A stretch of DNA of 64,000 nucleotides from Sutcliffiella sp. FSL R7-0096 (GTDB taxonomy: Bacteria; Bacillota; Bacilli; Bacillales; Bacillaceae_I). This document shows, piece after piece, positions 1 to 64,000 of this stretch. Where the stretch lies: NCBI RefSeq assembly GCF_038595065.1, contig NZ_CP152003.1, positions 4,568,001 to 4,632,000 on the forward strand, written 5' to 3'. Positions within the stretch are counted from its first letter, which is position 1; each line of letters opens with the position of its first letter. The notes below the pieces were generated by a model that was given only the letters and a program-made list of their open reading frames with translations, was not told the origin of the DNA and searched no databases. The position numbers and the translations under genes were made by a program.

Positions 1-35
1 TTTTGTTTTTCTATGCCGCATTTTGGACAGTACAT
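1..35 (-). CDS. Zinc-ribbon protein, N-terminus only (runs off the left edge)
   Basis: The first bases, read on the minus strand, give an ATG at 35-33 followed by MYCPKCGIEKQ and then the window edge. The CPxCG knuckle directly after the start is typical of proteins with an N-terminal zinc ribbon. A strong purine-rich ribosome site (GAGGGGGGAC, complement of 39-48) lies a few bases upstream, which decides the start. Nothing more of the protein can be seen, so its function is unknown. Confidence 0.6.
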   Translation of the reverse strand, partial: MYCPKCGIEKQ

Positions 36-248
36 AAAGTCCCCCCTCGAACTGTTTAGTAAAGATAAAAAGGAATAATATAACATTATTATACTCCTAA
101 AATCCTATCCGAAAGGATAATTTTATAAATTTTGTAGTTTTAGGGGGTAAGGAGCCAGGAAGCTTGACCCGTTCTCCTTTACTCAAACTTGAGGGATTAT
201 AAATACAGGTTTATTGGAATTTTATGTCAAAATTAGGGGAGTTAACTT

Positions 249-539
249 ATGTTAAGTCATTCAATTCGAGGTGATTTTATGTTTTATTGGGTTTTATGTA
301 TATCCATGATACTCTATATTCTGGGTTTTATCATAAACAAACAGCATAAACAATTATTCTCCAGCACTTCTATCCACATGAGATGGTGGTTTAGCTCTTC
401 AACCATTGTATCTTTAGGCATCTGTATCGAACAATTATCAAATGGTGTCCAAAATATAAAGGTGTTGGTTTTTGGCTCCATTTCTTCCCTTTTATTTCTA
501 ATAATCTCTTGGGTTACAAAAGATGACTTACCTCGCTAA
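249..539 (+). CDS. Small membrane protein, unknown function
   Basis: A 96-residue product with hydrophobic stretches near residues 11-27, 46-60 and 70-88, consistent with three membrane helices; the tail WVTKDDLPR is charged and probably cytoplasmic. Two starts are possible in the same frame: ATG 249, preceded by AGGGGAG at 235-241, or ATG 279, preceded by GAGGTGA at 268-274. Both have good ribosome sites, so the protein is 96 or 86 residues. No family was recognised. It stands alone, convergent with the immunity-type gene to its right. Confidence 0.6.
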   Translation: MLSHSIRGDFMFYWVLCISMILYILGFIINKQHKQLFSSTSIHMRWWFSSSTIVSLGICIEQLSNGVQNIKVLVFGSISSLLFLIISWVTKDDLPR

Positions 540-551
540 AATATTGGTAAA

Positions 552-580
552 AGGTTCAAGGGTTCTTGTTCCTTCAACCT
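552..580 (+). terminator. Possible terminator after the small membrane protein
   Basis: Arms AGGTTCAAGG and CCTTCAACCT can pair with one mismatch around a loop of about nine bases, just downstream of the stop at 539. The following bases are AT-rich (ATAAAATATTTT) rather than a clean T run, so the call is weak. Confidence 0.35.
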
Positions 581-729
581 ATAAAATATTTTAAAGCGAA
601 GACAGCTCAGCGCTCCTGTCACCACAACTCCCTTCTACCAGTTATCAATTGCTTCTTGAAAATTGTTCTCAAATTGGCAAGGCGGTTAAAACTTAAGCCC
701 TTCCATCTCTTTATCTCCACCTTTAATAC

Positions 730-954
730 TTACAAACTTTCTAGTAGAGTTTTATAAAAATAATTACAGGCTTCTTCTTCAGTACTAAATCTCTTTATTT
801 GTGACCTCAGACCTCTTTCACTATAATATACTTCCCATGTATTTTGACTTTTGTTTAAACAAAAAGCTTCATTAGGTAATCCCCCATTTAAATTGTATAA
901 ATCACTAGGAACATTTTCATTAATTAAGGTTTGCTGTAATTCTTGTTTATTCAT
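730..954 (-). CDS. Small immunity-type protein downstream of the LXG toxin
   Basis: A 74-residue acidic soluble protein (MNKQELQQTL...), no signal peptide or membrane segment. A start three codons upstream (963) exists but would leave only two bases behind the GGGGAG ribosome site; the ATG at 954 gives about nine and is preferred. It is the third gene of a same-strand set LXG toxin - YezG-type immunity gene - this gene. In polymorphic toxin loci such distal small genes are often extra immunity genes left from earlier toxin tips; that role is inference from position. The composition (GLPNEAF, WEVYYSERG) recalls small immunity families such as Imm59, but I cannot confirm this without a search. 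Confidence 0.6.
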   Translation of the reverse strand: MNKQELQQTLINENVPSDLYNLNGGLPNEAFCLNKSQNTWEVYYSERGLRSQIKRFSTEEEACNYFYKTLLESL

Positions 955-1040
955 ATTATTCATCTCTCCCCTTATACCAAAAACGGATTGACATGCCTAC
1001 ACATACAACTTCCTTCTGAAAAAAACCTTGGCTGCTTAAG

Positions 1041-1511
1041 CTAACCAAGGTCTTTAAGGTAATTTCCCTTAACTTCTTCAAACCACAAATCAAAAATATC
1101 ATCTGGCAGTAGTTCGGAGTCAGTCGAATAAACTAATTCGTATTTATATTTTCCTTTTAGGCTATTTTGTTTTACATTATAATGTAATTTCATTTCTGTT
1201 GGCATATCTTTATTGAACTCTTCACATTTCTTATGAATCAGCTTTAGATTTTCATTACCTATTCTAAGTGCTGCCTTTTGCCTATCTCTCGAAACATCAT
1301 AAGCTTGATTATCTGATTCTTTTACAATCTTGTTTAACTGATGTTTATGAACTACTGCTCCTTTGATTTTATAAAAAAAGTCAAAAACATACATTTTAGG
1401 TTCATATGAACAATAAATAAAAATTTCATCTGCTTTATTTTCTACGTACTCTAAACAAATAGCCACCATGTCTGCTTGTAATTCTGAAAAATAATCCTCA
1501 AATACCTTCAT
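1041..1511 (-). CDS. YezG/DUF600-type immunity protein
   Basis: A 156-residue soluble protein lying 10 bp behind the stop of the LXG toxin, start ATG preceded by AGGGGTGATTAA. The residues DRQKAALRIGNENL in the middle and the end DDIFDLWFEEVKGNYL resemble the DUF600 family, to which YezG, the antidote of the B. subtilis LXG toxin YeeF, belongs (established knowledge). DUF600 proteins are commonly paired with toxins ending in a DNA/RNA non-specific endonuclease, which is what the neighbouring toxin carries. So it most likely binds and blocks the nuclease tip in the cytoplasm. The gene is AT-rich like the toxin tip and unlike the 5' part of the toxin gene, suggesting that tip and antidote moved together. 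Confidence 0.7.
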   Translation of the reverse strand: MKVFEDYFSELQADMVAICLEYVENKADEIFIYCSYEPKMYVFDFFYKIKGAVVHKHQLNKIVKESDNQAYDVSRDRQKAALRIGNENLKLIHKKCEEFNKDMPTEMKLHYNVKQNSLKGKYKYELVYSTDSELLPDDIFDLWFEEVKGNYLKDLG

Positions 1512-1521
1512 TTAATCACCC

Positions 1522-3366
1522 CTAATTCTCTAAACTTATAAACCTCATACGTCCATCTATTTCATACTCTATATCAAAGCTACTTGGTCTTAAACTTTTT
1601 CCTTCGTAATTAATTTTAACATTAACTGAAACATCTTTTCCTTCTACTATTGCATTAGCCCATTGATTTTCTAGTTTTTTGTATTTACTCAAATTAACAC
1701 TACTTGATTGAGAAACTAGATTATCTAAATCTGGAGAGCCTCCAAATCTATCACCCGCTAGGTGCCCTGCATGATCACCAGGTTCTTTACCAGGTGTGTT
1801 TGATTTATGTGGCAATCTAAATTCACGTTCTGTTAATTTTAAATCATCCGCATTAAATTCTTTAATCCTTCCAATGTCATCCGTCTTGTATTTATAATCA
1901 TATTCACCCGCTTGGTAGGTAGTATTTGGTTTTAGATCCCCTGTTTTACTTATATGTTTTTTATCCTTACCCTTACTACCTTTACCTGCTAAAGCTTCTA
2001 TCCTAGAAATGATATTTATATTTACTCCATTAACCTTTTCATAAATAGCAAAACTGTTCATAGCATTCGACGGCACACCTGCCATGGCTGGTGCCATCTT
2101 ACTGTTCGGGAGCATACCACCCATCAACTCACGCACCCGCTCCAAACCAGCTGTAGAAGAACGCGGCACTGAACTCAACGCTTTTGCCTGCTGATCTTTC
2201 AGCTTGATATTGAGGTCTGCTTCCACTCGGCTACCAAGTCTTCCAACGGTACCACCCACTCTTGAGATCCCTTTGTCTCCAACAACGGCTGTTCCGATAA
2301 TAGCGGTCGAGTAACCTAGCCATTCGCCTCGGCTATTCGCATCTCCGTGGATGACGGATTCTTTGAAGGAGTTGTAGAGTTCGTGGCCGATTTCTAGCAA
2401 TATAGCTGGATCAGAGACTACAGCTTCTAAAAGCTCAATCGTTTCTTTCAACACTTGGTCAGGCTCTGTCACGAGACGTTTGAGACCGTCCCAAGTGTCT
2501 GAAACTGCGTCAATGGCTCCTGTTCCAAAACCGTTGGTGAAGTCCCAGAATACTTCCCCGGCTGTTTTCTTCTTCGGCTCCGGCCGCGCACAACTCGGGT
2601 TAGCCCACTGATCAAACGACGCCGCATACCCAACCGAATAAAACACCCCAAGCTCCGGATAATGCTCACTATTCCACCGCTGCTTGACGGTCTCGTTATA
2701 CAACCTCGTCTGCAACTTTCCATAAGCCTCAAGGTCCTGAAGAATTACCGGTGAAAAGGTGGACAACTTAATCTTACCAGATGCAAACTGCTGGCTCATT
2801 TCCTCTATGTAACTCTGTATCAGAGATAAGTCCTCCATTAAGGACGTAAAAGACTGGGTTTGTTGGTAATCAAACTGGTGCAGCTTGTCCACGGTTTGTC
2901 TGGCCGATTGTTTGGCTTGCTGGAAGCCTTCGTGGAAATGGTGATCCTGCAGCCTTGGGAGGTACACGATGTCACCGACTCGACTGAGCTGGGAATTTGT
3001 CTCACCTGTCAGTTCTGCCACCATTCGGTTGATTTGATTCAATCCGTCCTCTAGTTCACTTGTCAGGAACCTCTCATCTATTAACCCGCGCGCATTTCCT
3101 TCTAGCCCATCCAACTCATATTGCAACTGGTTAAGCTTAGTTTGAAAGTTTGCGAGGAACGTTTGGAAGAATTGAAGAAATGGGAGATGTGCATATTCAT
3201 AGAATCGCCTGATTGCGCTGGCACCCTTGCCACGAAAGGAATCCTTTGATGCAACAAAGGATCGAATCCCATTCTCCACGCCACTTAGCTGCTTTTCCAA
3301 TTCCGATAACTTCCGGTTCATCCCCTTGATTCCCTCATGCAAGGACGAAACATCTAAAACCTTCAT
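1522..3366 (-). CDS. LXG-domain polymorphic toxin with C-terminal DNA/RNA non-specific nuclease
   Basis: A 614-residue toxin of the YeeF/LXG class, exported by the type VII (Esx/Yuk) system in relatives. Residues 1 to about 200 form the helical LXG domain (MKVLDVSSLHEGIKGMNRKL...). Residues about 265-430 are a linker with two glycine/alanine-rich segments. Residues about 480-614 form the nuclease: DHAGHLAGDRFGG at 531-543 carries the D-x-x-G-H motif with the likely catalytic base His535, followed by DLDNLVSQSSSVN. Downstream lie two immunity-type genes. The last ~177 codons (1522-2055) are far more AT-rich than the rest: one 60-base line there (1561-1620) has 16 G/C while a line in the 5' half (2581-2640) has 37. 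This marks a swapped toxin tip. LXG and nuclease calls are firm; export route is inferred from the family. Confidence 0.85.
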   Translation of the reverse strand: MKVLDVSSLHEGIKGMNRKLSELEKQLSGVENGIRSFVASKDSFRGKGASAIRRFYEYAHLPFLQFFQTFLANFQTKLNQLQYELDGLEGNARGLIDERFLTSELEDGLNQINRMVAELTGETNSQLSRVGDIVYLPRLQDHHFHEGFQQAKQSARQTVDKLHQFDYQQTQSFTSLMEDLSLIQSYIEEMSQQFASGKIKLSTFSPVILQDLEAYGKLQTRLYNETVKQRWNSEHYPELGVFYSVGYAASFDQWANPSCARPEPKKKTAGEVFWDFTNGFGTGAIDAVSDTWDGLKRLVTEPDQVLKETIELLEAVVSDPAILLEIGHELYNSFKESVIHGDANSRGEWLGYSTAIIGTAVVGDKGISRVGGTVGRLGSRVEADLNIKLKDQQAKALSSVPRSSTAGLERVRELMGGMLPNSKMAPAMAGVPSNAMNSFAIYEKVNGVNINIISRIEALAGKGSKGKDKKHISKTGDLKPNTTYQAGEYDYKYKTDDIGRIKEFNADDLKLTEREFRLPHKSNTPGKEPGDHAGHLAGDRFGGSPDLDNLVSQSSSVNLSKYKKLENQWANAIVEGKDVSVNVKINYEGKSLRPSSFDIEYEIDGRMRFISLEN

Positions 3367-3582
3367 TATTCCCCTCCTCTCCCCATCATTTTACAAAAAC
3401 TGTATATGCATAACTATCACGTTTCGACTTAAATGAGGATATTCCTGCACGGGATTGGAAAATGGGAGATTTGGACTATGAAGGGATAAAAATAAGAGGC
3501 GATGATTAAATCCCTCTCTAATTCAATATATTAGTGTTCACGAAAAAAGGCCCCCGCTATATTAATGCTGTAAATTACAAAA

Positions 3583-3611
3583 GGGTCGAGGGACATGTCC
3601 CCTCGACCCAC
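3583..3611 (+). repeat. Near-perfect palindrome, member of the GGGGACAG-type repeat family
   Basis: Arms GGGTCGAGGGACAT and ATGTCCCCTCGACCC face each other, complementary apart from one extra C. It shares GTCGAGGGGACA with the repeats at the ends of rbsK, the flavin reductase gene and others in this window. It lies about ten bases before the point where the truncated HMG-CoA-lyase copy begins, so it marks a possible rearrangement boundary. Confidence 0.7.
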
Positions 3612-3621
3612 TAGACCCTCC

Positions 3622-3895
3622 ACACTTTCACAATACGCGCGGTTTGGGTCTTGCGAATACACTTGCAGGTTACCTAGCTGACGTTAAACGATTCGATTCC
3701 TCCATTGCTGGTCTTGGAGGCTACCCTTTCGCACCAAAAGCAGTTGGAAATGTATGCACGGAAGACATGGTCAACATGTTCCACGACATGGGCGTTCAAA
3801 CCGGCACAGACCTCAATAAATTACTTGCCCTATCCAAACACCTAGAAGGAACCATCGGCTGTACGTTAGACGGCATGCTTATGAAAGCAGAATAA
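3622..3895 (+). pseudogene. 3'-terminal fragment of an HMG-CoA-lyase-like gene
   Basis: This 274-bp stretch aligns without a gap to the last 274 bp (29818-30091) of the intact HMG-CoA-lyase-like gene in this window, starting in the middle of the conserved FHNTRGLGLAN segment and ending at the same MLMKAE stop. Only about the last third of the enzyme is present: the N-terminal RDG metal site is missing, and the catalytic cysteine of GGCPFA is changed to tyrosine (GGYPFA). It therefore cannot encode an active lyase. An in-frame ATG at 3644 has no convincing ribosome site. It keeps a strong terminator of its own, which the intact copy appears to lack. Confidence 0.85.
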
Positions 3896-3946
3896 GCTAC
3901 AGGTCCGTCACCTCAATGGGCGACGGACCTGTAGCTTTTATTTTTT
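3894..3946 (+). terminator. Strong intrinsic terminator after the lyase fragment
   Basis: Arms AAGCTACAGGTCCGTC (3894-3909) and GACGGACCTGTAGCTT (3922-3937) pair perfectly over 16 bp with a 12-base loop, followed by TTATTTTTT. It overlaps the stop codon of the fragment. Confidence 0.9.
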
Positions 3947-4181
3947 CGATATACCATGCGAGATTAGTCGATATTTAGTAGTTAAAAGTAAGCCTAACAG
4001 AACAAAGCGGAAGTTTTGTTTGAACAAACGTTTGTTTAAAAATAACTATTCAAGTAAAACGTTTTTAGTGGATGAAGTTCTACTTGAAATTCTCCGTTAT
4101 AGGTGTAGTCAACCAAACTATTTGCATGGGCACAAGAACCGGCACTCACCCATACTTGGACACCCTTGCCCTAGCCTAATG

Positions 4182-4580
4182 TTAATTGGTATAGCTTTTC
4201 TCGGTTTTATGAGGAGCAACTCTGTCAGATGATCTGCCATCGTATACATTTCTTAAGAGGTATTCATGGAAGAAGAATTCAAAAACCGTAACAGCTATGG
4301 CGGCAATTATTACTGTTCCGATGATTCCTCCATCTGAGAAGCTTGCAGCCATCAGCCATATCAGCAGAAATGCCAGTCCTAAATCAGCTATGGTAGCAGT
4401 CATGTTATTCGTCTTAGCCAGGATAAGCATATCCCCCACCATATAGGATACCAGACCAAGAACAACGGTAATCAATAGCACACTTCCAAAGGAGAGACCT
4501 CCGATTGCCCCTAGGATTACATACAACAGAACCAGGGTCGCTACAAACTTGATACCTATTGCAGTTAACAGCTTTGCCAT
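4182..4580 (-). CDS. YndM/DUF2512-type membrane protein
   Basis: A 132-residue protein with four hydrophobic segments (about 6-26, 32-52, 60-80 and 84-104) and a charged tail ending RSSDRVAPHKTEKSYTN. Length, the early MAKLLTAIGIKF and the topology match the YndM family of Bacillus, whose biochemical role is not known. The ATG at 4580 is chosen because AGGAG stands nine bases upstream; a longer frame to 4652 has no good ribosome site and a charged start unlike the family. It is monocistronic, between the lyase fragment and the ribose operon. Confidence 0.75.
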   Translation of the reverse strand: MAKLLTAIGIKFVATLVLLYVILGAIGGLSFGSVLLITVVLGLVSYMVGDMLILAKTNNMTATIADLGLAFLLIWLMAASFSDGGIIGTVIIAAIAVTVFEFFFHEYLLRNVYDGRSSDRVAPHKTEKSYTN

Positions 4581-4768
4581 ATTACATGCACTCCTTTTTT
4601 GATTATTTACGACTTTTGTTCTTAGATTCCCTCGATTAACATACATAAACATTTTCAGGTTTATTTGGAGGCATAAGACAGTTAAACGACTATATGAGTT
4701 GTTAGAGAGGTTAATAGAATTGTTATAAATCAGTTTTTCATTTCACCATTAGATATTTATCAAAACAC

Positions 4769-4812
4769 AAAGAAGGGTGGAGGCATCCCTCTCACCCTTC
4801 TTTCTTTTTTCG
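4769..4812 (-). terminator. Terminator of the ribose operon (possibly bidirectional)
   Basis: Arms AGAAGGGTG and CACCCTTCT with an inner AGG/CCT pair form a hairpin. On the minus strand it follows rbsK and is followed by a T-rich CTTTGTGTTTTG; on the plus strand it is followed by TTCTTTTTT. Confidence 0.7.
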
Positions 4813-4841
4813 TCCCTGTATACTTTCAACCACTAAAGCCA

Positions 4842-4868
4842 AGACGAGTCAGCGTCCCTGTCCCCTCG
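4842..4868 (-). repeat. GGGGACAG-type repeat overlapping the rbsK stop codon
   Basis: Minus-strand sequence TCGAGGGGACAGGGACGCTG followed by ACTCGTC. It supplies the last codons and the TGA stop of rbsK. Related copies lie at 3583, 22618, 31282, 32691 and 34119. Confidence 0.65.
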
Positions 4869-5787
4869 AATTCCCAACCAACCTTTCCACTTCTTCACTA
4901 TAAGGCATAGCAGGGGCTGTGCCTGGTTTGGTGACAGATATGGCTGCTACTGCATTGGCCATTTGGCAGGATTTTTCTACGGAGTTCCCTTCTGCTAGAA
5001 AGTGGGCGAATCCGCCGTTGAAGGCGTCTCCTGCTCCGGTTGTTTCGACGGCTTGGACTTGGTAGCCCGGGATGACTTTGCCGGTGCTCTCTCCTTTTTG
5101 TAAAAGGTAGCAGCCTTGTTTACCGAGAGTGATGATCACTGTGCCTATTCCCTTTGCTAGGAGTATTTCTGCAGCTTTTACTGCTGAGTCTTCGTCTGTC
5201 ACTTCCACCCCTGTAAGATGGCCGGCTTCGGTTTCGTTAGGGGTGATATAGTTCACTTTTGCCAGTAGTTCATCTGATATTTTTTGGTATGGTGCCGGAT
5301 TTAGAATTACTGGTTTTGATAGCTTATGTGCCAAGTTGATGGTGGTGCTGATGGCAGCCATTGAAGTTTCCAGCTGTACGAGAATGATATCCGCTTCTTG
5401 AAAGGCCGCTTCTGCTCTTAGGACTTCTTCTTCTGTAATGGTACCGCAAGCACCCAGCGATACGACGATCATATTTTCCCCTGAGTCATCAACGGCTATT
5501 AGGGCTGCACCGGTAGATTCGTCTTCCACTTGCTTGATGAATCGCGAATCAATGCCTTCATTTTTGAAATTTTGAATCGCATCATCCCCGAATAGGTCTT
5601 TCCCCACCTTGGTGACCATGGTAACTTGGGCTCCCAATCGTGCGGCAGCCACAGCTTGGTTTCCGCCTTTTCCGCCGGGACCCATTTTAAATGGGCCACC
5701 CAATACGGTTTCTCCTGGTTTAGGCATGTGGGGAGTTCTTGCTGTTAAATCTACGACATAGCTTCCCACTACTACGATTTTTGACAA
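4849..5787 (-). CDS. rbsK: Ribokinase
   Basis: Phosphorylates ribose to ribose-5-phosphate with ATP in the cytoplasm. The 312-residue product has PfkB-family hallmarks: an N-terminal GSYVVDL and PGETVLGGPFKMGPGGKGGNQA substrate region, and the second signature TTGAGDAFNGGFAHFLAEG with the catalytic Asp in GAGD. It is the last gene of the rbs operon, touching the rbsB stop. The first candidate codon, GTG at 5796, abuts that stop without a ribosome site; TTG at 5787 has AGGTGATC seven bases upstream and fits the family N-terminus, so it is preferred. The C-terminal residues SRGQGR are encoded by an inserted intergenic-type repeat and are probably not part of the ancestral enzyme. Confidence 0.93.
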   Translation of the reverse strand: MSKIVVVGSYVVDLTARTPHMPKPGETVLGGPFKMGPGGKGGNQAVAAARLGAQVTMVTKVGKDLFGDDAIQNFKNEGIDSRFIKQVEDESTGAALIAVDDSGENMIVVSLGACGTITEEEVLRAEAAFQEADIILVQLETSMAAISTTINLAHKLSKPVILNPAPYQKISDELLAKVNYITPNETEAGHLTGVEVTDEDSAVKAAEILLAKGIGTVIITLGKQGCYLLQKGESTGKVIPGYQVQAVETTGAGDAFNGGFAHFLAEGNSVEKSCQMANAVAAISVTKPGTAPAMPYSEEVERLVGNSRGQGR

Positions 5788-5796
5788 GTTGATCAC

Positions 5797-6732
5797 CTAC
5801 CGTGTTTTAATTTCGTCTACGTTTTCTTCTGTTACTAATGTGTTTTCTAGCGTAATCAATTCTTCCACTTCTTCGTCATTTAGAATCTTAATCGCGGTAT
5901 GAATGGCTTCTCTACCCAAGAAGAATGGAGGCTCTGCAATGGTCGCTTCCAATTTATTTTCACGGATTGCATCTAATGCAGGATTGATAGCATCTGTTCC
6001 GATGACAATGATTTCATCTAATCTGCCAGCAGCTTCAATTGCTGATAATGCCCCCATAACCATTTCGTCATTTGCTGCATACACTGCATCTATTTCTTTA
6101 TTGGCTTGCAAGATGTCTTCCATTACCTTTAATGCTTGTCCGCGGTCAAAGTTTGCTGATTGACTTGCGACAATCTCAATGCCGTCAAAGTCTTTTAGGT
6201 GATCGTTAAAGCCTTGGCTTCTATCACGTCCTACGTTTGTTCCTAAGATACCTTGGATTTCCACTACTTTACCTTCTCCACCCAATGCTTCTGCGACAAA
6301 TGTTCCAGCGATGTTACCTGATTTAAGGGCGTCGAATCCAATATGGGAAACCACTTCTCCACCTGCAGATTGTCGGTCAACCGTTATTACTGGTACATTC
6401 TGTTCATTTGCAATAAGGACGATTTGAGCTGCCGCATCACTATCTACAGGGTTTAAGATTAATAGATCGGGATTTTTTTGTAGGATATTTTCCACATCAG
6501 AAAGTTGTTTGGATGGGTCCCCTTGTGAATCTGTAATAATTAGTTCAATTCCTTCTTTTTTGGCAGTCTCTTCCGCTCCTTCTTTTAAGTCCACAAAGAA
6601 TGGGTTATTCAATGTATTCATTGCCAAACCTACCTTTAAGGTATCTTCTCCATTAGAATTAGAAGCATTTCCACATGCAGCAAGTAATAGACCCAAAATT
6701 ACAGCCATACTAAGAATCATCATTTTTTTCAT
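5797..6732 (-). CDS. rbsB: Ribose ABC transporter, substrate-binding lipoprotein
   Basis: Periplasmic-binding-protein type lipoprotein that captures ribose outside the membrane and delivers it to RbsC. The 311-residue product begins MKKMMILSMAVILGLLLAAC, a lipoprotein signal with the lipobox LAAC; the mature part has the type-I sugar-binding fold (GLAMNTLNNPFF, DSQGDPSKQ, IVIGTDAINPALD). The ATG at 6732 is preferred since GGAGGGG precedes it at proper distance. It follows rbsC by 19 bp. Family and operon context leave little doubt about the substrate class. Confidence 0.94.
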   Translation of the reverse strand: MKKMMILSMAVILGLLLAACGNASNSNGEDTLKVGLAMNTLNNPFFVDLKEGAEETAKKEGIELIITDSQGDPSKQLSDVENILQKNPDLLILNPVDSDAAAQIVLIANEQNVPVITVDRQSAGGEVVSHIGFDALKSGNIAGTFVAEALGGEGKVVEIQGILGTNVGRDRSQGFNDHLKDFDGIEIVASQSANFDRGQALKVMEDILQANKEIDAVYAANDEMVMGALSAIEAAGRLDEIIVIGTDAINPALDAIRENKLEATIAEPPFFLGREAIHTAIKILNDEEVEELITLENTLVTEENVDEIKTR

Positions 6733-6751
6733 CACTATTTCCCCCTCCACC

Positions 6752-7720
6752 TTACTGTTTTTGTAGTTTTGCTAGTTTACTATCAATAAGTACTGCAGCT
6801 AAAATAACCAAACCTTTTGCAATATCCTGATAGAACGGTGAGACATTGGCTAAGTTAAGTATGTTGTCTAGCACACCCATAATCAGGGCACCTATCAAGG
6901 TTCCTGTTACTCCCCCTTTTCCTCCCGTCAATCTTGTGCCACCGATGATAACAGCAGCAATGGCATCCAATTCGATCATGGATCCAGCATTAGGTTGTGC
7001 TGACATTAATCTCGATGTATAGATAAGAGCTGAAATAGATGCAAAGAAACCTGTAAGTGCATAAACACCTATTTTTACTCGGTCTACATTAATTCCCGCT
7101 AGCCGTGCAGCCTCTTCATTGCCACCAACTGCGTAAATGTTCCTTCCGAATGTTGTGTGCTTCAGAACCCAATACATGATGGCAAAAATCGCAAGCATCA
7201 AAATAACAGGAAATGGAATACCTGAAATCTTACCACTTCCCAAGAACCGATATCCCATGTCGGAAATTACGATTGGATTCCCTTGGGTATAAACTAGTGT
7301 CATTCCCCTTGCAATTACCATGACAGCCAACGTTGCAATGAAGGCTGGTACCTTTCCTTTGGCTACAATCAATCCGTTGATCGACCCCATGATCAGACCA
7401 GCAATCAAACAAATGGCTATGGCTAAAGGTATTGGCATTCCAGCAGTAATGACACCTGCTGCAATAGCTCCTGTCAAGGCTAGTACAGATCCAACAGATA
7501 GATCAATTCCTGCTGTCAAAATAACAATGGTCATTCCTACAGCGATAATGGCAACAATGGATACTTGTCTTAGTACATTGAAGAGATTGTTTACTGTAAA
7601 GAATGCATCTGATATAAAACTTGCAATCAGTAATAATACTAGAAATATTATAAATACCCGATATTTATCCAATAACAATACTGTTTTTACCCAATTACTA
7701 TTTTCGCTGGCATTGGACAA
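6752..7720 (-). CDS. rbsC: Ribose ABC transporter, permease
   Basis: Membrane channel subunit of the ribose importer. It has about eight to ten hydrophobic segments and the family core ILTAGIDLSVGSVLALTGAI and GGTRLTGGKGG. The coding frame reaches back into rbsA, but the best start is TTG 7720, two bases after the rbsA stop, with GGTGGTGAG eight bases upstream. This gives 322 residues, the usual length of RbsC. An ATG at 7741 inside rbsA has no ribosome site. Translation is therefore probably coupled to rbsA. Confidence 0.92.
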   Translation of the reverse strand: MSNASENSNWVKTVLLLDKYRVFIIFLVLLLIASFISDAFFTVNNLFNVLRQVSIVAIIAVGMTIVILTAGIDLSVGSVLALTGAIAAGVITAGMPIPLAIAICLIAGLIMGSINGLIVAKGKVPAFIATLAVMVIARGMTLVYTQGNPIVISDMGYRFLGSGKISGIPFPVILMLAIFAIMYWVLKHTTFGRNIYAVGGNEEAARLAGINVDRVKIGVYALTGFFASISALIYTSRLMSAQPNAGSMIELDAIAAVIIGGTRLTGGKGGVTGTLIGALIMGVLDNILNLANVSPFYQDIAKGLVILAAVLIDSKLAKLQKQ

Positions 7721-7721
7721 G

Positions 7722-9203
7722 TTACTCACCACCCGTTGCATATTCAAAGATTTTCTCCTGTGTTGCATCTTGAATGTCCATTTCACCTGTGAGCTTCCCT
7801 TCATTCATGACGATGATGCGATGCGACATTCCAAGTAGTTCAGGCATTTCAGAAGATATTAGTATGATTGATATTCCTTTTGTTGAGAGTTCGTGGATGA
7901 TTTTATAGATTTCAAATTTTGCTCCTATATCGATTCCTCTTGTCGGCTCATTAAGTATGAGAATCTTAGGATCCATTTGAAGCCATTTACCCAGTACAAC
8001 CTTTTGCTGATTACCCCCACTCAGTTTTCTGACTTCAGATTCAGCGCTTGGAGTTTTTATTTTTAGATCTGTTACCCAGCGGTCTACAATCTTTTTCATG
8101 GTTGTTTTTTTCAACACACCAAATTGGGATATTTTTCGATAGCTAGGTATCAAAATGTTTTCCGCAACTGATAGATCAAGGACAAGCCCTTCATCCTTTC
8201 GATCGTCGGTTACAAGTGCGATGCCTGCATCAATGGCGCTTTTCGGTGAATAAACTTTCTCACCTTGCATCCTTACTTCTCCGCCAGAATGTTTTAAAAG
8301 GCCGAATATTGCTTTAGACAAATCTGTCTTACCTGATCCAAGAAGACCTGCGACACCAAGTATTTCCCCTTTTTTTACAGAGAAAGAGATATCGTGTAAA
8401 CGCTTACTTACAGACAAGTCGTTTACCTCTAGAATGACTTCTTTTTGAGGGGGTACTCGTTCAGGATACATATTAGTAAGATCCCGTCCAACAAGCATCT
8501 TTACAATCTGCTCCTTTGTCAGATTTTCCACCTTGTCATCCCCAATATATTGGCCATCTCGCATTACAACTGCCCGATCTGCAACATTCATCACTTCATC
8601 AAGCCTATGTGTAATAAATATGATGCCAAGTCCTTCTGCCCGAAGCTCTTGCATTAGGGTGAGCAGCTTTTGGGTATCTTCATTATTTAAGGTGGCAGTC
8701 GGTTCATCCATAATTAAGATTTTAGATTCGAATGATAGGGCTTTGGCGATTTCAATCAATTGCTGTTCTGCAATGGAACAATCGTTGACAAGTCGATCTG
8801 GCGGAAGGTGCGCCAGACCAACCCTCTTTAATAGATTTTCAGTTTTAGCGTGCATTGCTGACCAGTTAATGATTCCCATACTGGAGGTGATTTGTTTTCC
8901 TAAGAAAATATTTTCAGCTATAGACAAGTCTTTGAGGAGATTAAACTCCTGGTGGATGATGCTTATTTTTAATTGCTGGGATTCTTTGGGACTACCAATT
9001 ACCACTTCTTTGCCTTCTATGCTTATTTTTCCGGAGGATGGAAGGTGAACACCTGCAAGTATTTTCATTAAAGTAGATTTACCAGCACCATTCTCCCCTA
9101 GTAGCGCCACTATTTCTCCGGTATTAACCTCCAAGCTAATTCCATGCAATACTTCTAATCGATTAAATGATTTTCTGATGCCCTCCATTTTTAATAGGCT
9201 CAT
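7722..9203 (-). CDS. rbsA: Ribose ABC transporter, ATP-binding protein (two domains)
   Basis: A 493-residue ATPase with two tandem ABC domains, powering the ribose importer at the inner face of the membrane. First domain: Walker A GENGAGKST, signature-like CSIAEQQLIEIAKAL, Walker B ILIMDEPTA. Second domain: a degenerate Walker A LLGSGKTD, signature LSGGNQQKVVLGKWL and ILNEPTRGID. The asymmetry is normal for RbsA/MglA ATPases. ATG 9203 has AAAGGTGG eight bases upstream; an upstream GTG is possible but lies inside that ribosome site. It lies 30 bp after rbsD and is coupled to rbsC. Confidence 0.94.
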   Translation of the reverse strand: MSLLKMEGIRKSFNRLEVLHGISLEVNTGEIVALLGENGAGKSTLMKILAGVHLPSSGKISIEGKEVVIGSPKESQQLKISIIHQEFNLLKDLSIAENIFLGKQITSSMGIINWSAMHAKTENLLKRVGLAHLPPDRLVNDCSIAEQQLIEIAKALSFESKILIMDEPTATLNNEDTQKLLTLMQELRAEGLGIIFITHRLDEVMNVADRAVVMRDGQYIGDDKVENLTKEQIVKMLVGRDLTNMYPERVPPQKEVILEVNDLSVSKRLHDISFSVKKGEILGVAGLLGSGKTDLSKAIFGLLKHSGGEVRMQGEKVYSPKSAIDAGIALVTDDRKDEGLVLDLSVAENILIPSYRKISQFGVLKKTTMKKIVDRWVTDLKIKTPSAESEVRKLSGGNQQKVVLGKWLQMDPKILILNEPTRGIDIGAKFEIYKIIHELSTKGISIILISSEMPELLGMSHRIIVMNEGKLTGEMDIQDATQEKIFEYATGGE

Positions 9204-9233
9204 TGAATGCACCACCTTTTTGTTAGCTTTTAG

Positions 9234-9632
9234 TTAATAAACGACTCCTCCAACCAGTATGACGTTTGCATAAGGGGTGAATTCACCTGACCTTATTAAT
9301 CCTCTCGTATGCTTCGTTTCTTCTTTGAATTCAACATGAGGGATATATTCCACTTCAATTGTTTCGAATCGTTTTAATATCTCTTTTTCCATATCAGGGC
9401 TTTTCTCTTTAATTTCCTCTGCCATGATAACTTTCTCTACAGAAAATTCTTCAAGTACAGTGTCCAGCAATTCTAAAAAAGGGACCATACCTTCTTTAAG
9501 GGCCAAGTCCACCCTCGTGTTTACTTCTTCCGGTATGGGTAGGCCTGCGTCTGTCACTACCAATCGCTCCATATGACCTGTCTCCGCAATCAATTTATTT
9601 AGTTGAGGATGCAATATTCCATTTCGTTTCAT
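9234..9632 (-). CDS. rbsD: D-ribose pyranase
   Basis: Interconverts the pyranose and furanose forms of ribose so that ribokinase can use it. The 132-residue product has the family start MKRNGILHPQLNKLIAETGH, containing the conserved His near residue 20, and ends with TPYANVILVGGVVY. Length matches RbsD (about 131). The ATG at 9632 has GGAGGGA upstream. First gene after rbsR, with an operator in the 46-bp gap. Confidence 0.94.
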   Translation of the reverse strand: MKRNGILHPQLNKLIAETGHMERLVVTDAGLPIPEEVNTRVDLALKEGMVPFLELLDTVLEEFSVEKVIMAEEIKEKSPDMEKEILKRFETIEVEYIPHVEFKEETKHTRGLIRSGEFTPYANVILVGGVVY

Positions 9633-9645
9633 CTTACTTCCCTCC

Positions 9646-9666
9646 AAATGTAAACGTTTAGATTTT
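9646..9666. promoter_or_regulatory. LacI-family operator in the rbsR-rbsD gap
   Basis: AAATGTAAACGTTTAGATTTT, containing the near-palindrome TGTAAACGTTTA. An identical 21-base sequence stands upstream of rbsR (10711-10731). It lies just upstream of the rbsD ribosome site. Most likely an RbsR operator; the core also resembles a CcpA site, and both LacI-family proteins could bind. Confidence 0.75.
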
Positions 9667-9678
9667 TATTCGAAAATT

Positions 9679-10698
9679 TCAGTTGAACTTTTGGCATGAT
9701 TCTCGCACGATTAAGTAAGGTGATAGAATATGTTGTCTTTTTATTGGATCAATCTCTTGGCTGTTCATCATCCTATCTTGCAACAGTTGAAAAGCAATCT
9801 CTCCCAGGTTGCGCATATGTCTGGATACCATCGTTAAATTCGGCTTAATGAACGTAGCGATTTCAATATCATCAAACCCTACAAACGCGATATCTTCCCC
9901 TATTTTCCAGTCTAATTGCTGCAATGCTTTTACGGCTCCAATGCTCATAAGGTTATTGCAGGAGAAAATTGCTGTTGGGCGTTTGGTAGCGTTATAAAAT
10001 TTCTTGGCGTTTGTAAACCCACTTCCTTCCCTGAAATCCCCATCCCCTATCCACTCTTGCCTAATCGGCAAATCATATTCCTTCATTGCTCTTTCGTAAC
10101 CACGGTACCGTTCAAGTCCTGGTGTTGTGTCTTGCGGTCCCCGAATGATTGCAATGTCTGTATGTCCTTTACTGATAAGGTGTTTGACCGCTTCGTAGGC
10201 ACCTTCCCGGTTACCCGTCAATACGGTATCTACATCATATTTATGTATTTGCCTATCGACAGCTACAATTGGAATCCCCGCTTTTATCACCGGATCCAAA
10301 TGATCTCCCTTTTCATTTGCGGTAGTCACTACAAGTCCATCTACACCCCGCTCTATATAATGTTGCAGAATTTCATTTTCTATCATTTTTGATTCGTTCG
10401 AGCTACTGATGAGAGTAAAATAGTTCTTTTCAAGGGCTGCTTTTTGCAGCCCTGAGATCACTTCAGAAAAAAACGGGTTCGTGAAATCAGGAATGATTAC
10501 CCCAATAGTTTTTGTTTCTTTGCGGACCATGCTTCTAGCTATCGCGTTCCTCACATAATTCAATTCATTTATTGCGCGTACAATTCGCTCCTCTGTTGCC
10601 TTACGGACGCCACCTTGCCTATTGACCACCCGCGAAACAGTAGCCACTGAGACATTTGCTGCTCTTGCTACATCCTCAATTGTCGGTTTCTTCTTCAT
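9679..10698 (-). CDS. rbsR: Ribose operon repressor, LacI family
   Basis: A 339-residue DNA-binding regulator. Residues 4-24 form the LacI helix-turn-helix (TIEDVARAANVSVATVSRVV), followed by the hinge helix and a sugar-binding domain (IGVIIPDFTNPFFSEV, VTTANEKGDHLDP, DRYRG-like GLERYRGYERAM, VGFDDIEIATFIKPNLTMV). It heads the rbs operon and is followed by an operator, so ribose would release it from both its own promoter and the rbsDACBK part. The gene order R-D-A-C-B-K differs from R-K-D-A-C-B of B. subtilis. Confidence 0.9.
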   Translation of the reverse strand: MKKKPTIEDVARAANVSVATVSRVVNRQGGVRKATEERIVRAINELNYVRNAIARSMVRKETKTIGVIIPDFTNPFFSEVISGLQKAALEKNYFTLISSSNESKMIENEILQHYIERGVDGLVVTTANEKGDHLDPVIKAGIPIVAVDRQIHKYDVDTVLTGNREGAYEAVKHLISKGHTDIAIIRGPQDTTPGLERYRGYERAMKEYDLPIRQEWIGDGDFREGSGFTNAKKFYNATKRPTAIFSCNNLMSIGAVKALQQLDWKIGEDIAFVGFDDIEIATFIKPNLTMVSRHMRNLGEIAFQLLQDRMMNSQEIDPIKRQHILSPYLIVRESCQKFN

Positions 10699-10710
10699 GT
10701 CTCATCACCC

Positions 10711-10731
10711 AAATGTAAACGTTTAGATTTT
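10711..10731. promoter_or_regulatory. LacI-family operator upstream of rbsR
   Basis: AAATGTAAACGTTTAGATTTT, identical to 9646-9666, sitting 12 bp before the rbsR start on the minus strand. Position implies repression of the whole operon by RbsR. Confidence 0.75.
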
Positions 10732-10745
10732 ATGTTAAAAAATTT

Positions 10746-10759
10746 TAAAGCGCTTTCAT
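10746..10759. promoter_or_regulatory. Catabolite-responsive element (CcpA site) upstream of rbsR
   Basis: TAAAGCGCTTTCAT; its complement ATGAAAGCGCTTTA matches the CRE consensus built on TGAAAGCGNTTNCA. It is 15 bp upstream of the rbsR operator, as expected for glucose repression of ribose use. Confidence 0.75.
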
Positions 10760-10994
10760 TACTATTACTATTAAAATAGCATTGATTGAGTAGAACAGCA
10801 AGAAAATTTTGAATAATCAGCATCCTGTTATTTTCTTAGAGGCTAATCTCACCCTTGCAATCCTTAATATCAGCAAGTAGTCTCTCCAGTTTCAAATTCC
10901 AATTTTTGATTATTTTTAACTATTTATTACATATTAAATCGTGATATATTTATAGAAGATTAGTAAGGAAAATAGAATAAAGTGAGGAATTAGG

Positions 10995-13900
10995 ATGAGT
11001 AAGAGTAGGGCGAGCGTTTGGCTTAAGTTGTTGTTAGTTTGGGTCTTGGTTTTGGGGAGTTTTCCTTCTTATGGAAATGCAACGGAAGAAGGTACAAGAG
11101 TAAGTGGGACGTTGACGGAAGATACGACTTGGACGAAGGCGGGCTCGCCGTATCGTTTGGTTGGAAATGTGACGATTCCAAGAGACTTGAAATTGACCAT
11201 CGAACCTGGTGTAACGGTTGTTGGTGAAATCGGAGTATTGATTCATGTATACGGAAAACTATTTGCCCTTGGTAATGAAGAAGAGAAGATAACGATTGAT
11301 ACTGCGTATATCCAAAGTCTTTCTCTTCCAGAAACACTTGTTCACCTCGAACATGCAAACGTCACCAGGGAATATAAAGGTGGTTTTCTATTAACAGGTT
11401 CGCAACTATATTTAGATAACAACCAATTTTCGAATGGGTCGATTTCTATCAGCATCCCGAAAATGATGGAGCCTACTATTACGAATAACATTTTTCACGA
11501 TAATGCTAAGCTAGATGTTACGCTTGGCAGTAAGAATACTATCATTAATAGCAACACATTCATAAGTTCAGAAGAGACGACTAGTTCAAAAATTAAAGTG
11601 TATTGTGGGAAAGATTGCACATCAGAATTATTATTTTCCAGAAATAATTTTTTCGGATTTCACGAAAGAGCATTTTTTGAAGTGAATAGTAACAATGTAA
11701 TGACGATTGAAGGATCTAATAATTATTGGGGAACGACAGATGAAACATTGGCGTCAAGATATATTATTGATGTCGAAGATAATAGCGGTTTTCGTGCGAA
11801 ATTAGCGATGGATCCGATTTCCTATAAACCGAACAACTTGGGGCACCCCCTTGGTGAGCTGATGGCTCCAATCGTTCAACCAATAGGGAATAGTGATGAA
11901 GCGATTGTCGGTTTGACTGATGCTGATAGTTTAGTAGAGGTATGGAATGACCGGGTAAAAATGGGAGAAAGCCTATCAAGAGCCGATGGAACTTTTTCAG
12001 TGCCTATTCCAAAGCAACGAGACGAAGCGGAATTAAAGATCGTTGCGGTTGATAGCTTTAACAGGATGAGTCAAGAGGCTACTATTGTTGTGATGGATAC
12101 AAGTCCCCCAGAAGCCCCTATCGTAAATGAAGTGACAGATGCGATGGACGTGATTACGGGAACAGCGGAGCCTACAGCGAAGATTCGGGTATTTCGTGGA
12201 GAAAGTGTATTAGCGGAAGGCGATGCGGATGAAAATGGTCGTTTTAACTTATACATCGGCCAGCAAAAAGCCGGTACCACATTGGAAATTCAGGCGGAAG
12301 ATACGGCAAAAAATAAAAGTAAGCGAACCATCGTTGTCGTAAAAGATGTAACACCACCTGAAACTCCACAGCTTTTGGAGGAAATAACTGATGCGACAAA
12401 TTATATCGAGGGAACAGCGGAGCCGGGTTCAACGATCATCGTACGAACAGCCACGGAAGAGCTTGCCCGTATTTCTGTCCAAAACAGTGGTTCATTTGAG
12501 AGTTATGTTGCTAAACAAAAAGCTGGGACTATCATTGAGGTCATTGCAATAGATGAAGCACAAAATGAAAGTCAACAACTTATTGTGGAAGTGAAGGATG
12601 TTACCCCTCCTAATCTTTATGTGTATCCATTAGGGGACAATATGAATTCCTTATATGGAATGACCGAAATTGGTGCGACAGTGACAATAGTGAAGAACGG
12701 TATTACATTAGGGGAGAAAGTTGTAAGGGATAGCTACGAATTTCAAATGGATATCCCGAGACAAATGGCAGGAACCAAATTAACGGTAACTTCTAAAGAT
12801 CCTGCCGGTAATGTGGCAACTGTCAATGTAGAGGTGGTTGATTTTACCCCTCCCGGAAAACCAGTAGTAGATGTGGTCACGGATAAAAGCAGTGTGGTGA
12901 CAGGGAAAGCGGAGCCATTATCAACAGTGGAAATTTTAAAGGGATCTTCTTTAATAGGTGCGGGTGAAGTAGCAGAGGACGGTTTGTTCTCGATTCCAAT
13001 TGCCGTTCAAAATGCGGGCACCGTGTTAACCATCCGTGCAAAAGATGCTGCAGGAAATGTGAGTCTCTTAACGAATGTGACGGTAAAGGATGTAACACCT
13101 CCCGCAGTGCCCCAAGTAAATAAAGTGACAAATAAAACTACAGAAGTTACTGGTAAGGCGGAAAAAAGCTCTACCGTAACCGTGAAAATCGGGACAAAAA
13201 GCTATTCTTCCAAAGTGGATGCAGACGGTAACTATAGTGTTGGCATACCAGTGCAAAACTCTGGTACGACCATATCTGTGACAGCAAAAGATAGCGCTGG
13301 CAATGTGAGTGATGGGAAGTCTGTGACGGTTTCAAGAGTTGCGCCTAACATGCCTACCGTTAATAGTGTGAGCAATAAGGCTTCTACCGTGAGCGGGAAA
13401 GCAGAAAAGAGCTCCACGGTCACGGTGAAAATCGGAACGAAAAACTATACAGGAAAAGCGGATAGTTATGGTGATTTTAAGATTACCATACCTGTGCAAA
13501 ATGCGGATAAAACTCTTTATGTAACAGCTACAGATAAAGATGGTAAGGTGAGTGCCAGTCGCACAGTTACGGTGAAACGGGTGGCACCGAATATGCCGGT
13601 GGTGAATAAGGTGACGAATAAAGAGACCGTCGTTTCTGGTAAAACGGAAAAGTATGCAACGGTTTCGGTGAAGATCGGAACGAAAACATATTCCAAAAAA
13701 GCGGATGTGGATGGAAACTATAAAGTAACGATACCGGTACAAAACGCTGGAACAAGCCTAAAGGTCACGGCAAAAGATAGCGCAGGTGCAATAAGTGCTA
13801 CTAGGACAGTGAATGTAGAGAGGGTGGCTCCAGATGTCCCGGTCGTTAATGCAGTAAAAACTACTTCAACAAGTGTCACAGGTAACGCGGAGAAAAATTC

Positions 13901-14066
13901 GACCGTAACAGCAAAGATCGGGACGAAATCTTATTCGGCCAAAGTGGATGCATATGGGAAGTTTAAAATAACCATCCCAAAACAAAAAATAGGCACTGTC
14001 ATCAAGGTAACGGCGAAAGACTCGAAAGGTAACGTAAGTGCCACTAGAGAAATAAAGGTAACGTAA
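10995..14066 (+). CDS. Secreted protein with parallel-beta-helix-like N-terminus and nine Ig-like repeats
   Basis: A 1023-residue exported protein. Residues 1-29 are a signal peptide (KLLLVWVLVLGSFPSYGNA). Residues about 35-285 resemble a right-handed beta-helix (TEDTTWTKAGSPY, NNYWGT). From about residue 288 there are nine repeats of about 80 residues of the bacterial Ig type, joined by DVTPP or RVAPNMP linkers and carrying GKAEKSSTVTVKIGTKSYS, DADGNY and AKDSAGNVS motifs; the last four are closest to each other. No LPXTG, SLH or choline-binding anchor is visible, so it is released or held to the wall by another means. GAGGAATTAGG upstream decides the start. Possibly an adhesin or wall-associated protein; function unknown. 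Confidence 0.85.
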   Translation: MSKSRASVWLKLLLVWVLVLGSFPSYGNATEEGTRVSGTLTEDTTWTKAGSPYRLVGNVTIPRDLKLTIEPGVTVVGEIGVLIHVYGKLFALGNEEEKITIDTAYIQSLSLPETLVHLEHANVTREYKGGFLLTGSQLYLDNNQFSNGSISISIPKMMEPTITNNIFHDNAKLDVTLGSKNTIINSNTFISSEETTSSKIKVYCGKDCTSELLFSRNNFFGFHERAFFEVNSNNVMTIEGSNNYWGTTDETLASRYIIDVEDNSGFRAKLAMDPISYKPNNLGHPLGELMAPIVQPIGNSDEAIVGLTDADSLVEVWNDRVKMGESLSRADGTFSVPIPKQRDEAELKIVAVDSFNRMSQEATIVVMDTSPPEAPIVNEVTDAMDVITGTAEPTAKIRVFRGESVLAEGDADENGRFNLYIGQQKAGTTLEIQAEDTAKNKSKRTIVVVKDVTPPETPQLLEEITDATNYIEGTAEPGSTIIVRTATEELARISVQNSGSFESYVAKQKAGTIIEVIAIDEAQNESQQLIVEVKDVTPPNLYVYPLGDNMNSLYGMTEIGATVTIVKNGITLGEKVVRDSYEFQMDIPRQMAGTKLTVTSKDPAGNVATVNVEVVDFTPPGKPVVDVVTDKSSVVTGKAEPLSTVEILKGSSLIGAGEVAEDGLFSIPIAVQNAGTVLTIRAKDAAGNVSLLTNVTVKDVTPPAVPQVNKVTNKTTEVTGKAEKSSTVTVKIGTKSYSSKVDADGNYSVGIPVQNSGTTISVTAKDSAGNVSDGKSVTVSRVAPNMPTVNSVSNKASTVSGKAEKSSTVTVKIGTKNYTGKADSYGDFKITIPVQNADKTLYVTATDKDGKVSASRTVTVKRVAPNMPVVNKVTNKETVVSGKTEKYATVSVKIGTKTYSKKADVDGNYKVTIPVQNAGTSLKVTAKDSAGAISATRTVNVERVAPDVPVVNAVKTTSTSVTGNAEKNSTVTAKIGTKSYSAKVDAYGKFKITIPKQKIGTVIKVTAKDSKGNVSATREIKVT

Positions 14067-14100
14067 AAGGAACAGGGGGTTAGCCTCCTGTTCCTTTTTT
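14065..14100 (+). terminator. Terminator of the Ig-repeat protein gene
   Basis: Arms AAAAGGAACAGGGGG and CCTCCTGTTCCTTTTTT pair around GTTAG-type loop bases, with the T run included in the right arm. Confidence 0.9.
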
Positions 14101-14174
14101 CCTGTTGCGGAATGGGGATTAAAATCCGCAGCTTACGCAAAAAACGCAAGAAAGCGGGTCTGCGTGCCTCTCCA

Positions 14175-14744
14175 CTAAACCCCGCACCGCCACAAATCAG
14201 GGTTACCCACGGAGATAGCTAAAGCGCCAGCTTTTAGGGATTCATGGATTTCGGTTTCATTTTCGATAAGTCCGCCGGCGATAATGGGCGTGGGGAATGT
14301 TTCGGTTAGGTTGTAGATGACTCGCGGCATGATGCCTGGCAGGACTTCGACTGCATCGGGTTGGGATGTTTCGACCATTCTTTGGCCTTTTTTGATGGCG
14401 TTGTGATCGATCAGGAAGAGGCGTTGGATGGTATTCAGGCCCTCTTCCTTTGCGAATTTGATCAGGTGGTTCTTGGTGGTGATGATTCCTGTTGGTCGAA
14501 GGACTTGGGCGATGTATTGGATGCCGCTTTTATCATTTGATATGCCTTCGATGAAATCTAAATGGAGGAACACGTACATGCCTGTTTGTTTTAGTTGCTT
14601 TATGTAGTCTGGGAGTGTAAAGATAGTGCCGGTTAAGAGGAAGGCGATGTTCGCTTTGCTGTTTATGGCTTCCTGGATCTTTTCAGGTGCGTCTATTGCT
14701 GCAATCACTTGTGAATCAACCATGTCTACGATATTGATAGCCAT
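14175..14744 (-). CDS. glpP: Glycerol-3-phosphate-responsive antiterminator GlpP
   Basis: A 189-residue RNA-binding regulator. In B. subtilis GlpP with bound glycerol-3-phosphate prevents termination in the leaders of glpD, glpFK and glpTQ (established). Family marks are IAFLLTGTIFTLPDYIKQLK, VFLHLDFIEGISNDKSGIQYI, IITTKNHLIKFAKEEGL, QRLFLIDHNAI, DAVEVLPGIMPRVI and PIIAGGLIENETEI. It is the last gene of an ABC-transporter operon whose leader carries a terminator hairpin; the divergent GDPD gene has a similar leader. This arrangement implies that GlpP controls its own operon. It starts 17 bp after the phosphatase gene. Confidence 0.93.
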   Translation of the reverse strand: MAINIVDMVDSQVIAAIDAPEKIQEAINSKANIAFLLTGTIFTLPDYIKQLKQTGMYVFLHLDFIEGISNDKSGIQYIAQVLRPTGIITTKNHLIKFAKEEGLNTIQRLFLIDHNAIKKGQRMVETSQPDAVEVLPGIMPRVIYNLTETFPTPIIAGGLIENETEIHESLKAGALAISVGNPDLWRCGV

Positions 14745-14761
14745 CTTTTTACCTTCCTTTC

Positions 14762-15547
14762 TTATACTTCTACTTTGAGTCTTGGAATCTCTTTAATGCT
14801 GTTGAGGATGTAAGTAGGCTGGGCTAGGTTTGAGTTGATGCTTGTTTTTTCCGTTATTCCTGTCAGCACCAGGATCGTTTGCATGCCCACGTCATTTCCC
14901 ATTTTGATATCTGTTTCCAGCCTGTCCCCAACCATGATACAGTCTTCAAGGTCCATGTTCAGATGATCTGCCGCGACCTGTGCCATGATTCGGGATGGTT
15001 TCCCGATGATCGTTGATATGACGTCCCCTGTCGCGCCTTCAATCGCTCCGATAATGGCTCCGCAGTCTGGAATCTGCCCTCCAGGAACCGGACAGGTGCG
15101 GTCCGGGTTGGTCGCAAGGAAGCTGGCTCCGTTTTTCCAAGCGAGAAAGGCCTGCGTCAGTTTTCCGTAAGTGAAGTCCCTATCCCATGACACTAGTGCA
15201 TACGTTGCCTTTGTGGGGTCATGGGTGATGGGCACCTCCATCATATCCAGTTCCTCATATAAGGGGGATTCGCCGATTACCCATACTCTCTCATCCGGCT
15301 TCATGACTTCCTTTAAGTATTTGGCAGTAACGTAGCCTGAATTGATAATTTCATAGAGTTCCACGTCGATGCCCATTTTTTCTAGTTTTCTTTTGTAAGC
15401 CAGTCTTGAATTGGCAGGGTTATTGGAGAGGAAGACTACTTGGTCTCCCCTCTCTTTTAACAGTTGGATGGTTTCTGCTGCGCCTTCGATTACTTTATCC
15501 CCAAGGTAAACAGTGCCGTCGAGGTCGAAAATATATCCTTTTTTCAT
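14762..15547 (-). CDS. HAD-superfamily (class IIA, NagD/AraL-like) sugar-phosphate phosphatase
   Basis: A 261-residue cytoplasmic phosphatase. Motif I is FDLDGTVYLGD near residue 6, motif II FLSNNPANSR, the class IIA cap carries ALVSWDRDFTYGKL and ATNPDRTCPVPGG, then IGKPSR (motif III Lys) and MVGDRLETDIKMGNDVGM (motif IV). Relatives dephosphorylate small sugar or polyol phosphates. Its place between a GlpP gene and the transporter suggests a glycerol phosphate as substrate, which is inference. ATG 15547 with AGGTGG eight bases upstream is preferred to a GTG at 15559. Twelve bp separate it from the permease gene. Confidence 0.85.
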   Translation of the reverse strand: MKKGYIFDLDGTVYLGDKVIEGAAETIQLLKERGDQVVFLSNNPANSRLAYKRKLEKMGIDVELYEIINSGYVTAKYLKEVMKPDERVWVIGESPLYEELDMMEVPITHDPTKATYALVSWDRDFTYGKLTQAFLAWKNGASFLATNPDRTCPVPGGQIPDCGAIIGAIEGATGDVISTIIGKPSRIMAQVAADHLNMDLEDCIMVGDRLETDIKMGNDVGMQTILVLTGITEKTSINSNLAQPTYILNSIKEIPRLKVEV

Positions 15548-15559
15548 TCCCAACACCAC

Positions 15560-17326
15560 CTAGTACAAGGAATTCCTTGAGATTTTTGTTGCAAGGAATT
15601 GCAGGAAGAGCACGATGACAATGATGAGAATGGCCATGGCAGAAGCGGTATAGACCTCTCCCCGGAGTAGATTCTGGAATACGACTAAACTCATCGGTGC
15701 CCAGCTTGATGGCGCCATAAGGATCGTGATACTCGTTTCCTTGATGACTGTTACAAACACAAGGATGGATCCAGCGGCAATCCCAGGTAGCATCAATGGA
15801 CCAATGACGGTAATGATGGCCAAAAGCCTGGAAGCCCCAAGGTTGATGGATGCTTCTTCAATGTCCGGTTTGATGGACATCATCGTCCCCATCGTGGATC
15901 GGATCATATATGGCATACGTCGGATCGCATAGGCAATGATCAAGATTGTTGCTGTTCCTGTCAGTTGCAATGGTGCTGTATTGAAGGTCTGGATATAGGC
16001 GATACCAAGTGCGATTCCAGGTACAATTAGCGGAATGGAGGACATAAAGTCCAGCTTTGCGGCATTTTGTCGCACCACAAAGTAAGAGACAAGTGTCGAT
16101 ACCACTACACTGATACCAAGTGCACCAATGGCAAGAATGATCGAGTTCATGATGTTACTCGTTGATCTCGAGAAAATTGTCCGGTAGTGATCCAATGTGA
16201 ATCCTCTTGGGAGAAGGTCAGCTCCCCAAGTGGTCGCAAAGGATTGCATCAGTACGGAAAGGACTGCTAGCAGCGGGATGGAAATAATGAACCCTGTGTA
16301 GACAGTCAATCCTGTTGTTACCCATTTGTTGTCGTTTAGCTTGATGGCTTTCGGTTTGCCAGATAAGGTTCCATAATTCATCTTCTTTGTGATTTTTCGT
16401 TGTATCCAGAAGAAGACCCCAGCTACAAGGACCATTACTACAGTTAAAATGGAGGCCCCTGCCCAGTTGAAGAATCCGGAAATTTCTCGGTAGGCTTCCA
16501 CCACTATGAGATTAAGCCCTTCAGGTGCCAAGATGATTGGCGTACCGAAATCGGAAAAGCTTACAGTGAAAATCAGCAAAGCACTTGAGATGATACCAGG
16601 AATTGCAAGCGGGAATGTCACAAACACCAAGCTCATCCAGCTGCTTGAACCAAGGTTTTGGGATGCTTCCTCCAGGGAAATATCACTCAATTTGAATGCA
16701 GCAACCATCGGCCACAGGGCGAATGGGAAAAAGAAGAAAATTTGAACCAATACAATTCCAAGCATGGAATAGACATTGAACAAGACGCCGCTTCCACCGA
16801 GCTCCTGATAGATCGTATTGACCCATCCGGTCCGGCCGAACATGATGATGAAGCCTGCAGCGGAAATAAAGGTCGGGACGATGATCGGCATCGTACATAG
16901 GGCTGCAAATGTTTTTTTGAAAGGCATGGTTGTCCTAGCAAAGCCATAGGCTATCGGGATGCAGAGAAAAATGACTAACGTGGCCACCCCAAGGGATAAG
17001 GTTAAACTATTAGTGAGCGCTTTAAAGTATGTACCCCCGGACAAAAGCTTTTTGTAGTGATCAAGTGATGCATTAGAGAAACGCTCTATATTGGTTGCGA
17101 GTATATCAGGATTGACGAGAGAGCCGAGTATATTTACCGGCGCGCCTGTGAAACTGACAAGGAAAACTGATAGTAATGGAAGCACCAAAAAGAGTGTGAA
17201 AAACAGGATGACCAGAAGCTTCATAAAGAATAGGCCATCCATTTTCTCAAAAATGGAACGTCTCTCTTTTTTAGGAGAAGGCGGCTGGATTTGGACCTTC
17301 AATGGATCCTGCATTTCTGGCTTCAT
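15560..17326 (-). CDS. ABC importer permease with two fused permease domains
   Basis: A 588-residue integral membrane protein with about twelve hydrophobic segments and two copies of the binding-protein-dependent permease domain, each with an EAA loop: LEEASQNLGSSSWMSLVFVTFPLAIPGI in two parts near residues 215-240, and IEEASINLGASRLLAIITV near 500. Fused two-domain permeases of this kind occur in the iron(III), thiamine and 2-aminoethylphosphonate importer class. The gene overlaps the end of the ATPase gene by four bases (ATGA). Context with GlpP, a phosphatase and a secreted GDPD suggests a phosphorylated glycerol compound as cargo rather than iron; inference. Confidence 0.88.
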   Translation of the reverse strand: MKPEMQDPLKVQIQPPSPKKERRSIFEKMDGLFFMKLLVILFFTLFLVLPLLSVFLVSFTGAPVNILGSLVNPDILATNIERFSNASLDHYKKLLSGGTYFKALTNSLTLSLGVATLVIFLCIPIAYGFARTTMPFKKTFAALCTMPIIVPTFISAAGFIIMFGRTGWVNTIYQELGGSGVLFNVYSMLGIVLVQIFFFFPFALWPMVAAFKLSDISLEEASQNLGSSSWMSLVFVTFPLAIPGIISSALLIFTVSFSDFGTPIILAPEGLNLIVVEAYREISGFFNWAGASILTVVMVLVAGVFFWIQRKITKKMNYGTLSGKPKAIKLNDNKWVTTGLTVYTGFIISIPLLAVLSVLMQSFATTWGADLLPRGFTLDHYRTIFSRSTSNIMNSIILAIGALGISVVVSTLVSYFVVRQNAAKLDFMSSIPLIVPGIALGIAYIQTFNTAPLQLTGTATILIIAYAIRRMPYMIRSTMGTMMSIKPDIEEASINLGASRLLAIITVIGPLMLPGIAAGSILVFVTVIKETSITILMAPSSWAPMSLVVFQNLLRGEVYTASAMAILIIVIVLFLQFLATKISRNSLY

Positions 17327-18447
17327 AGCAATAGCACCCTCTCCGGATCCACTGTCACCTTTACCATTTCCCCACTTGTTAAAATAGGGTCGCCTGGTAC
17401 GTATACATGTTCAATGGCAAGCTCAGCGTTGCCCACCTTAACATCGTAACGGATGTTGGAACCTAAATAAGTATGAAGAAGTACTTTTCCTTCCATGACG
17501 TTTCCATGCATGATGTCCTCGCTTATCCGGTGAAGCTTCATGCCTTCTGGACGGATAAGGACTTTCACATCTTTCTTCGTGGTCTGTGCAGAAGAATGTA
17601 GTGTCCAATCTCCTATTTTCACCACAGTCCCTTTTTCATCAGAGCCGACTATCGTTCCGTCAAAAATGTTGGAAGACCCTACAAAGTCCGCGACAAAGGT
17701 GGAACGCGGGTTACTGTATAGCTCTGTTGGCGTGGCAACCTGGATGATTTCCCCGTCTTTCATGACGGCGATCCTGTCTGCCATGCTCATGGCTTCTTCT
17801 TGGTCATGGGTGACGAAGATGGTGGTGATGCCAACATCCTGCTGGATCCTCCTGATTGTGGTCCTCATGGTATTGCGAAGCTTTTTATCCAGGTTGGAAA
17901 GTGGCTCGTCCATCAGCAAAACAGAAGGCTCCAACACGAGTGCCCTGGCAAGTGCGACACGTTGTTGCTGCCCGCCTGACAGTTCATTCACTCCACGCTC
18001 GGATAGATGGCCAAGCTCTACATAGTCCAGTGCTTCCAACACTTTTTTCTCTACCTCTTTGGAAGGCTTGGCAAGTCTTTTGCTGATCAGCCTTGCAAAA
18101 CTATTGATCTTTTTGGAAAAACTTCCTGTATTAAAGTCTCGGACGGTTAAACCATAAGCGACATTTTCAAAGACATTATAATGAGGAAAAAGAGCATAAC
18201 TTTGAAAGACCATCCCGCAATTCCTTTTGTTAGCAGGCAGTTTATTGACTACTTTGTTGTTGATATAGATGTTTCCAGAAGTAGGATTTTCAAATCCGGC
18301 GATACAGCGCATGGTGGTTGTTTTCCCACACCCTGAAGGGCCAAGAAGGGCGAAGAATTCGCCTTCTTGGATATCAATATTCACGTTTTTCAGAGCTGTC
18401 ACATCATTATATTTTTTGATTAATCCATCTACCTGTACTGAACCCAT
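17323..18447 (-). CDS. ABC importer ATP-binding protein
   Basis: A 374-residue ATPase: Walker A GPSGCGKTTT near residue 37, Q-loop MVFQSYALFPHYNV, signature LSGGQQQRVALARAL, Walker B LLMDEPLSNLDKKL, H-loop IFVTHDQEEAMSM, and a C-terminal TOBE-like region (LIRPEGMKLHRI). An insertion after the Q-loop (about 100-130, NTGSFSKKINSFARLISKRL) is longer than in most PotA/FbpC-type ATPases. It drives the neighbouring fused permease. GGGGAG precedes the ATG. It lies 220 bp after the binding-protein gene; that gap holds a repeat element. Confidence 0.9.
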   Translation of the reverse strand: MGSVQVDGLIKKYNDVTALKNVNIDIQEGEFFALLGPSGCGKTTTMRCIAGFENPTSGNIYINNKVVNKLPANKRNCGMVFQSYALFPHYNVFENVAYGLTVRDFNTGSFSKKINSFARLISKRLAKPSKEVEKKVLEALDYVELGHLSERGVNELSGGQQQRVALARALVLEPSVLLMDEPLSNLDKKLRNTMRTTIRRIQQDVGITTIFVTHDQEEAMSMADRIAVMKDGEIIQVATPTELYSNPRSTFVADFVGSSNIFDGTIVGSDEKGTVVKIGDWTLHSSAQTTKKDVKVLIRPEGMKLHRISEDIMHGNVMEGKVLLHTYLGSNIRYDVKVGNAELAIEHVYVPGDPILTSGEMVKVTVDPERVLLL

Positions 18448-18478
18448 ATGATTATCTCCCCGTCTGTCTTTAGATTGG

Positions 18479-18663
18479 CTGTTTTCGTAAGCTTTGTTGC
18501 TTTTTCGTATTATCCACCTAACCGTTATATTCCTTACTGTCGTGCTCTTTTCCCTGTTTTTCTGTATAGTCTACTTGCTTATTTTAGAGCAGGTAAGAGG
18601 ACAAAAAGTCTAAATGCCGACTTTTTGCTAGTGGTTAGCAACAATCTTTTAGAAAAGAGCCTT
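18479..18663. repeat. Interspersed repeat, copy A (between binding-protein and ATPase genes)
   Basis: Begins TTTTCGTAAGCTTTGTTGC and contains TCCTTACTGTCGTGCTCTTT with CCC shortly after (18531-18554), then AAAAAGTC. The same order of segments occurs at 35328-35460. The right end GCAACAATCTTTTAGAAAAG is an imperfect inverted copy of the left end, so the whole looks like a small element with inverted ends. A short hairpin AAAAAGTC / GACTTTTT (18603-18626) lies inside it. It interrupts the transporter operon and may modulate expression of the downstream genes. Confidence 0.65.
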
Positions 18664-18666
18664 AGA

Positions 18667-19689
18667 TTATTGGAATTTCTCTCTCCACTCGTTACGTACG
18701 CGGTCATAGTTTTCGACTACCCAGTCGATATCAAGATCCATGGCATTGTCTTTGAGTCCTTCAAGCGTCAGTGGTGATTTACCTTCCACCTCTGGATGCA
18801 TCGGGATATGGAACCAATCCGCTTTGATTTGCTGTCCTTCCTTGGAAAGCATGAAGTCTACGAATTTCTTTGCGCCTTCAGGGTTAGGTCCATCCTTCAC
18901 GATAGAAACAGGGTTTACTAGAATAGGTGTATTCTTTGGAATGTGGAAATCAACGGATTCCCCACGGTCTTTCATTTGGTAAGCCATAAAGTCAAAGCCG
19001 ACTCCAATGGATGCTTCCCCAGAAGCTACAGCATTGGCAGGAGCTCCACCGGAATCCGGCATTGCATTTGTCTGTTGAACCAACTTCTCAAAGTACTCCC
19101 AGCCTTCCTCTTCGCCTTTTTCCATCAGTTGGCTAAGCACTAACAGTGTTGCTGTTCCTGATGCTGCAGGGTTTGGAATCTGTAATTCCTTTTCCCATTT
19201 GGAGTCTAATAGATCATCCCATGTTTCCGGTAGATCTGCTTCATCCACTAGGTCGGTATTGTAGATCAGTCCAAGTACAAATACCTCCAAGCCAACCCAG
19301 TTCCAGTCTTCATGTCTTACTTTAATGCCGTTCTCATATACTTCCCAGTCTTTCACGGATTCCGGTGTGTAGCTTTCAATGAAGCCATGTTTAATCGCGG
19401 ATTCAAACGGAAGGATTCCTCCACCGCCATACCACAGATCACCTTGTGGATTGTCCATTTCGGCAATCATCTGGTTAACAAGAATATTCGTTCCAGCATA
19501 TTGTACGTTTACTTTTCCACCAGTTGCTTCTTCAAACGCTTCTGCAAGTTCACGGGTCATATCAGGTGTTTCCGGTGAATACAAGGTTACTTCGCCAACA
19601 CTTCCATCAGAAGAGCTAGAGTCTGATCCACAGGCTACAAGCCCTACGCTCAACACTAGTGCCATCAAGATTAATAATGTTTTCTTCAT
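18667..19689 (-). CDS. ABC importer substrate-binding lipoprotein (family 1)
   Basis: A 340-residue extracellular binding protein. MKKTLLILMALVLSVGLVAC is a lipoprotein signal with lipobox LVAC. The mature part is of the iron/2-aminoethylphosphonate binding-protein type: EVTLYSPETPDMTRELAEAFEEATGG, GDLWYGGGGILPFESAIKHG, PNPAASGTATLLVLSQ and GFDFMAYQMKDRGESVDF. CGAGGGGGATT upstream fixes the ATG at 19689. It is the first gene of the GlpP operon, behind a leader with a terminator hairpin. The ligand cannot be read from the sequence; glycerol-phosphate esters are favoured by context. Confidence 0.88.
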   Translation of the reverse strand: MKKTLLILMALVLSVGLVACGSDSSSSDGSVGEVTLYSPETPDMTRELAEAFEEATGGKVNVQYAGTNILVNQMIAEMDNPQGDLWYGGGGILPFESAIKHGFIESYTPESVKDWEVYENGIKVRHEDWNWVGLEVFVLGLIYNTDLVDEADLPETWDDLLDSKWEKELQIPNPAASGTATLLVLSQLMEKGEEEGWEYFEKLVQQTNAMPDSGGAPANAVASGEASIGVGFDFMAYQMKDRGESVDFHIPKNTPILVNPVSIVKDGPNPEGAKKFVDFMLSKEGQQIKADWFHIPMHPEVEGKSPLTLEGLKDNAMDLDIDWVVENYDRVRNEWREKFQ

Positions 19690-19769
19690 AAATAATCCCC
19701 CTCGTAATTTTGTTTTAGCTGGCCAAAAGATTAGCAAAGTTAGTATTGTATACGCTTTCACCTCCAAGC

Positions 19770-19852
19770 AAAATAAAAAGAGAAACCACACAACGAAAGA
19801 AGCCTATAGCAGGCGCATCCGTTGAGGGTTTCTCTTATATTCTCTACCCAAA
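19770..19852 (-). promoter_or_regulatory. GlpP-type antitermination leader of the ABC transporter operon
   Basis: On the minus strand, TTGGGTAGAGA is followed by a hairpin with outer arms AAGAGAAACC / GGTTTCTCTT, middle arms CAACG / CGTTG and inner GCCT / AGGC, then TTTTTATTTTGC: an intrinsic terminator about 80 bp before the first start codon. A -10-like TATAAT lies just upstream (near 19875). The divergent GDPD leader has the same layout and the shared order GGG-Y-AGAGA - AGAGAA - ACCC ahead of its terminator. With glpP as last gene of the operon this is best read as a GlpP-controlled attenuator. Confidence 0.75.
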
Positions 19853-20124
19853 TTATTTTACTTTTCTAAATTATACAATAAATTAAAGTAGAAATATAGT
19901 GTAAGGAAGAATTTATTTGTAAAAGAGTTCAGTCCCTCACTGATGCATATAGCATTCTATATTTGATAGTGGTACATTTCGACATCCCTCGCCCTTCCCC
20001 TTCAAAAATCGGCAAATTAATTGAAAAATATTACTTTTGTAGGAGAAGATGGTTTATGAACATAGGTATAATTAATTATTGAGAAAATTCAAATAACTAT
20101 ATATAGTTTAAATTGTAAATGAAT

Positions 20125-20208
20125 AGTGGGCAGAGACACAGAGAAGAACCCCATAAAAGTCCTTATTGAATAAGGGTTTTCATGGTGGGCTCTTCTCTTT
20201 TATTTTGC
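20125..20208 (+). promoter_or_regulatory. GlpP-type antitermination leader of the GDPD gene
   Basis: GTGGGCAGAGACACAGAGAA is followed by a long hairpin: GAGAAGA (20141-20147) with TCTTCTC (20191-20197), inner CCCCAT / ATGGTGGG and CCTTAT / ATAAGG, then TTTTATTTTGCC. The terminator ends 30 bp before the GDPD start codon, so without antitermination the gene would be silent. In B. subtilis the glpTQ leader is a GlpP target (established), which supports this reading. Shares motif order and the TCTCTTTTATTTTGC end with the transporter leader. Confidence 0.78.
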
Positions 20209-20238
20209 CCTATTAATCTATCTTGAAGGAGGAATAAC

Positions 20239-22563
20239 ATGAAGAGGAAATCTTTTAAGCGTTTCGGAAGTATGGTCGTTTCGTCCGCACTAGCCCTTAG
20301 TTTGATAAACTTTCAGCCACAAATGAGCGTTCATGCCGAGCAGGATCATATGGAATTACTAAACGAAACATTTGATTCTATTTCAAATGGAGAATTGCCG
20401 GATAGCTGGGAGGTTGTTGTGGGTAATGGTGAAGTTCAAGATGGCAAACTTGTATTAAGCTCCCCTGCCACTGCCAGCCCATCAGTGGTAAAAGCGCCAA
20501 TCGATCCTGAGTATGGAGACTATACGATGGAGGCGGATGTAACGTTCCTCTCTTCTGTGAATGATGCACGCTGGGCTTCCATCATGTTCCGGATTCAAGA
20601 TGCCAATAACTATTATCAGTTTGCTGCCCGAAAAGGCACAAGCGCTTTGAATGGTTTGGAGTTTGCAAAAAGGCTTAACAACGCTTGGGCGGTTACTCAG
20701 ACGAATTTCTATCCCGTGAACTTTGAGTACAATAAGAGTTATCGCCTTAAGGTCGTGGTTAGTGGCAACAGGGTACAGCAGTTTGTGAATAATGAGCTGG
20801 TGATCGACACTGCGGATGCGACCGAATGGGTTAATGGTGATGTGGGGTTTCAAGTAAGTGGCTCCACTGTGCAGTTTGACAACGTCCAGGTCACTACATA
20901 CGATCAAGCTCTGCCACCTATAGAAGATTCCGGTGCCTTCCTTCCTGTTGAACCCGAAACCAATATCATTAACCCACCAACCATCATTACTGGCGCGGGG
21001 TATACAGGTGATGCAAGCCAAAGTGCTTCCAGCCTATTAGTGGTGGAACGCAATGCGGACGGGGAGTTAACAGCGAACGGGCTCTCTTTAAATGATCAAC
21101 TACAGCAGATGAAAAATAAAAAGATCCCTGTGTTGCAGGTGGAGCAAGCAGGATACGGGGAACAGATCATTCAAAGTCTGAATGCCACCCAGACAACGGA
21201 TGTTCATGTTGTTTCCTCTAATGCTGCGATCGTAGAGGAAATAAAATCCCTAAATCCTAAAATTCGTGGTGGATTGGTGTACACCGGAAACTCCTTGAAT
21301 AAGAATGACTTGCGGGAATTGCCATTCCAAGTGCATTCGAGTGAAAGCAAGGTTGTGTTAATCCCACAAAAATTACTGACGAAGGAGATCGTGCATTATC
21401 TGCATAATCGGATGGTTGCCGTTTGGGGGATTGGAGCAGATTCATTAAATTCCACGCATGAGCTTATCCATTTAGGTGTGGATGGAATGATTACAGATTA
21501 TCCGGAGTATGCTACGGAAGCGTTCAGTCAGTATCCAGAAAACACAATCGTTCAACGTCCTATGGTCGCTGCCCACCGCGGGGTCCCTTCCCTTGCTCCT
21601 GAAAATACGATGGTCGGTTACCGATTAGCGTACGATTTGGAGGCGGACATGATTGAGACGGACCTTCATGAAACAAAGGATGGCCATATCATCGTCATGC
21701 ATGATACGACCGTCAACCGTACCACAAACGGAACTGGCGCGGTAGCCAATTTGACGCTCGATGAGATTAAACAGCTTGATGCAGGAATTAAGTTTGGGGA
21801 GGAGTTTGCAGGGGAGCCTGTGCCGACCTTTAAAGAATTCCTTCAGGAGTTCAAAGGCAAGGATGTGGTGCTTCTGGTAGAATTGAAGGCCGCTGGGATG
21901 GAGGAAAAAGTGAATGAGGAAATCTTGGCAGAAGGTATGCTAGATCAGGTTGTCGTCCAAAACTTTAGCTTAGACAGCATGAAGATCTTCAACCAGTTAC
22001 AGCCAAACCTTGCAACAGGTTATTTATTCTCTGCCGCTGTCCCTGGATCCCTTCAAGCGAAATTGGATAATGCAAAGAAGCTTGTAGACTATGGAACTAG
22101 CGCAAACGTAACCCTTAATGCAAGTTATGGAAGTGTATATGAGGAGTTCCTTACTTATATGAGGCAACGTGGAATGTTAAGCATGCACTGGACGTTCCGG
22201 GAGGAAGATCCATTTGCGGACAAACTAAAAGAAGGCTTAATCGGACCAATTACCGATTACATGCAATGGCTGACGGAATCGCCTATCAGTCTTGAGTCAC
22301 CTATTAAGAAAGCAAATTTGAAAGTAGGCAAGTCCCGTAACATCCAGGCTAAGGCTTTCCTAAGTTACCGGACAGGTGAGAAAGTGAATATCGAGACGGA
22401 GCTTTATACTGTTGGAGATAATGGGGTAGTAAGGATTGAAGGAAATGAAATAATTGCATTGGCACCGGGTACGGCACAGGTGTTTGTAAAACACACCTTT
22501 ACGATGCTTGGGCAGGAGTGGAATTTGGTTTCGGAACCGATTGAGGTTAGGGTTTCGGAGTGA
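20239..22563 (+). CDS. Secreted glycerophosphodiester phosphodiesterase with LamG-like domain and duplicated GDPD region
   Basis: A 774-residue exported enzyme that should release glycerol-3-phosphate from glycerophosphodiesters, perhaps including teichoic-acid polymers. Signal peptide 1-33 (cut after SVHA). Residues about 40-220 resemble a concanavalin/LamG-type fold (ARWASIMFRIQDANNYYQFA). Residues about 240-430 look like a GDPD domain that lost its active site but kept GVDGMITDYPE. Residues 440-690 are the active GDPD: AHRG 445-448, APENT 453-457, IETDLHETKDGHIIVMHD. About 695-774 is an Ig-like tail. AAGGAGG precedes the ATG. The leader carries a GlpP-type attenuator, and the transporter operon is divergent. 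Confidence 0.9.
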   Translation: MKRKSFKRFGSMVVSSALALSLINFQPQMSVHAEQDHMELLNETFDSISNGELPDSWEVVVGNGEVQDGKLVLSSPATASPSVVKAPIDPEYGDYTMEADVTFLSSVNDARWASIMFRIQDANNYYQFAARKGTSALNGLEFAKRLNNAWAVTQTNFYPVNFEYNKSYRLKVVVSGNRVQQFVNNELVIDTADATEWVNGDVGFQVSGSTVQFDNVQVTTYDQALPPIEDSGAFLPVEPETNIINPPTIITGAGYTGDASQSASSLLVVERNADGELTANGLSLNDQLQQMKNKKIPVLQVEQAGYGEQIIQSLNATQTTDVHVVSSNAAIVEEIKSLNPKIRGGLVYTGNSLNKNDLRELPFQVHSSESKVVLIPQKLLTKEIVHYLHNRMVAVWGIGADSLNSTHELIHLGVDGMITDYPEYATEAFSQYPENTIVQRPMVAAHRGVPSLAPENTMVGYRLAYDLEADMIETDLHETKDGHIIVMHDTTVNRTTNGTGAVANLTLDEIKQLDAGIKFGEEFAGEPVPTFKEFLQEFKGKDVVLLVELKAAGMEEKVNEEILAEGMLDQVVVQNFSLDSMKIFNQLQPNLATGYLFSAAVPGSLQAKLDNAKKLVDYGTSANVTLNASYGSVYEEFLTYMRQRGMLSMHWTFREEDPFADKLKEGLIGPITDYMQWLTESPISLESPIKKANLKVGKSRNIQAKAFLSYRTGEKVNIETELYTVGDNGVVRIEGNEIIALAPGTAQVFVKHTFTMLGQEWNLVSEPIEVRVSE

Positions 22564-22569
22564 TATTAA

Positions 22570-22601
22570 GGGAGAGGGTCTAGACCCTCTCCCACTTTTT
22601 G
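22570..22601 (+). terminator. Terminator of the GDPD gene
   Basis: GGGAGAGGGTCT and AGACCCTCTCCC form a perfect 24-base palindrome, followed by ACTTTTTG. It can also serve the convergent flavin reductase gene. Confidence 0.88.
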
Positions 22602-22617
22602 TTCTTTAAACAAACAT

Positions 22618-22645
22618 GGGGTCCCCGTACCTGTCCCCTCAACCC
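22618..22645 (-). repeat. GGGGACAG-type repeat at the flavin reductase stop codon
   Basis: On the minus strand GGGTTGAGGGGACAGGTACG then GGGACCCC. The TGA inside TTGAGG is the stop of the flavin reductase gene. Confidence 0.65.
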
Positions 22646-23232
22646 AACTCCACCACTCTAGTAAAAGGAGAGTACGTCCCTGCCAACCTCCCCAAAGGCT
22701 GTAGTTCAGCAAAGTTGACTTTATGGTCCGGTAGATAGTATTGATCTTGAATATGGTAGTAGACCATTTGGCCAATGATGAGGTGGTCTGTTCCCAGTTT
22801 GATGACCTGTTCCAGTTTGCATTCCATTTGGATGGGGGATTCTTGGACGCGTTTTGGTTGGACTAGTTTGCTTTCGATCGGTGTGACGCCGACTGCTTGG
22901 AACTCGTTCACTTCGCTTGGAAGGTTTTCGGAGCTTTTGTGCATTTGATCGCCGAGCGCGCCTGTGACAACGTTGATGACAAATTCGCCCTGTTCGCGTA
23001 TGTTGACGAGGGTATCTTTTTCGGTTCCTGCCCTCTCTCCCACCCCTGGTCCTACTGAGATGCATAGCATAGGAGGGTTCCTAGATACGACAGTAAAAAA
23101 ACTGAATGGTGCAAGATTCATTTCGCCATCCTTCGATATGGTGGATACCCAGGCAATCGGCCTTGGAACAACAGAACCACTTAATAGTTTATATACTTCT
23201 TTTTCATTTAAATCTTTAGGGTTGAATTCCAT
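22639..23232 (-). CDS. Flavin reductase-like FMN-binding protein
   Basis: A 197-residue cytoplasmic protein of the DIM6/NTAB flavin-reductase family, which binds FMN and usually supplies reduced flavin to a partner oxygenase. Marks: LLSGSVVPRPIAWVSTISKDGEMNLAPFSFFTVVSRNPP (read in parts), the flavin-binding start, and GEFVINVVTGALGDQM. No partner monooxygenase gene is adjacent. It lies 75 bp behind the symporter gene but a perfect hairpin terminator separates them, so it is probably transcribed on its own. GGAGAAGC precedes the ATG. Substrate unknown. Confidence 0.85.
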   Translation of the reverse strand: MEFNPKDLNEKEVYKLLSGSVVPRPIAWVSTISKDGEMNLAPFSFFTVVSRNPPMLCISVGPGVGERAGTEKDTLVNIREQGEFVINVVTGALGDQMHKSSENLPSEVNEFQAVGVTPIESKLVQPKRVQESPIQMECKLEQVIKLGTDHLIIGQMVYYHIQDQYYLPDHKVNFAELQPLGRLAGTYSPFTRVVELG

Positions 23233-23250
23233 TTCTGCTTCTCCGTCCTT

Positions 23251-23293
23251 TTCTTTTTTTTGATAGGAAAAAAGGGAATGTTTCCACTCCCTT
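23251..23293 (-). terminator. Terminator of the CoA-transferase - symporter operon
   Basis: On the minus strand AAGGGAGTG - GAAA - CATTCCCTT is a nine-base-pair hairpin with a GAAA tetraloop, followed by TTTTCC and further T-rich sequence. It lies 14 bp behind the symporter stop. Confidence 0.85.
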
Positions 23294-23306
23294 TCCCTTT
23301 TGATAC

Positions 23307-24812
23307 TTAGGCTTTCAGATTGTAGGAAGTCATATCCTCTTCCACAACTTTGTTTCTAGTCAATGCAGGTGCAATGGTGGTTCCGACCACACATATGACA
23401 AAGTTAAGCGCTAATCCGATAACGCCACCGTGTATGCCATAGATGGTTTTGTATCCTGTAAAGGTCATGGCACCAGCCAGTACGGCTCCGGCAAGCATGC
23501 CCCAGAATACGGCCTTTCCGTTCAAGTTTTTCCAGTAGAGTCCAAGAACGAAAGCCGGGAACACCTGGACCAACAGCTCAAACTTCAATACGAAAATCTC
23601 GTAAAGCGTCCCTGGTGGATTCCAGGCGATCCATAGTAGAAGGAACACGACGACGATTCCACCGATTTTTCCTACCATTACTTTTTTCTTTTCGGTTGCG
23701 TTTGGATTGACGAATTTTCCATACACGTCGTTGGAGAGCATGGATGAGAAACTTAGTAATACAGAGTCTGCTGTGGATACGATGGCTGCGACGATTCCTC
23801 CAAAGAAGATGATCATGACCCAATAATAGAATGGGTGGATGGCCGCAATGGCGTTTGCCATCGTTCCGACGAGTTGTTCCGATCCACTCGTGTCTAGACC
23901 CGGAAATAGCATGATACCAATGATTCCAACTAAAAAGACAAGCCCTGTTGTGATCGGCGGCATCCATGCCATGCGGGACAAGGATGTTTTGAGTGTTTTT
24001 TCACTTCTGGAAGAATAAATCCTTTGGACGGCATGCGGGTAGATACTTGCGCCAAGTCCTACGAGAAGGAGCATGCTGAGCCAATTTATACTGGTATCAA
24101 AGCCCGGAACTGCTGTTTTTGCTGGTTCCATTTCGGCTACATAGCGTGTTACATCGGAGAAGTTTCCTCCTGCAAGGTAGAGTCCGCCGATGAGAAAGAC
24201 GATGATACCAACCATCAGGATCACCCCTTGCATGACATCGGTGAATGCGACGGCTTTCATTCCTCCCATCCACTCATAGGCGAGCATGACGAATACAAAT
24301 GCCAGTACGGCGATTTGGTAGGGAATAGTCCCTCCTGTTAATCCTGACACAGCCTGTCCGATTGCCACCAGCTGTTCCAAAAGGTAGTTTCCTAGTCCCC
24401 ATAACATCAAGAATATACTTAGAATCGTGACGCGTTTTGATTGAAACCGGTGGGAGATCCAATCGGTCGGGGTCACGAATTTGCGGCGCTTGGCGATGAC
24501 ATAAAGCCGCGGTGCGAACAAGAGATAGGCTCCGATGATGATGGTCATGAATGAGATTGATTGTAACCAGGAAAAGCCTGTACGATATGCACTCGGGGCA
24601 TAACCCACAATGGTGTTTCCGCTGTATTGGGTCGCATAAAGGGTGAAGAATAATGCGATGAATCCCAGGTTACGACCAGCAAGATAGTAACCTGCTAGGC
24701 TTTCATTCAATTTACTTCCTCTTCCAGATAGATATCCGATTAGAAGCATGATGATGGCAAATACGGATAATATAATGATTCCATCTGTGCCTGAAAAAGC
24801 TAAATCCGTCAT
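23307..24812 (-). CDS. Sodium:solute symporter (SSS family, PanF/YodF type)
   Basis: A 501-residue membrane protein with about thirteen helices. SSS features include SLAGYYLAGRNLGFIALFFTL near the N-terminus, the unwound helix-1 region QYSGNTIVGYAPSAYRTG, and the family motif GGIVAAIVSTADSVLLSFSSMLSNDVY. It probably imports the substrate of this catabolic locus with sodium. It overlaps the DUF3311 gene by four bases, a pairing known for PanF-type symporters and YhdT-like small proteins. GGGGGAG precedes the ATG. The substrate is not evident; a dicarboxylate is suggested by the neighbours. Confidence 0.88.
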   Translation of the reverse strand: MTDLAFSGTDGIIILSVFAIIMLLIGYLSGRGSKLNESLAGYYLAGRNLGFIALFFTLYATQYSGNTIVGYAPSAYRTGFSWLQSISFMTIIIGAYLLFAPRLYVIAKRRKFVTPTDWISHRFQSKRVTILSIFLMLWGLGNYLLEQLVAIGQAVSGLTGGTIPYQIAVLAFVFVMLAYEWMGGMKAVAFTDVMQGVILMVGIIVFLIGGLYLAGGNFSDVTRYVAEMEPAKTAVPGFDTSINWLSMLLLVGLGASIYPHAVQRIYSSRSEKTLKTSLSRMAWMPPITTGLVFLVGIIGIMLFPGLDTSGSEQLVGTMANAIAAIHPFYYWVMIIFFGGIVAAIVSTADSVLLSFSSMLSNDVYGKFVNPNATEKKKVMVGKIGGIVVVFLLLWIAWNPPGTLYEIFVLKFELLVQVFPAFVLGLYWKNLNGKAVFWGMLAGAVLAGAMTFTGYKTIYGIHGGVIGLALNFVICVVGTTIAPALTRNKVVEEDMTSYNLKA

Positions 24813-25066
24813 TCTTTCTCCCCCCTATTTGCTGCTAATTCCTCTTCGTCTTCCACCATGTTCCATTGTGACAAACAGAGCCAGCTTAAAAAGCCACATA
24901 AAAGAATAGAAAATATCGTGGAAATGAATGCCCATAGTGGGAAGCCTAAGATAAAGGGTTCTACTGCACTTGCAGGGAAATACCAAGGGACATTGCCAAG
25001 TAAAATAATGACGAGTACAATCCAGATCCACTTTTTGCGGATCGGTTCTTTTTGTTTTGGGTTCAT
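24809..25066 (-). CDS. DUF3311 small membrane protein, symporter partner
   Basis: An 85-residue protein with two helices (about 12-30 and 41-63) joined by FPLWAFIS. DUF3311 proteins sit next to SSS symporters and are thought to be accessory subunits. It overlaps the symporter start (ATGA) and begins 19 bp after the LeuD-like gene, placing the transporter in the same operon as the enzymes. AGGAGGTGCGAAC precedes the ATG. Confidence 0.85.
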   Translation of the reverse strand: MNPKQKEPIRKKWIWIVLVIILLGNVPWYFPASAVEPFILGFPLWAFISTIFSILLCGFLSWLCLSQWNMVEDEEELAANRGEKE

Positions 25067-25085
25067 GTTCGCACCTCCTGATTTG

Positions 25086-25697
25086 CTAGGTATTCAGGTG
25101 AAAAAAGATCTTATGTTCTTTTTCAAAGGATGCTATGCTTTCTTCTGCCTGTAGGGTGGAGCCTATTTCGTCTAAGCCGTTTAGCAACAAAGCCTTTCCG
25201 TAGGGAGTAACCGTAAATTCCTGTTTGTAGCCCAGTGAGTCTTCTACTCTCTGATTCTCTAAATCAACGGATAGCTGATAGCCAGAGAAGTCCTTGCATT
25301 TTTCAAACAGGAATGCCACATCTGCTTCTGGCAGTTCAATGGGTAAAATCCCGTTCTTGAAGCAATTGTTATAAAAAATATCGGCAAAGCTCGGGGCGAT
25401 GATGACACGGATCCCGAACTCGGAAAGAGCCCATGGTGCATGCTCCCGGGATGAGCCACAGCCGAAATTTTTCCGAGCGAGCAAGATTGGTGCTTTGCGA
25501 TAGGGTTCTTGGTTTAAAATGAAATCTTTTTTCTCTTGACCATTTTCGTAGCGCCATTCATAGAAAAGGTATTGGCCGAAGCCGGTCCTTTCGATGCTCT
25601 TAAGGAATTGCTTTGGAATGATGGCATCGGTGTCGACGTTGGCTGCATCCAGCGGTGCCACTATGTCTGTGAATCTACCAAAAGGCTTTCCGCTCAT
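25086..25697 (-). CDS. LeuD-like hydratase, small subunit
   Basis: A 203-residue swivel-domain subunit of an isopropylmalate-isomerase-type hydro-lyase: [24 protein letters not shown] at the N-terminus, [22 protein letters not shown] in the middle, and [18 protein letters not shown]. The lyases of this family add or remove water from branched or substituted dicarboxylates. It overlaps the large subunit by four bases. No leuA, leuB or ilv genes are nearby; instead there are a CoA-transferase, a symporter and an HMG-CoA-lyase-like gene, so a catabolic rather than a leucine-biosynthetic role is likely. Confidence 0.85.
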
Positions 25698-27118
25698 ACC
25701 TTTTCCTCCTTTCTCTCGTTGGTTTTCCAGTGGCGCACATCGGTGAAATGGCCGGTGATGGCTGCAGCTGCTGCCATTTCGGGACTGACTAAATGTGTCC
25801 TTGCCTGTCTACCTTGCCTGCCCTCAAAGTTACGATTGGAGGTGGAGGCGCATCTTTCATTTGGCAGGACGATGTCTTCATTCATTCCAAGGCACATGCT
25901 GCACCCCGCCTCCCGCCACTCAAATCCCGCGTCCTTGAAAACCTGATCGAGCCCTTCTTGTTCTGCCTGGTCTTTGACTTGTTGGGAACCTGGCACCACA
26001 AGTGCCGTCACGCCTTCCGTCACCTTGTAACCGCTTACTATTTTAGCCGCATTTCTGAGGTCCTCCATGCGGCTGTTCGTACAGGAGCCGATGAATACTT
26101 TATCAATAGTGATATCGGTTATTTTTGTTCCAGATGCCAGTCCCATATAATCCAAGGCCCGCTTGGCCGACTTTTGTTGGTCGTCCGGGAGATCTTCCAG
26201 GTAAGGGACCTGTTCCTCTATTCCTATCACTTGGGCTGGGTTTGTCCCCCATGTCACTTGGGGTACGACATTGGATGCATCGAATGTGATGGTGTGGTCG
26301 AAAACGGCATCACTATCTGTATATAGCTGCTTCCATTCACTTAAAGCTTTTTCCCAATCCGGTCCCTTTGGGGCATAAGGTTTGTCCTTCAGGAACGCAA
26401 AGGTTTTTTCATCCGGCATGATCAATCCGGCCCTGCCTCCCATTTCGATGGTCATATTACAGACAGTCATTCGCTCTTCCATGGTGAGCGCTTCGATGGC
26501 TTCCCCGCGATATTCAATGACATAGCCAGTGGCAAAATCATGTCCATATGCTCCAATCAAAGCTAAGATCAGGTCTTTTGCCGTCGTACCGATCGGGAGC
26601 GCCCCATTTATCTTCACTTCCATGGTCTTAGAACGGAACTGCTTAAGTGTTTGAGTGGCCAATACATGTTCTACTTCACTTGTGCCAATCCCGAATGCCA
26701 GCGCTCCGAATGCACCATGGGTGGACGTGTGGCTGTCGCCGCAGACAATGGTTTGCCCTGGTTGGGTGATTCCCAGTTCTGGTGCAATGACATGGACAAT
26801 CCCTTGGTTTTTACTTTGCAGGTCAAAGAGCTTTATCCCAAATTCTTTGCAATTCTTTTGAAGGGCATCCACTTGTTTCTTGGCTATTTCGTCACGAAAT
26901 GGTAGATGACGGTCTTTTGTCGGGATGCTATGATCCATGGTGGCCAATGTCAGTTCAGGTCTTCTAACCCTCCTGTTTTGTTGCCGCAAGCCTTCGAATG
27001 CCTGGGGTGAGGTGACTTCATGAATAAGATGCAGGTCGATATAGAGCACTGATGGTTCGTCCTTTTTCTCTAGGACCAGGTGCTTCTCCCAGATTTTTTC
27101 GTAGAGCGTCTTCGGCAT
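25694..27118 (-). CDS. LeuC-like hydratase, large (Fe-S) subunit
   Basis: A 474-residue aconitase-fold subunit. The [4Fe-4S] ligands are visible in [16 protein letters not shown] and in [15 protein letters not shown] (two cysteines). Other marks are [24 protein letters not shown] and [31 protein letters not shown] (read in parts). Length is normal for LeuC. It is 17 bp behind the CoA-transferase gene; AAAGGAGAGG precedes the ATG. The pair could hydrate citraconate/mesaconate-like acids or a methylglutaconate-like acid in this context; the family call is firm, the substrate is inference. Confidence 0.87.
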
Positions 27119-27135
27119 GTGAACCTCTCCTTTCT

Positions 27136-28338
27136 TTAAATAATGTTTTTTTCCTGCAGGACTGCTAGCTTCTCCTCACTAAATCCCAGTAACTCCTTGT
27201 AAATATCTTCGTTGTCTTTCCCCATCTTTTCAGCACCAACATGCTTTACTTCCCCTGGTGTCCGGCTAAGTTTAGGGACGATGCCTGGCATGGGGAATTC
27301 GCCCAGTTCAGGGTGTTCAAGCTTTAAAATCATCTCGCGCTCCTGGTAATGAGGATCTTCTAAAATGTCTTTTGCTGTATAGATGAGTCCGGAAGGTACC
27401 CCTTTCTCTTCCAAGATAGCCAGGGCCTCTTTTGCCGGCAATGTTTTGGTCCATTCTTCAATCATGGAATCTAGTAGTTTCATATTTTCGCCTCTGGCAT
27501 GGTGGGTCGCAAATCTACCATCGTCGGCAAGTTCCGGTTGCTCCATTGCCTCACATAAGCGGCGGAACACTCCATCTGCGTTTGCACCGATGACAATATA
27601 CGTTTTGTCTTTTGTAAAATATATATTGGAAGGTGCCACTCCTGGCAGGATGTTGCCCATTCTTTCCCTCACATAGTCTGCAAGCAGGTAGTCTGGAATG
27701 ATGCTTTCCATGATGGAAAATACTGATTCATAAAGCGCAGTGTCCACTACTTGCCCTATACCGGAATGTTCTCGTTCATGAATAGCTACAAGGCACCCGA
27801 TTGTTGCGAACAAAGCTGCCAAGGTGTCTCCCACCGATACACCGATGCGGGAAGGCGGTCGATCTGGAAAACCAGTGACATTGCGGAGGCCTCCCATTGC
27901 TTCGCCTACACTGCCAAAGCCGGCACGGTGCTTGTATGGACCTGTTTGTCCGTAGCCTGATGTCCTGACCATAACAAGCTTTGGATTAATTTCGGATAGG
28001 ACTTCATAGGAAAGGTTCCATTTTTCCATCGTTCCTGGCCGGAAATTTTCGATAAGTACATCCGCTTCCTTGATCAACTCCTTTAGTACAGCCTGTCCTT
28101 CTTCTTCTCTTAAATTAAGTGTGATGGATTTTTTGTTCCTGGATTGAATGGGCCACCATAAACCTACCCCGTCCCTTGATTTACCCCAGTTACGCATTGG
28201 ATCTGATTTTCCCGGGGGCTCCACTTTAATCACTTCTGCCCCGAAATCCCCCAACAACCTGCCAGTGAAAGGACCTGCCAAAAGGGTGCCAAGTTCAATG
28301 ACACGGATATCTTCTAAAGGTAGTCGTTGTTTTGTCAT
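27136..28338 (-). CDS. Family III CoA-transferase (CaiB/BaiF type)
   Basis: A 400-residue cytoplasmic enzyme that moves CoA between acids, typically from succinyl-CoA to a dicarboxylate. Marks: [56 protein letters not shown] and [15 protein letters not shown], where Asp171 is the expected catalytic residue by analogy with formyl-CoA transferase. Of two close ATG codons the second (28338) has the correct distance to AGGAGG. First gene of the minus-strand operon, divergent from the GntR regulator, with TTGTATACAA operators between. Relatives act on citramalate, itaconate, glutarate and hydroxymethylglutarate. Confidence 0.88.
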
Positions 28339-28400
28339 GCTCATTCCTCCTGTCTTTCCTATACAACATAACTGATTGTAATTTTCTAAAAATTTATAAC

Positions 28401-28433
28401 TTTGTATACAAATCTAAACCAATTGTATACAAT
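28401..28433. promoter_or_regulatory. Two GntR-type operators in the divergent promoter region
   Basis: TTTGTATACAAAT (28401-28413) and ATTGTATACAAT (28422-28433), two copies of the palindrome TTGTATACAA, 21 bp apart centre to centre. The form N-N-GT-N2-AC-N-N fits FadR-subfamily GntR regulators. They lie 63-95 bp before the CoA-transferase start. Confidence 0.8.
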
Positions 28434-28516
28434 AAGTCAACACCCAAAAATAAATCGGTTGTATCAAGTGGGCTTTTCGCCTTTTTTCAGAATATTCATT
28501 GTTAAAAATTCCTTTT

Positions 28517-28529
28517 TTGTATACAATCG
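28517..28529. promoter_or_regulatory. Third GntR-type operator, next to the regulator's own start
   Basis: TTTGTATACAATC, same palindrome as the two sites at 28401-28433, 16 bp before the GntR start codon. Suggests autoregulation. Confidence 0.78.
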
Positions 28530-28544
28530 AGATGAGGTGTTCAT

Positions 28545-29216
28545 ATGGATGCATACAGTTTTATAAAAGAAGCCATTATTCAAGGGAAATTCGAGCCCGG
28601 GGAAAGACTTGCTGAAGAGACACTTGCAAAGGAAATGAAAATCAGCCGGACTCCTGTCAGGGAGGCCATCAAGCAGCTATCTGCGGAAGGGTTGGTCATC
28701 CCGATGAAGCGTGGCGTAAGTGTCCGGCAATTCACCAAAGAAGACATCAGGCAAATTTACGATTTACGGACATTATTAGAAGGGTATGCTGCAAGCCAAG
28801 CTGCCACTTACCGTACTAGTGAAGACATCATTAAATTAGAGGAAGCCAATCAGTTTTATGAAAAGGCAATAGAAGAATATGTAGAGGGAGATGAACAGGG
28901 TTTATTAGAGGTTGTCCAGCATAATCAACAGTTTCATGAAGCAATTGTTGCCGCTGCGAAAAATACCCATATACACTTCCACTTATCCAAGGTTGTCGTG
29001 GTACCTGTCGTGTTTCGCTCCTTCTATTGGTATAACGCTTTTCAGATGAGGCAATCGCTTGAAGTCCATAAGACTATTCTCGAGGCAATTAGAAATAGAG
29101 AAACAGAGCGTGCACGGATTGCCATGCATGAACATATCTACCAAGGAAGAGATCATGTCTTAAAGCACTTGGAAGAAATCAAAAATAGTCATCTACTAAA
29201 GGAGGCATTAGAATGA
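28545..29216 (+). CDS. GntR-family regulator (FCD/FadR subfamily)
   Basis: A 223-residue DNA-binding protein. Residues about 1-65 form the winged helix (LAEETLAKEMKISRTPVREA, IKQLSAEGLVIPMKRGVSV), residues about 75-215 the all-helical FCD ligand domain (IRQIYDLRTLLEGYAASQAA, HNQQFHEAIVAAAKN, ALEVHKTILEAI-like). It shares its 3' end with the lyase gene (ATGA) and faces the catabolic operon; three TTGTATACAA operators lie between. It should sense an intermediate of the pathway and release repression of both sides. Confidence 0.88.
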   Translation: MDAYSFIKEAIIQGKFEPGERLAEETLAKEMKISRTPVREAIKQLSAEGLVIPMKRGVSVRQFTKEDIRQIYDLRTLLEGYAASQAATYRTSEDIIKLEEANQFYEKAIEEYVEGDEQGLLEVVQHNQQFHEAIVAAAKNTHIHFHLSKVVVVPVVFRSFYWYNAFQMRQSLEVHKTILEAIRNRETERARIAMHEHIYQGRDHVLKHLEEIKNSHLLKEALE

Positions 29217-30091
29217 TTGAAATTTGTGAAGTTGGCCCACGAGACGGTTTACAAAACGAATGCAATATACTCCCCACCAAGGATAAGGTAGAGATGATTA
29301 CTAGACTGATTGATGCAGGGATACGGAACATAGAGGCTGTTTCTTTCGTCAATCCAAAAGTGGTTCCGCAAATGGCGGATGCCGAAGAAGTGATGGCGCT
29401 CATTCCTAAACGGGAGGATGTTCGGTATGGGGGCTTGGTTTTGAGTGCTTCGGGTTTGAAGCGGGCACTGGAGACAGAGGTGGATTTCTTGCATGTTGTT
29501 ACCACGACTAGTGACAGCTTTAACCTTAAAAATGTGAAGAGAACCGTAGATCAGGCTGTTGCTGAGTTGACGGTTGTGATACAAGAAGGTGTCGCGGCAG
29601 GCAAGGGAGTTGCTGGTGTACTCGGCACTGCCTTTGGTTGTCCTTTTGAAGGAGAGGTTCCCCTTTCCAATGTTCTCCGGACTGCAGAAAAGTTCCTAGA
29701 AGCAGGTTGCACGGAAATCACATTGGCTGACACTACAGGCATGGCGAACCCACAGCAAGTTCAACAGGTGGTTGATGCTTTTTACCAAGCATTTGGGGAG
29801 GATTTATCTTTAGGATTACACTTTCATAATACGCGCGGTTTGGGTCTTGCGAATAAACTTGTAGGTTACCAAGCAGGCGTTAGGAGATTCGACTCCTCTA
29901 TCGCTGGTCTTGGAGGATGTCCTTTTGCACCTAAAGCGGTTGGGAATGTCTGCACGGAAGACATGGTCAACATGTTCCATGGGATGGGTGTTGAGACTAA
30001 TACTGACCTAGAGAAACTACTTGATTTATCCAGACATCTAGAATCCACTATTGGCAGGACATTAGACGGCATGCTTATGAAGGCGGAATAA
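29213..30091 (+). CDS. HMG-CoA-lyase-family enzyme (hydroxymethylglutaryl-CoA or related acyl-CoA lyase)
   Basis: A 292-residue TIM-barrel lyase cleaving a branched 3-hydroxyacyl-CoA by retro-aldol/Claisen chemistry. Seen: EVGPRDGLQNE with the metal-binding Asp near residue 9, LHFHNTRG with two metal-ligand histidines, and GLGGCPFAPKAVGNVCTED with the catalytic Cys and a ligand Asn. Length fits the family. Co-transcribed with the GntR gene (ATGA overlap, AAGGAGG in front). With the CoA-transferase and LeuCD-like hydratase it gives a complete hydrate - activate - cleave route. Substrate could be HMG-CoA (products acetoacetate and acetyl-CoA) or a citramalyl-CoA-like ester. A 3' fragment of a paralogue lies at 3622-3895. 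Confidence 0.88.
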   Translation: MIEICEVGPRDGLQNECNILPTKDKVEMITRLIDAGIRNIEAVSFVNPKVVPQMADAEEVMALIPKREDVRYGGLVLSASGLKRALETEVDFLHVVTTTSDSFNLKNVKRTVDQAVAELTVVIQEGVAAGKGVAGVLGTAFGCPFEGEVPLSNVLRTAEKFLEAGCTEITLADTTGMANPQQVQQVVDAFYQAFGEDLSLGLHFHNTRGLGLANKLVGYQAGVRRFDSSIAGLGGCPFAPKAVGNVCTEDMVNMFHGMGVETNTDLEKLLDLSRHLESTIGRTLDGMLMKAE

Positions 30092-30340
30092 GGGGCGGTT
30101 CTAACCCTTCTCTGTATTACTAATATAGAAACTATAATTTAATTACTATTACAATGTTTGAGGTATCTGCCGGGTAACAGAAAATTTTTTATGTTTGAGC
30201 GATGGTAACTTCAAATTCTTTAGAAACTCTTACTCTATTAGTATTTTTAGGAATGAGTCTGTACTATGAAAATCATTTAATGTTTTTAGTGTCTTGACGA
30301 TATTATACTTGTTAAAATCACAAGAATATGGGAGAACATC

Positions 30341-31162
30341 ATGCTATTATTCCTAAACTTATTTAAAAAGAAAACGAGTATAGTGCCAAAAAGGCCAGCT
30401 ACCATTAGCTCACCGAACACGCAAAACACTATGGAACAGGTTGCTGCTAGAAAAGGAGAAATAGGAGAATACAAGATTGATATCCAACTTGATCAGCTTC
30501 CAAAGGATTACCGATATTTAAGTGATCTATTAATAAAAAATCCTAGAGCAAAGTCTGGATATTCGCAGGTGGACCATGTTGTGATGACCTCTTTTGGGAT
30601 ATTTGTCATTGAAACCAAAAATTATCAAGGGACTATTTATGGTGGGAAAGACAGAAAGACATGGTTGGTTAATGGGAAGTTTAAAATGATGAACCCTTTT
30701 GTACAGAACTATGGTCATATCATGGCACTAACTTCACTTATTGATAAAAAGTATCATGATTTATTTATATCGATGGTTTCTTTTACAAAGCGCTGCACAT
30801 TTAGAGTGGGTCTAGATTTTCGTAAAATAGCATCCAACGAAATTATCGTATACGATATTGAGCTGTCAGAGTTTCTTCACAGGAAGGTCTCTGTATTGAA
30901 GATTCATCATAAGGAGCCTCTGCTAAACGAGCGTGACATTTCTAGCATTTATACTGCTTTTTCTAACGCAAATATTACCGACTCCGCATTTAGAGAAGAA
31001 CATAAGCGCCTATTAAGGACTGAGGTATCAACAGTTGGCAGTAGCCGTAATTGTTCTATTTGTGATAAACCTGTTTCGGATAAGGTTCAGGCATTTTGTT
31101 TATCAAATAAAAGATTCAAAGGGAAAATCTATTGTTTTGATCATCAAAAAATGATCGACTAG
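30341..31162 (+). CDS. NERD-domain protein with C-terminal zinc-ribbon-like motif
   Basis: A 273-residue protein. Residues about 35-165 form the NERD (nuclease-related) domain: RKGEIGEYKIDIQLDQLP, the acidic QVDHVVMTSFG, and FVIETKNYQGTIYGG with the E-x-K of the nuclease fold; WLVNGKFKMMNPFVQNYGHI follows. The last 45 residues carry CSICDKPVSDKVQAFC and YCFDH, a likely zinc site. The first residues MLLFLNLFKKK could be a short membrane-facing stretch. Isolated gene ended by a strong terminator. DNA or RNA processing is suggested by the fold; biological role unknown. Confidence 0.8.
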   Translation: MLLFLNLFKKKTSIVPKRPATISSPNTQNTMEQVAARKGEIGEYKIDIQLDQLPKDYRYLSDLLIKNPRAKSGYSQVDHVVMTSFGIFVIETKNYQGTIYGGKDRKTWLVNGKFKMMNPFVQNYGHIMALTSLIDKKYHDLFISMVSFTKRCTFRVGLDFRKIASNEIIVYDIELSEFLHRKVSVLKIHHKEPLLNERDISSIYTAFSNANITDSAFREEHKRLLRTEVSTVGSSRNCSICDKPVSDKVQAFCLSNKRFKGKIYCFDHQKMID

Positions 31163-31212
31163 AAGAAAGCGTTCACGCATCGTGTTCAGTGTGAACTTAT
31201 ACACACAAATTT

Positions 31213-31260
31213 AAAAACACCAAAGATTGAAGAGGTTCCCCTCAATCTTTGGTGTTTTTA
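31213..31260 (+). terminator. Terminator of the NERD gene
   Basis: AAAACACCAAAGATTGA and the complementary TCAATCTTTGGTGTTTT form an almost perfect 20-bp hairpin with inner GAGG / CCTC and a TTCC-like loop. Bidirectional by symmetry, so it may also serve the convergent lipoprotein gene. Confidence 0.92.
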
Positions 31261-31281
31261 CTGCTGAAGTTCTAAAGTACA

Positions 31282-31310
31282 GACGGGGCGCGGATGCTGT
31301 CCCCTAACCC
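31282..31310 (-). repeat. GGGGACAG-type repeat after a lipoprotein stop codon
   Basis: Minus strand GGGTTAGGGGACAGCATCCG then CGCCCCGTC, starting five bases after the TGA of the three-repeat lipoprotein gene. Confidence 0.6.
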
Positions 31311-31315
31311 TCCAC

Positions 31316-32638
31316 TCATTCCTCTTTGATAAGGAGATCTTCCACAAATGCCACATTTCCTTGACCTGGTACATATTCTTGGGCGATGACTCGCGCGGTG
31401 ACCAGAATTTCTAGGGATTCTTCTTTGCTTAGTTCCTCGTAGATTTCAGGATACTTCTGGCGGTGAAGGATGAGCGTCCACCCCTCAATAGCCCTTCCGT
31501 ATGGAACAAATTGTTCTCCAAATGGATCTTCTACGACTCGGATTCCGAAATAGTGCCTTTCTATATCTTCGTATCCAATCGGGAGATGTGTGCTTAACTC
31601 GCCGGTACCTTCTATAAGAAAAGGCTTCCCAGAATGAGCATACTTATCATACATTACTTCCCGGTCGGTTAGTAATAGACCCCTTGCCTTCATGTATGCC
31701 AAGGCGATGTCTGATGGTTGCTCGAACTTTTCTGGCAGCGGTTCATATTCTGCAGCTTCGCCTATTGCTGATAGGTCTGTTGAGGAGAGGAACCGTTCCA
31801 CAGGCATACTGGCTGTTAGTGTCACATGAACCATTCCTTCTAGGGCTTGTTCAAATAGTCCACGATATTTCTCCCTGTCTAATGCGACTCTCCAAAGCTG
31901 CTCATACAAGACTGTTTCATCTCGTACTTCTAAAACAAAATGAGTGGGCTCTAGATCTCTATATTCTGGATTTATGCGAGCATACGTCACAAGCTGAGCA
32001 TATCCATTCAAGGCAAATGGCTTGTCTGACATGCCCTTTTTGTCGAATACGACATCCTTTGCTGTCAGCTCAACGTTATGTTTTTTCATATAGCCTGTAA
32101 GCTTCTCATCCAGAGGTTGCTCATCCGCTTCACTTTCTATAAAAATGATTTCTTCAGCCATTGCCATACGGTTTTGACCTACTTCAAAATACTCTGCAAG
32201 TATAGTGGCTGCAACATAAACATCCACCACACCTTTCTTTAATTCTTGAAAAAGTTCAAGAACATCCCCTCTAGGCACATATATATACCAAGACGGACCT
32301 TCGCTAACAACTTTCATCACATAATGTGTCGCTTCTAACTCCTTGTAACCATAGTTATAGTAACGGGTAAGTTGAGCCTTTCCCTGCAACGCAAAGCGCT
32401 TGCCAATAAACTCTTCTTCCATATAATAAGGAATGTCTTCGCCCACTAAATCTAAAGAACGCTCCTCCATAAATTCATCGAAGGTGTACTCCTTATCTTG
32501 AGCGGGGTGGTCGCTGACATTCTCCCCCTTATCCTCCTTTTGATCCTCCTGTGGCTGAGACACTACCTCTTGGTCCATTTTTGGAGAACAAGCCACCAAA
32601 AGCACGATTGTTATGGTTAAAAGAAAACCTTTTTTCAC
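31316..32638 (-). CDS. Lipoprotein with three tandem repeats of an unrecognised domain
   Basis: A 440-residue lipoprotein. MKKGFLLTITIVLLVAC is the signal with lipobox LVAC; an acidic linker to about residue 50 follows. Then three repeats of about 125 residues each: each opens with a short helix-like segment ('FDEFMEERSLDLVGEDI', 'LTGYMKKHNVELTAKDV', 'ALAYMKARGLLLTDREV'), continues with a strand such as KRFALQGKAQL, KPFALNGYAQL or KPFLIEGTGEL, and then ATHYVMKV, PTHFVLEV or RHYFGIRV. The start codon is GTG with GGGGGAC upstream. Function unknown; surface exposed on the outer face of the membrane. No partner gene adjoins it. Confidence 0.8.
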   Translation of the reverse strand: MKKGFLLTITIVLLVACSPKMDQEVVSQPQEDQKEDKGENVSDHPAQDKEYTFDEFMEERSLDLVGEDIPYYMEEEFIGKRFALQGKAQLTRYYNYGYKELEATHYVMKVVSEGPSWYIYVPRGDVLELFQELKKGVVDVYVAATILAEYFEVGQNRMAMAEEIIFIESEADEQPLDEKLTGYMKKHNVELTAKDVVFDKKGMSDKPFALNGYAQLVTYARINPEYRDLEPTHFVLEVRDETVLYEQLWRVALDREKYRGLFEQALEGMVHVTLTASMPVERFLSSTDLSAIGEAAEYEPLPEKFEQPSDIALAYMKARGLLLTDREVMYDKYAHSGKPFLIEGTGELSTHLPIGYEDIERHYFGIRVVEDPFGEQFVPYGRAIEGWTLILHRQKYPEIYEELSKEESLEILVTARVIAQEYVPGQGNVAFVEDLLIKEE

Positions 32639-32690
32639 GTGTTTATGTCCCCCTAATTTTCCCCTTTAGTTCTAGCATACCATTGTGTGG

Positions 32691-32714
32691 GTTGAGGGGA
32701 CAGGCACGCTGATC
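32691..32714 (+). repeat. GGGGACAG-type repeat
   Basis: GTTGAGGGGACAGGCACGCT then GATCC, the clearest free-standing copy of the family, between the two lipoprotein loci. Confidence 0.65.
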
Positions 32715-32788
32715 CATTATTTGAAGCGGCTCCCTTTGAAACTTGTCGGAACACAATGTGTCTATATAGTTTAAAAGGGGGATTAAAG

Positions 32789-33203
32789 TTGAGGAAATTT
32801 AAGTTATAAATAGTTTTTATGCTCTTGGTTTTCATGATTATAGCAGGTTGTTCCAACGATATAAAAGCTGGAGTAGAAGGGGAGCATACCATTGAAGTTC
32901 AGAGGCACCTTGGTGATAAAAATAAGTACGAGTTTTTTAAAGTTGTTACGGACGAAGAGGAAGTTATTAATGTGAAGTGTTTATTGGACCGTTTGAATTG
33001 GCAAAACGCAAAATATTTATGGTCCGTCCTGCTGATTATAGGTTTTCTTTCCCTGATCCAGAGGCCAAAGTCGTCTTATATGAACTTGGGTAAGCCTCGA
33101 TAAAGAGACAATAGAACTTGTAATAAACGCGGAAAGTAGGTATGTGAAATTAGGAAAGAATCAGTCGGGTGACTTTTTGAGTTACTTACTGGGGGAGAAT
33201 TGA
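32789..33203 (+). pseudogene. Decayed lipoprotein gene (one stop and two frameshifts)
   Basis: Reading from TTG 32789 (GGGGG just upstream) gives L-R-K-F-K-L, a TAA stop at 32807, then IVFMLLVFMIIAGCSND, which together form a lipoprotein signal interrupted by the stop. The frame continues to NWQNAKYLWS; the next homologous-looking stretch ADYRFSFPDPEAKVVLYEL is in a second frame, and WVSLDKETIELVINAESRYV to the end SYLLGEN is in a third. Three lesions make a working product impossible. The protein was a small lipoprotein of about 135 residues of unknown function. Confidence 0.75.
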
Positions 33204-33292
33204 TGGATTTATTATGATTTCTTTCTGGAAGGCGGTGGGGCACTTCTTTGCTTTCTTAAATAGAAATAATTAATGAATTGAACCAGGCGCTC

Positions 33293-33459
33293 TATGAGAC
33301 AACGTGAAATGTTAAGCAAGCGATGAAGATCCATTTGGACAGGATGAAAGAATGCTTAATCAGACCAATTACTGATTACATGTAATGGTTGACAGAATCG
33401 CCAATCAGCCTTGAATCACTAATAAAGTAAGCGAATTTGAAATTGTAAGTTCTCTGTAA
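33293..33459 (+). pseudogene. Fragment of the secreted GDPD gene
   Basis: This stretch matches 22158-22340 of the intact GDPD gene: both contain ATGTTAAGCA, GAAGATCCATTTG, GGCTTAATC/TGCTTAATC, AGACCAATTAC/GGACCAATTAC, GATTACATG and GACAGAATCGCC/GACGGAATCGCC in the same order. The copy has lost about 15-20 bases after TTAAGCA and carries in-frame stops (for example TAATGG for CAATGG). It covers the end of the catalytic domain and the beginning of the tail only. No start, no ribosome site; a remnant of a second GDPD gene or of a partial duplication. Confidence 0.8.
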
Positions 33460-33525
33460 AAAAAGAGGAAATTCCTAGAAAACGATATTAATTTTCGTGT
33501 AATAATTTGCAATTAAATCGGTTTT

Positions 33526-33553
33526 TGTCGAATGAGGGCTGAAGTTTGTCGAA
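33526..33553 (+). promoter_or_regulatory. Pair of candidate Spo0A boxes
   Basis: TTTGTCGAAT occurs twice, with the 0A-box core TGTCGAA at 33526-33532 and 33547-33553, 21 bp apart (two helical turns), 70-100 bp upstream of the small membrane protein gene at 33625. Spacing and orientation fit tandem Spo0A binding. Confidence 0.5.
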
Positions 33554-33624
33554 TGGATAATAAGCTGGAACTTTCTGCATATAAATGGTTGTATCTAGTG
33601 GACGAACATAGGGGAGATTTTTTT

Positions 33625-34089
33625 ATGCGGAGACGGCGAGGAAATCCCGTATTGGTTATATTAATGGGTCTTACACTTACAGTCATTTTGGTCTATTTAT
33701 TCTCTTCCATTTTCATGGGAACCGAGAGAAAAGCGAGGAAGGTGGTCCATGCGTTCTACGAATATGAAAGCGCAGCGGATTTCGGACGTTCCTGGGAGCT
33801 ATTGCATACGGAAATGCAGGAAAAGTTTGGACGGGGCGCTTATGTCCAGGATCGTGCTCATGTATTTAATGGACACTTTGGATCGGATACTTTTACCTTT
33901 GATATTTCTGGGGCGAAGGAGAGAAAGAATTGGAGGATGGAGAAAGAGGGGGAGGCTTTTAGATCTGTTTACGAGTATGAGGTAAGGCAGGACTATCATG
34001 GGAAGTATGGTCATTTTGTTTTTGTGCAATATGTTTATGTTGTTAGGGAGGATGGGGAGTGGCGGATTGTTTGGGATTATAAGAAGTGA
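33625..34089 (+). CDS. Small single-pass membrane protein with extracytoplasmic domain
   Basis: A 154-residue product starting MRRRRGNPVLVILMGLTLTV; residues 9-30 are one membrane helix after a positive N-terminus. The outer part (about 38-154) begins TERKARKVVHAFYEYESAADFGRSW and ends with FVQYVYVVREDGEWRIVWDYKK, the kind of ending seen in NTF2/SnoaL-like folds. A longer frame from 33532 exists, but AGGGGAG stands just before ATG 33625. Function unknown. Two candidate Spo0A boxes lie upstream, so sporulation-phase control is possible. Confidence 0.7.
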   Translation: MRRRRGNPVLVILMGLTLTVILVYLFSSIFMGTERKARKVVHAFYEYESAADFGRSWELLHTEMQEKFGRGAYVQDRAHVFNGHFGSDTFTFDISGAKERKNWRMEKEGEAFRSVYEYEVRQDYHGKYGHFVFVQYVYVVREDGEWRIVWDYKK

Positions 34090-34118
34090 GTAACGCCTAT
34101 TTTTGTGAACAACATAAA

Positions 34119-34140
34119 AGGGACAGCATACACTGTCCCC
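34119..34140. repeat. GGGGACAG-type inverted repeat acting as terminator
   Basis: GGGACAG - CATACA - CTGTCCC, a perfect seven-base-pair hairpin. On the minus strand it follows the acidic lipoprotein gene and is followed by TTTTATG, so it probably ends that transcript. Sequence resembles the GGGGACAG family. Confidence 0.6.
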
Positions 34141-34156
34141 CGCTTTATGAAAGAGA

Positions 34157-34354
34157 TTACTGCTGGTCTTCTTCCTCTTCCATGTTTTGATCTTCTTCCA
34201 TGTTCTGATCTTCTTCCATTTCAGGATCTGCAGGTTCTTCCATTGGTGGGTTTTCTTCTGGCGGAGGAACATCTTGATCGTTTGCTGCACATCCTGTAAT
34301 TAACATTGCCGCTAAAGCTGTACCAGATAATTTAATTAACCATTTGTTGTTCAT
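34157..34354 (-). CDS. Small acidic lipoprotein
   Basis: A 65-residue product. MNNKWLIKLSGTALAAMLITGC is a lipoprotein signal with lipobox ITGC; the mature part of about 44 residues is made of Pro, Glu, Asp and Gln, with a duplicated NMEEDQ unit. AGGAGAAGG precedes the ATG. Low-complexity acidic lipoproteins of this kind are common in Bacillus and have no known function. Confidence 0.75.
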   Translation of the reverse strand: MNNKWLIKLSGTALAAMLITGCAANDQDVPPPEENPPMEEPADPEMEEDQNMEEDQNMEEEEDQQ

Positions 34355-34473
34355 ATTAAACCTTCTCCTTTCGTATATGGAATTTCAAGACCTGTTTTAC
34401 TCATTTTGCGTGGTCCCTTTTTATATTCCCCAACTTTCGAGAAAGTTTGCATGTTTTTTTGCATTTTTTTAAT

Positions 34474-34905
34474 TTATTGCTTTTGTCCTAAGGCAAACAT
34501 CATTTCTAATTCGCAGACAAGTTGGCCGTCAACCGTAGCCGTTCCCTTGCCTTTACCGATGCTGCCACGCACTCTAGTCATTTCGACCTCAAGGCGAAGC
34601 TGGTCCCCAGGTACTACTTGCCTTTTGAAACGGCAGTTGTCGATACCTGTGAAGAAAGCCAGGCGTCCTTTGTTTTCTTCTTTTTTCAACATTGCTACCG
34701 CTCCAACTTGAGCAAGTGCTTCCACAATCAGGACACCAGGCATTACCGGGAACTGCGGGAAGTGCCCGTTGAAGAATTCTTCGTTGGCAGTTACGTTTTT
34801 GAGGCCGATGGCACGTTGGCCTTCTTCGATTTCGATGATTCTGTCGACCAAAAGAAATGGATATCTATGGGGAATGATTTCTTTAATTTCGTTAATATCA
34901 AGCAT
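34474..34905 (-). CDS. fabZ: 3-hydroxyacyl-[acyl-carrier-protein] dehydratase FabZ
   Basis: Dehydrates 3-hydroxyacyl-ACP in fatty-acid elongation. The 143-residue hot-dog-fold protein starts [21 protein letters not shown]; the active site is in [22 protein letters not shown] with His48 and Glu62. Length fits the family. AGGAGGTCAC precedes the ATG. Its position downstream of flhO-flhP is the usual Bacillus arrangement. Confidence 0.96.
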
Positions 34906-34984
34906 GTTTTTGTGACCTCCTACTAATAGTTACTTCCAATTATATAGGAAGCCATAAAAAATAGGAAGTCCTTTGTAGACTCCC

Positions 34985-35287
34985 TTATTCTTTCTTAACT
35001 AGGTCGAGAATATGCTGCCAAGTTTCCTTGTTGAGCACATCCATCGGATCTCCCCCGCCAAGTACACCATAGCCGAACATAGCACCAGCGATAATTGCCA
35101 CTGCCATCACGGCTAGGATGATGATAATGCGTAACCATATAGGAATCAGCCGGATCCGCCATTTAAGCTTTTTCGGCTTCTCTTGCTCTTCCGTTGCTGC
35201 TAGTTCCTCTTGCTGACTTGCTTTATTCTTTTGAGCTTTGCGCAATTCTTCCCTTGTTAAGCTCTTTTTCGGTTCTTTTTGTTCCAT
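34985..35287 (-). CDS. EpuA-like (DNA-directed RNA polymerase subunit beta family) membrane protein
   Basis: A 100-residue protein: charged N-terminus rich in Lys/Glu/Gln (about 1-45), one membrane helix (about 51-72, WLRIIIILAVMAVAIIAGAM) and the conserved C-terminal FGYGVLGGGDPMDVLNKETWQHILDLV. This last block is the mark of the family annotated as EpuA, often labelled a polymerase beta subunit although the connection to polymerase is doubtful. It is found between flhP and fabZ in many bacilli. Function unproven. Confidence 0.82.
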   Translation of the reverse strand: MEQKEPKKSLTREELRKAQKNKASQQEELAATEEQEKPKKLKWRIRLIPIWLRIIIILAVMAVAIIAGAMFGYGVLGGGDPMDVLNKETWQHILDLVKKE

Positions 35288-35327
35288 TGCGCAACCTCCT
35301 CTTGGACTAAAGTTATATTTATGTTGT

Positions 35328-35460
35328 TATTTTCGTAACCCTTGTTGCTTTATCCGTATTTATTAACTTGCAGTTATAATCCTTACTGTCGTGCTCTTTT
35401 CCCCGCTGTAAGTTAAAGATTTCATGCCTATTTTATAATAAGAAAACAGTAAAAAGTCCA
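35328..35460. repeat. Interspersed repeat, copy B (between EpuA-like gene and flhP)
   Basis: Contains TTTTCGTAACCCTTGTTGCT, then TATCCGTATT, then TCCTTACTGTCGTGCTCTTT plus CCC (35380-35403), then AAAAAGTC near the right edge, in the same order as copy A at 18479-18663. The 24-base core is identical in both. Confidence 0.65.
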
Positions 35461-35470
35461 ATTAAGAGCT

Positions 35471-36307
35471 TTATGATTTCAATCCGTTCACAAGCCCCAT
35501 CATCTGGTCGGCGAATTGAACAGATCGTGCGTTAAATTGGTACGAGCGTTGCATGAGCGTCATTTCCGTCATCTCTGATGCCAGGTCCACATTGGACTGC
35601 TCAAGCATCCCTTGTCTTAAGCTAATGTCCTGGCGTGCGGCTCCTTGAATGAACCCAACCACATCTTGCGGGTTAGCAATTCCTGCTGGTGGTAGGGCAA
35701 ACAGGGAACCTGGTCTTGCTTCAAGCATCTGCGGGCGGATGACCTGTGCCATTCCGAGCTCACGTGCGATTGCTTGTCCATTATTTAATTCCGCTAGGAT
35801 GACGCCTTCTGGTTGAAGCTTGATATCCTTCACGTTTTCCGGCAAGACGATCGGTTGTTCGTTACTGTCAAGAACGGGGTGTCCCTCTGCTGTCACAAGC
35901 ATCACTTCGTTGTTGTTGATCGGTGATAAATAGAATACACCATTTCTCGTGAATTGTGTACTTGTCTGTCCGTTTTCGGTCACTTGAACGGTGAAGAATT
36001 GGTCCTCTATCGCTAGTGCAAAGTCTAGCATACGATCCGTGTTTTTCAAAGCGCCTTGTGTCAGGTTCAGCTTCGTTTGGGCCAGGCCAGCCCCTGAGGA
36101 CATACGGATCCCAAGAGGTGTGTTCCTGACGGAGTCGTATTGGTTCAGTGTCTGGTTGTTGCTTTGTTGGACAAGTAATTCCTGAAACGTGGATTGTCGA
36201 TTCTTATATCCGATGGTATCGACATTTGCGATATTATGTCCAATGGTGTCCAGCTGTTTTTGTAACTGATTCATCGTATTGGTTGCATTCAGCATGATTC
36301 TGCTCAT
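35471..36307 (-). CDS. flhP: Flagellar rod protein FlhP (FlgG/FlgF family)
   Basis: A 278-residue component of the flagellar rod, exported by the flagellar type III apparatus. The N-terminal helix MNQLQKQLDTIGHNIANVDT carries the ANVDT variant of the rod-protein signature; the C-terminus SNVDLASEMTEMTLMQRSYQFNARSVQ (read in parts) is the matching coiled coil. Paired with flhO, 29 bp downstream of it, as in B. subtilis. GGAGGAACC precedes the ATG. Confidence 0.93.
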   Translation of the reverse strand: MSRIMLNATNTMNQLQKQLDTIGHNIANVDTIGYKNRQSTFQELLVQQSNNQTLNQYDSVRNTPLGIRMSSGAGLAQTKLNLTQGALKNTDRMLDFALAIEDQFFTVQVTENGQTSTQFTRNGVFYLSPINNNEVMLVTAEGHPVLDSNEQPIVLPENVKDIKLQPEGVILAELNNGQAIARELGMAQVIRPQMLEARPGSLFALPPAGIANPQDVVGFIQGAARQDISLRQGMLEQSNVDLASEMTEMTLMQRSYQFNARSVQFADQMMGLVNGLKS

Positions 36308-36336
36308 GGTTATGGGTTCCTCCTCTCTATTTTTGG

Positions 36337-37158
36337 TTAGTTAATCCGTCCGATTTCGTTGGCCGCTTTTTGCATGCTCATGTCATATGCTTGGATGATT
36401 TTTTGATTGGCTTCAAAAGCACGGAAGGCAGCGGTCATGTCTGCCATGGTTTGGGCCGTGTCGACATTGGAGCGTTCAATATGACCTTGCAGCACTTGGA
36501 AAGCTATGCCTGGGTTATTGATGGCGCTTGGGAGCGCTTGGCCGTTTTGAAGTCGATACAAGCCGTTGTTGTCTCGTGTAAGGTCATTGGCATTAGGTGC
36601 AAGCGCAATTCCGATACGTGTGTTGATGACGCCGTTTTCTATGATGGTTCCATCCTGCTGGAGTTCGAAGGTGTCGGACTCCAGTTGGATCCTTGTGTTA
36701 TTTTCATCAAGAACATAAAGGCCATTGTTGGTGGTCAGGTAGCCTTGCTGGTCAATGGCAAAGTTGCCGTTTCTCGTGTATCTTGGTGTGCCGTCCTGGT
36801 TTTCTACAGCGAAGAAGATGCTTGCTCCTTCAGGAAGGTTTTGGTTCAGGATTGCCAGGTCGGTCTGGTTGCCTGTTTGGCGCATATCTCCTTGTGTTTG
36901 CTTCGGTGCCGTTTCCTGCATGTAGACACCTGTATGTAGAGTCCCGATCGTTTGGTTTTGGGAGAATGAAATTGGTTTTGTAGTCGGAATGTTCGCCTGC
37001 TCCATTTTTTTCAGGAGGAGTTCAGGGAAAGCCCGCAAGGATGACTGGTCGGCTTTATAGCCCGGTGTGTTGGCATTGGACAGGTTGTTTGAGAGCATTT
37101 CCATACGGCGCTGCTGCGAAATCATACCTGCTGTTGCTGTGTGGAATCCACGTAACAT
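36337..37158 (-). CDS. flhO: Flagellar rod protein FlhO (FlgG/FlgF family)
   Basis: A 273-residue rod protein. MLRGFHTATAGMISQQRRME and LSNNLSNANTPGYKADQ form the N-terminal signature; the C-terminal coil includes ERSNVDTAQTMADMTAAFRA. The ATG at 37158 has GAGGTG nine bases upstream and fits the family start; a GTG four codons earlier overlaps that ribosome site. First gene of the flhOP pair downstream of mbl. A TATAAT box on the minus strand near 37212 could be its promoter. Confidence 0.93.
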   Translation of the reverse strand: MLRGFHTATAGMISQQRRMEMLSNNLSNANTPGYKADQSSLRAFPELLLKKMEQANIPTTKPISFSQNQTIGTLHTGVYMQETAPKQTQGDMRQTGNQTDLAILNQNLPEGASIFFAVENQDGTPRYTRNGNFAIDQQGYLTTNNGLYVLDENNTRIQLESDTFELQQDGTIIENGVINTRIGIALAPNANDLTRDNNGLYRLQNGQALPSAINNPGIAFQVLQGHIERSNVDTAQTMADMTAAFRAFEANQKIIQAYDMSMQKAANEIGRIN

Positions 37159-37264
37159 AATTGGGTTCACCTCTTGTTTTTGGTAACGTACATATTTGCC
37201 TATTTTCTATTATAGTATATATTTCGAATTGTCGATATATGTAATTTTATGAATAATCCGAGAG

Positions 37265-37294
37265 AAAGAAAAAAAGCACCCAGTTAGGCGCTTA
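37265..37294 (-). terminator. Terminator of the 52-residue gene
   Basis: On the minus strand AGCGCC and GGGTGCT pair (one G-T) around TAACT, followed by TTTTTTTC. It overlaps the stop codon. Confidence 0.7.
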
Positions 37295-37442
37295 ATTGGT
37301 AATGTTTTTGTAGTTGTTGTTTATGGTAATCGAGTTTTTTCGTGAGGCTTTGTTTCATTGTTTCGTCTAAACAGTCGTTTATGAGGATTTCATGGTAGTT
37401 TGCTCTGATTGTGTGCCACTTTATGATTAATTGTTGAATCAT
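37284..37442 (-). CDS. Short uncharacterised gene between mbl and flhO (52 residues)
   Basis: Minus-strand ATG at 37442 with GGAGGTG seven bases upstream opens MIQQLIIKWHTIRANYHEIL, continues through LDETMKQSLTKKLDYHKQQL and ends HYQLSA, 52 residues, mostly helical and soluble. The ribosome site and an attached terminator (AGCGCC - TAACT - GGGTGCT then T run) make it convincing as a gene. I do not recognise a family; size and helical content recall small sporulation-phase regulators but no Spo0E-type SQELD motif is present. Confidence 0.75.
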   Translation of the reverse strand: MIQQLIIKWHTIRANYHEILINDCLDETMKQSLTKKLDYHKQQLQKHYQLSA

Positions 37443-37592
37443 TTTGGGACACCTCCGGATTTGGTAGTTACTTTCTATATACCCTTCGAGGAGGTTTTGT
37501 AACTTTTCAGGGGTCGATGTAAGCTTTGAGGTGAATGGACTAGGTTTTTGGGGCTTAAGAAGGGAGTGGAAAGGGATTTCTGGATTAGTTGT

Positions 37593-37605
37593 GGGTCAGA
37601 CCCCT
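37593..37605. repeat. GGGGTCAGACCCC-type REP core (leftmost copy)
   Basis: GGGTCAGACCCC in the mbl downstream region, with GGGATTTCTGG 20 bp before it. Leftmost member of the family around the RAYT gene; degenerate flanks. Confidence 0.6.
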
Positions 37606-37678
37606 ATCCCTTTTCTTTTTGGGAATGGAAAAGGAGCAGCCGGTTGGGGTGCTCCTTGGGTTGTTGTTTTGTTTTTGG

Positions 37679-38680
37679 TTAGGCAAAGCTTTTGCTTGGC
37701 AAACGATCAATGTGGTCGAGCATGATGCCAGTGCCGATTGCTACGCAGTCCATTGGTTGTTCTGCGACTAGGACTGGTACTTTTAGTTCGTCTGCTAGGA
37801 GTTGGTCCATTCCGTGTAGGAGTGCTCCTCCACCTGTCAGGATGACGCCGCGGTCGATGATGTCTGCGGATAGTTCAGGCGGTGTGCGTTCTAGGACGCT
37901 TTTTGCTGCTTGAACGATCACTTGGACGGATTCCCTTAGTGCTTCTTCGATCTCATCGGATTTCACAGTGATGGTCTGTGGAAGCCCGCTCACCATGTCG
38001 CGTCCGCGGATGTCGATGGACTCGTTACGTCCGCCAGGGAAAACGGTTGCGATTTCGATTTTGATGTTCTCAGCTGTGCGCTCACCGATCAGAAGCTTGT
38101 ACTTCTTTTTGATGTACTGAAGGATTTCAGCGTCGAATTTGTCGCCGGCCATTTTAATGGAAGATGCCGTTACGATGTCACCCATGGATAGTACGGCTAC
38201 ATCCGTTGTTCCGCCACCGATGTCGACTACCATGTTACCGCTCGGTTGGAAGATGTCCATTCCCGCTCCGATTGCTGCGACTTTTGGCTCTTCTTCGAGA
38301 TAGATTTTTTTACCGCCGCTTTTCTCGGCCGCTTCTCTGATCGCTTTTTGCTCAACGGATGTGATGTTCGTCGGGCAGCAGATAAGGATGCGTGGCTTGG
38401 ATAGGAAGCCTTTTACGTTCAGTTTTTTGATGAAGTGTTTGAGCATCGCTTCTGTTACTTCGAAGTCTGCGATGACGCCATCCTTTAGCGGTCGCATCGC
38501 GACGATGTTCCCTGGTGTACGGCCAACCATTTTGCGGGCCTCTTCCCCTACCGCCAATACTTTGCCTGTGTTCGTGTCAATTGCTACTACAGAAGGCTCG
38601 TTCAGGACGATGCCTTTCCCTTTTACGTGGATGAGTACGTTCGCCGTACCCAGGTCAATTCCAATATCCCTTGCAAACAT
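37679..38680 (-). CDS. mbl: MreB-like actin Mbl
   Basis: A 333-residue bacterial actin that organises side-wall synthesis beneath the membrane. Phosphate-binding loops are visible: DIGIDLGTANVLIHVKGKGI (phosphate 1), MVVDIGGGTTDVAVLSMGDIV (phosphate 2) and the adenosine motif ILTGGGALLHGMDQLL. MFARDIGIDLG and the place downstream of spoIIID identify it as Mbl rather than MreB. AGGAGGAAAAG precedes the ATG. It is followed by the 52-residue gene and flhOP. Confidence 0.96.
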   Translation of the reverse strand: MFARDIGIDLGTANVLIHVKGKGIVLNEPSVVAIDTNTGKVLAVGEEARKMVGRTPGNIVAMRPLKDGVIADFEVTEAMLKHFIKKLNVKGFLSKPRILICCPTNITSVEQKAIREAAEKSGGKKIYLEEEPKVAAIGAGMDIFQPSGNMVVDIGGGTTDVAVLSMGDIVTASSIKMAGDKFDAEILQYIKKKYKLLIGERTAENIKIEIATVFPGGRNESIDIRGRDMVSGLPQTITVKSDEIEEALRESVQVIVQAAKSVLERTPPELSADIIDRGVILTGGGALLHGMDQLLADELKVPVLVAEQPMDCVAIGTGIMLDHIDRLPSKSFA

Positions 38681-38856
38681 CTTACTCTTTTCCTCCTTGC
38701 GTCTATGCTTTTTTGCTCGCGACTTTTTATCTGAATGTTCTTTGTTTGTTTAATTGCTAATGAACACTATCTTTAGTCCTAATTGTATATTCTATCACAT
38801 TTTACTAAATAAAGGTGAAATTTAACAGTAGTTTCATGTCATTTTTGTGAGAAATT

Positions 38857-38863
38857 TGTCGAA
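38857..38863 (+). promoter_or_regulatory. Candidate Spo0A box upstream of mbl
   Basis: TTTGTCGAAT with the 0A core TGTCGAA, about 180 bp upstream of the mbl start. Single copy, so weak evidence. Confidence 0.35.
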
Positions 38864-38945
38864 TGGGTTTGAGGGAGTGGGGGGATGGTCGGGAATGGGC
38901 GCTTTTTGGGGTGGGATGAAGACTTTTGTGGTGGGATTAGCGGGG

Positions 38946-39278
38946 GAGGTCTTCATGGCATCGATGAAGAACTCTTTCGATTGATTTTTGGGCTTAGGAG
39001 GTCCTCATAGCACCAATGAAGACCTCTCTCGATCGATTTTCGGGCTTGGGAGGTCCTCATAGCATCGATGAAGACCTCTCTCGATCGTTTTTCAGGCTTG
39101 GGAGGTCTTCATAGCCTCGATGAAGACCTCTCTCGACTGATTTTCGGGCTTGAGAGGTCTTCATAAGCAGGATGATGACACTCTCATCAGAACTTTCACG
39201 CTCAGATTGTCTTTATAGCATCTATAATGACAATCTCATCACAATTTTCGCGCTCAGATTGTCTTCATAAGTTGAAAG
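38946..39278. repeat. Tandem array of seven 52-bp hairpin units between mbl and spoIIID
   Basis: Units start at 38946, 38998, 39050, 39102, 39154, 39205 and 39257 (51-52 bp each; the last is truncated). Each opens GAGGTCTTCAT or a variant, has a seven-base loop such as AGCCTCG, closes ATGAAGACCTC, and is followed by a spacer like TCTCGATCGATTTTCGGGCT. In units 5 and 6 both arms have changed (to GATTGTC / GACAATC in unit 6) while pairing is kept. No open frame crosses it. See findings. Confidence 0.9.
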
Positions 39279-39317
39279 CTGCTTAAGCTGCTTGAAATCA
39301 TCCCCCTCACACCACCA

Positions 39318-39358
39318 AAAAACCAAAAATACCAGAGCTGGCTTCGCCCTGGTACTCT
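39318..39358 (-). terminator. Terminator of spoIIID
   Basis: On the minus strand ACCAGGGC - GAAG - CCAGCTCTGGT forms a hairpin (with a small bulge) followed by ATTTTTGGTTTTTT. It starts just behind the spoIIID stop. Confidence 0.7.
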
Positions 39359-39362
39359 CGCT

Positions 39363-39626
39363 TTATTTTACCGTTTCCTCTTCCTTCTTGTACTTCATCT
39401 TGGTTGCTTCGCCGCCCCGCAAATGCCTGATGGATTTATGGTAATCAAGGATTGTTTTCACTTCATTCGCTAAGTCTGGGTTGATCTCCGGCAGTCTTTC
39501 GGTCAAGTCCTTATGGACAGTACTTTTGGAAACGCCAAATTCTTTCGCAATCACGCGAACTGTTTTCTTCGTCTCCACGATATACTTTCCAATCTTGATA
39601 GTTCTCTCTTTGATGTAATCGTGCAC
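39363..39626 (-). CDS. spoIIID: Sporulation transcription factor SpoIIID
   Basis: An 87-residue DNA-binding protein of the mother cell that modulates sigma-E and sigma-K genes during sporulation. Residues about 20-45 are the helix-turn-helix (VRVIAKEFGVSKSTVHKDLT), and a basic tail (RHLRGGEATKMKYKKEEE) helps binding. Start MHDYIKERTIKIGKYIVETK matches the family closely. It precedes mbl as in other bacilli; here a 330-bp hairpin array separates the two. Confidence 0.95.
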   Translation of the reverse strand: MHDYIKERTIKIGKYIVETKKTVRVIAKEFGVSKSTVHKDLTERLPEINPDLANEVKTILDYHKSIRHLRGGEATKMKYKKEEETVK

Positions 39627-39789
39627 ACCACTCGCCCTCCCTAAATTGTGGATGTTGAGAAGTGTGAAATGAGACCCGCTTATTTCGATGTAACGAAGTG
39701 CATGTAATTAGAGTTGTATATAAAACAAAAGTAGGATGGCTGGTGTAATTCTTCGAGACAATCTACGATCCCTCACCTCAAACACTCTC

Positions 39790-39819
39790 TTTGTATGTTT
39801 GGTTTGTATCAGTTTATTA
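39790..39819 (-). promoter_or_regulatory. Possible sigma-E-type promoter of spoIIID
   Basis: On the minus strand TAATAAA, 15 bases, then CATACAAA, resembling the sigma-E -10 box CATACAAT. It is about 160 bp before the spoIIID start, further away than usual, so the call is tentative. The rest of 39627-39952 holds no gene that I can see. Confidence 0.35.
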
Positions 39820-39952
39820 GCTTGGTTGGTTGTTTATGCCAACAATGTCAAGAGGGACAAGGGGTTTTGTTTGATTTTTTTGAAAATGGCATCATTTTAG
39901 TTATCTAAATGCTATAATTAGTGTGAAATCCAATATTTAGGGGGTTTTTAAA

Positions 39953-40867
39953 ATTAAAAAGCTATTATCTTTATCTATATGCTATATACTGTTATTACTT
40001 GTGGGATGTCAAAATGGGATGGTTTTTCAAACAAGTGCGGATGCACCATTAGAAATATCAGAAGAAACGAAAGAAAAGAAAAATGAAGAAGAAATGCTTT
40101 CTGAGTTGGGGGTTCCCGAGTCAGAATTTTGGCAGGGGGATTGGTTGGTCCCTGAAGATTCACCTTTTGTCGGAAATCTCATAATTTATAATGAAACAGA
40201 GGAAGGCTTTGATTTTCATATAACAGTGAAAAATAATGAACCTATGAAGACTGAAAACTCTTCAAAACTAAGAATTTCCTCAAAGGTTACAAGTGGATAC
40301 GCAAATAAGGATGGATTTGTCGCGCTTTCCGATAAAGATCCAAATGGTTGCGAGCTCACTTTCCGTTTTGGGAAGGAACGTATACTAGTGACAGAGTCAG
40401 AGGAATGTGCCGATCCCGATTTCACCGTTGACTACAATCAAACATTTACCCCTCCGGAAACCTTTGTCATTGATGAGCATTTTTTAGAAAGCATCAAGCA
40501 AGGTAAATTCACTCCAGAAGGTTATGGCATAGGAAATTCGATCAGGAGCATCATCCATGAGCTTGGTGAACCAGATGCTGAAATCCAGCGTAATGAAGCT
40601 TCTTACACCATTTATTCCAATATCGGCTACGGCACAACTGCGGGAGACAATATAGTTGGTTTACTCACTGTCATCCGCCCTGAAAAGCTGACACCAACTG
40701 ATATCGAAGAGCTATTGGGCGAGCCGGAACAACAAGGTCTAAATGAACTAGAGGGGTTATATTTCTATTACTACATAATTGAGAATGAATATGAATTATA
40801 TTTCGAATTCATACCAGAAGAAAAAACTTTATTGCGTTTCCATTTAAGAGAGTTTAAGTTGATGTAG
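39953..40867 (+). CDS. Lipoprotein of unknown function with an apparent ATT start codon
   Basis: The frame reads from ATT 39953: (I/M)KKLLSLSICYILLLLVGCQN, a textbook lipoprotein signal with lipobox LVGC. AGGGGG ends eight bases before the ATT. The next upstream codons in frame are GGG GTT TTT AAA and then a TAG stop, so no standard start precedes it; the first standard start downstream is GTG 40001, which would remove the whole signal and leave the lipid cysteine at position 3. So either ATT is used, or an ATG has mutated and the gene is weakly expressed. The 304-residue protein has an acidic linker to about 60 and a two-part mature region (FVGNLIIYNETEEGFDFHIT; GYGIGNSIRSIIHELGEPDA, the latter like DUF4309). 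No neighbours suggest a role. Confidence 0.7.
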   Translation: MKKLLSLSICYILLLLVGCQNGMVFQTSADAPLEISEETKEKKNEEEMLSELGVPESEFWQGDWLVPEDSPFVGNLIIYNETEEGFDFHITVKNNEPMKTENSSKLRISSKVTSGYANKDGFVALSDKDPNGCELTFRFGKERILVTESEECADPDFTVDYNQTFTPPETFVIDEHFLESIKQGKFTPEGYGIGNSIRSIIHELGEPDAEIQRNEASYTIYSNIGYGTTAGDNIVGLLTVIRPEKLTPTDIEELLGEPEQQGLNELEGLYFYYYIIENEYELYFEFIPEEKTLLRFHLREFKLM

Positions 40868-40873
40868 ATTCAC

Positions 40874-40910
40874 GAAAAAATGCAGCTTACAGAAGCTGCA
40901 TTAGTTTTTT
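40874..40910 (+). terminator. Terminator of the ATT-start lipoprotein gene, bidirectional
   Basis: ATGCAGCTT - ACAG - AAGCTGCAT followed by TAGTTTTTT; preceded by AAAAAA, so it can also end the convergent 49-residue gene. Confidence 0.9.
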
Positions 40911-41036
40911 ACCATGATATTGTGATTTAGATAAGTATTTATTATATTGCTGGGAGTTCTCTTCGCTCGCCAACAGATAGTTATAATTGAAGTACCAGAA
41001 CTTATGCCACTCTTTTTTCATGTTCGAAATCATCAT
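40887..41036 (-). CDS. Small conserved-type protein (49 residues)
   Basis: MMISNMKKEWHKFWYFNYNY then LLASEENSQQYNKYLSKSQY and HGKKLMQLL. The ATG pair at 41036/41033 has GGGAGGT five to eight bases upstream; a longer frame to 41108 has no ribosome site. Rich in aromatic and basic residues, no signal peptide. Small proteins with a WHKFWYFNYNY-like core are scattered in bacilli and are uncharacterised. Its stop codon overlaps the shared terminator. Confidence 0.65.
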   Translation of the reverse strand: MMISNMKKEWHKFWYFNYNYLLASEENSQQYNKYLSKSQYHGKKLMQLL

Positions 41037-41209
41037 AAAGACCTCCCTGTGAAGAATAAATGATTCTCTCTTACTTACCTTCATTGTAGCAAGCGAATGT
41101 AAATTCAAGGTAAAGGTTCTGTTACGTTTTCCTAAGTATTAAATTCGCTGCTATGTATATAATACCCTTTTTTCGGATTTGTAAATCATAAGAGGTATAG
41201 ACGCGGTTT

Positions 41210-41216
41210 TGTCGAA
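41210..41216 (+). promoter_or_regulatory. Candidate Spo0A box upstream of the BsuPI-like gene
   Basis: TTTTGTCGAATA with the core TGTCGAA, about 40 bp before the start codon at 41257. Confidence 0.4.
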
Positions 41217-41256
41217 TATTTTAGTAAAGGAAATGATAGCGATGGGAGTGTTGTGG

Positions 41257-41595
41257 ATGGGTTTGGAAGCAAAGTTAACGTATTCGGAAAGTGGTCCTGA
41301 TTCAGTGATGTTGCATTTTGTCGTAGAAAATACTGGTGATGTTGGTGAGAAGGTGACCTTCCGTAGTGGGCAGCGATATGACTATATTTTGTATCGGGAT
41401 GGCGCACGGGTTGAGCAATTTTCAGAAGGCAAGATGTTCACGATGATTTATGAGGAAATTATGGTGGAGGCCGGGCAGGAATTAAGTTTTGATATTCCGC
41501 TGAAGAATCTGCAACCTGGTCGGCATAAGGTATGTGTGTGGCTGGCTGATTCGGATTGGCCTGGGGTGAGGGATCGATTGGAATTTGATGTATAA
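41257..41595 (+). CDS. BsuPI-like intracellular proteinase inhibitor
   Basis: A 112-residue cytoplasmic protein: SVMLHFVVENTGDVGEKVTF, then SGQRYDYILYRDGARVEQFS and KMFTMIYEEIMVEAGQELSF, ending in LQPGRHKVCVWLAD. This order (Phe-rich strand, SGQ-x-YD, MFT) is the BsuPI fold, known from the inhibitor of the intracellular serine protease of B. subtilis. ATG 41257 has GGGAG eight bases upstream; longer in-frame starts at 41242 and 41209 are less likely given the usual length of about 119. A candidate Spo0A box lies in front. Confidence 0.82.
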   Translation: MGLEAKLTYSESGPDSVMLHFVVENTGDVGEKVTFRSGQRYDYILYRDGARVEQFSEGKMFTMIYEEIMVEAGQELSFDIPLKNLQPGRHKVCVWLADSDWPGVRDRLEFDV

Positions 41596-41612
41596 CCCTG
41601 ATGGAAATTTTC

Positions 41613-42038
41613 TTAACTTATTGGTTGCAGACTTGCGCTACCTTCTTTTCTTCTTAAGTACATTAGAATAAAAAGGTAAATATATGCTTGGAAAATAACA
41701 TAGAGAAATAAACTCATAGAAACACCGCCAAGCAGATATGTTAATGAGAAAGCAGCCAGTGCATAAGTGAAAAGTTGAAAAAGCATTTTATTTATTTTTG
41801 ATGGCTTGAATTTTTTTATAAGTCCATCAGTAATGAGAGTTGTCGGTAAACCAAATATTATGTAGATGATCATAAAAGCGAATATAAATAATATACTTAT
41901 ATCCGGAGTTGCAGCATAGTTAGTGGTTTCTGATGGTACGAGTGGCGGGGCTGTCAAGATATTGTAGATATAAGTAGGCAAGTTGATTAACGTTGAGGCT
42001 ATGATTGCCGCTAGCGCGATTTTCCAAAAGTACTGCAT
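41613..42038 (-). CDS. Four-helix membrane protein, unknown function
   Basis: A 141-residue product with four hydrophobic segments (about 4-26, 45-68, 82-103 and 106-127) and a short charged tail. AAGGAG lies at a good distance from ATG 42038; a start six codons upstream lies inside the ribosome site. No family recognised. Convergent with the BsuPI-like gene, with only 17 bp between the stops. Confidence 0.7.
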   Translation of the reverse strand: MQYFWKIALAAIIASTLINLPTYIYNILTAPPLVPSETTNYAATPDISILFIFAFMIIYIIFGLPTTLITDGLIKKFKPSKINKMLFQLFTYALAAFSLTYLLGGVSMSLFLYVIFQAYIYLFILMYLRRKEGSASLQPIS

Positions 42039-42125
42039 GCTCCATTCTCCTTCCATATGTGATATTTATAATTATAGCACTCCTTTTAGTATTGGAGTGC
42101 TTTTTATCGTTATGATATACACAAA

Positions 42126-42770
42126 TTAATTAATCCCAATATTCAACAGGTCCCCCCATGTCTTAATTCCCCGTTCTTGGCAGATTTGAAGTAGCTCCGT
42201 GAACAGGAATGCCGTGGTTAGCGCGTCGCCTAAGGCTGAATGGCGTTGGTAGATTCTTGTGCCGAAGTCCCTGGCGTATTTTTCAAGATCACGCATGTCG
42301 TAGCTAGGGGCGATATAGCCGATAAGGTTGAGCGTATCAATGGCTTTAGGGCTTTTCCAGGTTAAGTTGTGGCGTTTTAATTCTGCCTGTATCGCTTGCA
42401 TATCGAAGGCGACGTAGTGACCGACAAAGCAAGCGGACTGTCCGGCTGCGAAATCCCTCAGGTCTTCAATTGCCATCAGCGCTGTTGGTGCTTCCTCTGT
42501 TTGTTCCTTTGTAATGCCAGTTAGTTCAGTAATTTCCCGAGGAATTTGTCGATTCGGGTTAATATAGGTTTGGTATGTACTGTCTTCTATGACTTGCAGG
42601 TTCTTTATTTTAACGGCGCCCAGTTCTATGAGTCGGTCCTCTTTTGCCACGTTGAAGCCGGTCGTTTCTGTATCGAAGACAGTGAATTCGAGTTTGTCGA
42701 CAGGTGTGGAAAGCGGTAAATTTTCTGCTAAATTGCTCGGGAAATAATGCTTTTTTGCGAATAGAAACAT
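42126..42770 (-). CDS. DnaQ-like 3'-5' exonuclease
   Basis: A 214-residue exonuclease of the DEDDh class. Exo I FTVFDTETTGFN, Exo II GHYVAFDMQAI and Exo III HSALGDALTTAFLF (with the H and D) are all present, so the metal site is complete. ATG 42770 follows AGGAGGTACC at a slightly long distance; the frame extends further upstream but would overlap the DUF294 gene and lacks a better site. Last gene of the acetate-symporter operon; in relatives such exonucleases often follow a DUF294/CBS protein, but why is unknown. Confidence 0.85.
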   Translation of the reverse strand: MFLFAKKHYFPSNLAENLPLSTPVDKLEFTVFDTETTGFNVAKEDRLIELGAVKIKNLQVIEDSTYQTYINPNRQIPREITELTGITKEQTEEAPTALMAIEDLRDFAAGQSACFVGHYVAFDMQAIQAELKRHNLTWKSPKAIDTLNLIGYIAPSYDMRDLEKYARDFGTRIYQRHSALGDALTTAFLFTELLQICQERGIKTWGDLLNIGIN

Positions 42771-42816
42771 ATTTTGTAGGTACCTCCTCTTGCTGGGATT
42801 TGTTGGCGGTCGGTCG

Positions 42817-44787
42817 TTAATAGTAGGAAAGCATGTGGCTTTGGAGCTCCTTGATGAGCCGGATGCTGAGCATGAGTTCTTCTTTTTCACGGGTGGTGAG
42901 GGTTGTCAGCATTAAGGTTGATGTAAGCTCCTCTCCATTTTGATGCTGTTGATGCCGATTTCGGACGTAATAGTTGAGTATGGTACTGATTGATGCTTTA
43001 AGATCCTTTTGGAAGTTTTCCGAGAGGATCTTTTTTTCATGGAGTTGATCTATCTTTTCGATTGGTGTCCCATAGGTGATGCCGTGCATGAGTGCGAGTA
43101 TTTGCAGGCTATGATGGTATGGGAACAGGACTTCTTTTTTTAAGTCGAGTTGTTTTTTGTTGCGGCGGAACATGGAGCGGATTGGTTGTTCTAAGGTTGG
43201 TATTGGATTTTCCCGTTCTAGCTGGGAAAGTCTGTATAAAAATATTTTAGCTCGATCAAGTGAATCAGTTACTGTTTGTTGGAATTGCTGGTGCAGTGTA
43301 TCGTCTCCCGCTATATGGCGATAGGAGAAAAAGTTCTGGGCTAGGAGCAGGCGGTCGTTGGTGGACTTTAGTGTCCATTCATGGAGGCGGGACTCCCATT
43401 CCTCAAGTGTGCCGCGCCAAATTTGGTTGGATGCCATCATATCTCCTGTGCATCTTTTGTAGCCTGCAAGTTCTAGGTTTTCGACGATTTTTTGTGATAA
43501 ATCGGCGAAGTATCGGGTGGCGATATGGCCGCTATATGTGGTGCTGTTTGGTTGATTGTCTAGGTCTGACTGGTTCTCGTAGACGAGGAAATGATCCTGG
43601 TCGGTGAGAAGGAATTGTTCTTTTCTGGCTCCGCTTCCCATGAGGTAGAAACAGAATTTTGTTGGTGGTGCGGTTGGCATTTCTTTTACGGAAAGCTCGA
43701 TACAACGGCTGATAAGCTGGTCGTATAGGGTGTTCATGACTTCAAGTGTTGTCAGGATCGGCACTTGTTGTTGGAGCATGGTGGTAAGTGTTGAGTATAG
43801 TTGCTGTTTGATCTGTGGTAGTTCTTCTATGGTGGCTGATTTGAGTGTTTCTGTGTTTTGGAGCATGGCTGTCGGTTGTTTGGCTTGCAGTAGGTCTGTC
43901 AAGGTGACGAGTCCTGCTAATTGGTTATTTTCGCTTGTGACTGGTAGGTGTTTGATGCCGTTTAGAAGCATGGTGGTGAGTGCTTCGTAGTAATAGGCGG
44001 TCCTTTGGATGGTGATCGGGTTTTGGGTCATGATGGTTTGAACTTGGTCTTGGGTGCTTTTGCCGCTAGTGATGACTCTGTTGACGAAGTCGTGCATGGT
44101 GACGATGCCTTGGATTATTTCGTTTTTTAGGATGATGGCGGCGGTTGTGGTGCTGTTTTTAGATAGTTTTTCAGCGACGGATTGGATGGTGTCGGTTGTT
44201 TTTGCTTGGATGGTTGCTTGGTTCGGTTGCATGATGTCTTGTACTCGTAGGATGGTCGGGTCTGCGGTTAGGCCCATGGTGGTGCTCATGTTGATTTGCT
44301 CGGCAAGTGAGTGATAGACATCATGAAGACGGGAGCTGACTTGGTCCAATAGGTAGTCTCGGAGGGCAGGTTCGCTCCATCTTTCTTTTAGCACCGTATA
44401 GGGAATAAAAAGCGCTTCCGTTTCGTCGATGGCACGGACTTGGATCAGGGTAGGATTGTGTTGCGCCGGCTGGTCTGGGAGCTGGTCCGGGTATAGGGGT
44501 GTGGTTGGGCCTGGTTGTTGGGTTTGCGGGAAATTAGTAGTGAGGAAATGGTGGATGTTGGACAGGCCGATGAGTTCGTTCGATTTGATGATTTCCAGTA
44601 CTTCGTCTTGTGATTTTTGGGATGGAATGTAGACTTCTGCCATGCCGGAGAGCACAAGAAAGATGCCTTCGCGGCTATCGTTGGCGTGGAGGATGGTGTC
44701 GTTTTGGTTGTAATGGAAGGTTTGGCATTGGTTTTCGATTTTGGTGGCTTGGTCTTGAGTCAAGTTTTTGGTTAGTAGGTGCAACAT
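42817..44787 (-). CDS. DUF294 nucleotidyltransferase-like protein with cyclic-nucleotide-binding and CBS domains
   Basis: A 656-residue signalling protein. Residues about 20-140 are a cNMP-binding-type domain (NDTILHANDSREGIFLVLSG), about 195-320 a pair of CBS domains (VQDIMQPNQATIQA, VQTIMTQNPITIQR, GIKHLPVTSENNQLAGLVTL), about 345-510 the DUF294 nucleotidyltransferase-like part (YLMGSGARKEQFLLTDQDHF), and the rest helical. GSGAR-x-E-x-x-x-x-TDQD is the family active-site block. AAGGAG precedes ATG 44787. Sits 69 bp behind the symporter gene; proteins of this class are widely linked to acetate or carboxylate symporters and are thought to regulate them. Confidence 0.86.
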   Translation of the reverse strand: MLHLLTKNLTQDQATKIENQCQTFHYNQNDTILHANDSREGIFLVLSGMAEVYIPSQKSQDEVLEIIKSNELIGLSNIHHFLTTNFPQTQQPGPTTPLYPDQLPDQPAQHNPTLIQVRAIDETEALFIPYTVLKERWSEPALRDYLLDQVSSRLHDVYHSLAEQINMSTTMGLTADPTILRVQDIMQPNQATIQAKTTDTIQSVAEKLSKNSTTTAAIILKNEIIQGIVTMHDFVNRVITSGKSTQDQVQTIMTQNPITIQRTAYYYEALTTMLLNGIKHLPVTSENNQLAGLVTLTDLLQAKQPTAMLQNTETLKSATIEELPQIKQQLYSTLTTMLQQQVPILTTLEVMNTLYDQLISRCIELSVKEMPTAPPTKFCFYLMGSGARKEQFLLTDQDHFLVYENQSDLDNQPNSTTYSGHIATRYFADLSQKIVENLELAGYKRCTGDMMASNQIWRGTLEEWESRLHEWTLKSTNDRLLLAQNFFSYRHIAGDDTLHQQFQQTVTDSLDRAKIFLYRLSQLERENPIPTLEQPIRSMFRRNKKQLDLKKEVLFPYHHSLQILALMHGITYGTPIEKIDQLHEKKILSENFQKDLKASISTILNYYVRNRHQQHQNGEELTSTLMLTTLTTREKEELMLSIRLIKELQSHMLSYY

Positions 44788-44856
44788 GTTGGTGGCTCCT
44801 TTTTTTGCAGGAAAGAGGAGCAATGCGGTTTGCACTGCCCCTCCCTGCTATTTGGT

Positions 44857-46509
44857 TTATTTGTCGATCCAGACGTCCCCATTTTTGTAGGACATTTGTT
44901 CCGGATAACGAAGGTCGACTACTTCGTCTTGGATTTTTTGTGATGGTGCTTTTGTTCTTAAGGATACGACTATGATTGTGATGATGGCCGCTGCCGCTCC
45001 GAAGACACCTGCTCCTGTGTCGATGATGCCAAGGACGGTGAACCCGCCGTATTTTGCCGCAAAGATGTAGGATAGGGTGACGCCAAGTCCCACTAGCATT
45101 CCGGCGATGACCCCTTGTGCATTGGCACGTTTCCACCATACTCCAAGGAGCAGAGCTGGGAAGAAGGTTCCGGATGCGAGCGCGAAGGCCCATGCGACGA
45201 TCTGCGTGATTGCTCCTGGTGGGTTAAGCGCTACAAGACCCGCAAGCACGGTCGCTGTGACAATGGTGACACGGCCGACCATTAGGCGGTTTTTGTCGGT
45301 TGCATTCGGTCTCATGACACGATAGTAGATGTCATGTGCGAATGAGGACGAGATGGAGATCATCAGTCCACCTGCTGTGGAAAGTGCGGCTGCCATAGCG
45401 CCTGCCGCTACGAGTCCAATGATGAAGACGCCAAGGTTGGCGATTTCCGGTGTGGCCATTACGACGATATCGTTTGCGATGATAAGCTCGTTCCATTGAA
45501 GGATGCCGTCTCCGTTAGTATCAGCGACTTGCAATTTGCCTGTGTTCACCCAGGATTCTGTCCAGGCTGGTAGCTGGTCGATAGGTTGCCCAGCTACACG
45601 TCTCATCAGTATGAAACGGGAGAATGCTGCATATGCCGGTGCGGATAGGTAAAGAAGGCCGATGAAAAGTAGGGCCCATGCGCCTGACCAGCGAGCTGCT
45701 TTCATGGTGGATACGGTGTAGAAACGAACGATAACGTGCGGCAGACCTGCTGTTCCGGCCATGAGTGTGAACATGAGGGCCATGAACTGCCATTTGGTGC
45801 CGTTGGTGAACGGTGCGAAATATTCTGATACACCGAGTTCTCGGTCGAGTTCACCCATTGTTTGGACGATTTGGCCGTAGGAAAGCCATGGTAATGGGTT
45901 GTTTGTTAGTTGCAGGGACATGAAAATTACCGGGATCAGGTAGGCGATGATCAGGATGATGTATTGTGCCACCTGGGTCCAGGTGATCCCTTTCATCCCA
46001 CCGAATGCGGCATAGAATGCGATCAGGACTACCCCGATCATGGTTCCGATTCTTGCATCCACTTCCAGTAAGCGGCCGATTACCACTCCGGAGCCGGAAA
46101 GCTGGCCGATGGAGTAGGTGAAACTGATGATGATGGTACAGATTGCCGCGATGACGCGTGCGGTGTGGCTGTCAAAACGGTCGCCGATGAATTCTGGTAC
46201 GGTGTAGCGGCCGTATTTTCTTAATTGTGGTGCTAAGAGGAAGGTCAGGAGCAGGTAACCGCCTGTCCAACCCATTATGTATGCTAGTCCGTCATAGCCG
46301 AGTAGCATGATGGTTCCGGCCATCCCGATGAATGACGCTGCACTCATCCAGTCTGCGCCGATGGCCATTCCGTTGAATACTGGTGGTACGCCGCGGCCTG
46401 CTACGTAGAAGTCGGAGGTTTGGCGCGCTTTGTTGTAGATGGCGATTCCGATATAGAGCCCGAATGTGATCAGGATCAGTGTGAGTGAGACGAGAAACTG
46501 GTTATCCAA
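44857..46509 (-). CDS. Cation:acetate-type symporter (SSS family, ActP-like)
   Basis: A 550-residue sodium:solute symporter with about thirteen helices. FYVAGRGVPPVFNGMAIGAD, then WMSAASFIGMAGTIMLLGYD mark the ActP branch; AGAMAAALSTAGGLMISISS is the family signature and GTFFPALLLGVWWKRANAQG follows. Start codon TTG, with GGGGGA seven bases upstream. Preceded by the DUF4212 gene, its usual small subunit. A CRE site upstream of the operon fits acetate overflow metabolism. The substrate is probably acetate or another short monocarboxylate. Confidence 0.88.
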   Translation of the reverse strand: MDNQFLVSLTLILITFGLYIGIAIYNKARQTSDFYVAGRGVPPVFNGMAIGADWMSAASFIGMAGTIMLLGYDGLAYIMGWTGGYLLLTFLLAPQLRKYGRYTVPEFIGDRFDSHTARVIAAICTIIISFTYSIGQLSGSGVVIGRLLEVDARIGTMIGVVLIAFYAAFGGMKGITWTQVAQYIILIIAYLIPVIFMSLQLTNNPLPWLSYGQIVQTMGELDRELGVSEYFAPFTNGTKWQFMALMFTLMAGTAGLPHVIVRFYTVSTMKAARWSGAWALLFIGLLYLSAPAYAAFSRFILMRRVAGQPIDQLPAWTESWVNTGKLQVADTNGDGILQWNELIIANDIVVMATPEIANLGVFIIGLVAAGAMAAALSTAGGLMISISSSFAHDIYYRVMRPNATDKNRLMVGRVTIVTATVLAGLVALNPPGAITQIVAWAFALASGTFFPALLLGVWWKRANAQGVIAGMLVGLGVTLSYIFAAKYGGFTVLGIIDTGAGVFGAAAAIITIIVVSLRTKAPSQKIQDEVVDLRYPEQMSYKNGDVWIDK

Positions 46510-46598
46510 TCGTGGGTCCCCCTTTAGGTTTAGTGTTATTTTTATATGTGTGTTTGGTTTTGTTGTTGGTTTTTTGTGAGATTCCTGGTGTGTGTGTG

Positions 46599-46624
46599 CG
46601 AAAATCTCGGTTGTGAGATTTTCG
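46599..46624. repeat. Perfect hairpin between the symporter subunit genes
   Basis: CGAAAATCTC - GGTTGT - GAGATTTTCG, ten perfect base pairs, within a region where TGTGAGATT is repeated three times (46573-46660). No T run, so not a plain terminator; may set the ratio of the two subunits or stabilise mRNA. Confidence 0.6.
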
Positions 46625-46671
46625 GGTATGGGATGGTTAATTGTGAGATTCTTGGATGTGGGTTTGGCTTG

Positions 46672-46974
46672 TTAGTGATCTAATGTTTTGCCAGCGCTAA
46701 GGACTTCGTTGGCTTTTTCATCGATGCCGTATTTTGCGTCGATTTTGTCGCTCACTTTGGCGTTGACGAATAGCAGGATGATAAAAGTAATGATGGAGCC
46801 TTGTGCTCCCATATAGTAGTGGAACGGGAAGCCACCGAAAATGGTGAATTGTAGGGATTCGGCGAACAGGACGATGCCAAACGATACGCCAAGCCAGATT
46901 GCCAGGTAGATTAAGATGTATTTATTTTTCTCTCTGAAATAGGCATCCGCAACGGATTTTTCGATTTTCTTCAA
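46672..46974 (-). CDS. DUF4212 symporter small subunit
   Basis: A 100-residue protein with two helices (about 21-42 and 52-76), starting MKKIEKSVADAYFREKNKYI and ending with a charged tail. The Y-F-R-x-x-K-x-Y start and the FGGFPFHYYMGAQGSIITFI block are typical of DUF4212, always found beside ActP-like symporters. AAAAGGAGGC precedes the ATG. Confidence 0.9.
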   Translation of the reverse strand: MKKIEKSVADAYFREKNKYILIYLAIWLGVSFGIVLFAESLQFTIFGGFPFHYYMGAQGSIITFIILLFVNAKVSDKIDAKYGIDEKANEVLSAGKTLDH

Positions 46975-47006
46975 GGGTTTGCCTCCTTTTAGTTTGGTGC
47001 TGGGGT

Positions 47007-47050
47007 TTCGACGTTGTTGTTGAAATTCCTTTAGGGGTCTGACCCCTTTT
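47007..47050 (-). repeat. REP-type element, full copy
   Basis: Read on the minus strand: AGGGGTCAGACCCCT, AAAGGAATTTC, then AACGTCGAA. Full member of the 40-bp family, between the DUF4212 and the 60-residue genes. Confidence 0.8.
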
Positions 47051-47066
47051 TTAATAAAATTTTTTA

Positions 47067-47249
47067 TTACCTAAGGCTAAAAATGAATTTGACGGTGTCG
47101 AGGAAGGGTGCCGGTACTAGGGCGATTTCCACGACTGCGTAGGTGAATAGGGCTGCTATTGGGACTGAGAGTAGTATTGGCCTTTGTTTTTTGATTGCCA
47201 GGAAGATGCTTGTGATGGTGATGATCAGGAATAGATAGAATAAAAGCAT
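47067..47249 (-). CDS. Small membrane protein heading the symporter operon
   Basis: A 60-residue product with two helices (about 2-18 and 27-45) and KKQRP in the loop between. AAGGAGAG lies nine bases before the ATG. First gene of the symporter operon; a CRE site lies about 20 bp upstream. Possibly a further accessory subunit; no family recognised. Confidence 0.7.
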   Translation of the reverse strand: MLLFYLFLIITITSIFLAIKKQRPILLSVPIAALFTYAVVEIALVPAPFLDTVKFIFSLR

Positions 47250-47267
47250 TTGTTAATTCTCTCCTTT

Positions 47268-47283
47268 TGTAAGCGCTTTAGTT
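47268..47283. promoter_or_regulatory. CcpA site (CRE) upstream of the acetate-symporter operon
   Basis: TTGTAAGCGCTTTAGT, matching the CRE core TGTAAGCGCTTNNA. It lies 20-35 bp before the first start codon, downstream of or over the promoter, which predicts glucose repression. Confidence 0.75.
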
Positions 47284-47497
47284 ATCGTGTCGAATCTCCC
47301 TCCTTTTTGGCTTGGGATTATTCTGTATTAAAACAGAATTTTATAATAATTCTAATAATTAGATTATGGGACAAGGGCTGTTTGAAGTCAACTATTTGTT
47401 TTGGAAGAGAGTTCTACATTTTTCGAGGGATTTTTTGTATTGTGTATTAGTACAAATAGACTTTGGGTATAGAGTGTTGTTGTGAGAAACTACCAAT

Positions 47498-47533
47498 TTA
47501 AAAAACCACCGAGCCAGTGGGCTCGGTGGTTGG
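47498..47533 (-). terminator. Terminator of the 167-residue lipoprotein gene
   Basis: On the minus strand ACCACCGAGCC and GGCTCGGTGGT pair over 11 bp around a CACT-like loop, followed by TTTTTT. Confidence 0.92.
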
Positions 47534-47540
47534 TGTAGGG

Positions 47541-48044
47541 TTACAGTGCTTCGTCTGATTCGTCTTCGTACTCTACGCCGTGTTCATGCATGAGGTCTTC
47601 AAGTTTGGTTTGAAATTGGCGAATTTTGGTGCGACCTTTGTCTAGGTGTTCGTTTGCTTCAAATACTTTATCATAGTCTTGTTGTTCGAGGGCGACCCGG
47701 ATCATTTTGAAGCCTTGGAGCTGGGAGTTGCTGCCTTCGATATAGATTTCATGGATTTCCCTGACAGCTTCTGATTTTGGGCGGATGTTTTCTAGCTCGG
47801 TGATGAATTCTTCGTAGGCTGGTATGGTGACGGTGTCGATGATTTCGTACATGGTCCAGTCGTCCGTATAGTTTTGGCCGGAGACGCTGCTGTAGGAGTC
47901 GATAGCTTCCCATTCCAAGTCAGCTACTTTTGGCAGTTCGGTATTTATATAGTTTATTAGGTCGTCTTTTTCCGAGTCGGTGCTTGAGCAGGCTGACAGC
48001 AGCATGACGATTAGAAGGGTAAACAGGCAGAGTTGTTTTTTCAA
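47541..48044 (-). CDS. Lipoprotein of unknown function
   Basis: A 167-residue product. MKKQLCLFTLLIVMLLSAC is a lipoprotein signal with lipobox LSAC. The mature part is helical and acidic (ADLEWEAIDSYSSVSGQNY, TVTIPAYEEFITELENIR, DYDKVFEANEHLDKGRTKIR), probably a helical bundle with coiled-coil character at the end. Start codon TTG behind GGAGGCAAC. The pattern is seen in uncharacterised Bacillus lipoproteins. Monocistronic, with its own terminator. Confidence 0.78.
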   Translation of the reverse strand: MKKQLCLFTLLIVMLLSACSSTDSEKDDLINYINTELPKVADLEWEAIDSYSSVSGQNYTDDWTMYEIIDTVTIPAYEEFITELENIRPKSEAVREIHEIYIEGSNSQLQGFKMIRVALEQQDYDKVFEANEHLDKGRTKIRQFQTKLEDLMHEHGVEYEDESDEAL

Positions 48045-48159
48045 TGGTGTGTTGCCTCCTTGTTGGATGGATTCTACCTCTTACCCTATTTCGGAGTGAA
48101 TTTGTCTTATTACAGTTGGAGGGAATTTAGTGTGGTGGTTTGGCTTGTTTGGAACGTTG

Positions 48160-48196
48160 AAGGACCCTAACACGTGATTGGTGTGAGGGTCCTTTT
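48160..48196. terminator. Bidirectional-type terminator after pcp
   Basis: AAGGACCCTAACAC and GTGTGAGGGTCCTT pair with a small bulge around GTGATTG; followed by TTGT on the plus strand and CAACG on the minus. It follows the pcp stop. Confidence 0.75.
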
Positions 48197-48205
48197 GTGG
48201 GTGCA

Positions 48206-48820
48206 TTAATTTAGCGTTTCGATGCTTAGTTTTATGGCGTTTGTGAGGTCCTGCTGGGACCAGCTTGGTGTATTTGCGAGCTGGACGGCCAGTTCGTGTG
48301 AGGCAGGGATGTGGATGAAGCCGGCCGGGATGTTAGTTTGATTGTTCATTAGGTAGTGCAGTGCTGCGTACATGACGTTATTGCACAGATAGGTTCCTGC
48401 GGTGTTGGAGACTTTTGCAGGGTATTGATTTTCTGTCAGATGGTTGACCATGTCACGAATAGGCAGGGTGGAGAAATATGCGGCCGGTCCTGATTGGTCG
48501 ATTGGTTCGTCCTGGTGGATGACGCCGTTGTTGTCCGGTGCGCCGCCTGCGTCCTTGCAGTTGATGGCAATACGTTCGGGTGTGATGTGGGCGCGACCGG
48601 CGGCAAGGCCTAGGGAGATGACGGCGTCTGGCTTTATGTCGTTGATGTGGTGGAGTAGTTGGGCGGCTGATTGATTGAAATCTACAGGCAGGATGCTGCT
48701 ATGGACCTTATAGTTGCCGATGGTTTGCTGGTCGAGTTCGTTTGCTATTTGTTCGGTTGGGTTGATGGTGAAGTTTAAGAATGGTACGAAACCTGTTAAA
48801 AGTAGGGTTTTGGTTTTCAT
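48206..48820 (-). CDS. pcp: Pyroglutamyl-peptidase I
   Basis: Removes N-terminal pyroglutamate from peptides in the cytoplasm. The 204-residue cysteine peptidase has its triad at Glu82 (ITPERIAIN), Cys146 (AGTYLCNNVMYAAL) and His170 (GFIHIPASHE); TGFVPFLNFTINPT is the N-terminal signature (usually TGFEPFGG, here slightly changed). Length is close to the usual 215. AAGGAGC precedes the ATG. Stands alone, with a REP core in front of it. Confidence 0.93.
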   Translation of the reverse strand: MKTKTLLLTGFVPFLNFTINPTEQIANELDQQTIGNYKVHSSILPVDFNQSAAQLLHHINDIKPDAVISLGLAAGRAHITPERIAINCKDAGGAPDNNGVIHQDEPIDQSGPAAYFSTLPIRDMVNHLTENQYPAKVSNTAGTYLCNNVMYAALHYLMNNQTNIPAGFIHIPASHELAVQLANTPSWSQQDLTNAIKLSIETLN

Positions 48821-48849
48821 TGGTGGAAGCTCCTTTTTGGGTTGGGTGT

Positions 48850-48901
48850 GGGGTCTGAGCTTTAGCGCTTTAGCGCTTTAGAGCGTTGAGGAACAGACCC
48901 C
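48850..48901. repeat. Split REP core between pcp and the chromate transporter genes
   Basis: GGGGTCTG (48850-48857) and CAGACCCC (48894-48901) pair as arms, with GCTTTAGCGCTTTAGCGC between, itself a short tandem repeat. A member of the REP family opened by an insertion. Confidence 0.65.
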
Positions 48902-48911
48902 TTTTATCTCT

Positions 48912-49439
48912 TTAAAGTATTAGTGCACCATAGACCAGCGCGCCGACGATTACGTAGGCGGGGTGGACTTTCCATTTTTCTAGGAGGAGGTAGCTGGCTA
49001 TGATGAGGAGGATGGTTTGGGCTGCTCCGGAATCTTGGTAGGATTCGGCGAAGAAGCGGTAGGCCATGACTCCTAGTAGGAGTGCGATGGTTGGTCGCAC
49101 GTAGTTAGACATTCTTTTTACCTTTGGTGAATCTCTGAACTTGTATAGCAGGCTCATGAGGGCGACCATCAGGATCAGGGATGGTGCGACAGTGGCGAAT
49201 ACGCCGACGGCTGCGCCTAGGACTCCTGCTTGCTCGTAGCCGATGTAGCCGGCCATTTTGGTTGCGATCGGACCAGGAAGGGCGTTTCCGAGTGCGAGGA
49301 CCTCACTGAATTCGGAGACGGTCAGCCATCCGTAGCGGTGAACTACTTCGTTCTCAACAAGCGGGATGGAAGCAGGGCCTCCCCCGTACCCGAGAATGCC
49401 TGGTATGAAAAAGGCGAGGAAAATCTCCCAATAGATCAT
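48912..49439 (-). CDS. Chromate transporter, short chain (second of a pair)
   Basis: A 175-residue membrane protein, one half of a two-gene CHR transporter (the YwrA/YwrB type). The family motif PGILGYGGGPASIPLVENEVV and LALGNALPGPIATKMAGYIG are intact, followed by about five helices. It overlaps the upstream partner by four bases (ATGA). Short paired ChrA proteins act together with opposite membrane orientation (established for B. subtilis). The natural substrate may be chromate or another oxyanion. Confidence 0.9.
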   Translation of the reverse strand: MIYWEIFLAFFIPGILGYGGGPASIPLVENEVVHRYGWLTVSEFSEVLALGNALPGPIATKMAGYIGYEQAGVLGAAVGVFATVAPSLILMVALMSLLYKFRDSPKVKRMSNYVRPTIALLLGVMAYRFFAESYQDSGAAQTILLIIASYLLLEKWKVHPAYVIVGALVYGALIL

Positions 49440-49999
49440 GATGGGGTCCCTCCTTTTTCAGGTTTTGGTTTGTCTTTTTTCAAGACAGCCGCTGCGAGTA
49501 GCAGGGCAATGACGATTCCTGGATGGATGCCCAGAATCTCGATGAATAGGAAACTAGCTAGGATTAGCAGTATTGCTGCTGTCCAGCCAAGCCCCTTTTG
49601 TGATTTTGATAGAAAGTCCCAGGTCAGCACGGCGAGCAGGACACCCACTACAGGCAGGACTGCTTTGGTCATGCCTTGCACCCACGCTTGGTCCTTAAAG
49701 CTTGTGAGGGTGGTAAGCAGGACGATCATGAGTATGATGGTCGGGATGGTGGAAGCTAAAACGGCGTTCATCATGCCAGTATAGCCTCCGACGCGGTAAC
49801 CAATATAGCCAGCCATCTTGGTGTTGATCGGTCCGGGCAGGGTGTTGGCGAGTGCGAGTATGTCCGAGAAATCGTCGTCTGTTACCCATTTGTATTTGCC
49901 CACTACCTCTTTATGTATAAGTGGGATGCTCGATGGACCGCCACCGTAGCCCAGCATTCCCGAACGGAAGAATGCGATGAATAGGTTCCATTGCTTCAT
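49436..49999 (-). CDS. Chromate transporter, short chain (first of a pair)
   Basis: A 187-residue partner of the next gene, with SGMLGYGGGPSSIPLIHKEV and LALANTLPGPINTKMAGYIG at the same places and about six helices; the end is charged (KKDKPKPEKGGTPS). Overlap and common motif show descent from one duplicated domain. AAAGGAGG lies upstream, though at a long distance. Lies behind the YwrD-like gene, repeating the ywr cluster of B. subtilis. Confidence 0.9.
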   Translation of the reverse strand: MKQWNLFIAFFRSGMLGYGGGPSSIPLIHKEVVGKYKWVTDDDFSDILALANTLPGPINTKMAGYIGYRVGGYTGMMNAVLASTIPTIILMIVLLTTLTSFKDQAWVQGMTKAVLPVVGVLLAVLTWDFLSKSQKGLGWTAAILLILASFLFIEILGIHPGIVIALLLAAAVLKKDKPKPEKGGTPS

Positions 50000-50024
50000 G
50001 GTGTGGTGGTTTCCTCCTTTGATG

Positions 50025-50084
50025 AGGGTCAGACCCCTTTTTAGTTGTTTAATACTTTAATTGAGTGAGGGTCAGGCCCCTTTT
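50025..50084. repeat. Pair of REP cores upstream of the chromate transporter genes
   Basis: AGGGTCAGACCCCTTTTT (50025-50042) and AGGGTCAGGCCCCTTTTA (50068-50085), direct copies 43 bp apart. Sit between the gamma-glutamyltransferase stop and the transporter start. Confidence 0.7.
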
Positions 50085-50098
50085 ACTCCTTTACCGCT

Positions 50099-51715
50099 TT
50101 ACCAAGCTGCGATGCAGCCGTCGGTTCTTGGTTCGGTGCCGCCGGTGAGGGTGCCGGTTTGTGGGTCGCGCCAGATGATTTGGCCGCGGCCGAAGCTGCC
50201 TCCGTCGAGTGTGATTTGGATGTTATGGCCTTTGCGTTGGAGTGCTTGGGCCAGGTGTTGAGGGAAGTGATGCTCGACGTGTACGGTTTTGCCCTCCATC
50301 CACTGCCATCTTGGTGCGTCCAGGGCAGCCTGCGGGTTAAGGTGGAAGTCGACGGTGTTCATGACGACTTGCATGTGTCCTTGTGGCTGCATGTAGCCTC
50401 CCATGACGCCGAATGGTCCGACGGCTTGGTTGTCTTTTGTCAGGAAGCCAGGGATGATGGTGTGGTATGTCTTCTTCCCTGGTGTCAGCGCGTTTTCGTG
50501 TTCTGGTTCAAGGGAGAAGTCATGCCCCCTGTTTTGCAGGCCGATCCCTGTTCCTGGTACAACGACACCTGATCCGAATCCCATGTAGTTGCTCTGGATA
50601 AAGGATACCATATTCCCTTCCCCATCGGCAGTGGCCAGATAGACGGTTCCTCCTTTTGGTGGGGTTCCTGGTTCTGGCGTGAGTGCCGTATCTGTGATGA
50701 GGCTTCTTCTTTCTTTTGCAAAGGAACTAGAAAGCAATTCTTCTGCTGTGTGGGTCATCGTAGTTGTATCTGATACGTATTTCTTCGCGTCAGCGAATGC
50801 GAGTTTCATTGCCTCGATTTGTTTGTGATAGGTTTCGAGACTGTCGCGTTCGGTGAAAGTGTCTTCTTTTAACATATTGAGTGCCATAAGGGCGACGATT
50901 CCCTGGCCGTTCGGCGGGATCTCCCAGACGTCATAACCGCGATAGTTGACCTTGATCGGCTGCACCCATTCCGGTTGGTAAGCTGCAAGATCCTCATATG
51001 TAAGGAAGCCGTTGTGCTGTTTGGAGAAGTCCGCCATCTTGTGGGCTAATTCTCCGCGGTAGAAAGCTTCCCCGTTTGTTTCACCGATTTGTCTTAAGGT
51101 GTCGGCATGGCCTTTGGAGGACCAGGTTTCACCGATTTCAGGTGCACGTCCGTCTGGGGCGAAGGTTTCAAACCAGTGTGTGAATTCTTCAGTTGTGCAA
51201 AATTTTTTATAAGCGTTGTAGGCACCCTTCCAGTACTTGCCGAGTGTTGGCGAAATTGGGTACCCTTTTTCTGCGTAGTCGATGGCAGGTTGTAGCACTT
51301 CTGAGAGTGGTAGTTTGCCAAACTTTTTGGATAGCTCTGCCCAGGCGGATGGTGCGCCAGGAACAGTCACTGGGATGAGGCCCATTTTAGGCATGGTGTC
51401 GTGGCCTCTTTCTTTTACCGCTTCAATGGAGATGGATTGTGGTGCAGGACCGCTTGCGTTCAGGCCATGAAGCTCCCCTTTTGTCCAGACGAGGGCGAAT
51501 GCGTCGCCGCCGATTCCGTTGGAGGTTGGTTCCACGACGGTCAGGCAGGCCGCGGTGGCGATGGCTGCGTCGATTGCGTTTCCTCCTTTTTTCAGGATAT
51601 CGAGGCCAGCTTGTGCGGCTAGTGGCTGAGAAGTTGCAACCATGCCGTTTTGGGCGAATACGGTGTTGCGCTGTGATGGATATGGGTTGTTGAGATAGTC
51701 GAGTTTAAGTGTCAT
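50099..51715 (-). CDS. Gamma-glutamyltransferase-family protein (YwrD-like)
   Basis: A 538-residue Ntn-hydrolase. The self-processing region is KGGTVYLATADGEGNMVSFI, where Thr of GGT is the likely nucleophile made free by cleavage; GGNAIDAAIATAACLTVVEP, then SNGIGGDAF mark the large subunit and GVMGGYMQPQGHMQVVMN the small one. No signal peptide is visible, as in YwrD, so it should act in the cytoplasm. Placement beside chromate-transporter genes supports orthology to ywrD. AGGGGGATC precedes the ATG. Confidence 0.88.
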   Translation of the reverse strand: MTLKLDYLNNPYPSQRNTVFAQNGMVATSQPLAAQAGLDILKKGGNAIDAAIATAACLTVVEPTSNGIGGDAFALVWTKGELHGLNASGPAPQSISIEAVKERGHDTMPKMGLIPVTVPGAPSAWAELSKKFGKLPLSEVLQPAIDYAEKGYPISPTLGKYWKGAYNAYKKFCTTEEFTHWFETFAPDGRAPEIGETWSSKGHADTLRQIGETNGEAFYRGELAHKMADFSKQHNGFLTYEDLAAYQPEWVQPIKVNYRGYDVWEIPPNGQGIVALMALNMLKEDTFTERDSLETYHKQIEAMKLAFADAKKYVSDTTTMTHTAEELLSSSFAKERRSLITDTALTPEPGTPPKGGTVYLATADGEGNMVSFIQSNYMGFGSGVVVPGTGIGLQNRGHDFSLEPEHENALTPGKKTYHTIIPGFLTKDNQAVGPFGVMGGYMQPQGHMQVVMNTVDFHLNPQAALDAPRWQWMEGKTVHVEHHFPQHLAQALQRKGHNIQITLDGGSFGRGQIIWRDPQTGTLTGGTEPRTDGCIAAW

Positions 51716-51889
51716 TTGTTGATCCCCCTATTATTTCGTTATGCGAATTATTTTCTATTATACTTAATTTTCTTTATTTTTTCAAAATAAGAAATTTTAC
51801 TTTGTTGGTGGGGGTGAAATGGATTCTGGTATTCGGGGTGTTGACGTAGTGCGGGTAGGAACCATCGTGGTGGGTGGTGGAAAAGTATT

Positions 51890-52369
51890 TCAAGATGTCG
51901 GTTGTGGTGACGAGTGGGTCGTGGTGGTTGTTATAGTAGTATTGTCTGTGCTGCTGTATGGGTAGTCTTCCGGGTTATGGACCATTTGGGCGGTGACTGG
52001 GTTGAGGTGGATGTATTTGCTGACGTCGATCTGGTAGTCGATATCATGGATGAGGCTGGATTTGAATCTGCCTTCCAGGAGGTGGCCGGTGAGTCGGTAT
52101 TTGCTGTTGATGTACTGGGCGTATTTGGTGTTGATTGTTTGCATGATCAGGCTGATGTTGGTGGTTTCGGTTTCGATGAGCAGGTGGGTGTGGTTGGTCA
52201 TGAGACAGTAGGCGTGCAGTTTGAACGGGTATTTGAGTTTCGTTTCAAAGAGGATGCGCTTATAGGTTTGGTAGTCCTTGGACTCAAAGAAGATGATGCT
52301 GCGGCGGTTTCCGCGGGTGGTGATGTGGTACTTGGCTCCTGGGAACCAGATTCTTGGGTTTCGTGGCAT
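51890..52369 (-). CDS. REP-associated tyrosine transposase (RAYT), Y1/HUH family
   Basis: A 159-residue single-strand DNA nuclease related to IS200 transposases. MPRNPRIWFPGAKYHITTRG opens the domain; the metal-binding HUH motif is H60-T-H62 in LMTNHTHLLIE; INSKYRLTGHLLEGRFKSSL is the family block, and YIHLNPVTAQMV contains the likely catalytic Tyr119. All key residues are kept, so it could be active. The last 20 residues are unusual, rich in Thr. RAYTs are single-copy genes that mobilise short palindromic REP elements (established in gammaproteobacteria). Two full REP units lie within 220 bp upstream and the family surrounds the gene over 20 kb. AGGAG precedes the ATG. Confidence 0.9.
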   Translation of the reverse strand: MPRNPRIWFPGAKYHITTRGNRRSIIFFESKDYQTYKRILFETKLKYPFKLHAYCLMTNHTHLLIETETTNISLIMQTINTKYAQYINSKYRLTGHLLEGRFKSSLIHDIDYQIDVSKYIHLNPVTAQMVHNPEDYPYSSTDNTTITTTTTHSSPQPTS

Positions 52370-52458
52370 AGTGGGCGGTACTCCTTTCGCGGGGGTGGGA
52401 TTTTGGATGTGTGTGGGTGGTTTGGGTGGGAGATGGGGCTGGTGGTGCTGAGGGATGC

Positions 52459-52499
52459 TTCGACGGTGATGGTGGAAATCCTTTGAGGGTCAGACCCCT
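52459..52499 (-). repeat. REP-type element upstream of the RAYT gene, unit 1
   Basis: Minus strand: core GGGGTCTGACCCT, AAAGGATTTCC, then CACCGTCGAA. The core's middle base is inverted relative to the flanks when compared with other copies. Confidence 0.8.
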
Positions 52500-52541
52500 T
52501 TTCGTCCGCCAAATTCCGACACATTTCCTTACTTTGGTTGT

Positions 52542-52590
52542 ATTCGTGATGGAGAGGGAAATTCCTGCTGGGGTCTGACCCCTTTTTTGA
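52542..52590 (-). repeat. REP-type element upstream of the RAYT gene, unit 2
   Basis: Minus strand: core GGGGTCAGACCCC, GCAGGAATTTCC, then ATCACGAA. Same orientation as unit 1, 83 bp away. The stretch 52370-52872 holds no gene; it contains these repeats and two terminators. Confidence 0.8.
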
Positions 52591-52611
52591 AATTTTTACC
52601 ACTTATTAGAG

Positions 52612-52650
52612 GACATAAAAATACCGCCAAACGGTACCTACGTTTGGCGG
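52612..52650 (-). terminator. Hairpin terminator upstream of the REP pair
   Basis: On the minus strand CCGCCAAACG - TAGGTAC - CGTTTGGCGG, ten perfect pairs, followed by TATTTTTATG. It would stop transcripts coming from the spoIIQ side. Confidence 0.8.
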
Positions 52651-52769
52651 TTGAGACATTCTCTGATTTTGTGCGCTGTTGTGTTGTTTGTGTATCGGTA
52701 TTGTTAGTATACCCAGGTAGGCTTGGTTTTATTCCTGGTTGGGGTGGAAAGTCGGGAAAAAATTTGAAT

Positions 52770-52820
52770 AGAAAAAGAGCAGCTTTCCGGGAAGCTTTCC
52801 CCGTTTGTAAGCTGCTCTTT
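52770..52820 (-). terminator. Terminator of spoIIQ
   Basis: On the minus strand AAAGAGCAGCTT and AAGCTGCTCTTT pair over 12 bp around a 23-base region that itself contains GGGGAAAGCTTCCC, followed by TTCTATTC. Confidence 0.85.
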
Positions 52821-52872
52821 GAGTCAATAGAGTTTATCGTTCTAGCATTTATTTTATCAACAAGACTTTGTA

Positions 52873-53727
52873 TTATGTTAGAAAGCTAACGGATTCCTCT
52901 TGTTCTTCGTCAGAAGATCCTTCGTCGCCGTCTTTGTCTTCTCCGTCTTCAGGCTTGTCTTCACCTTCTGCAGGAGTTTCTTCTTTTTCTTGCTCACCAG
53001 CTGGCTCGCTTCCTTCTTCAGAAGCTTGTCCTTCTTCCTCTAAAAGAGAAGTGACTGGTTTGTTAAAAAAGCTGATTGGATTAACTGCTACATTGTCTTT
53101 ACGGATTTCAAAGTGAACATGGACAGAGTCTTTGTTCAGTTGGTTTGTACCCGCTTTTGCAATAGTGTCGCCTTGCTCTACAAAGTCATTGACTTTCACT
53201 TGAACGTCAGTCAAGGATTGGTAGACTGTTTTTACACCATCTAAATGCTCGATTTCTACGACATTTCCTAGTAATGGATCATTTTCAACATGCGTTACTG
53301 TTCCACTTAGGGATGCGACTACTTCGAATGTTTCGCCGTCTTTCATTACGATATCGATACCTGTGTTTGGTTGGTATCTTCCATTGTACTCAATGAAAGC
53401 AGCTTCTTGCTCTTCTTTGGATCCATTTTCATCCCAGAATGGTTTTTGGATCAAAGATGAGTTCACATCTGTTACCGGCATTACAAAGTTTTCAACAGGG
53501 CTGTTTACTTCGACGGATTCTTGATCGCCGTAAGAAGTATTAGGTCCTTGCCCTTCTGCGTTGTTACCTGGATTAACCTCTGTCTCACTACCTGCTTGGA
53601 ACATTAAAACCGCTGTCAAAATGATTGCTGCGCACCCAAGATAGATTGCTGGGAACACCCAACGCTTTTTCATTAAGCGTTGCCAATTTGAATTTTGAGA
53701 AGTCCGTTTCTTTTCTTCCTCTCTCAT
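52873..53727 (-). CDS. spoIIQ: Stage II sporulation protein SpoIIQ
   Basis: Forespore membrane protein that pairs with SpoIIIAH across the two membranes during engulfment. The 284-residue product has a short cytoplasmic N-terminus, one helix (about 27-47, WVFPAIYLGCAAIILTAVLM), and a LytM/M23 domain at about 125-230. The first zinc ligand is lost (PNTGID instead of HTGID) while HVHFEIR is kept, as expected for a non-enzymatic SpoIIQ. The C-terminal 55 residues are an acidic low-complexity tail (EEEGQASEEGSEPAGEQEKE). GAGGTGATGATAC precedes the ATG. Followed by its own terminator. Confidence 0.93.
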   Translation of the reverse strand: MREEEKKRTSQNSNWQRLMKKRWVFPAIYLGCAAIILTAVLMFQAGSETEVNPGNNAEGQGPNTSYGDQESVEVNSPVENFVMPVTDVNSSLIQKPFWDENGSKEEQEAAFIEYNGRYQPNTGIDIVMKDGETFEVVASLSGTVTHVENDPLLGNVVEIEHLDGVKTVYQSLTDVQVKVNDFVEQGDTIAKAGTNQLNKDSVHVHFEIRKDNVAVNPISFFNKPVTSLLEEEGQASEEGSEPAGEQEKEETPAEGEDKPEDGEDKDGDEGSSDEEQEESVSFLT

Positions 53728-53747
53728 TGTATCATCACCTCAGCAAT

Positions 53748-53777
53748 CATTCTGAACAGATTCCGAGAATAATATAC
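53748..53777 (-). promoter_or_regulatory. Possible sigma-F promoter of spoIIQ
   Basis: On the minus strand GTATA, 15 bases, then GTTCAGAATG, resembling the forespore sigma-F pattern GYATA - N15 - GGNNANANTR with two mismatches. It ends about 20 bp before the start codon. spoIIQ is a sigma-F gene in B. subtilis (established). Confidence 0.4.
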
Positions 53778-53861
53778 ATCTGGTGTGAAAAAATTTTTGA
53801 AATGCTTATTTTCCTTCATTGAGGCGGGTTTTATGCATGGGGATTGAAAAAAGTTTGAAAA

Positions 53862-53894
53862 GGGGTCAGACCCCGGCAGGAGCCGGGGTCTGAC
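53862..53894. repeat. Two REP cores head to head (BIME-like)
   Basis: GTCAGACCCCGGC (53865-53877), AGGA, GCCGGGGTCTGAC (53882-53894): 13 perfect base pairs with a four-base loop. Two cores facing each other, like the BIME arrangement of E. coli REP elements. Confidence 0.85.
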
Positions 53895-53907
53895 GGGTGA
53901 ACCTCTA

Positions 53908-53952
53908 TTCGACGTTGAGGGGGGAAATCCTTTGGGGGTCTGACCCCCAAAG
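53908..53952 (-). repeat. REP-type element, full copy, downstream of spoIID
   Basis: Minus strand: core GGGGGTCAGACCCCC inside an 11-bp-arm palindrome (CTTTGGGGGTC / GACCCCCAAAG, 53930-53952), then AAAGGATTTCC and CAACGTCGAA. Lies 23 bp behind the spoIID stop and may act as its terminator. Confidence 0.85.
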
Positions 53953-53974
53953 TGAATTTTCTCTCTCCCCTCCT

Positions 53975-55003
53975 TTATTGCTTCGCGGTCACTTTGTTGA
54001 GGTATTGGTCGGCGCTGGCGATTTGGACGTCTTTGTAGTAGTGGGAGATGATTTGGGTATAGCTTTTTCCTTCTAGGGCCATGCCGTTGGCGCCGTATTG
54101 GCTCATGCCGACACCGTGGCCGAAGCCTTTTGTGGTGATGATGATATTGTCACCCTTGCGTTCCCAGGTAAAGTCACTAGAGCGCAATTTGAGGGTGTCA
54201 CGCACTTCCCTGCCTGAAAGTTGCTTACCATTTATATCGACGGTGCTTACCCGGTTCCCTGTCGTACGGGAGATGATCTTCCCTACCGCTCCATCGTTCC
54301 CAAGCGTCACCCCTAGCATCGATTGGAACTCCTGAACAGTTAGGGTCACCTGGCTCAAGTATTTTTCCGAGTCAACGTCCCATGGGCTTGCGACGCTGCG
54401 CAAGTATGGAATTTCGTTTGGCCAATATTCTTCAGAGTTTTCGGTGTAGCCATTGCTTGTGGAGAAGTAACTCGCATCAATCGGTGCATTATTATAGGTA
54501 AGGACGGATCCTGCTGTCTCGGTCACCGCCTGTTTTATTTTCTCCATTTTCCAGTCGAAATCATCTGCTTCCCATATTGCTTTAAGTTCTTCCGGACTTT
54601 TATATACTTGGTGCTGCTCCGTATCAGTTACGTCTGCGCCATTGGGCGTCCCTAGCTTTTCATCAGCCATCAGCTGCCTTAATATATACGTGCGCGCAGC
54701 GAGGGCCTGGGCTTTCAAAGCCTCTAGCTCAAAGTCGGCTGGCATTTCAGAAGCCACCACTCCGACGATATAATCTTCCAATGGAATATTTTCGATCATC
54801 TCTTGCTTGTGGCGATACACAGCCACGTCAATCGGGGATTCAGCCACTTCCACTTGTGTTTGGACTTCTTGCTTTGATTGGAGTTCTTCCGCCAGCTGGC
54901 CGCTATCCTTATCGACAAACGGCATGACTAACAATGTTGGTACCATTAATACCATGACAAAAAGGACAGAAGTGAGTACGATAATTGGTTTCAAGTTTCT
55001 CAT
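53975..55003 (-). CDS. spoIID: Stage II sporulation protein SpoIID (lytic transglycosylase)
   Basis: Membrane-anchored enzyme of the engulfment complex that cleaves denuded glycan strands. The 342-residue product has one N-terminal helix (about 5-27) and the SpoIID domain: [20 protein letters not shown] with the catalytic-region Glu, [16 protein letters not shown], and [20 protein letters not shown] near the end. GGAGG lies nine bases before the ATG. Downstream of murAA and upstream of spoIIQ, as in other bacilli. Confidence 0.94.
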
Positions 55004-55067
55004 AGCGCTGAGCCTCCGATAACAATAAAATAGTAGGTTGTTGATGGTTGGATACCTTTACTCTTTC

Positions 55068-55098
55068 ATTCTTATGGGAGTGGACAAGCAATTATGAC
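55068..55098 (-). promoter_or_regulatory. Possible sigma-E promoter of spoIID
   Basis: On the minus strand GTCATAAT, 14 bases, then CATAAGAAT, similar to the sigma-E pattern (ATATT-like, CATACAAT). About 65 bp before the spoIID start. spoIID is a sigma-E gene in B. subtilis (established). Confidence 0.45.
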
Positions 55099-55293
55099 TA
55101 AAAAATGGGCCGGATTGATAGAGTTTCATTGCGTGGGTTGCAAGGGAGAATGAAACGAAAAACTCCTACAAACTTCTATATTATATATACATAAGTCACC
55201 ACTTTCTGAAAATACCTTCTTATTACCAAAAAAATTGGTCTGCCGGAAAAATAGATGGAATATTATTAAGTAGTTAGAAAAATAATTCTTTCA

Positions 55294-55333
55294 GGGGTCA
55301 GACCCCCGAAGGAATTTCCTCCTTTACATCGAA
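55294..55333 (+). repeat. REP-type element, full copy
   Basis: Core GGGGTCAGACCCCC, GAAGGAATTTCC, then ACATCGAA. Between murAA and spoIID. Confidence 0.82.
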
Positions 55334-55368
55334 GGGGCCAAAAAAAATCACAGAAAAATGCAAAAAAA

Positions 55369-55402
55369 GGGTCAGACCCCTAAAGGAGTCTGACCCTCGA
55401 TG
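55369..55402. repeat. Two REP cores head to head
   Basis: GGGTCAGACCCC, TAAAG, GAGTCTGACCCTC, then GATGTAGAA. Cores in opposite orientation separated by five bases, 37 bp after the full copy at 55294. Confidence 0.75.
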
Positions 55403-55438
55403 TAGAATATAAATATATGATTGGCTATTTTGGCGTAT

Positions 55439-56743
55439 TTAGGCTTCTTTGATTTGCTCTAGGATGATTGTTTGTTCTTGTTCCATGGAGCTTACTCGTT
55501 CGATGTCTGCGCCTAATGCTGCTAGTTTGTTGTGGAAGTTTACGTATCCACGATCTAAGTGTTTTAGCTCGGTTACACGAGTGTATCCGTCTGCGATTAA
55601 TCCTGCTAAGGTTAATGCCGCTGCTGCACGAAGGTCTGTTGCCGCCACTTCTGCTCCTTGTAAGGTCGATGGTCCATTGATGACAACGGAACGTCCTTCG
55701 ATCTTAATGTCGCCGTTCATACGACGAAACTCTTCAACATGCATGAAGCGATTTTCAAATACAGTTTCGGTAATCATGCTAGTGCCTTCTGCCGCTAATA
55801 ATAAGGACATCATTTGGGATTGCATATCAGTCGGGAATCCTGGGTGAGGCATCGTTTTGATGTCAATCGCCTTCAGTTTCTCCGGTCCGATAACGCGTAA
55901 TCCGTTTTCTACTTCTTCAAACTTAACGCCCATTTCTTCCATTTTCGCGATTAATGAGCTGGAATGTTCCGGCACTGCGCCTTCGACGATAACGTCTCCG
56001 CCTGTGATTGCAGCTGCTACCATGAATGTACCTGCTTCAATGCGGTCAGGGATGATGTTATGTTGACATCCGTGTAATTCGGAAACACCTTCAATTCTGA
56101 TTGTTCCAGTACCTGCTCCACGAACTTTCGCTCCCATGGAGTTCAAGAAGTTCGCTAAGTCTACGATTTCCGGTTCTTTTGCAACGTTTTCCATGATTGT
56201 TGTACCTTCAGCAAGGGTTGCAGCCATCATGATGTTTTCTGTTGCTCCCACACTTGGGAAGTCCAGATATATTTTCGCGCCTTGTAATCTTCCTTCTACT
56301 TCGGCATCGATATAACCATTTCCAACTTTCACTTTCGCACCCATCGCTTCGAATCCTTTTAAATGCTGGTCGATTGGTCTTGAACCGATCGCACATCCTC
56401 CAGGTAGAGCAATTTGTGCTTTTCCGTTACGTGCAAGCAATGATCCCATTACAAGGACAGATGCGCGCATTTTTCGTACATATTCAAACGGTGCTTCTGT
56501 GTGAAGCTCTCTTGTTGCATCGACAATTATACGATTATTTTCAAAATCAACATCGGCATTCAAATAACGCAAAACCTCGTTAATCGTATAAACGTCGGAG
56601 AGCTCAGGTACATCTAAGATTTCGCATTTGCCTTTGCTAGCTAATAAAGTTGCGGCGATGACAGGTAGTACTGCGTTTTTTGCTCCCTCTACTTTAACAG
56701 TACCCTTTAACCTTTGTCCGCCGCGGACGATGATTTTTTCCAA
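55439..56743 (-). CDS. murAA: UDP-N-acetylglucosamine 1-carboxyvinyltransferase MurA
   Basis: Transfers enolpyruvate to UDP-GlcNAc, the first committed step of peptidoglycan synthesis. The 434-residue enzyme has [20 protein letters not shown], then AKNAVLP at the N-terminus, the active-site Cys117 in [19 protein letters not shown], and [10 protein letters not shown]. Start codon TTG with GGAGGGGAA upstream. The neighbours ywmB and spoIID show that it is the murAA copy. Confidence 0.96.
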
Positions 56744-56775
56744 AACGTTCCCCTCCGCGTCTTATATTCTATATA

Positions 56776-57624
56776 TTAATATTCAACAGTAATAATTGGC
56801 GTGCCTACAATCACGGTAGTCTTATCGCCCATTCCTTGTGTTCGTAACCCAATTTGTAAGTTCATCTTTCCCTGTTGTGTCGGAAGAACATTATTCCATG
56901 CATCAGTATATGCTGAAACCGAAACAAAGGTATCTTCCTGGATTTCTTCCACTATTTGTGCTGAAAATGAGTCTAGCAAAATATTTGTCGTATTTTGCAA
57001 ACCACCTTCAATTTTACCACTGAAATCACCGATCATACAACTAAATATTTCAAAGTCTTCCTGAGAAATACTGGTAAGATTCGAATGGAAATGGTTTATT
57101 ATCTCTGTTGCCGAATCATCTTTCCAGCCATACCCTGTAACCTCATATAATAAGTACGAGCTTGGGGATGTCTTTGTGTGGGTAGTGATGAGCTGAAGAG
57201 TCTCTTCTTGTTTTAATGAATCGTTATAATAAGTCCCAACTGCCTTCCACTGATCCTCTTCTTCTAGCACATTCCACGTAAGATGGCCCATATTCTGTTT
57301 TAAACGATTTACCTCTTTTTGAAAAGCGACTAAATCCCTAATTTTATAGACGTTTGTTCGCCCAAAAAGTTTCCATTCCTGAACATTTATTTTTTCCTTT
57401 TGAAAAACTTCCGCGATTTCAAGTATCTCAGTACTGATATCGTTTGGTAATTGAGCTCTGCTTCTTTCATTCCCAAGAATTACCCCCGTAAAACATATTA
57501 ATAAAATAAAAAATAGTCCTAGCAATCTATTAATATAAAGTTTCCACTTTTTTTCTGTCCATTTAGTATTAGTCATTATGTCCTTCTCGTTCACCGTATT
57601 ATGTGTTTGATGCTCGTTCCACAT
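56776..57624 (-). CDS. ywmB: YwmB-like membrane-anchored protein (TATA-box-binding-like fold)
   Basis: A 282-residue protein with one helix at about 32-50 (LLGLFFILLICFTGVILG) and an outer domain (about 60-282). Position between ywzB and murAA, size, and the end of the sequence (LGTQGM-like LRTQGMGDKTTVIVGTPII) match YwmB. Start is uncertain: ATG 57624 after GGGG is used; ATG 57576 with GAAGGA close upstream would give a shorter N-terminus more like the family. Role unknown; linked to sporulation or envelope genes by place. Confidence 0.82.
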   Translation of the reverse strand: MWNEHQTHNTVNEKDIMTNTKWTEKKWKLYINRLLGLFFILLICFTGVILGNERSRAQLPNDISTEILEIAEVFQKEKINVQEWKLFGRTNVYKIRDLVAFQKEVNRLKQNMGHLTWNVLEEEDQWKAVGTYYNDSLKQEETLQLITTHTKTSPSSYLLYEVTGYGWKDDSATEIINHFHSNLTSISQEDFEIFSCMIGDFSGKIEGGLQNTTNILLDSFSAQIVEEIQEDTFVSVSAYTDAWNNVLPTQQGKMNLQIGLRTQGMGDKTTVIVGTPIITVEY

Positions 57625-57723
57625 ATCCCCCACGCCCCTTTGCTTGTTAATAACAGTGTGGCCAGGTTGGCGGTGCGAGATACATAGGTTTGTTCGTCAA
57701 AATTTTTGAGATTTTTAATTTTT

Positions 57724-57763
57724 GGGGTCAGACCCCGGCAGGAATTTCTGTGAAGATGTCGAA
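57724..57763 (+). repeat. REP-type element, full copy
   Basis: Core GGGGTCAGACCCC, GGCAGGAATTTC, then GATGTCGAA. Between ywzB and ywmB. Confidence 0.85.
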
Positions 57764-57800
57764 GCTCCCCGCCGAGAAGGGGAAAAAGAAAATAAAAAAA

Positions 57801-57843
57801 GGGGTCAGACCCTTGGAGGAATTTCTCCATCTATGTCATACAC
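57801..57843 (+). repeat. REP-type element, direct copy 77 bp further on
   Basis: Core GGGGTCAGACCCT, GGAGGAATTTC, then CTATGTC. Same orientation as the copy at 57724; rightmost member of the family in the window. Confidence 0.8.
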
Positions 57844-57852
57844 TCGAAATAA

Positions 57853-57881
57853 CTAAAAAACCAGGGGAGCCCTTCCCCTGG
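57853..57881 (-). terminator. Terminator of ywzB
   Basis: On the minus strand CCAGGGGAA - GGGC - TCCCCTGG followed by TTTTTTAG. Lies 28 bp behind the ywzB stop. Confidence 0.85.
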
Positions 57882-57908
57882 CAAGTCGAGTATTATGTTT
57901 TTCTAGTT

Positions 57909-58139
57909 TCACCAGATCATTGGCAGCCTCTGGGAGAGGAAAAGGTAGTCTAGAAAGAAGTTGCTTACTGTGGATCCGATGGCAATGGTGACAAGGATGA
58001 GTAGCAGTCTGATTTGGACGACTTTGTTTGGTTTCATCCATTTTTCGTATTGGATGGCTTGGAGTGCCCACCAGGTGATGCTGATGAATAGTAGGTGGGA
58101 GATGATGCTGACTAGTGCTTGTACTCCGATATCGATCAT
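57909..58139 (-). CDS. ywzB: DUF1146 membrane protein YwzB
   Basis: A 76-residue protein with two helices (about 7-27 and 43-65). VQALVSIISHLLFISITWWA and LQAIQYEKWMKP identify DUF1146. AGGAGGC precedes the ATG. Located upstream of ywmB-murAA as in B. subtilis; function unknown. Confidence 0.9.
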   Translation of the reverse strand: MIDIGVQALVSIISHLLFISITWWALQAIQYEKWMKPNKVVQIRLLLILVTIAIGSTVSNFFLDYLFLSQRLPMIW

Positions 58140-58187
58140 TGTGAAAGCAGCCTCCTCTTTATTGTAAATTAAAGCTCTGGATATACA

Positions 58188-58330
58188 TCCGCTGTTGATT
58201 TTCCGCGCCAGGCTTCACTTTCCGCGGGAAGGTGCTTGATCTCCTCCCAACGCTTCAGGGGTCTCAACCAACCGTTATTCCCCCGCTGGAGTCTCCGCCT
58301 TTCGCTTCAATCATTAGCTCGATGCACCTT
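58188..58330. repeat. GC-rich Bacillus intergenic repeat, copy 1
   Basis: Contains GATTTTCCGCGCC, GGTGCTTGATCTCCTC, CAACGCTTCAGGGGTCTCAA, CCGCTGGAGTCTCCGCC and CTTCAATCA in this order. The copy at 63463-63600 has the same blocks. A widespread repeat type in Bacillus intergenic regions (recognised from general knowledge). Confidence 0.8.
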
Positions 58331-58362
58331 GCTTCATTAGTTTCTTCCTATAGTAATACACA

Positions 58363-58397
58363 TGAAAAAGAAGGAGCTCCCCAACTCCTTCTTTTCT
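58363..58397 (-). terminator. Terminator of the nuo operon
   Basis: AAAAGAAGGAG and CTCCTTCTTTT pair over 11 bp around CTCCCCAA. It lies 35 bp behind the nuoN stop and is symmetric, so works in both directions. Confidence 0.9.
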
Positions 58398-58431
58398 ATT
58401 AAATCATATACCCCGATGTGGTGACAATTGG

Positions 58432-59961
58432 CTAGTTGTCTGTTACAAAGATATCCAATAGGATGTCAAAATTGTTGCCAAACATATCTATGGCTAGGCC
58501 TGGAAGGATTCCAAGCACCAATGTTCCAAGTGCGCACACAATGACTGTGATCCAGATTCCAACTGGAACATGGATCTTTTCTTGGCTTGCTGCTGGGCGG
58601 AAGAACATTTGTGTCATGATTCCGAAATAGTAAAAGTATGAGACGACGGTGGTCAGGATCAAGACGGACGCCAGGACGTAGGCGTTATTCGGTTCGGAAA
58701 TGGCACCGACGAAAATCGATAGTTTCCCGATGAATCCGGCTGTTCCCGGGATACCGGCCAATGAAAGCAGGAACACCGACATTAATACAGCAAGAAAAGG
58801 TGAGCGCTGGTACAGTCCGGCGAAACGGCTCAGATCCTCTGAGTCATCTCGTGCAGTGACCACTTGCAATATCGCAAGCGCCCCGATGTTCATGAACAGA
58901 TAAGCGACTAGGTAGAACCACATGGCTTCAAAAATGAAGATGAAGTTCACGGTTGCCAGTGGCACAAGCAGGTAGCCGGCGTGGGCCACTCCTGAGTAGG
59001 CGAACATCCGCTTGACATTGCGCTGGCGCAAAGCAACGAAGTTACCGATGATCATGGAGGCAACGGCCAAGACTGCGATGAATTCTCCCATCGAGAACAG
59101 CATGGATGAGCCTTCTGCTGACCGCGTTGGGAAGAACAGCGTAACGAACAGGCGCAGGACGATGATGAAGCCTGCTGTTTTGGATACGACTGCAAGGAAT
59201 GCCGTCACTGGTGTCGGCGCGCCTTGGTAGACGTCCGGTGCCCACATGTGGAATGGTGCGGTCGCAAGCTTGAAGGACAGGCCGACGAACATCATCATGA
59301 AGGCGATGACCAGTAGGAATTGCATATCACGTGCGTTGATTTGTGATAGTACCATCCACATTTCCTGCAGGTTGGTCGTGCCGGTCAGGCCGTACACATA
59401 GCTCATCCCGAACAGGGTGATAGCGGTGGCGATTCCGCCGTTGATGACGTATTTCATGGCCGCTTCGTTTGATTGCAGGTTCTTTTTGCGAAGACCCGCT
59501 AAAACGTAGGAAGCCAGGGACAATAATTCAAGCCCGACAAACAATGTGATCAGGTCGCCGCTTGAGGACATGATCATGGCCCCGAGGACGCCCAGCAGTA
59601 AGAGGTAGAAGAACTCCCCTCTGTATTCCCGCAGGCCTTCTTTTGGCTCGTAGCTGATGGCCATGAGCATCACGAAGGCTGCTCCGACTAGGATGAGCGT
59701 TTTGAATGCCATCGCGAAGCTGTCGAGTCGATATGTTTCGTAAAGGATGGTGGTGACTTGCATTGGATCTTTATCGTACATGCCCACCAAGAATCCGAGG
59801 GCTACAAGGATACTGGCGAATCCGAGCCAGCCTAGTAGTCTCCGGTCTATTTTTTTCGGTAAAAATAAATCCAGTAGTGAGAGAAGGGTTGCTACACCAA
59901 GGATGATGAATTCCGGTGCCATGACGCTCCAATCAAAGCTGAGTAAGGTTTCTAAATCCAT
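58432..59961 (-). CDS. nuoN: NADH-quinone oxidoreductase subunit N
   Basis: A proton-pumping antiporter-type subunit of complex I. The 509-residue protein has about fourteen helices; the key charged residues lie in GLELLSLASYVLAGLRKKN, then FKLATAPFHMWAPDVYQGAP and MFAYSGVAHAGYLLVPLATV. GGAG precedes the ATG, seven bp after nuoM. Last gene of the nuo operon. Confidence 0.94.
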   Translation of the reverse strand: MDLETLLSFDWSVMAPEFIILGVATLLSLLDLFLPKKIDRRLLGWLGFASILVALGFLVGMYDKDPMQVTTILYETYRLDSFAMAFKTLILVGAAFVMLMAISYEPKEGLREYRGEFFYLLLLGVLGAMIMSSSGDLITLFVGLELLSLASYVLAGLRKKNLQSNEAAMKYVINGGIATAITLFGMSYVYGLTGTTNLQEMWMVLSQINARDMQFLLVIAFMMMFVGLSFKLATAPFHMWAPDVYQGAPTPVTAFLAVVSKTAGFIIVLRLFVTLFFPTRSAEGSSMLFSMGEFIAVLAVASMIIGNFVALRQRNVKRMFAYSGVAHAGYLLVPLATVNFIFIFEAMWFYLVAYLFMNIGALAILQVVTARDDSEDLSRFAGLYQRSPFLAVLMSVFLLSLAGIPGTAGFIGKLSIFVGAISEPNNAYVLASVLILTTVVSYFYYFGIMTQMFFRPAASQEKIHVPVGIWITVIVCALGTLVLGILPGLAIDMFGNNFDILLDIFVTDN

Positions 59962-59968
59962 CTCCTTT

Positions 59969-61507
59969 TCACCCCCCTATCCCTAAAATTATTGTCTTGA
60001 TGGTGTCTTGCAGCGGTTGTGCGAGAATGCTTGGGTATACTCCGATCAGGACGATGAAGAATAGCATGGCGAATACGGGAATGTATTCGACCCCACGCAG
60101 ATCCACTACTTTCTCGCCATAGCCTGCCGCTTTCGTGCCGAAAGTCATTCCGAGCACGGCGCGTAAGAGGTATGCCGCTGTTAAGATGATGCCAAGGGTT
60201 CCGACTGCCGCAACGATCGGCATTTCATTGAAAAGTCCCATGAAGGCAAGGAATTCGCTGACGAATCCGGACATGCCAGGCAGGCCGAGTGAGGCCATGG
60301 CGCCGACAAGGAAGAATCCGGCTGTGAGTGGCATCGCTTTGGCCAGTCCGCCAAGCTTGCCGATGTCGGTCGTTCCGGTGCGTTCGTACATGACTCCGAT
60401 CAAAAAGAACAGGAGTGCCGCGATGAAGCCGTGGGAGACAACTTGGAAGATGGCGCCCTGGATTCCCGCTTCGTTCAAGGCCGCAAGTCCGATCAGGACG
60501 ATCCCCATATGCGAGATACTGGAGTATGCCAGCACCATTTTGAAGTCTGTTTGGATGAGTGCGAGGAACGCTCCGTAAAGGAGATTCACAACACCCAAGA
60601 TTGCTAGAATGAAAGCGAGCTGGTCGAATTGCTCCGGGAAGATGCCAACTCCGAAACGGATCAGACCGAATGCTCCTATTTTTAATAAGACGCCCGCATG
60701 CAGCATCACGATGGATGGCGGTGCCTGGACGTGGACTTTCAGCATCCAGCTATGCAGTGGCACAATAGGAAGCTTGACACCGAATGCGACAAGCAATGCG
60801 ATGAGAAGCCCCATGCGCAGGTCATCTGACACTTCGCCTAGGAACATTGCGTCGCTGTTGCCGGTGAACATGGCCGTGATTTCGGCGATATTCATCGTTC
60901 CTGTTTTGGTGAAAAGAACGACGAACACAATTAGTAGAATGGCAGAACCGAGACCATTGTAAATAAGGAAACGGTAGGCTGCACTTTCTTTTTCAAAATA
61001 GCCCCACTTTCCGATGAGGAAGAACATCGGAATCAAGGTGAGCTCGAAGAAAAAGAAGAATAAGAGCAGGTTTTCCGCTGCAAAGACACCGAGCATCCCA
61101 ATTTGTAATAGAAGGAAGAGGATGAAATAGCCTTTCCATTCTTTTTTTACATGGACGCTTGCGATGGCTGCAAGGGTGGAAAGCACTGCCGTAAGCAGGA
61201 TCATGACGAGTGAGAAGCCGTTGATACCAAGCTCAAAGGAGATCGGCTGGTAAACTTGTGCTCCATAAATTTCATCAGTCAAATCTTTGTTTCCGAATGT
61301 TATCCATTCACGCTTGACTGCAAATTGCTCCAGACCTGCCCCCGCCTTGTACTGCCAGAACGCGATAAGCGCGAGCAACAAAGATGGCAGGGTTGCGAGG
61401 AAACCGACGATTTTGATGGCTTCCACGTTTGTTTTAGGTGTAATAAGAAGTACCAAGATTCCTAAAAGAGGGGCAAAGATCAACGCTGTCAAGAATATGC
61501 TGTTCAT
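59969..61507 (-). CDS. nuoM: NADH-quinone oxidoreductase subunit M
   Basis: A 512-residue proton-pumping subunit with about fourteen helices. FFFELTLIPMFFLIGKWGYF, PIVPLHSWMLKVHVQAPPSI, then LAYSSISHMGIVLIGLAALN mark NuoM. Overlaps nuoL by four bases (ATGA), so the two are translationally coupled. Confidence 0.94.
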   Translation of the reverse strand: MNSIFLTALIFAPLLGILVLLITPKTNVEAIKIVGFLATLPSLLLALIAFWQYKAGAGLEQFAVKREWITFGNKDLTDEIYGAQVYQPISFELGINGFSLVMILLTAVLSTLAAIASVHVKKEWKGYFILFLLLQIGMLGVFAAENLLLFFFFFELTLIPMFFLIGKWGYFEKESAAYRFLIYNGLGSAILLIVFVVLFTKTGTMNIAEITAMFTGNSDAMFLGEVSDDLRMGLLIALLVAFGVKLPIVPLHSWMLKVHVQAPPSIVMLHAGVLLKIGAFGLIRFGVGIFPEQFDQLAFILAILGVVNLLYGAFLALIQTDFKMVLAYSSISHMGIVLIGLAALNEAGIQGAIFQVVSHGFIAALLFFLIGVMYERTGTTDIGKLGGLAKAMPLTAGFFLVGAMASLGLPGMSGFVSEFLAFMGLFNEMPIVAAVGTLGIILTAAYLLRAVLGMTFGTKAAGYGEKVVDLRGVEYIPVFAMLFFIVLIGVYPSILAQPLQDTIKTIILGIGG

Positions 61508-63372
61508 CCGATGTACCCCCCTGTGAAGACGAAAATGATGATGAGAATGGCGAGCCCGACAAACGCGACTGTTCCGTATGTCTGGGTTTGGCCGTTCTGC
61601 ACTTTGGCTCCAAGTCTACCGATCTGCTGGGACGCCGCGGCGATTCCCTTCATCGTTCCGTGGACAAGGAACTCGTCGATGTATTTAAGGAACAGACTGA
61701 TGACGCGGGACCCGTAAACGAACGTCATTTTGTAGAATTCATCGACAAAATATTTGTTGCGTAAAATGCCGTAAAGATGCGGTGCGCCTTGGCTGAACGT
61801 TTCGCGCGCGATCGAGCGACGGAAGTAGATCAGGTAGGCAAATCCGATTCCGGCAGCCGACACAAGGATGGCGGCGATCATGATCCAAAGCGGTCCTTCG
61901 ATGTGTGAAGGTCCGTATAGGTTGGTCCCTTCTGTCAGCCAGTCTCCGAGGAAATGGCCGAACCAAGGTGTATTCATATAACCAGCAACCACGGCGAGAA
62001 CGCCAAGCACGATCATCGGAATGGTCATGACGGACGGCGATTCATGAACATGTCGCTGGTCTCCGCGCGCTTCACCTGTGAAGACAAGGAAGAACAGGCG
62101 GAACATATAGAATGCCGTGAAGAATGCGGCAATCAGTGCCAGTAAAAATAGGAACGGATTTCCGTTCACCCAGGCTGCAAGCAGGATTTCCTCTTTACTG
62201 AAAAAGCCTGAGAACAGCGGAACACCAGTGATGGCAAGCGTCCCGATTAAAAATAAGATTCCGGTGGTGCGCATTTTTTTCCAAAGCCCGCCCATTTCGT
62301 CGATGTTTTGGTTATGGACGGCATGGATGACACTACCTGCTGCAAGGAACAGCAATGCTTTAAAGAATGCGTGTGTGGTGAGGTGGAAAACCCCTGCCAC
62401 ATAGCCTGCAGAACCGAGTGCAAGCATCATGAAACCGAGCTGACTGACGGTGGAGTAAGCTAGTACCCTCTTAATATCCTTTTGCACAAGGCCGATGGAT
62501 GCCGCGAAAATCGCGGTGAACGCACCGACGATCGCAACGGTCAGCATGGCTGTTTCGCTGGCATTGAATAACGGAAACAGACTCGCAACCAAATACACCC
62601 CTGCTGCAACCATCGTTGCGGCGTGGATAAGGGCGGAAACAGGTGTTGGACCTTCCATCGCATCAGGTAACCAGGAATGCAACGGGAATTGACCTGATTT
62701 CCCCATGGCCCCGATGAAAATAAGAATGGCGATGAGGGTCAGCATGCCTGCGGATATTGCGCCTGCATTGACTGCTTCAAAAATGACATCATATTCGAAG
62801 CTACCTACTTGCCAGAATAATAGGATGATCCCGATGAATAATCCGACATCCCCGATACGCGTCATGATGAACGCTTTTTTGGCAGCGGCTTTTGCATCGT
62901 TTTTATGAAAATAGAATCCGATGAGCAAGAACGATCCCACTCCGACAAGCTCCCAGAAAATGTAGAGCTGAAGCAGGTTCGGTGACATCACAAGTGCCAG
63001 CATGGCAAAAGTAAACAGACCCAGGTATGCGTAGAACACGTGGAGCCGTTCGGTGGCGTCCATATACCCTTTGGAATAAATATGTACGAGTAAGCTGACA
63101 AGTGATACTACGACAAGCATCAAGGCGTTTAATTGATTGACTTCATATCCCGCCGTCAGTACGACGTCTCCGATTTGGAGCCAGTCGAATGTGGCTTTGA
63201 AGGTTGGTGCTGAAAACCGCTCCCATAGTGCCATGAGGGAAAAGATGAGTGATAGACTGACGAGTGCGATTCCGAGGAATGCGCTCGATTCTTTCATTCT
63301 TTTGCCGAATAGCAGTAGTAGGATAAAGGAGATCAGCGGAAAAAGCGGGATGATCCAGGCATTTTCCATCAT
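61504..63372 (-). CDS. nuoL: NADH-quinone oxidoreductase subunit L
   Basis: A 622-residue proton-pumping subunit with the long lateral helix at the C-terminus. WELVGVGSFLLIGFYFHKND, SGQFPLHSWLPDAMEGPTPV, then SALIHAATMVAAGVYLVASL and LAYSTVSQLGFMMLALG are characteristic. ATG 63372 with AAGGGG upstream is preferred; the frame extends to 63429 but without a ribosome site. It is separated from nuoK by 260 bp that hold a repeat. Confidence 0.94.
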   Translation of the reverse strand: MMENAWIIPLFPLISFILLLLFGKRMKESSAFLGIALVSLSLIFSLMALWERFSAPTFKATFDWLQIGDVVLTAGYEVNQLNALMLVVVSLVSLLVHIYSKGYMDATERLHVFYAYLGLFTFAMLALVMSPNLLQLYIFWELVGVGSFLLIGFYFHKNDAKAAAKKAFIMTRIGDVGLFIGIILLFWQVGSFEYDVIFEAVNAGAISAGMLTLIAILIFIGAMGKSGQFPLHSWLPDAMEGPTPVSALIHAATMVAAGVYLVASLFPLFNASETAMLTVAIVGAFTAIFAASIGLVQKDIKRVLAYSTVSQLGFMMLALGSAGYVAGVFHLTTHAFFKALLFLAAGSVIHAVHNQNIDEMGGLWKKMRTTGILFLIGTLAITGVPLFSGFFSKEEILLAAWVNGNPFLFLLALIAAFFTAFYMFRLFFLVFTGEARGDQRHVHESPSVMTIPMIVLGVLAVVAGYMNTPWFGHFLGDWLTEGTNLYGPSHIEGPLWIMIAAILVSAAGIGFAYLIYFRRSIARETFSQGAPHLYGILRNKYFVDEFYKMTFVYGSRVISLFLKYIDEFLVHGTMKGIAAASQQIGRLGAKVQNGQTQTYGTVAFVGLAILIIIFVFTGGYIG

Positions 63373-63462
63373 TGTATCAAGTCCCCTTCTTTTACGCAGC
63401 TTTGTGTTTGTGGCTGCGTTTTTGTGCAAGCTGGTTGCGGAGGTACGTTTTGTTATCTGGTA

Positions 63463-63600
63463 GACTCCCTGTTGATTTCCGTTCCGGGTATTCGCTTATC
63501 CTAAGGGCGGTGCTTGAGCCTCCTCACAACGCTTCAGGGGTCTCAAGCTACCGCTACCTCCCGCAGGAGTCTCATACCCTACACTTCAATCACCTGGGGT
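63463..63600. repeat. GC-rich Bacillus intergenic repeat, copy 2 (inside the nuo operon)
   Basis: Blocks GATTTCCGTTCCGG, GGTGCTTGAGCCTCCTC, CAACGCTTCAGGGGTCTCAA, CCCGCAGGAGTCTCATA and CTTCAATCA, matching copy 1 at 58188-58330. It sits between nuoL and nuoK. Confidence 0.85.
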
Positions 63601-63632
63601 GACTAGTTTGCATTCTTACAATCTCTTTAACT

Positions 63633-63947
63633 TTAGTTCTTCAACGTATTCATGTCGTCGATGTTCACGGTGCGTCGGTTGCGGTAGAGGGCTATGAGGA
63701 TAGCCAGGCCGACTGCGGCTTCTGCTGCTGCGACGGTGATGGTGAACAGGGAGAATACTTGCCCTGTGATGGACGGCGCGATGCCGAATTTGCTGAATGC
63801 GACAAGGTTGATGTTGACGGCGTTCAGCATGAGCTCGATACAGATCAGGACGATGACGGTGTTGCGTTTTGTGAGTGCCCCGTAAAGTCCGATACAGAAT
63901 AAAATAAGTGCTAGTACCAGGTAGGCTGATAGTGGAACTCCGCTCAT
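63633..63947 (-). CDS. nuoK: NADH-quinone oxidoreductase subunit K
   Basis: A 104-residue membrane subunit with three helices. [20 protein letters not shown] carries the conserved Glu of the proton channel, and [20 protein letters not shown] follows. Overlaps nuoJ by ATGA. Followed by a 260-bp gap with a repeat before nuoL, unusual for this tight operon. Confidence 0.95.
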
Positions 63948-64000
63948 TCCTTGGTCGCCTCCTCTTTTACAATGTCACCGGCTTCTTCTTCGTCATCCCG
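63944..64000 (-). CDS. nuoJ: NADH-quinone oxidoreductase subunit J, C-terminus only
   Basis: The last 18 codons ([18 protein letters not shown]) and the TGA stop of the gene upstream of nuoK run off the right edge. Identity as nuoJ rests on gene order; the tail is acidic and not diagnostic. Confidence 0.7.

Follow-up and report, generated by a model that had tools for sequence, protein, structure and literature searches.

In Bacillus subtilis, the GlpT/GlpQ pair joins a phosphodiesterase to the uptake of glycerol-3-phosphate (G3P), GlpT being an MFS antiporter; a phosphodiesterase and G3P uptake under GlpP are likewise what we propose here, with an ABC importer. The sn-glycerol-3-phosphate importer UgpBAEC, with UgpQ, has the same proposed task but belongs to other permease and binding-protein families, its permeases being separate whereas they are fused in the present locus. 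The hexose-phosphate importer AfuABC of Actinobacillus provides the closest solved binding protein. On the regulatory side, the B. subtilis GlpP regulon is described as having a promoter, a GlpP binding site and an inherent terminator in the 5' UTR, and glpT and glpQ are named as GlpP targets (PMC9604022). The locus of Sutcliffiella sp. FSL R7-0096 shares with this regulon, as far as the description in that source goes (leaders of glpD, glpFK and glpTQ), the GlpP family, the leader architecture and a phosphodiesterase among the targets, but what is controlled here is an operon for an AfuA-like ABC importer, and the GlpP linked to it comes from a separate clade.

Every part that an earlier note on this DNA had named was found where it had been placed in the window (the whole 64-kb stretch analysed), and the genes are the following:

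14175..14744, minus strand: GlpP of the importer-linked clade, glycerol-3-phosphate responsive antiterminator family (PF04309, 7.6e-64)
14762..15559, minus strand: HAD-IIA (NagD/PGP-like) phosphatase (PF13344/PF13242; TIGR01460 above cut-off)
15560..17326, minus strand: ABC permease with two fused BPD_transp_1 domains (PF00528 in two stretches; PhnU2 below cut-off)
17323..18447, minus strand: ABC ATPase with TOBE domain (PF00005, PF08402)
18667..19689, minus strand: substrate-binding lipoprotein (SBP_bac_6), AfuA-like, start ATG 19689 (PF13343, 9.1e-34; nearest solved chains AfuA, P5PA and VcA0625)
20239..22563, plus strand: GDPD, probably secreted glycerophosphodiester phosphodiesterase, with N-terminal PF06439 (PF03009, 7.7e-43)

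The GlpP is full length, covering positions 1-173 of 173 of PF04309 with 214.7 bits against a curated cut-off of 27. Similarly, the GDPD exceeds the PF03009 cut-off (147.8 bits against 23.6), and its signal-like N-terminus, read by eye, agrees with the secretion claimed for it, in the sense that the enzyme looks secreted. The phosphatase, whose likelier start is the ATG at about 15547, is assigned at family level, with TIGR01460 above cut-off and PGP_euk below it (186.8 bits against 201.95); its solved relatives include the glycerol-3-phosphate phosphatases 7PO7 and 4I9F, though neither is among the closest.

Two divergent leaders separate the importer operon from the GDPD gene, with these elements:

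19826..19849, minus strand: GlpP-type antiterminator element of the importer leader (motif search; top match of the window, E 0.021)
19769..19836, minus strand: intrinsic terminator of the importer leader (sequence and fold; full hairpin absent from the consensus scan listing)
19870..19875, minus strand: TATAAT -10 box, about 20 nt upstream of the importer-leader element (by eye; absent from the promoter scan matches)
19747..19760, minus strand: cre-like candidate CcpA site TGAAAGCGTATACA, one mismatch (cre search of upstream regions)
20079..20107, plus strand: promoter-like TTGAGA-17-TATAGT ahead of the GDPD leader (promoter scan, with 16 such sites against 14.3 expected by chance; the argument is its position)
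20128..20151, plus strand: GlpP-type antiterminator element of the GDPD leader (motif search; second match of the window, E 0.39)
20140..20207, plus strand: intrinsic terminator of the GDPD leader (sequence and fold; absent from the consensus scan listing)

In the importer leader, GGGTAGAGA-ATATA-AGAGAAACCC (19849-19826) is followed by the hairpin and then by TTTTATTTTGC, and the GDPD leader has the order GGGCAGAGA-CAC-AGAGAAGAACCC (20128-20151), hairpin, TTTTATTTTGC. Both fold far better than their dinucleotide shuffles (z -3.95 for the minus leader and -5.43 for the plus leader; none of 200 shuffles equalled either of them). The patterns GGGYAGAGAN{2,10}AGAGAA and GGGNAGAGAN{2,8}GAGAN{1,6}CCC each match these two leaders only in the whole 4.9 Mb genome, where the reversed-pattern controls gave 0 matches for both, and they match 1 and 0 times, respectively, in 19.6 Mb of simulated sequence searched on both strands. 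Coordinates, folds and genome-wide motif search thus bear out the divergent leaders, with their motif order and hairpin, that had been noticed at the outset.

The layout of both is common to glpD and glpF leaders. An AGAGA...GAGA loop is closed by a short covarying stem, and the 3' arm of this stem doubles as the 5' arm of the terminator; the stem-loop, which carries two GAGA boxes, and the intrinsic terminator thus overlap. This common core upholds their earlier assignment to the glp kind. A glpD-leader model from other genomes (11 rows, including one of the same genus, L078, one of the same family, L073, two glpD leaders that adjoin cassettes of the present type, L035 and L042, and the similar pair L054 and L055) returned the two leaders as its top two matches in the window, with the E values given above. 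Genome-wide, the importer leader was merely at rank 3 (E 1.67), and the GDPD leader, the genome's own second glpD leader and its glpF leader were all absent from the listing; match 2 of that search (757751) was discarded, being inside an ABC ATPase gene. The covariation was measured on 34 leaders chosen by hand, excluding near-copies and leaders whose core was missed by the script (e.g., L007 glpD, L040, L041). Pairing of the stem reached 10.8 with own flanks compared to 8.1 with exchanged flanks, and 0 of 5000 exchanges were as high, kinship being uncorrected and a few best helices lying in another register (e.g., L050 GDPD, L063 glpD). Since a shuffled 3' flank does as well as the native stem of a single leader in 31% of cases, a single leader proves nothing and it is the exchange test that carries weight. 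A covarying sequence-and-structure definition is thereby available for the GlpP target, which matched no Rfam family at gathering scores.

Among 397 genomes of the order, 23 have the cassette, defined as binding protein, ATPase, fused permease and HAD phosphatase. These span 11 genera, over which the importer stays associated with GlpP, HAD and, in many cases, GDPD. Indeed, the HAD gene lies beside the importer in all 23 and GlpP within the cassette in 22, GDPD adjoins it in 14 (none was found in the fetched stretch for the other 9), and glpD adjoins it in 3. Of the 22 assessable cassettes, 21 have a clear leader ahead of the binding-protein gene, 18 being recognized by script and 3 by eye (L040, L041 and L042, for which the script returned none); L053, which ends inside the binding-protein gene, was excluded, and L050 was scored as a miss, having purine boxes and a terminator before that gene but an unconvincing closing stem. 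The earlier note saw a self-amplifying circuit in the position of glpP inside the operon. Among 22 cassettes, 9 have a same-strand glpP downstream of the importer, behind its leader, whereas 2 have it upstream and 11 on the other strand, and canonical glpF-glpK operons may also carry glpP last (L007, L068, L080, L069); self-amplification is therefore neither general nor unique, and this position was dropped as a special mark. Similarly, replacement of GlpT by the ABC importer is compatible with the lack of any TIGR00712 (GlpT) match in the 23 cassette genomes, but GlpT is matched in 25 of the 397 genomes only and about 1.4 overlaps would be expected by chance, so that the pattern is insignificant and is not retained as a proven point.

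The importer-linked GlpP clade also adjoins a Ugp-like importer in at least 9 other modules, where it substitutes for the present one; all but one of the 9 also encode a member of the same HAD family, and glp-type leaders are again found. Eight of these modules belong to genomes outside the 23 and one to G128, which has both types. They were picked by eye (UgpB near GlpP) and from earlier loci, and the by-eye search makes them a biased sample; among 11 UgpB-near GlpP regions fetched, 7 have the importer-linked clade and 4 (L097, L098, L099, L105) a canonical GlpP with glpF/glpK. Because all Ugp-like proteins score below the NCBI UgpB cut-off, which was exceeded in 0 of 338 genomes, the substrate of these importers is itself a putative one.

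Taken with the anatomy of the locus, its conservation, the covarying glpD/glpF-type element, the separate GlpP clade and the pocket residues described below, this exchange argues that the locus probably scavenges glycerophosphodiesters under GlpP control, its importer most likely being one for glycerol phosphate that is governed by a GlpP of its own. The secreted GDPD, probably acting on phospholipid debris, would release sn-glycerol-3-phosphate outside the cell, the AfuA-like lipoprotein would capture G3P or the intact diester, and the ATPase and fused permease would import what was captured. In the cytosol, the HAD-IIA enzyme may dephosphorylate the cargo or excess G3P. G3P would load a GlpP, which would then hold the AGAGA...GAGA stem-loop of the nascent leader, block the terminator and allow transcription of the importer and GDPD genes. 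We infer the ligand of the binding protein, the substrate of the HAD enzyme, the ligand of the cassette GlpP and, since the genome has three GlpPs, which of them reads the leaders.

The binding protein is nearest to the organophosphate proteins AfuA, P5PA and VcA0625, ahead of the iron and phosphonate proteins, which corrects the iron/phosphonate class first given to the importer. AfuA is the closest by fold (28% identity, E 3e-26), and, judging from the alignment, its phosphate clasp appears mostly kept. T67, S177-G178-T179 and S213-G214 are invariant in 22 of 22 aligned binding proteins, and 5 of the 7 AfuA phosphate positions (Ser37, Gly38, Thr60, Ser148, Gly149, Thr150, Gly185) are retained or, as in P5PA, have become Thr (T67, S177, G178, T179, G214), the two others differing (Gly38 to N68, Thr60 to about G91). 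The published sugar-binding motif of AfuA (His205, Asp206, Glu229) was found in none of the 22, which have F234, M235 and L257 instead; the protein is thus not filed as AfuA, from which the locus also differs by the adjoining GlpP and glp-type leaders. This kinship would also be compatible with other phosphorylated compounds. The importer may then serve another organophosphate, such as a sugar phosphate or a phosphorylated polyol, that HAD would cleave inside, GlpP co-regulation arising merely since the product enters glycerol metabolism. We consider this unlikely: the binding proteins of known structure that come nearest have glucose-6-phosphate and pyridoxal phosphate as ligands and the HAD most resembles broad NagD/PGP phosphatases, but the three essential sugar residues are replaced throughout, GDPD often and glpD sometimes adjoins the cassette, and Ugp-like importers occupy the same place.

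The earlier note implied a single GlpP; the other two of this genome are canonical. In trees, the cassette GlpP falls in a clade well separated from the glpFKD-linked GlpPs (L046, matching 1-145 only, was omitted, and a partial GlpP before ugpC in L099, cut by the region edge, was unplaced). With rows of other context and L046 excluded, 24 positions are common to both clades at >=95%, but others differ throughout; S178..G180 is found in 21 of 21 importer-linked proteins compared to T..S in 29 of 29 glpFKD-linked ones. It is rather improbable that the leaders, as real attenuators, are read by one of the canonical GlpPs while the linked GlpP has another task. These proteins are present and the leader core is common to glpD/glpF leaders, but the GGG...CCC form was found at 19 of the 23 loci with a cassette and at 7 of the 10 of Ugp type, compared to 0 of 32 other glpP loci, and the linked GlpP is the sole GlpP in G102 and G356. 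In a more tentative reading, GlpP may have diverged into two lineages, each matched to its own RNA targets, glpFKD leaders on one side and GGG...CCC leaders of importer modules on the other, forming separate side-by-side circuits in one cell; the importer-linked GlpP, consistently with S-x-G for T-x-S in its last loop, might sense the imported cargo itself, e.g., a glycerophosphodiester, and not G3P.

Automatic annotation would place the system among the 2-aminoethylphosphonate importers (PhnS2/AepXVW class), its best NCBIfam names being PhnS2, PhnT2 and PhnU2. This is very unlikely, all three proteins being below the cut-offs (149.9/392.75, 363.5/457.7 and 196.6/593.25 bits, respectively) and PhnS (4R6Y) being a weaker relative of the binding protein than AfuA. 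Moreover, AepXVW is described as typically located with phnWX or phnWAY (PMC8316502), and no phosphonate-degradation gene was found among the neighbouring proteins scanned, which cover part of the neighbourhoods. An iron(III) importer adjoining GlpP by accident, to which the general fold class and the structural neighbours FbpA and FutA would point, is hardly credible given GlpP in nearly all cassettes and the missing FutA1 Tyr-Tyr pair, which we take to be the iron ligands: one Tyr is aligned with Phe234, followed by Met235, in all 22 proteins and the other is inserted or unaligned. Sub-cut-off Phn scores and the absent tyrosine pair led us to reject both.

A glycerol phosphate is thus proposed as the probable substrate of an importer family whose best database names are phosphonate importers, and the cassette may represent a further glycerol phosphate route in Bacillales beside GlpT and Ugp. 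The second, separate GlpP lineage would be tied to importers of putative glycerol-phosphate type, and two lineages, with several paralogues in one genome, offer a natural test of leader choice by an RNA-binding TIM-barrel protein.

CcpA may in addition keep the importer off while a better carbon source is present. A cre within one mismatch was found in 17 of 22 importer upstream regions, compared to 0.5 expected from single-base shuffles; its central CG is kept in just 8 of the 17, and the other 9, without it, lie in or near the terminator hairpin.

Judged from sequence, an AfuA-like importer is probably controlled through antitermination by a GlpP that belongs to a lineage of its own. The cluster in the window, whose genome is a single contig of 4.9 Mb, comprises:

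minus strand, SBP_bac_6 family lipoprotein (binding protein)
minus strand, ABC ATPase
minus strand, permease with two BPD_transp_1 domains
minus strand, HAD-IIA phosphatase
minus strand, GlpP
divergent from the minus-strand genes, GDPD with a signal-like N-terminus
between the two divergent transcription units, two leaders

The first four genes form what we call the cassette. Adjoining the cluster, at window 10995-14066, is an apparently unrelated protein of 1023 residues that has nine bacterial Ig-like (Big_6) stretches.

Both leaders form an AGAGA...GAGA stem-loop whose 3' arm doubles as the 5' arm of a strong hairpin followed by a T-rich end; both full terminators are visible in the computed fold, although a consensus terminator scan of the window listed neither. 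Across the whole genome the leader patterns matched only these two leaders and reversed-pattern controls gave zero matches; in 19.6 Mb of simulated sequence the two patterns had 1 and 0 matches. The comparison with the glpF and glpD leaders of the same genome, proposed in the earlier note, disclosed one layout, shared with such leaders of other genomes: a stem of some 3-7 pairs opens it, two GAGA-type boxes follow, set a few bases apart, and then come a closing arm and the terminator. Stem sequences vary with pairing kept, as indicated by a flank-exchange test on 34 leaders (mean pairing score 10.8, versus 8.1 after exchange; 0 of 5000 exchanges reached 10.8). A covariance model built on 11 rows of glpD leaders, all from genomes other than the window's and one from its genus, ranked the window leaders first and second within the 64 kb (E 0.021 and 0.39). 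Genome-wide, it retrieved one glpD leader (1.5e-6), then a within-gene match, then the importer leader (E 1.67). Three leaders of this genome went unlisted, those of the GDPD, of glpF and of the second glpD, so that this search lacks significance when taken alone and the model is insensitive. At gathering scores, Rfam had no match in the window, and only a T-box in seven loci with related leaders; the T-box leader at L007:3154-3399 is ordinary.

Among 397 genomes of the order, 23, spanning 11 genera, have an orthologue of the binding protein (E 1e-50 or better; identity at least 63% where aligned in full); among 398 genomes drawn from the whole phylum, only the window's own has one. ATPase, permease and HAD are present in all 23 cassettes, GlpP in 22, GDPD in 14 and an adjoining glpD in 3; the one cassette lacking GlpP (L053) lies on a 7.5 kb contig whose end falls within the binding-protein gene. 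Of the 22 judgeable cassettes, 21 have a clear leader in front of this gene (18 by script, 3 by eye), and 5 of the 14 GDPD genes have their own leader at most 330 bases away. The two GlpP-type leaders and the cluster were as the earlier note described, and more general than it could see. In 17/22 the region upstream of the binding-protein gene contains a cre-like site with at most one mismatch (0.5 expected), the central CG being kept in only 8 of the 17; a carbon-source role would be consistent with this site. One cassette GlpP (L046:4398-5012) matches family positions 1-145 only and may be frameshifted, and at a contig end in locus L012 (G005:C12) the binding-protein gene recurs in part, with 96% identity over residues 1-168.

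Three GlpPs are encoded in the window's genome: the first precedes glpK and glpD, the second follows glpF-glpK-glpD, and the third is that of the window cluster. The named loci with a close relative of this third GlpP are from Sutcliffiella horikoshii (2) and S. rhizosphaerae (1). In a tree of 55 GlpPs, a long branch with support 100/100 separates 21 cassette-linked proteins plus those of L056 and L081 (the latter a long row of unsure placement) from 29 glpFKD-linked, or canonical, GlpPs and three others. The branch persists when 11 rows are added, then splitting 30 importer-linked rows, 21 with an AfuA-like and 9 with a Ugp-like importer, from 36 others (quick method, SH-aLRT 100). The linked lineage differs at fixed positions, such as S178..G180 (21/21) versus T..S in canonical GlpPs (29/29), a loop that, by TIM-barrel analogy, may bind the phosphate of the ligand. 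No GlpP other than the linked one was found in genomes G102 and G356, and a canonical glpD leader is also present in G102; the two lineages may therefore overlap in target. The linked GlpP is a candidate reader of the window leaders, and either of the other two GlpPs of this genome may act on them instead.

Nine other modules of the linked lineage, sought deliberately and thus examples rather than a rate, have a Ugp-like importer with UgpB-, UgpA- and UgpE-related proteins (assigned by family scans for L056, L081 and one L100 protein, the remainder by tblastn; all UgpB-like proteins fall below NCBI's cut-off). Eight lie outside the 23 cassette genomes, and G128 holds both importer kinds. A HAD of the cassette's family occurs in 8/9. 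Seven modules have a GlpP-type leader in front of ugpB, and L100 has one in front of ugpA; L081, ordered GlpP-ugpC-A-E-B then GDPD, has an atypical leader before glpP (read by eye). The strict GGG...CCC leader form occurs 23 times in 19/23 cassette loci, 12 times in 7/10 Ugp-type loci (the nine modules, L093 extending L056); 32 other glpP loci have none. At L097, L098, L099 and L105, ugp genes lie near a canonical GlpP that has glpF/glpK beside it. The cargo would be a glycerol phosphate compound, for which this exchange of importers is the best evidence.

By sequence and fold, the nearest solved relatives of the binding protein (structure model, mean pLDDT 86.9) are AfuA, P5PA and VcA0625, which bind glucose-6-phosphate, pyridoxal phosphate and glucose-6-phosphate, respectively. 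Published work on AfuA describes seven residues surrounding the phosphate, and three sugar residues, H205, D206 and E229, of which each single change abolished binding (PMC4546632, PMC8427247). Following a profile alignment, T67, S177-G178-T179 and G214, all invariant in 22/22, occupy the positions of five of the seven, the other two being changed (Gly38 to N68, Thr60 to about G91); H205, D206 and E229 become F234, M235 and L257, likewise invariant, and Tyr103 becomes E135. With most phosphate residues kept and the sugar residues replaced, the ligand is likely phosphorylated and unlikely to be a hexose phosphate.

The earlier reading, GlpP-controlled uptake and hydrolysis of glycerophosphodiesters, was mostly right in outline and needs corrections. 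GlpT, which the importer was thought to replace, is indeed absent from cassette genomes, but not significantly so. The importer is not alone in having glpP inside an operon under leader control, since L007:7108-12113 has glpF-glpK-glpD-glpP with leaders before glpF and glpD. Among the matches listed, no literature title mentions GlpP control of an AfuA-like importer or a pair of GlpP lineages, and earlier publication is possible. The B. subtilis GlpP system is described for glpD, glpFK and glpT/glpQ (PMC9604022, PMC7430163), and a Thermotoga comparative study presents the GlpP regulon there as one without a comparative-genomics study, by its own account (PMC3750489).

In five Ugp-type modules of the linked lineage (L101-L104, L106), where MBL-fold and LTD proteins also occur, there are between three and five candidate leaders of the GlpP type per module, located before ugpB, before genes related to LTD-domain proteins and, in three, before the HAD gene. 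A further divergent GlpP adjoins dihydroxyacetone kinase genes at L070:1251-1796 and L071:6758-7303 (Dak1; in L071 also Dak2 and EIIA-man), which suggests GlpP control of another triose pathway.
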